Below, piece by piece: positions 1-12,239 of a DNA stretch of 12,239 nucleotides (within the stretch, counting starts at the first letter, position 1; every line of letters starts with the position of its first letter). The stretch is taken from NCBI GenBank assembly GCA_900557315.1, contig USSI01000024.1, forward strand, positions 1 to 12,239, read 5' to 3'. A program made the translations under genes and the position numbers. Source of the stretch: an uncultured Butyricicoccus sp. (GTDB taxonomy: Bacteria; Bacillota; Clostridia; Oscillospirales; Butyricicoccaceae). The notes beneath the pieces were generated by a model. The model worked only from the letters and a program-made list of their open reading frames with translations, was not told the DNA's origin and made no database searches.

Positions 1-60
1 ATAAAATGGTTTGATTCCATAGATGGCGTATGGGCCATCTGAAGGGGACCTATATACGGC

Positions 61-91
61 AATCGGTGGATATTACAAATATCCACCGATT
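61..91 (-). other. Perfect 14-bp inverted repeat spanning the methylase stop codon
   Basis: Arms 61-74 (AATCGGTGGATATT) and 78-91 are perfect complements with a 3-nt loop, and the TAA stop at 73-75 lies at the loop. No T-run follows on either strand, so it is not a classical intrinsic terminator. It may stabilise the 3' end of the mRNA or act as a weak terminator. A smaller hairpin (AGATGG/CCATCT, 21-26 and 35-40) follows in the first 60 bases, where no gene is seen. Confidence 0.55.
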
Positions 92-2226
92 TCTGTTATG
101 CTCAGGCAAGCGCTATTTATATCAGATTTTATGGCGTCTTTAAATTCTTTCCGAAGCGCTGTTACTTCCCTCTCCTTTTCTTTGAGAACCGATGCCTTAC
201 CGTCATATTTTCTAATATCTGAGGAGTTGATCGGCAAATATATTTCCATCAGATCTTTTTCATCTATTACCGGATAAGAAATCCCCATTACGTATTTGCC
301 TATTTGTTTTGCCACAAAATCCGATTGCAGCAGATAGGCAAGAACCATCGGTTCCATCCTCTGCGTTTCCAGGACGGCAAACCCAGTTGTGCAAACAAAA
401 TTATCCTGTGTATCATCAATCACCGCAACCGTGCCTCGTTCCGGTCTGACAGTAGAAAAAATTATATCGTTGCTGTGCACTAATTTTCTGGCCCTGCTTG
501 GGGCTTCACCACATCGAATTTCCTTTGCATACGCTCTCATCTGTATAGAATCAATACCTGATATTTCTATATAATGAAAAACCCTGTCGGATTCATAGCG
601 TGCAGGATTGAATCTTTCCTGTGATAAGGAAGCCACATCCTTCACCTTCAAAAGCCCAACGGATTGTGCATAGTTAACGAATTGATTCGGAACCGATGCG
701 TGATAAGCCGCATCCCACCGGAAATATGCATTTAGGCCGGTTACCCACTCTCCGCAGCGATTGGTTCCCTGACGATAATCCTGCAGAATTTTTTTAAGAT
801 CAGATGCATCATTATACCGTTTCACTTTATGAGTGCCCGATGTCACTACATCGTATCCAATATTTTTACAAATCGCCAAGTATGTCCGATCTGCTGCGTT
901 ATAGTCTTTCTTTTGGATAAATACAAGTGAGGTCTTTGTTTCTGTTCCCGTTGTTGCAAAAGTATTTTGAGGAAGAGAAATTACCGCTTTGATTGAGATC
1001 TGTTTTGCAATCCCATTTCTCAGTGCCTGATAAATCCCCTTGTTATTAAGAATGCTGTCCGGGATAACGCAAATCAGATATCCGCCTGGTTTCAGCCAGT
1101 CTAAATACTTTTCCAGAAAAACAATTTCTGAATTGACCTTTTGGGGCGTCTTATCAGACCACTGTTTCACAATTCTGAAATCCCCGATTTCTTTTGCGGG
1201 AAACTCAGCTCCAAACGGTGGATTTGTCAGTATTACGGATACTTTTCCATCCAGGCCAATATCTTCAGAATCCAATGCATTTTTCAAATAAACATTGATA
1301 TTAGAACATCCATACATGGCGAGATTAATCAGCGCCAGTTTTATCATACGCTCACTTTTGTCAATCCCATATACTTTTTCTTTGATAAATTGATTGATAT
1401 CAAAGTGTTCGTTTGTACGAATGCTTTCCTTAAAGGTTTTGTTGATAAATGACGCAAGAAAAGATCCTATCCCGCAAGAAGGGTCCAACACCAGCCCAAA
1501 ATCATCATTTACAACATCTTTCAAATTTAATTCCGCGTATAGCAGTTCCGTTGAGAAATCTACCACTTCATGAGGCGTGAGGTATTGCCCAAGCTGTTTT
1601 TCATCCACAAATGAATCCGCTAAAAACTTTCCGAAGATTTCATTTAAAGCCTCTGTGCCTTTTAATTGTTCAATTACTTCTTTGTGGGAAAAGAATTTTT
1701 CAAATATTGATATGATTTCAGATGCGAATTTATTCTCGGACTCTTTTAATTTTAACGCACTTGTTAAATCTATCCTGTTATCTTTTCTTAAATAGCGTTC
1801 GAATTGCCCCGCGACGAATTGACATAATGATGCCGCTTCTTTACCTTCCGAACAAACAATTTTTTCACATATTCCCGTACCATGCTGCATTACAGATGTG
1901 ATATGGGCGAAAAACAGCTTTGCAATTTCTTCCAGCGCTTCATTTCTCGAAGAAAACCGCGATGACTTGTGGAAAACCTCTCTTAACTGGGCCAGACCGT
2001 TATCCAGCTCATCACTTTGTAAAGCCTTCTTTCCTCCCTCCGGAAAGTATTCTAAAAACATTTCCCGTAATAAAGATTCCTGACGGGGTTGTGGTTTACT
2101 CTTCTGTGCAATCCATCTATTCACTGTAGATAAACTGACTTTTGTTCTCAGTGCTACTTCCTCCGGCTTTACAACCGCAGCCAATGCAGTAACCATGTCA
2201 TATATACCAATATGGTTCATATCCAT
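73..2226 (-). CDS. HTH-containing N6-adenine DNA methylase with HsdS-like half-specificity domain
   Basis: 717 aa. It probably methylates adenine at a specific DNA site using S-adenosylmethionine. Visible order: a helix-turn-helix-like segment at about residues 15-45; a helical stretch resembling HsdM N-terminal domains (about 90-210); GQYLTP at 213-218; SAM-binding motif I DPSCGIGSF at 248-256; catalytic NPPF at 335-338; then a type I S-subunit-like target recognition region (about 528-665) ending in a charged helix (about 680-700). It is therefore a fused M plus half-S protein, as in type IIG/BcgI-like designs, but I see no nuclease motif or helicase in it. Any partner would lie left of base 1. 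The start is ambiguous: Met1 is only 3 nt from GGAG, whereas Met3 (2218-2220) is 9 nt away. The gene is visibly A+T-rich compared with its neighbours, suggesting transfer. The methylase call is firm; its role (restriction, phase control or solitary methylation) is unknown. Confidence 0.9.
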   Translation of the reverse strand: MDMNHIGIYDMVTALAAVVKPEEVALRTKVSLSTVNRWIAQKSKPQPRQESLLREMFLEYFPEGGKKALQSDELDNGLAQLREVFHKSSRFSSRNEALEEIAKLFFAHITSVMQHGTGICEKIVCSEGKEAASLCQFVAGQFERYLRKDNRIDLTSALKLKESENKFASEIISIFEKFFSHKEVIEQLKGTEALNEIFGKFLADSFVDEKQLGQYLTPHEVVDFSTELLYAELNLKDVVNDDFGLVLDPSCGIGSFLASFINKTFKESIRTNEHFDINQFIKEKVYGIDKSERMIKLALINLAMYGCSNINVYLKNALDSEDIGLDGKVSVILTNPPFGAEFPAKEIGDFRIVKQWSDKTPQKVNSEIVFLEKYLDWLKPGGYLICVIPDSILNNKGIYQALRNGIAKQISIKAVISLPQNTFATTGTETKTSLVFIQKKDYNAADRTYLAICKNIGYDVVTSGTHKVKRYNDASDLKKILQDYRQGTNRCGEWVTGLNAYFRWDAAYHASVPNQFVNYAQSVGLLKVKDVASLSQERFNPARYESDRVFHYIEISGIDSIQMRAYAKEIRCGEAPSRARKLVHSNDIIFSTVRPERGTVAVIDDTQDNFVCTTGFAVLETQRMEPMVLAYLLQSDFVAKQIGKYVMGISYPVIDEKDLMEIYLPINSSDIRKYDGKASVLKEKEREVTALRKEFKDAIKSDINSACLSITEIGGYL

Positions 2227-2262
2227 TTACTCCATGTATATTATTTGCGTGCCATTTTATCT

Positions 2263-2273
2263 ACACGCCGTGT
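2263..2273. promoter_or_regulatory. Possible operator palindrome at the methylase transcription start
   Basis: ACACGCCGTGT is a perfect 5-bp inverted repeat with a 1-nt centre, placed at the predicted +1. AACAC/GTGTT half-sites also flank the -10 element. Since the encoded protein begins with a helix-turn-helix, autoregulation is a reasonable inference, but nothing in the sequence proves it. Confidence 0.35.
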
Positions 2274-2277
2274 TATA

Positions 2278-2306
2278 ACTATAGTGTTGTTCCTTCCCCT
2301 TGTCAA
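2278..2306 (-). promoter_or_regulatory. Sigma-A promoter of the methylase gene
   Basis: On the minus strand TTGACA (2301-2306) is followed after exactly 17 nt by TATAGT (2278-2283). This gives a start near 2271 and a leader of about 45 nt to the ATG. The -35 is perfect and the -10 matches 5 of 6 positions. Confidence 0.8.
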
Positions 2307-2415
2307 TCCCCCGCGATATCGGTTTATCGTACTGTCAGGGCAATGATGACAATCCGGGAAGAATGGGCTGTCTCCAAATCCTCACGGGACGATACCAATC
2401 TGCCAGAATACAATG

Positions 2416-2443
2416 ATAGCCTGAAAGCTCACTTTCAGGCTAT
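2416..2443 (-). terminator. Hairpin terminator after the queuosine salvage operon
   Basis: A perfect 12-bp inverted repeat (ATAGCCTGAAAG at 2416-2427, complement at 2432-2443) with a CTCA loop lies 6 nt beyond the stop of the YhhQ-like gene. The minus-strand tail is only weakly T-rich. On the plus strand TTTT partly follows, so it may also act in that direction. Apart from this and the methylase promoter, 2227-2449 holds nothing else I recognise. Confidence 0.65.
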
Positions 2444-2449
2444 TTTACA

Positions 2450-3178
2450 TCATTTGCTTTCCTTTTCTCTGCAGCAGCTCCCCGCTGCCCCCTTCCGCTC
2501 ATGCAGCCAGCGCGCCGCATACACGACCGGCGTATCCAGCAGCGAGGTAAAGATAAAAATCACATAGCTCGACAGCGCGACCGACAGCAGCGTGCCCCAG
2601 TCATAGATGCCGTAAAACGCAAACAGCGTGAACAGCACGGTGTTGAGCAGCTGGGAGACCAGCGTCGAGCCGTTGTTGCGCAGCCACAGGAACGCGCGGT
2701 GGTCGCCCGTGCGGTTCTCGGTCAGCGTCCACCACTTGTGATACAGCCACACGTCGAAATTCTGCGCCACCACATACACCGCGAGCGAGGACAGCATCAT
2801 GCGCGGGGTGTTGGAAAACACCGCCTCCATCGCAGGGCGCACCCAGTCGTTCGCGGAGGGCACATAGAGCAGCCAGGACTGCGACACGATGATAAACAGC
2901 ACGTTTGCCGCGATGCCCGCCCAGACCGCCTTCTGCGCCTCTTTTTTGCCCGCAACCTCGCTTAAGATGTCGGTTACCAGGAAGGTGGTGGCAAACAGGA
3001 TGTTGCCGAGCGTCATCTCCATGCCGAACGCGTCCAAAAGGATCATGACCTCGATGTTCGCCGCGATGGTAGCGAATACAGTAAACGCCATCAGGCCGCC
3101 CGTGCCGAACAGGCAAAACCACAAAAGCACTGCACCGTAGAGCACGACGAGCGATCCGATCAGCAGTAATTCATTCAT
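2450..3178 (-). CDS. yhhQ: YhhQ-family queuosine precursor transporter
   Basis: 242 aa, very hydrophobic, with about six or seven membrane segments, so an inner-membrane importer. In E. coli, YhhQ takes up the 7-deazaguanines preQ0 and preQ1, and other members have shifted to queuine. Family features visible are TDILSE at 69-74, the RMMLSSLAVYVVAQNFD stretch from residue 126, and RNNGSTLVSQLLNT at 167-180; length matches the family. Its ATG overlaps the end of the upstream radical SAM gene by 8 bp and is served by GGAG 9 nt upstream, so the two are translationally coupled. The operon ends in a 12-bp hairpin. Substrate (preQ0, preQ1 or queuine) cannot be read from the sequence; coupling to a radical SAM enzyme favours queuine. 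The C-terminal tail is polar with a CC pair. Confidence 0.88.
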   Translation of the reverse strand: MNELLLIGSLVVLYGAVLLWFCLFGTGGLMAFTVFATIAANIEVMILLDAFGMEMTLGNILFATTFLVTDILSEVAGKKEAQKAVWAGIAANVLFIIVSQSWLLYVPSANDWVRPAMEAVFSNTPRMMLSSLAVYVVAQNFDVWLYHKWWTLTENRTGDHRAFLWLRNNGSTLVSQLLNTVLFTLFAFYGIYDWGTLLSVALSSYVIFIFTSLLDTPVVYAARWLHERKGAAGSCCREKESK

Positions 3179-3890
3179 TTTCCAGTTCTCCTACGCCAAA
3201 ATCAGTGTTCTCGAGCAGGATGTCCACGCGCGGGTCATCCTTGTAACGTGGATACACCTCGCGGACAAAGGCCGCGCGGACGCTGTCGTCCGGCCGGACC
3301 TCAGTGGAGTTCGGAACCATGATGTTGACGCAGACGCGGTCAAAATGCACAAGACCGGTCTCGATATCGCGCGCCATGCCCTCTGCGGTCTGTCCGGCGA
3401 GGCCGAACAGCAGGCAGCAGTCGTCGAAATCCGCCGCAATCTTCGCGGGGTCGGCCTCGTCGATGCCCTTGTCGAGCACACGCTCGCGGTAATCCGCGTC
3501 AAAGGTCTCGACGCCGATCTTGACGTGCAGCGTCACGCCCTGTTTAGCGAACCGCTCCCGCAGGGCGGGGAGGGTCTTGCGGAAAATCCAGTGGCTTTCG
3601 ATATGCAGGTCGCGGATGCGCTTTTCGCGGCACACCCGCTCGACTTCGCGGACGGTGGATTCGTCCAGCTCGGCAAACGAGCCGGAATTGATCGCCTCCA
3701 GCCGGCCGTAGACGCCAGTCACATGGGACAGCGCCTCGCGGTTGAGCCGCAGGTTTTCCTGCTCGTCGCGCGACGCATCCAGATGGTAGTCGCAGAATTT
3801 GCAGCGCTTCCACGCGCAGCCCCGGCCGCGCAGCAGCACGATTTCGCGCGGGTTTTTGTCACGGATCACCGAATAACGGGTCAAATCCAC
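3171..3890 (-). CDS. Radical SAM enzyme, probable queuine lyase (QueL-like)
   Basis: 239 aa from the GTG at 3888-3890, chosen because GGAGG lies 7 nt upstream. A longer ATG frame from 3956 would translate straight through a terminator hairpin and is rejected. The iron-sulphur cluster motif is C25-X4-C30-X2-C33 (GCAWKRCKFCDYH), an atypical spacing compared with CX3CX2C. IGVETFDADYRERVLDKG further on resembles the core barrel of radical SAM proteins. Established knowledge: in gut Clostridia a radical SAM enzyme, QueL, releases preQ1 from queuine and works with queuosine-precursor transporters. Here the gene overlaps a YhhQ transporter gene and sits behind a preQ1-like leader, so QueL is my best call. 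That assignment is by context; radical SAM membership is firm. No other queuosine gene (tgt, queA, queG, queK) is in the window. Confidence 0.8.
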   Translation of the reverse strand: MDLTRYSVIRDKNPREIVLLRGRGCAWKRCKFCDYHLDASRDEQENLRLNREALSHVTGVYGRLEAINSGSFAELDESTVREVERVCREKRIRDLHIESHWIFRKTLPALRERFAKQGVTLHVKIGVETFDADYRERVLDKGIDEADPAKIAADFDDCCLLFGLAGQTAEGMARDIETGLVHFDRVCVNIMVPNSTEVRPDDSVRAAFVREVYPRYKDDPRVDILLENTDFGVGELENE

Positions 3891-3910
3891 TGTTTCCCCT
3901 CCGTTCTGGC

Positions 3911-3940
3911 AAAAAAATAAGGCGTACCCTGCGGTACACC
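3911..3940 (-). terminator. Intrinsic terminator inside the leader of the radical SAM/yhhQ operon (attenuator)
   Basis: In the minus-strand transcript GGUGUACC GCAG GGUACGCC (8-bp stem including one U-G pair, 3921-3940) is followed at once by UUAUUUUUUU (3911-3920). No minus-strand gene lies upstream, because the neighbour is divergent. The hairpin also sits between the promoter at 4067-4094 and the GTG at 3890. It can therefore only act as a premature terminator controlling this operon. Confidence 0.85.
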
Positions 3941-4006
3941 ATCCAAACCGCGCCAAAGGCGCGCACCAAGCCCTCCGATCAAACCTGTAGCTTCAATCGA
4001 AGTTTT

Positions 4007-4047
4007 CCCGTAGTTTTGTTTATAGACAGGATGGTTCCGAACTGTCT
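4007..4047 (-). promoter_or_regulatory. Candidate preQ1-I type riboswitch aptamer
   Basis: Reading the minus strand: a 6-bp stem AGACAG/CUGUCU (4042-4047 with 4024-4029) encloses a 12-nt loop UUCGGAACCAUC, followed by the A-rich tail AUAAACAAAACUACGGG (4007-4023). As I recall it, the B. subtilis preQ1-I aptamer has the same plan: a short stem, a 12-nt loop ending in C, then AUAAAAAACUAAGG. Position (about 13 nt after the predicted start), the downstream terminator and the queuosine genes all agree. The loop does not offer the UAG that pairs with CUA in B. subtilis, so the second pseudoknot helix is not clear. The class assignment stays tentative. Confidence 0.6.
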
Positions 4048-4066
4048 GCTCTTCAGTTGCTTTTCC

Positions 4067-4094
4067 ATTATAGCGGATTTCCCCGGAAAGTCAA
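4067..4094 (-). promoter_or_regulatory. Sigma-A promoter of the radical SAM/yhhQ operon
   Basis: Minus strand TTGACT (4089-4094), 16-nt spacer, then a perfect TATAAT (4067-4072). The predicted start is near 4060, giving a leader of about 170 nt to the GTG at 3890. The leader contains a CGCGCC/GGCGCG hairpin (3949-3963) as well as the aptamer-like fold and the terminator. Confidence 0.82.
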
Positions 4095-4097
4095 GCA

Positions 4098-4103
4098 TAT
4101 ACT
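4098..4103 (+). promoter_or_regulatory. Possible -10 element for the AGCS symporter gene
   Basis: TATACT matches 5 of 6 consensus positions and would give a leader of about 23 nt, but no convincing -35 lies 16-18 nt upstream. If real, it lies beside the -35 of the divergent operon, so the two promoters would compete. A small TTTCGC/GCGAAA hairpin (4103-4119) directly precedes the ribosome binding site. Confidence 0.35.
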
Positions 4104-4132
4104 TTCGCAGAAAGCGAAAAAGGGGGATTTCC

Positions 4133-5536
4133 ATGCTTTGGGACCGGATTGCACAACTCAACGACATGGTGCACGCCTTTGTGTGGGGCGTGCCCATGCT
4201 CGTGCTGCTGGTGGGGGCGGGCGTGTATTTCACCGCGAAAACCGGGCTGTTCCAGATCCGCTACATCGGCCTTTGGCTGCGCAAAACGCTGTTTTCCTGC
4301 TTTACAGGCGAGGCGCGCCGCAAAGGCGGCGGGCAGGCGGTCTCGCCGTTCGCCACGATGTGCACCGCGCTCGCCGCGACGGTCGGCACGGGCAACATCG
4401 CGGGCGTGGCGACCGCGCTCACCATCGGCGGGCCGGGCGCGGTGTTCTGGATGTGGATTTCCGCCTTTTTCGGCATGATGACCGCATTCGCGGAAAACAC
4501 GCTCGGTATGCTGTACCGCGAACGCGGCCCGGACGGCGCATGGCGCGGCGGGCCGATGCTGTACCTGAAAAAGGGGCTGCACAGCCCGTTTCTGGCCGCG
4601 GCGTTCGCGCTGTCCTGTGTGCTCGCCTCGTTCGGCATGGGCAACATGAGCCAGTGCAACTCGATCGCGGGCGGGCTGTCCGGCGTATTCGGCGTGCCGC
4701 CTCTTGTGACCGGCATTGCCACCGCCGCGCTGCTCGGCGCAGTCATGCTGGGCGGGCTGAAGCGCGTTACCCGGGTGACCGAAACGCTCGTGCCCTTCAT
4801 GGCGCTCTTTTACATGGGCGGCGCGCTTGTGGTTCTGTGGTGCAGGCGCGAATACCTTCCACAGGCCTGTGGACAAATCCTTGCCTGTGCCTTTGACTGG
4901 AAAGCGGGCACGGGCGGCGCGGCGGGCTACGGCATCGCGCAGGCCCTGCGCACCGGCGTATCGCGCGGGGTGTTCTCCAACGAGGCGGGGCTGGGTTCAT
5001 CGGTTATGGTGCACGCGGCGGCGGACGCAAAGGAACCGTGCGAGCAAGGCATGTGGGCGGTGTTCGAGGTGTTTTTTGACACCATCGTCATGTGCACCAT
5101 GACGGCGCTCGTCCTGCTGTCCAGCGGCGTATATGACGCCGCACTGTACGGCGCTGCCGCGGGCACGCCCCTGCTCGCCCAGCTCGCCACGGGCGCACAG
5201 CTGACCGCGGCGGCCTTCTCCACCGTGTTCGGCCCGCCCGGCGGCGGGTTCGTCGCGGTGTCGCTCGTACTGTTCGCGTTTTCCACCCTGCTCGGCTGGT
5301 CCTATTACGGCCAGCGGGCGGCGGAATACCTGTTCGGCGAACACGCCGCGCCGGTCTACCGGGCGCTGTTCCTTGCCGCGGCCGTCCTTGGCTGCACCAT
5401 GCGGCTGGATCTGGCGTGGGCGCTGTCCGACACTTTCAACGGCCTGATGGCGCTGCCCAACCTGATAGGCGTGCTCGCACTGCGCCGCGAGGCGCTCGGC
5501 GCATGGTCCCGTTACCGGCGGACAAATCATATTTGA
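4133..5536 (+). CDS. AGCS-family alanine/glycine:cation symporter
   Basis: 467 aa, polytopic membrane protein of the AGCS (AlsT/DagA-like) family, importing alanine or glycine with Na+ or H+. The start at 4133 is chosen because AGGGGG lies 6 nt upstream; an in-frame ATG at 4016 lacks such a site. Family signatures seen: VGTGNIAGVATALTIGGPGA from residue 84, the ENTLGMLYRE region (about 121-130), the GGPM segment near 139-142, and FSNEAGLGSS at 301-310 followed by the AAADAKEP loop. Length is typical and the frame is intact. It stands alone: divergent from the queuosine operon and separated by 166 bp and a promoter from the next gene. I see no glycine riboswitch upstream and no clear terminator downstream. 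Which amino acid or ion it prefers cannot be told. Confidence 0.93.
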   Translation: MLWDRIAQLNDMVHAFVWGVPMLVLLVGAGVYFTAKTGLFQIRYIGLWLRKTLFSCFTGEARRKGGGQAVSPFATMCTALAATVGTGNIAGVATALTIGGPGAVFWMWISAFFGMMTAFAENTLGMLYRERGPDGAWRGGPMLYLKKGLHSPFLAAAFALSCVLASFGMGNMSQCNSIAGGLSGVFGVPPLVTGIATAALLGAVMLGGLKRVTRVTETLVPFMALFYMGGALVVLWCRREYLPQACGQILACAFDWKAGTGGAAGYGIAQALRTGVSRGVFSNEAGLGSSVMVHAAADAKEPCEQGMWAVFEVFFDTIVMCTMTALVLLSSGVYDAALYGAAAGTPLLAQLATGAQLTAAAFSTVFGPPGGGFVAVSLVLFAFSTLLGWSYYGQRAAEYLFGEHAAPVYRALFLAAAVLGCTMRLDLAWALSDTFNGLMALPNLIGVLALRREALGAWSRYRRTNHI

Positions 5537-5617
5537 CAATTCCCCCTGTCCCTGTGCGCCCCTGTCACACAGATTGCACAAATTTCTGTTTTCCCCTGCC
5601 AAAAACTTGATTTGACC

Positions 5618-5646
5618 TTGTCAAGCCCGATAAATCCATATAAAAT
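5618..5646 (+). promoter_or_regulatory. Sigma-A promoter of the NhaC-family gene
   Basis: TTGTCA (5618-5623), a 17-nt spacer, then TAAAAT (5641-5646). A 5-bp inverted repeat TTGAC/GTCAA (5612-5616 and 5620-5624) overlaps the -35 and could be an operator. Confidence 0.68.
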
Positions 5647-5655
5647 AGAAGGGAC

Positions 5656-5683
5656 TTGCAGGAGAGAGACAAACATCCTGCAA
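5656..5683 (+). other. Hairpin in the nhaC 5' leader
   Basis: TTGCAGGA (5656-5663) and TCCTGCAA (5676-5683) are perfect 8-bp complements with a 12-nt loop, directly after the promoter and just before the AGGGGG ribosome binding site. No T-run follows, so it is not a terminator. An mRNA-stabilising or protein-binding role is possible. Confidence 0.5.
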
Positions 5684-5702
5684 ATTGAAGGGGGAATTTG
5701 GA

Positions 5703-6320
5703 ATGGATTTAACGGCAACGGCATGGACATTACTGCCGCCGGTCATTGCCATCGCGCTGGCGCTGATTACAAAAGAGGTTTACTCCTCGCTGCTGATCGG
5801 CATTCTGGCCGGCGCACTGCTGCTGAACGGCTTCCACCCGCTGCACGCGGTTGAAACGACGTTTGAAGTCATGGGCAGCAAACTGGGGGATAACATCAAC
5901 ATCTGTATCTTCCTTGTGCTTCTCGGCATCCTGGTTTCGCTTGTCACCAAATCGGGCGCGTCGCGCGCGTACGGCGACTGGGCGGTCAAAACCATCCGGA
6001 CGCGGCGCGGCGCTTCCTTCGCGACCTCGTTCCTCGGCATATTCATTTTCGTGGACGACTATTTCAACTGCCTGACTGTCGGCACAGTCATGCGTCCGGT
6101 CACGGATAAGTACCGCATCACGCGCGCCAAACTGGCCTATATTATCGACGCAACCGCCGCGCCTGTGTGCATCATTGCGCCGATCTCAAGCTGGGCGGCG
6201 GCAGTCGGCTCCTCGCTGCCTGAATCGAGCAGCATGGACGGCTTCTCGCTGTTTTTGCAGACCATACCGATGAATCTGTATGCCCTGCTGACGATCGGCT
6301 TCCTGGTCTGGCTGATGTGA
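5703..6320 (+). CDS. N-terminal half of NhaC-family antiporter
   Basis: 205 aa from the ATG at 5703, which has AGGGGG 8 nt upstream; a TTG at 5685 in the same frame is not needed. Several membrane segments are visible. The highly conserved NhaC-family stretch runs from FVDDYFNCLTVGTVMRPVTD through the IIDATAAPVCIIAPISSWAA segment, which lines the ion path in this family. The frame ends LVWLM-stop in what should be a cytoplasmic loop at mid-protein. On its own it lacks half of the transport core and is unlikely to work alone. Confidence 0.75.
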   Translation: MDLTATAWTLLPPVIAIALALITKEVYSSLLIGILAGALLLNGFHPLHAVETTFEVMGSKLGDNINICIFLVLLGILVSLVTKSGASRAYGDWAVKTIRTRRGASFATSFLGIFIFVDDYFNCLTVGTVMRPVTDKYRITRAKLAYIIDATAAPVCIIAPISSWAAAVGSSLPESSSMDGFSLFLQTIPMNLYALLTIGFLVWLM

Positions 6321-6341
6321 GCGGATTTTGACTTTGGCCCC

Positions 6342-7199
6342 ATGGCCAAATACGAAAAGGCGCATAAGGACGACGACCTGACGCATGTTGAGGAAAACTA
6401 TGTGGTCGGCGGTGCGGGCAAGGTGTATGACCTCATCCTGCCGATCTGTGTGCTGATTGTGCTGTGCATCTCGGGTATGCTGTACACCGGCGGCATCCTG
6501 GATGGGGCCGGCATCATTGATGCATTCGCCAACTGCGACTCCTCCACCTCGCTTGTGCTCGGCTCGTTCTTTACGCTGATTTTCACCTTCCTGCTGTATA
6601 TCCCGCGGAAAATCCTGTCCTTCGGCCAGTTCTGCGAAGCGTTCACCGAGGGCTTCAAGGCCATGGTGCCCGCTATCCTGATCCTGACCCTCGCCTGGAC
6701 GCTGTCCGGCGTGTGCTCGGAGGAATATCTCAACATCGGCGGTTTTGTCTCCTCGCTGGTGAACGGCGAATCCATGATCGCTACGCTCATGCCTGCGATC
6801 TTCTTCCTGATTGCGCTCGGCCTGGCCTTCGCGACCGGCACCTCCTGGGGTACGTTCGGCATCCTCATCCCGATCGCGGTTGCGGTGTTCGGCGACTCGC
6901 CCAACACCATGCTGGTTATGACGGTTGCGGCCTGCCTGTCCGGCGCGGTCTGCGGCGACCATGTCTCGCCCATCTCGGATACGACCATCCTCGCCTCTGC
7001 GGGCGCACAGTGCAACCATATTGACCACGTTTCCACCCAGATGCCGTATGCGCTGATGATTGCGGCAATCAGCTTTGTCGGCTTCCTCGTAGGCGGCATC
7101 ACAGGCAACGGCTTTGCAGCGCTTGTGCTCGGCGCGGCGCTTCTGATCGGCGCGATTGTGGTGCTGACCCTGAAGTACGGCAAAAAGGAAGCCCAGTAA
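6342..7199 (+). CDS. C-terminal half of NhaC-family antiporter
   Basis: 285 aa in the same frame as the N-terminal half, beginning 21 nt after its stop. The ATG at 6342 has no ribosome binding site (the bases before it are C/T-rich with GGCCCC), so independent expression would be poor. Conserved family features: a charged loop, then VPAILILTLAWTLSG, LAFATGTSWGTFGILIPIA and the CGDHVSPISDTTILAS signature near residues 200-220. It ends at 7199 followed by a 9-bp hairpin. Best read as the remainder of the interrupted gene. Confidence 0.75.
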   Translation: MAKYEKAHKDDDLTHVEENYVVGGAGKVYDLILPICVLIVLCISGMLYTGGILDGAGIIDAFANCDSSTSLVLGSFFTLIFTFLLYIPRKILSFGQFCEAFTEGFKAMVPAILILTLAWTLSGVCSEEYLNIGGFVSSLVNGESMIATLMPAIFFLIALGLAFATGTSWGTFGILIPIAVAVFGDSPNTMLVMTVAACLSGAVCGDHVSPISDTTILASAGAQCNHIDHVSTQMPYALMIAAISFVGFLVGGITGNGFAALVLGAALLIGAIVVLTLKYGKKEAQ

Positions 7200-7226
7200 T
7201 ACCCGGTAAAACCAAACAGACCAACC

Positions 7227-7251
7227 GGCTCCCTCCTTTCGTGAGGGAGCC
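7227..7251 (+). terminator. Hairpin after the NhaC-family gene
   Basis: GGCTCCCTC (7227-7235) and GAGGGAGCC (7243-7251) form a perfect 9-bp stem with a 7-nt loop, 27 nt past the stop. The tail CGGTTTGT is only weakly T-rich, so termination may be partial. Confidence 0.6.
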
Positions 7252-7265
7252 TCGGTTTGTCCAAA

Positions 7266-7412
7266 CCCGCGCGCTGGCGCGCATAAAACCGAAAATTGCG
7301 GGTTACCGCAATTTCCTGCAAAAACCGGGAGCATATATCCCGATTTTTATTCCATTCGATGACTGCCCGCAGCCATCGGCAACGTTCGATGGGAGCCGTG
7401 CGCTTCCATCGA
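7266..7412 (+). other. Hairpin-rich leader upstream of the MATE gene
   Basis: Four further inverted repeats fill the space between the nhaC terminator and the MATE gene: GCGCG/CGCGC (7269-7282); AAATTGCGG/CCGCAATTT (7293-7301 with 7306-7314); AAAAACCGGGA with TCCCGATTTTT (7320-7330 with 7338-7348, one mismatch), which looks like an intrinsic terminator; and TCGATGG/CCATCGA (7386-7392 with 7406-7412) near the ribosome binding site. No known riboswitch consensus is recognised and no confident promoter is seen. The terminator-like element could end leftover nhaC transcription or attenuate the MATE gene. Confidence 0.5.
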
Positions 7413-7437
7413 GAATAACAGAAAGAAGGAACCCCAT

Positions 7438-8793
7438 ATGACCACCGACCTTACCGAAGGCAAACCATCCAAAAAGCTGTTCTGGTTCTCGATCCCGCTG
7501 CTCTTAAGCGTCGCGTTCCAGCAGCTGTACCAGATGGCCGACTCCATGATCGTCGGCCGCTTCGCCATCACGCCCGAAGCGGGCGAGCTTGCGCTCGCCG
7601 CTGTCGGCGCAAGCTATCCGATCACGCAGCTGTTCGTCGCCGTGGCAACCGGCGTCAATATCGGAACGAGCGTGCTGGTTTCCCAGCTGTTCGGCGCCAA
7701 GCGCTACCTGCGCATGAAAACCGCTATCTCGACCGCACTGATTACCACCTCGGCCATCGCGCTGCTGCTCACGCTGATCGGCGCGCTCGCAACGGACGGC
7801 ATGATGGCCGCGCTGCAGACCCCGGCGGACATCTTTGACGATGGCTCGCTTTACCTGCGCGTGTATGTGTTCGGCCTGCTGTTCCTGTTCCTCTACAACG
7901 TGTGCACAGGTATTTTCAACGCCATGGGCGACAGCCGCACCCCGCTCATCCTGCTCATCATCTCCTCGGTCACGAATGTCATCCTTGACCTGGCCTTCGT
8001 GGCAGGGCTGCATTGGGATGTTGCAGGTGTTGCCTGGGCGACCTTCATCGCGCAGGGCGGCTCGGGCGTGCTGGCGTTTTTCCTGCTGCTGCGCCGGGTG
8101 CACTCCTTCGACACGGGCGGCCATTTCCTGCTTTTCTCGCCCGAAATGCTGCGCCGCCTGACCAACTATGCCGTGCCCTCGATCGCACAGCAGAGTTTCG
8201 TTTCGGTCGGCAACGTCATCATCCAGTATTTCGTCAACCTGTGCGGCGCGACGGTCATCGCAGGCTACTCTGCGGCGACCAAGGTCAATATGTTCGCGCT
8301 GACCTGCTGCATGTCGTTTGCCTCCGGCCTGTCCAGCTATGTAGCGCAGAACATCGGCGCGCGCAAGCTGGACCGCATCGGCCCCGGCCTCAAGGCAGGC
8401 GCGATGTTCTCCATCGGCCTTGCGCTCGTATTCATGGCGGTCTATCTGCCGTTTGCGGATGTGCTGATCGGCCTGTTCATTCCCGCAGGCAGCGGCTCGG
8501 GCGTCATCGACGTGGGCCGGCAGTATCTGTACATCCTGACGCCGTTCTACGTCATCATATGCATCAAATTTGTCTGCGACAGCGTGCTGCGCGGCGCAGG
8601 CGCAATGCGTCCGTTCATGGTCACAACGTTCTCCGACCTGATCCTGCGCGTCGGCTTCTCGATGATCCTGTTCCAGTTCTGGCAGGAACTCGGCATCTGG
8701 ATTTCCTGGCCGATCGGCTGGCTCCTCGGCACCGCGATTTCGGCATTCTTTTACAGAAGCGGCGTGTGGAGACGGAATCTGCCCAATCTGTAA
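7438..8793 (+). CDS. MATE-family multidrug/toxic compound efflux transporter
   Basis: 451 aa, a polytopic membrane protein of normal MATE length (12 expected segments), exporting drugs or metabolites in exchange for Na+ or H+. Seen in order: a short cytoplasmic N-terminus (TEGKPSKKLFWFSIPLLLS), the first-segment signature QQLYQMADSMIVGRF, AAVGASYPITQLFVAVATGV, GTSVLVSQLFGAKR, FNAMGDSRTPL in the middle, and a matching second half with SAATKVNMFALTCCMSFASG and VAQNIGARK. The start is supported by AAGGA 7 nt upstream. It is the last plus-strand gene before a strong terminator shared with the convergent nagA. The leader is hairpin-rich and may attenuate expression. Substrate unknown; the NorM or DinF branch cannot be settled from the sequence. 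Confidence 0.93.
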   Translation: MTTDLTEGKPSKKLFWFSIPLLLSVAFQQLYQMADSMIVGRFAITPEAGELALAAVGASYPITQLFVAVATGVNIGTSVLVSQLFGAKRYLRMKTAISTALITTSAIALLLTLIGALATDGMMAALQTPADIFDDGSLYLRVYVFGLLFLFLYNVCTGIFNAMGDSRTPLILLIISSVTNVILDLAFVAGLHWDVAGVAWATFIAQGGSGVLAFFLLLRRVHSFDTGGHFLLFSPEMLRRLTNYAVPSIAQQSFVSVGNVIIQYFVNLCGATVIAGYSAATKVNMFALTCCMSFASGLSSYVAQNIGARKLDRIGPGLKAGAMFSIGLALVFMAVYLPFADVLIGLFIPAGSGSGVIDVGRQYLYILTPFYVIICIKFVCDSVLRGAGAMRPFMVTTFSDLILRVGFSMILFQFWQELGIWISWPIGWLLGTAISAFFYRSGVWRRNLPNL

Positions 8794-8842
8794 GTCTCTC
8801 CATCCGAACCACGCTTCCAATCGAACAAAAAGCAGCAAAATG

Positions 8843-8875
8843 AAAAGAGTTTCCCGCAAGGGAAACTCTTTTTTT
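8843..8875. terminator. Bidirectional intrinsic terminator between MATE gene and nagA
   Basis: A perfect 13-bp stem, AAAAGAGTTTCCC (8843-8855) with its complement (8860-8872), closed by a GCAA tetraloop and continued by TTT on the plus strand. The A-rich 5' side supplies a U-tract on the minus strand, so it can end both convergent transcripts. Confidence 0.92.
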
Positions 8876-8922
8876 GTGCTCTGTATCCCGCGCCTGCCGC
8901 AGCGCGGTGTGCCGGACAGTTT

Positions 8923-10038
8923 TCAGTCGATGATCTGCCCGCGCAGGATGATGGTGTTGATGTTCAGGTCCTCATCCAGCAAAATGATGTTCGCCAGCTT
9001 GCCCGGCTCGAGCGAGCCGTAATCGTGCTCAATACCGATGGCGCGCGCCGGGTTGGTCGATGCCGACCGCACCGCCTGCCCGAACGGCACGCCCATTTCC
9101 ACCGCCCGCCGCATGCAGCCGAACAGGTTGCAGACCGAACCCGCGAGCGTCTTGCCGCCGTGCATGGTGGCGCGGCCGTTCTGCACGGTGACCTCCTGCC
9201 CGCCGAGGGAATACGTACCGTCGCCCAGCCCGGTGGCTGCCATGCTGTCCGAAATCATGATAATCCGGTTCTCAAACAGGCGGAACGCCACCCGCACAGC
9301 GGACGGATGCACATGCACCCCATCCGTAATCAGTTCCACGCCGACCTCGTCGTTATCCAGCGCCGCGCCGATCACGCCGGGTTCCCGATGGGTCATCGGG
9401 GCCATGGCATTGAACAGGTGGGTCACCTCGCACGCGCCGCGGCGGAAGGCCTCGCACGCGGTGTCATAGTCCGCGTCCGTGTGGGAGAGCGACAGGCGCA
9501 CCTCGCCGGCCAGCTCTTCGATCATGTCCAGCGCGCCGGGCAGCTCGGGCGCAAGGTCGCACAGCCGGATCATGCCCTGCGCCTTGTCCTGCAGGCGGCG
9601 GAACAGCGCTGCATCCGGCTTTTGCAGCCAGGCGCTGTTCTGCGCCCCCTTGCGGCTTTCCGCAAGGAACGGCCCTTCCAGATTGATACCCGCCAGCGCG
9701 GCGTCCCAGCGGCCCGAACGGTAGGTTGCCGCCGCCTCCATAATGGTGGACAGCTGCCCCTCGGGCAGCGTCATGGTAGCCGGGCAGATCGCGCAGATAC
9801 CGTTTTCTGCCTGATAACGCGCCATGGCGGAAAGCGCCTCATGCGTGCCGTCGCACAGGTCGTAGCCCGCGCAGCCGTGGAAATGGATATCGACCAGGCC
9901 CGGGATGGCGTACAGGCCGCCCATATCGCAGGCATCCGCCGAAGGCGGGGCCGACGCGATACGGTCGCCCGAGATCGCCAGCCCGCCGGTGCGGAAGCTG
10001 CCGTCCGGCTGATAAATTCTGAGATTGCGAAACTCCAT
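8923..10038 (-). CDS. nagA: N-acetylglucosamine-6-phosphate deacetylase
   Basis: 371 aa amidohydrolase that removes acetate from GlcNAc-6-P to give glucosamine-6-P for NagB, in the cytoplasm. Metal and active-site residues visible: H52 and H54 in DIHFHG, E121 in NLEGPF, H186 in SHTDAD, H207 in THLFNA and the catalytic D264 in SDSMAATG. E. coli NagA has Gln/Asn at the HxH site and one metal; the intact HxH here fits the two-metal B. subtilis-type enzyme. It starts 6 nt after the nagB stop with no good ribosome binding site of its own, so translation is probably coupled to nagB. The C-terminal NPARAIGI and the GSLEPGKLANIILLD barrel-return segment are present. Full length and intact. Confidence 0.96.
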   Translation of the reverse strand: MEFRNLRIYQPDGSFRTGGLAISGDRIASAPPSADACDMGGLYAIPGLVDIHFHGCAGYDLCDGTHEALSAMARYQAENGICAICPATMTLPEGQLSTIMEAAATYRSGRWDAALAGINLEGPFLAESRKGAQNSAWLQKPDAALFRRLQDKAQGMIRLCDLAPELPGALDMIEELAGEVRLSLSHTDADYDTACEAFRRGACEVTHLFNAMAPMTHREPGVIGAALDNDEVGVELITDGVHVHPSAVRVAFRLFENRIIMISDSMAATGLGDGTYSLGGQEVTVQNGRATMHGGKTLAGSVCNLFGCMRRAVEMGVPFGQAVRSASTNPARAIGIEHDYGSLEPGKLANIILLDEDLNINTIILRGQIID

Positions 10039-10044
10039 AGACGC

Positions 10045-10782
10045 TTACAACAGGTCCAGGCTCTTGGACAGCGCAGCCTCGTCCGCCACAACCGAAACAT
10101 CGGTGTGCAGCTGGAGGATGGAGGCGGGGACGCGCGGCGTAACCGGGCCGAAAAATGCTTCACGGACAATATCCGCCTTGTTTTCGCCCGAAACCACGAT
10201 CACAATGCGGCGCGCAAGCATGATGGTCTGCACGCCCATGGTGTACGCCTGGCGCGGCACGTCGTCCGCAGATTCGAAAAAGCGCTTGTTGGCCTCGATG
10301 GTGGACTCGGTCAGGTCCACGCAGTGCGTGCCCTTGGAGAAATACTCGTCCGGCTCGTTAAAGCCGATGTGGCCGTTGACGCCCATGCCGAGCAGCTGCA
10401 GGTCGATGCCGCCCGCGGCTTTGATCGCCGCGTCATAGCGCGCGCACTCGCGCGCCGCGTCCATCTGCGCGCCGTCCGGCAGGTTGATGCGGCTCTCCGG
10501 CACATTGATCGCGTCGAAGAAGTTTTTGTGCATGAAATAATGATAGCTCTGGTCATGGTAAGCGGTCAGGCCGCGGTACTCGTCCAGATTGAAGGTCGTG
10601 CACTCGCCGAAGTCCACGTCGCCCTTGTTGTACCATTTAATCAGCTGCTCGTAAATGCCGATCGGGGACGAGCCGGTCGCGAGGCCCAGCACGGAATCCG
10701 GCTTGAGGATAACCTGCGCCGAAATGATGTTGGCCGCCTTACGGCTCATATCGTTATAGTCCTTTGCACGGATGATTTTCAT
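10045..10782 (-). CDS. nagB: Glucosamine-6-phosphate deaminase
   Basis: 245 aa cytoplasmic isomerase/deaminase converting glucosamine-6-P to fructose-6-P plus ammonia, linking amino-sugar breakdown to glycolysis. Seen: phosphate-binding GLATGSSP at 33-40, D67 in FNLDEY (the proton-transfer Asp), H138 and E143 in GVNGHIGFNEP, and the YTMGVQTIM segment at 180-188. E. coli has Asp where this protein has N136; Asn is, to my knowledge, usual in Firmicutes NagB. The length matches the short B. subtilis type without the E. coli C-terminal allosteric extension. AGG 9 nt before the ATG serves as ribosome binding site. It lies downstream of ptsH with an intrinsic terminator between them and no obvious promoter of its own, and it is followed closely by nagA. 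Confidence 0.96.
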   Translation of the reverse strand: MKIIRAKDYNDMSRKAANIISAQVILKPDSVLGLATGSSPIGIYEQLIKWYNKGDVDFGECTTFNLDEYRGLTAYHDQSYHYFMHKNFFDAINVPESRINLPDGAQMDAARECARYDAAIKAAGGIDLQLLGMGVNGHIGFNEPDEYFSKGTHCVDLTESTIEANKRFFESADDVPRQAYTMGVQTIMLARRIVIVVSGENKADIVREAFFGPVTPRVPASILQLHTDVSVVADEAALSKSLDLL

Positions 10783-10820
10783 ATTCTCTTACCTCTCTCC
10801 TGTTTAATTGACCCTGCTGC

Positions 10821-10848
10821 AAAAAGAAAAGGCGGGCATCTGCCCGCC
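10821..10848 (-). terminator. Intrinsic terminator between ptsH and nagB
   Basis: On the minus strand GGCGGGC AGAT GCCCGCC (10831-10848) is followed by TTTTCTTTTT (10821-10830), a textbook terminator after ptsH. It ends only about 20 nt before the nagB ribosome binding site, so nagBA expression may depend on read-through or on a promoter hidden in or upstream of the hairpin. Confidence 0.9.
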
Positions 10849-10911
10849 TCCGCTCTCCGAGGGACGCCCCTCTGCCTTGGGGAACAGAATGCGGGGCTGT
10901 CTCCGGTTTTC

Positions 10912-11169
10912 TTACAGGTTATCCTTAAGGAACTGCTCGAGCGCTGCCGCTGCGGCCTCTTCGTCCTCGCCCTCGATGGTCAGGCGCACGGTGTCGCCCT
11001 GCTTGACGCCCATGCTCATCACGCCCATGATGCGCTTGGCATCGACTTCCTTCTTCGGGCCTGCGATCTTGATGCTGGACTTGAACTGGGCGGCCTCCTT
11101 GACCAGCATGCCTGCCGGGCGCGCGTGGATGCCGAGCTCATCGGTAATGGTGTACTCAAAGGTTTTCAT
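10912..11169 (-). CDS. ptsH: HPr phosphocarrier protein with Arg at position 46
   Basis: 85 aa, the usual HPr length. HPr carries phosphate from enzyme I to PTS sugar permeases. The phosphorylated His15 is in the canonical GIHARPAG motif at 13-20, and the second conserved segment IMGVMSMG is at 47-54. The regulatory Ser46, which HPr kinase modifies in Firmicutes for CcpA-dependent catabolite control, is replaced by Arg (AKRIMGVMSMG; codon CGC). Transport function should be kept, but this HPr cannot be Ser46-phosphorylated. AGGA lies 10 nt before the ATG. The gene has its own promoter about 300 nt upstream and a terminator downstream, then nagB and nagA, hinting at a role with amino-sugar PTS uptake. 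Another HPr with Ser46 may exist elsewhere in the genome. Confidence 0.95.
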   Translation of the reverse strand: MKTFEYTITDELGIHARPAGMLVKEAAQFKSSIKIAGPKKEVDAKRIMGVMSMGVKQGDTVRLTIEGEDEEAAAAALEQFLKDNL

Positions 11170-11467
11170 AATTGCATTTTCCTTTCTATCGTAACATTTT
11201 TGGAATGGATTGCATTACATTCCGGGGATTTCCGGCAATTCGGTGCGCGGGAACCAGCCTGCCCTATCCGTCCGGCAGTATGCCCCGGCACAGCGGGAAT
11301 ATCCGAAAGCCGGCGCAGCCCCCATCCAGCGGACAGGCAGCCGCCGAAAATGAAAAGAACCAAACTCCTGCGCTGCCGGGCAGACTCGTTTTCAGGCCGG
11401 CTGCGAGAAATTTGGTTATGCCCGCCAATATGGCAACAAGCCAATCCGAGGGCGACGTCCGCTTGAT
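11170..11467 (-). other. Long structured 5' leader of ptsH, no gene recognised
   Basis: About 300 nt separate the predicted ptsH start site from its ATG. The stretch contains an imperfect 60-nt hairpin closed by AACCAAA/TTTGGTT (11358-11417) with an inner CCGG/CCGG stem. On the minus strand the hairpin is followed by CTTTTCATTTTC (11346-11357), which could end a short RNA. Further down are several CCGG-centred inverted repeats, and GGAATG/CATTCC (11202-11223) lies just before the ribosome binding site. I recognise no known riboswitch or T-box consensus and no convincing coding frame. Confidence 0.45.
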
Positions 11468-11473
11468 GCTAAT

Positions 11474-11502
11474 ATTGTAACAAACCGGTATGCATTTTTC
11501 AA
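11474..11502 (-). promoter_or_regulatory. Sigma-A promoter of ptsH
   Basis: Minus strand TTGAAA (11497-11502), exactly 17 nt, then TACAAT (11474-11479): five of six matches in each box. The start would be near 11467. No better promoter was found closer to ptsH. Confidence 0.75.
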
Positions 11503-11588
11503 GACAGGAAGCCTAAAGCATATTGCCGAAAAATACCCCTTCATTTTCGTCACATCATACAAAGGAAAGCGCCTCTGTCCGCAGGCCT

Positions 11589-11617
11589 TTGACGGGCGCA
11601 TCTATTTATGTTATCCT
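11589..11617 (+). promoter_or_regulatory. Promoter of the small Cys-rich gene
   Basis: TTGACG (11589-11594), a 17-nt spacer and TATCCT (11612-11617), about 33 nt before the ATG at 11650. The -35 is strong and the -10 is weaker. The region 11503-11588 between the two divergent promoters holds nothing I recognise. Confidence 0.6.
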
Positions 11618-11649
11618 GAAAGAAACCAGAGAAGGCGAGGCAAGAAATC

Positions 11650-11994
11650 ATGAAAATCGACGGCAACGAACTGGCCATCCTGCAGGACCGGCTGGACCGC
11701 GAGGGGAAAAAGCAGGAAGCCTGGAAGGTCAAGCAGGAATTCCTGCAGCAGGTGCGCGAGGCGGGCGACCACTGCCCCTGCCCTGAGGCGTGCCCGCATC
11801 ACGGCAACTGCTTTGAATGCGTCACCATCCACCGCGGGCACCGCGACCACCTGCCCATGTGCCTGTGGGATATGGTCAACGAACGGGTCGCCGCGCTCAG
11901 CCACATGACCGAGGGCTCGCTGCGGGCGTATGAGGACCGCCAGGCCGCCGCTGCGTGCAGCGCCTGCCCGGGCTGCCCGCCGGACAACAGCTGA
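11650..11994 (+). CDS. Small Cys/His-rich protein, probable metal-binding, function unknown
   Basis: 114 aa, soluble, no signal peptide or membrane segment. The N-terminal 40 residues form a charged helix (LQDRLDREGKKQEAWKVKQE). A dense Cys/His block follows: C42, C44, C48, H50, H51, C54, C57, H61, H64, H67 and C71, in the pattern CPCPEACPHHGNCFECVTIH...LPMC. Similar CxxHGxCxxCVxxH...PxC patterns occur, as I recall, in small uncharacterised Firmicutes proteins, and suggest zinc or iron-sulphur binding. Three more Cys (103, 106, 109) lie at the C-terminus in CSACPGC. GAGG 9 nt upstream, its own promoter and its own terminator show a real single-gene unit. It is divergent from ptsH and convergent with the cutC-like gene, giving no functional hint. 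I do not assign a function. Confidence 0.82.
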   Translation: MKIDGNELAILQDRLDREGKKQEAWKVKQEFLQQVREAGDHCPCPEACPHHGNCFECVTIHRGHRDHLPMCLWDMVNERVAALSHMTEGSLRAYEDRQAAAACSACPGCPPDNS

Positions 11995-12000
11995 AATCAG

Positions 12001-12027
12001 AAAAGCCAGGCAGCGCCTGGCTTTTTT
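12001..12027. terminator. Bidirectional intrinsic terminator after the Cys-rich gene
   Basis: AAAAGCCAGGC (12001-12011) pairs perfectly with GCCTGGCTTTT (12015-12025), with a 3-nt loop and TTTTTT on the plus strand. The A-run gives a short T-run on the minus strand, so it can also end the convergent cutC-like transcript, whose stop is at 12044. Confidence 0.9.
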
Positions 12028-12043
12028 CGTTCTCTGCCGCCCC

Positions 12044-12239
12044 TCACCCGCCGCAGAGCGCGTCGAGCGCCTGCCGCGCCCTGCGCACCGCGTCCTCGTC
12101 GCACCGCCAGACCTCGAACTCGCTGATGCCCGGCAGGCCCATGGGCACGCCTTCGCGGCGGAAGGCCATGCGGCTGTCCTCTGTGCGTTTGGCGGACAGG
12201 TGGAAGGCGTTCGCGCCCGTCGCGGGCTGGAGGGTGCGG
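12044..12239 (-). CDS. cutC: C-terminal fragment of a CutC-like protein (cut by the window edge)
   Basis: 64 codons plus a TGA stop at 12044-12046; the frame runs off the right edge with no start, so only the 3' end is present. The visible protein has TGANAFHLSAKR, then SRMAFRREGVPMG, then EFEVWRCDEDAVRRAR. This matches the end of CutC TIM-barrel proteins, where E. coli has EVHSSA, SPMRYRNQGLSM and an EY...VDGAAV tail. CutC was named for copper homeostasis, but that role is disputed and its reaction is not settled. Identity is by recalled pattern over a short piece, so moderately sure. The gene is convergent with the Cys-rich gene and shares its terminator. Confidence 0.7.
   Translation of the reverse strand, partial: RTLQPATGANAFHLSAKRTEDSRMAFRREGVPMGLPGISEFEVWRCDEDAVRRARQALDALCGG

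Follow-up and report, generated by a model that had tools for sequence, protein, structure and literature searches.

A probable type I preQ1 riboswitch with a lengthened P1 and L3 ahead of a queuine lyase operon in Butyricicoccus, and its relatives in the class Clostridia

INTRODUCTION

Class I preQ1 riboswitches of type I are the described systems that most closely resemble the leader analyzed here. In the portion of PMC11625349 used here, the type I consensus is given as UU...UC in the loop and CUA in the 3' tail, and pairing of position 34 is described as dispensable. Type I aptamers are described as binding two preQ1 molecules in the excerpted text of PMC8752633, and the Carnobacterium antarcticus riboswitch in that text provides the nearest comparison for our locus, which is located in a 12,239-nucleotide stretch of DNA (the window) from an uncultured Butyricicoccus sp. 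The two leaders share the UU...UC loop (12 nt by the C. antarcticus numbering), bases U6, U7, U16, C17, A30, and C31, the C8-A12-U32 ceiling, A33, and, in our model, the OFF logic. Judging from the C. antarcticus numbering, in which G5-C18 closes P1 and A30 precedes C31, P1 in the window is one pair longer and L3 is two bases longer. The expression platforms also differ: the window has a terminator, whereas C. antarcticus uses a Shine-Dalgarno sequence.

Two further systems are relevant. In Clostridioides difficile, a class I aptamer likewise sits on a queuine/preQ1 salvage operon that includes queL (queK-qrtT-queL), and QueL converts queuine to preQ1, according to the part of PMC11477304 used here. 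Compared to that layout, the window has YhhQ where C. difficile has QrtT, and queK is absent next to queL. The type II riboswitch of the Bacillus subtilis queCDEF operon shares transcription termination and an OFF switch with our locus; in the same portion of PMC11625349, it differs in that AC takes the place of UC in front of the P1 3' strand, a single ligand is bound, P2 is Watson-Crick, and the antiterminator is based on the A-rich L3. We dropped the B. subtilis aptamer as the comparison because the window loop fits type I.

RESULTS

An initial annotation of the window had proposed a near-consensus promoter (TTGACT-16-TATAAT), a 6-bp stem with a 12-nt loop and an A-rich tail, and a terminator ahead of the first gene. 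All of these parts were present on the minus strand where they had been placed (Table 1). The promoter (4094..4067) had 11 of 12 consensus matches, with 0.2 expected in shuffles, and the hairpin (4047-4024) consisted of a 6-bp P1 and a 12-nt loop. The terminator (3940-3911), which had a stem of 8 pairs (3940-3921) followed by a U tract (3920-3911), was located upstream of the GTG start at 3890. Terminator-like sites numbered 3 in the 551 bases scanned, relative to 1.0 expected (standard deviation, 1.1). The terminator count alone was thus unimpressive, and we consider the window terminator to be above chance because the leader was conserved among relatives.

Table 1. Coordinates of the leader and operon features in the window
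Feature	Position	Strand	Basis or remark
Promoter	4067..4094	-	-35 TTGACT 4094-4089, 16-nt spacer, -10 TATAAT 4072-4067
P1 5' strand, AGACAG	4042..4047	-	Canonical pairs, compensatory changes in 171 long-P1 aptamers
Loop, UUCGGAACCAUC, 12 nt	4030..4041	-	Pocket bases U6, U7, C8, A12, U16, C17 (PMC8752633 numbering)
P1 3' strand, CUGUCU	4024..4029	-	Sequence and long-P1 alignment
A-rich tail, AUAAACAAAACUACGGG	4007..4023	-	Sequence
A-rich L3, AUAAACAAAA, 10 nt	4014..4023	-	8 nt in the Rfam-positive form
CUAC: C31 (second-ligand base), U32, A33, C34; pseudoknot P2 3' strand	4010..4013	-	
ACCAUCC, proposed antiterminator 5' strand, overlapping the ligand pocket	4029..4035	-	Transcript folding
GGAUGGU, proposed antiterminator 3' strand, overlapping the terminator 5' arm	3938..3944	-	Motif count and folding
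Intrinsic terminator, GGTGTACC-GCAG-GGTACGCC and TTATTTTTTT	3911..3940	-	Stem -13.0 kcal/mol
Shine-Dalgarno-like GGAGGGG	3896..3902	-	Sequence
queL, queuine lyase (radical SAM), GTG start	3171..3890	-	PDB 6p78, E 8e-55
yhhQ, queuosine-precursor transporter, overlapping the end of queL	2450..3178	-	PF02592, 158.6 bits; TIGR00697, 170.4 bits (cut-off 51)

The genes agreed with the proposed radical SAM/YhhQ salvage operon, since the first encoded QueL (PDB 6p78) and the second a queuosine-precursor transporter (TIGR00697). PDB 6p78, which is named queuine lyase, was the sole solved relative of the window QueL at E <= 0.001. Of 2863 candidates, 2274 were homologous to this protein at E <= 1e-10, and its only NCBIfam match was a weak one (RaSEA, 39.9 bits; cut-off, 212). 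Among named genomes, the closest QueL proteins (91-92 percent) were those of Candidatus Agathobaculum species, which belong to the class Clostridia. Tgt was found in all seven relatives. Two Agathobaculum genomes were tested for QueC and neither had it above its cut-off; because these genomes lacked QueC at that score and carried Tgt, the results suggested that these two salvage preQ1 from outside.

Two neighboring genes were observed on the plus strand of the window. A gene for a sodium:alanine symporter (agcS, 474 bits) at about 4133-5536, with a start read by eye, was divergent from the riboswitch, and its promoter is probably located within or opposite the riboswitch leader. Further along, an Na+/H+ antiporter-like gene (5685-7199) appeared to be split by a stop, giving the frames 5685-6320 and 6342-7199; this is either a disrupted gene or a sequence error.

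The Rfam scan of the window returned nothing at any gathering score. In a permissive scan of 301 bases, the best of three matches was to RF00522 (PreQ1), at 18.0 bits (cut-off, 39; E 0.22), and the alignment dropped one P1 pair and inserted four bases after P1. The preQ1-II and preQ1-III models had no match up to E 10 in 3850-4150. Thus, the preQ1-I-like fold named in the initial annotation went unrecognized by the preQ1-I, -II, and -III covariance models at the gathering score, and the leader is not filed under RF00522 as modeled in release 15. Similarly, none of 20 sequences (the window and 19 relatives) had a preQ1 match at the Rfam cut-off. An 18-bit match alone is weak evidence, but the queL leader was the best-scored RF00522 match in six of seven whole genomes (19.4-26.7 bits), with 150 of 189 to 713 first-look candidates scored per genome. 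In the seventh genome, that of Pseudoflavonifractor capillosus An386a, no such aptamer was found before queL, and the best match (16.6 bits) was on another contig.

The stem, loop, and tail picked out in the initial annotation proved to be strongly conserved among relatives: the stem and loop were found within 450 bases upstream of queL at 66 of 80 related loci. No aptamer was found at the other 14, two of which (L041 and L050) have just 94 and 111 bases upstream; the remaining 12 include an Agathobaculum locus (L014). Of 65 distinct relatives, 51 had a promoter-like site with at least 9 of 12 matches no more than 75 bases upstream of the aptamer, compared to 132 of 1300 dinucleotide shuffles. 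We aligned 50 of the 53 distinct queL aptamers, omitting L005 and L030 (13-nt loop) and L078 (different L3). Five of the six P1 pairs were invariant, and the sixth kept its pairing in 49 of the 50 aptamers. An extra, sequence-specific role for P1 was considered and set aside because the inner pairs varied with compensation in a wider set of aptamers, described below.

The initial annotation had noted that the loop departs from the B. subtilis sequence and that the pseudoknot helix was unclear. The first point stood, but the loop does match the type I consensus as given in the portion of PMC11625349 used here; specifically, it starts with UU and ends with UC, and CUA is present in the tail. As for the second point, the helix fits the weak, partly noncanonical P2 described for type I in the excerpt of PMC8752633. 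The bases that this excerpt assigns to the alpha site (U6, C17, A30, and the closing G-C) and the beta site (U7, U16, and C31) are all present in the window. All 171 distinct long-P1 aptamers carried pocket bases U6, U7, U16, C17, A30, and C31 (U6, U7, and C17 were imposed by the search pattern) as well as A33 of the tail, and 166 had U32. By analogy with the described type I aptamers, the window RNA would probably bind two stacked preQ1 molecules.

With regard to P2, the A12-U32 pair was present in 50 of 50 queL aptamers. Pair 10-34 was standard in 36 of the 50 (U-G in 16, G-C in 12, A-U in 7, and U-A in 1) and unpaired in 14, and it changed on both sides in queL leaders. However, covariation at this pair, which was good in queL leaders, failed in the wider set, where 10-34 was standard in only 69 of 151 aptamers. 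Therefore, P2 rests mainly on A12-U32.

A model built from the 50 queL aptamers (R1) matched 140 of 391 genomes of the class Clostridia at E <= 0.01, whereas RF00522 was over its cut-off in 10 of the 391 and reached E <= 0.001 in 34. Because 15 candidates were scored per genome under strict filters in both runs, these genome counts may be low. The sequences behind R1 were nearly identical, and its matches are therefore biased toward their letters; R1 missed three of ten short-form leaders, and at least two of the 140 genomes (G270 and G392) matched at a short-form aptamer only. We inspected the best 130 R1 places (E 1.5e-6 or better), some of which were the queL loci behind R1 itself. The first gene was queT at 76, a double-cubane-type reductase gene at 16, queL at 10, a YhhQ-family gene at 10, queD at 8, queC at 2, and queE at 1; five places had other or unassigned frames, and two had no frame. 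Thus, control of queuosine synthesis or transport genes, a further trait of type I, held for the window and for 107 of the 130 places, those with queT, queL, queD, queC, queE, or a YhhQ-family gene first. Genes were labeled by sequence cluster with one representative checked, and the queL cluster was labeled by likeness to the window QueL. The QueT representative matched PF06177 (140.6 bits), the QueD representative had 77.9 bits (under its cut-off of 89), QueE and QueC were identified, and one of two YhhQ clusters passed Pfam but was under the NCBIfam cut-off (45.3 versus 50.95).

Three pooled alignments gave 187 rows and 178 distinct sequences, of which 171 were of the long form and 7 of the short form. 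The search pattern imposed U6, U7, C8, C17, and G-C pairs 2 and 6 of P1, and the 7 sequences that it dropped were all short-P1. L3 was 10 bases in all 171 long-form aptamers, and the outer P1 pair was canonical in 166. The P1 hairpin of type I was present throughout: the inner five pairs were canonical in 171 of 171, and three of them showed compensatory types (pairs 3 to 5, as A-U/U-A/G-C and C-G/G-C). The ten places over the RF00522 cut-off preceded nucleoside-hydrolase- and ECF-transporter-like genes, which we labeled queK-like and qrtT-like by analogy to C. difficile as described in the part of PMC11477304 used here; their representatives were under the family cut-offs. These ten leaders are short-P1, with a P1 of 5 pairs and an L3 of 8 bases (read by eye). 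The divergent subtype that the initial annotation raised as a possibility is therefore apparent as a P1 lengthened by one pair and an L3 lengthened by two bases relative to the Rfam-positive form. Judged by sequence comparison, this form is a type I preQ1 riboswitch variant with a long P1 and a long L3 and not a new ligand class.

Some members of the set had additional features. Ten long-P1 aptamers (L202, L216, L221, L228, L232, L237, L239, L241, L242, and L243), all before queD, queE, queC, or YhhQ-family genes, had a 15-nt loop and possibly represent a further subtype. CCA replaced CUA in the tail (U32 to C) at L228, L232, L237, L242, and L243. At L157, L142, L162, L232, and L243, a YhhQ-like transporter gene under a long-P1 aptamer was followed by a short-chain-dehydrogenase-like gene (labeled by eye).

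Sixteen R1 leaders preceded genes for a 2-hydroxyglutaryl-CoA dehydratase-like (HgdB-like) protein (PF06050, 134.5 bits) and an ATPase activase (TIGR00241, 173.5 bits); the loci were L139, L135, L145, L150, L146, L152, L154, L155, L158, L160, L156, L174, L180, L190, L191, and L215. A queD or queC gene was found behind these two genes at 8 of the 16, the fetched stretch ended too soon at four, and neither gene was seen at four. The reductase matched 6eno, which we take to be a double-cubane protein, at E 1.3e-11 (best stretch, 69 profile positions) and NF040772 at 49 bits (cut-off, 350). QueF was absent from all 16 reductase genomes and present in all nine genomes that had R1-led que genes and no such reductase. 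Across the class, the reductase (E <= 1e-60) was found in 26 genomes and QueF (above 100 bits) in 38, with no overlap, although this zero alone is weak because about 2.5 shared genomes were expected. Six more genomes, which passed the Pfam QueF cut-off at 28-32 bits, were left out as presumed carriers of other T-fold proteins. QueC over its cut-off was found in 24 of the 26 reductase genomes and 27 of the 38 QueF genomes (2 and 11 lacked it, respectively), compared to 0 of 41 sampled genomes with neither. The genomes without QueC in both groups, and the relatedness of the genomes, weigh against a replacement of QueF. Our reading is that the double-cubane-type reductase is probably an oxygen-sensitive, non-homologous replacement for QueF and a candidate preQ0 reductase.

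The proposed expression platform was examined by folding. When the window transcript ended at the terminator 5' arm, the ACCAUCC:GGAUGGU pairing had a probability of 0.83-0.88. When the full leader was folded, the terminator was at about 1, and P1 had a probability of 0.01 or less in this nested fold, which includes neither pseudoknot nor ligand. GAUGG, which is complementary to CCAUC of the loop (the segment holding U16 and C17), was the commonest 5-mer at the terminator foot in queL leaders (32 of 57), and GAUGG or GGUGG was found there in 38 of the 57, compared to 14 percent in shuffles. A duplex-energy test was weak, with 10 of 57 queL duplexes at p <= 0.05 singly, and we therefore added a transcript-folding test with shuffled flanks, which covered 55 leaders (the other two of the 57 had short flanks). 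In this test, CCAUC paired with the terminator foot at a probability above 0.5 in 40 of 55 queL leaders, relative to 163 of 660 shuffled-flank controls (Wilcoxon p 1e-7, real versus shuffled, over 42 similarity clusters).

In the model that we infer for the ligand, its stoichiometry, the direction of switching, and the competition, the aptamer would not hold when preQ1 is scarce. ACCAUCC, which spans A12 through the base that opens the P1 3' strand, would then pair with GGAUGGU and block the terminator, queL-yhhQ would be transcribed, and queuine would be taken up and cleaved to give preQ1. With abundant preQ1, two stacked ligand molecules would probably lock U6, U7, U16, C17, A30, and C31 in the pseudoknot; ACCAUCC would no longer be free, the terminator would form, and the operon would be off. 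In the queL group, then, the folding model makes the loop a probable site of competition between ligand and antiterminator.

It is also conceivable, though unlikely, that the aptamer is real and represses but that the platform works without ACCAUCC:GGAUGGU, for example through pairing of P1 or L3 strands to the terminator or through pausing. Consistent with this idea, GAUGG or GGUGG occurs in just 1 of 16 queT leaders and 2 of 7 double-cubane leaders, CCAUC:GAUGG pairing did not exceed 0.3 in 21 of the 57 terminator-bearing queL leaders, and the B. subtilis antiterminator uses the A-rich L3, as described in the portion of PMC11625349 used here. Against it stand the pairing probability in the window and the positional enrichment of the motif in queL leaders, mostly at offset -3 or -1 to the stem. 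The nonfitting queL leaders and the rarity of the motif in queT leaders indicate that the antiterminator is not universal; the nonfitting leaders probably use other strands or translation, and for the window we retain the ACCAUCC:GGAUGGU antiterminator.

The queT loci are informative about the direction of switching. By mechanical start calls, queT began within 12 bases of the 48-nt match at 38 of 76 loci, and 35 of those 38 had a Shine-Dalgarno-like 4-mer in the tail or spacer. Therefore, the ligand-bound state should be OFF at these loci, and the terminator and Shine-Dalgarno designs would both make the bound state OFF.

DISCUSSION

The aptamer, the identities of the genes, the terminator, and the conserved GAUGG motif were all drawn from sequence comparison, and together they make it very likely that the leader is a preQ1-I-type riboswitch that represses. 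The proposal in the initial annotation, a preQ1-sensing OFF switch on a salvage operon, was for the most part supported: the gene identities and the conserved type I aptamer spoke for it, and the 18 bits against the Rfam cut-off of 39 did not. The whole explanation, namely, a terminating class I, type I preQ1 riboswitch of the long form with an ACCAUCC:GGAUGGU antiterminator and OFF logic, has in our estimate a probability of roughly 0.7.

The choice of ligand was weighed against queuine, the substrate of QueL, and preQ0, either of which the aptamer might have come to bind on an unchanged scaffold. The operon salvages queuine, and the nearly fixed P1 of the queL leaders (5 of 6 pairs invariant in 50 sequences) would suit such a shift. 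However, compensatory changes in P1 occur in the wider set, and a substrate sensor on a salvage operon should be ON, whereas the modeled logic is OFF. In addition, the same pocket bases precede queT and queD/queE/queC, whose shared end product is preQ1. Because eleven R1 places were on de novo que genes (queD, 8; queC, 2; queE, 1), preQ1 is a likelier shared ligand than queuine, and it is the one that fits an aptamer common to de novo synthesis, import, and salvage. Thus, a change of ligand appears quite improbable, and queuine was set aside given the downstream genes and the OFF logic. Finally, an ordinary attenuator or a constitutive terminator, with a hairpin that arose by chance, would account for the missing Rfam match at the cut-off and for the putative status of the ligand, but the conserved pocket bases and the queuosine-related genes downstream make it very improbable indeed.

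Among the papers listed in our literature searches, none was seen to describe the long-P1/long-L3 form. The form appears to be both common and overlooked, and it may already be among the 1577 type I sequences from which the published consensus was drawn. A broader proposal, to which we give even odds, is that it constitutes an unlisted class I subtype in which P1 gained one pair and L3 two bases in step. This subtype would be the dominant class I form in Clostridia and would sense two stacked preQ1 molecules; its queL antiterminator would be made from ligand-binding bases, and two ligands and the antiterminator would compete for one short segment. If true, a type I aptamer with termination, in which pocket bases double as the antiterminator, would offer a simple way to test direct competition between ligand and antiterminator.

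Among the genes under the long-P1 variant there is also a candidate to fill a missing enzyme step. Given that RF00522 was over its cut-off in 10 and R1 matched in 140 of 391 Clostridia genomes, annotation at the Rfam cut-off would miss much class I preQ1 regulation in this class. Animals salvage queuine from bacteria, as noted in the part of PMC4425180 used here, and a wider model would help with mapping the synthesis and salvage of queuosine precursors, including the fate of queuine.
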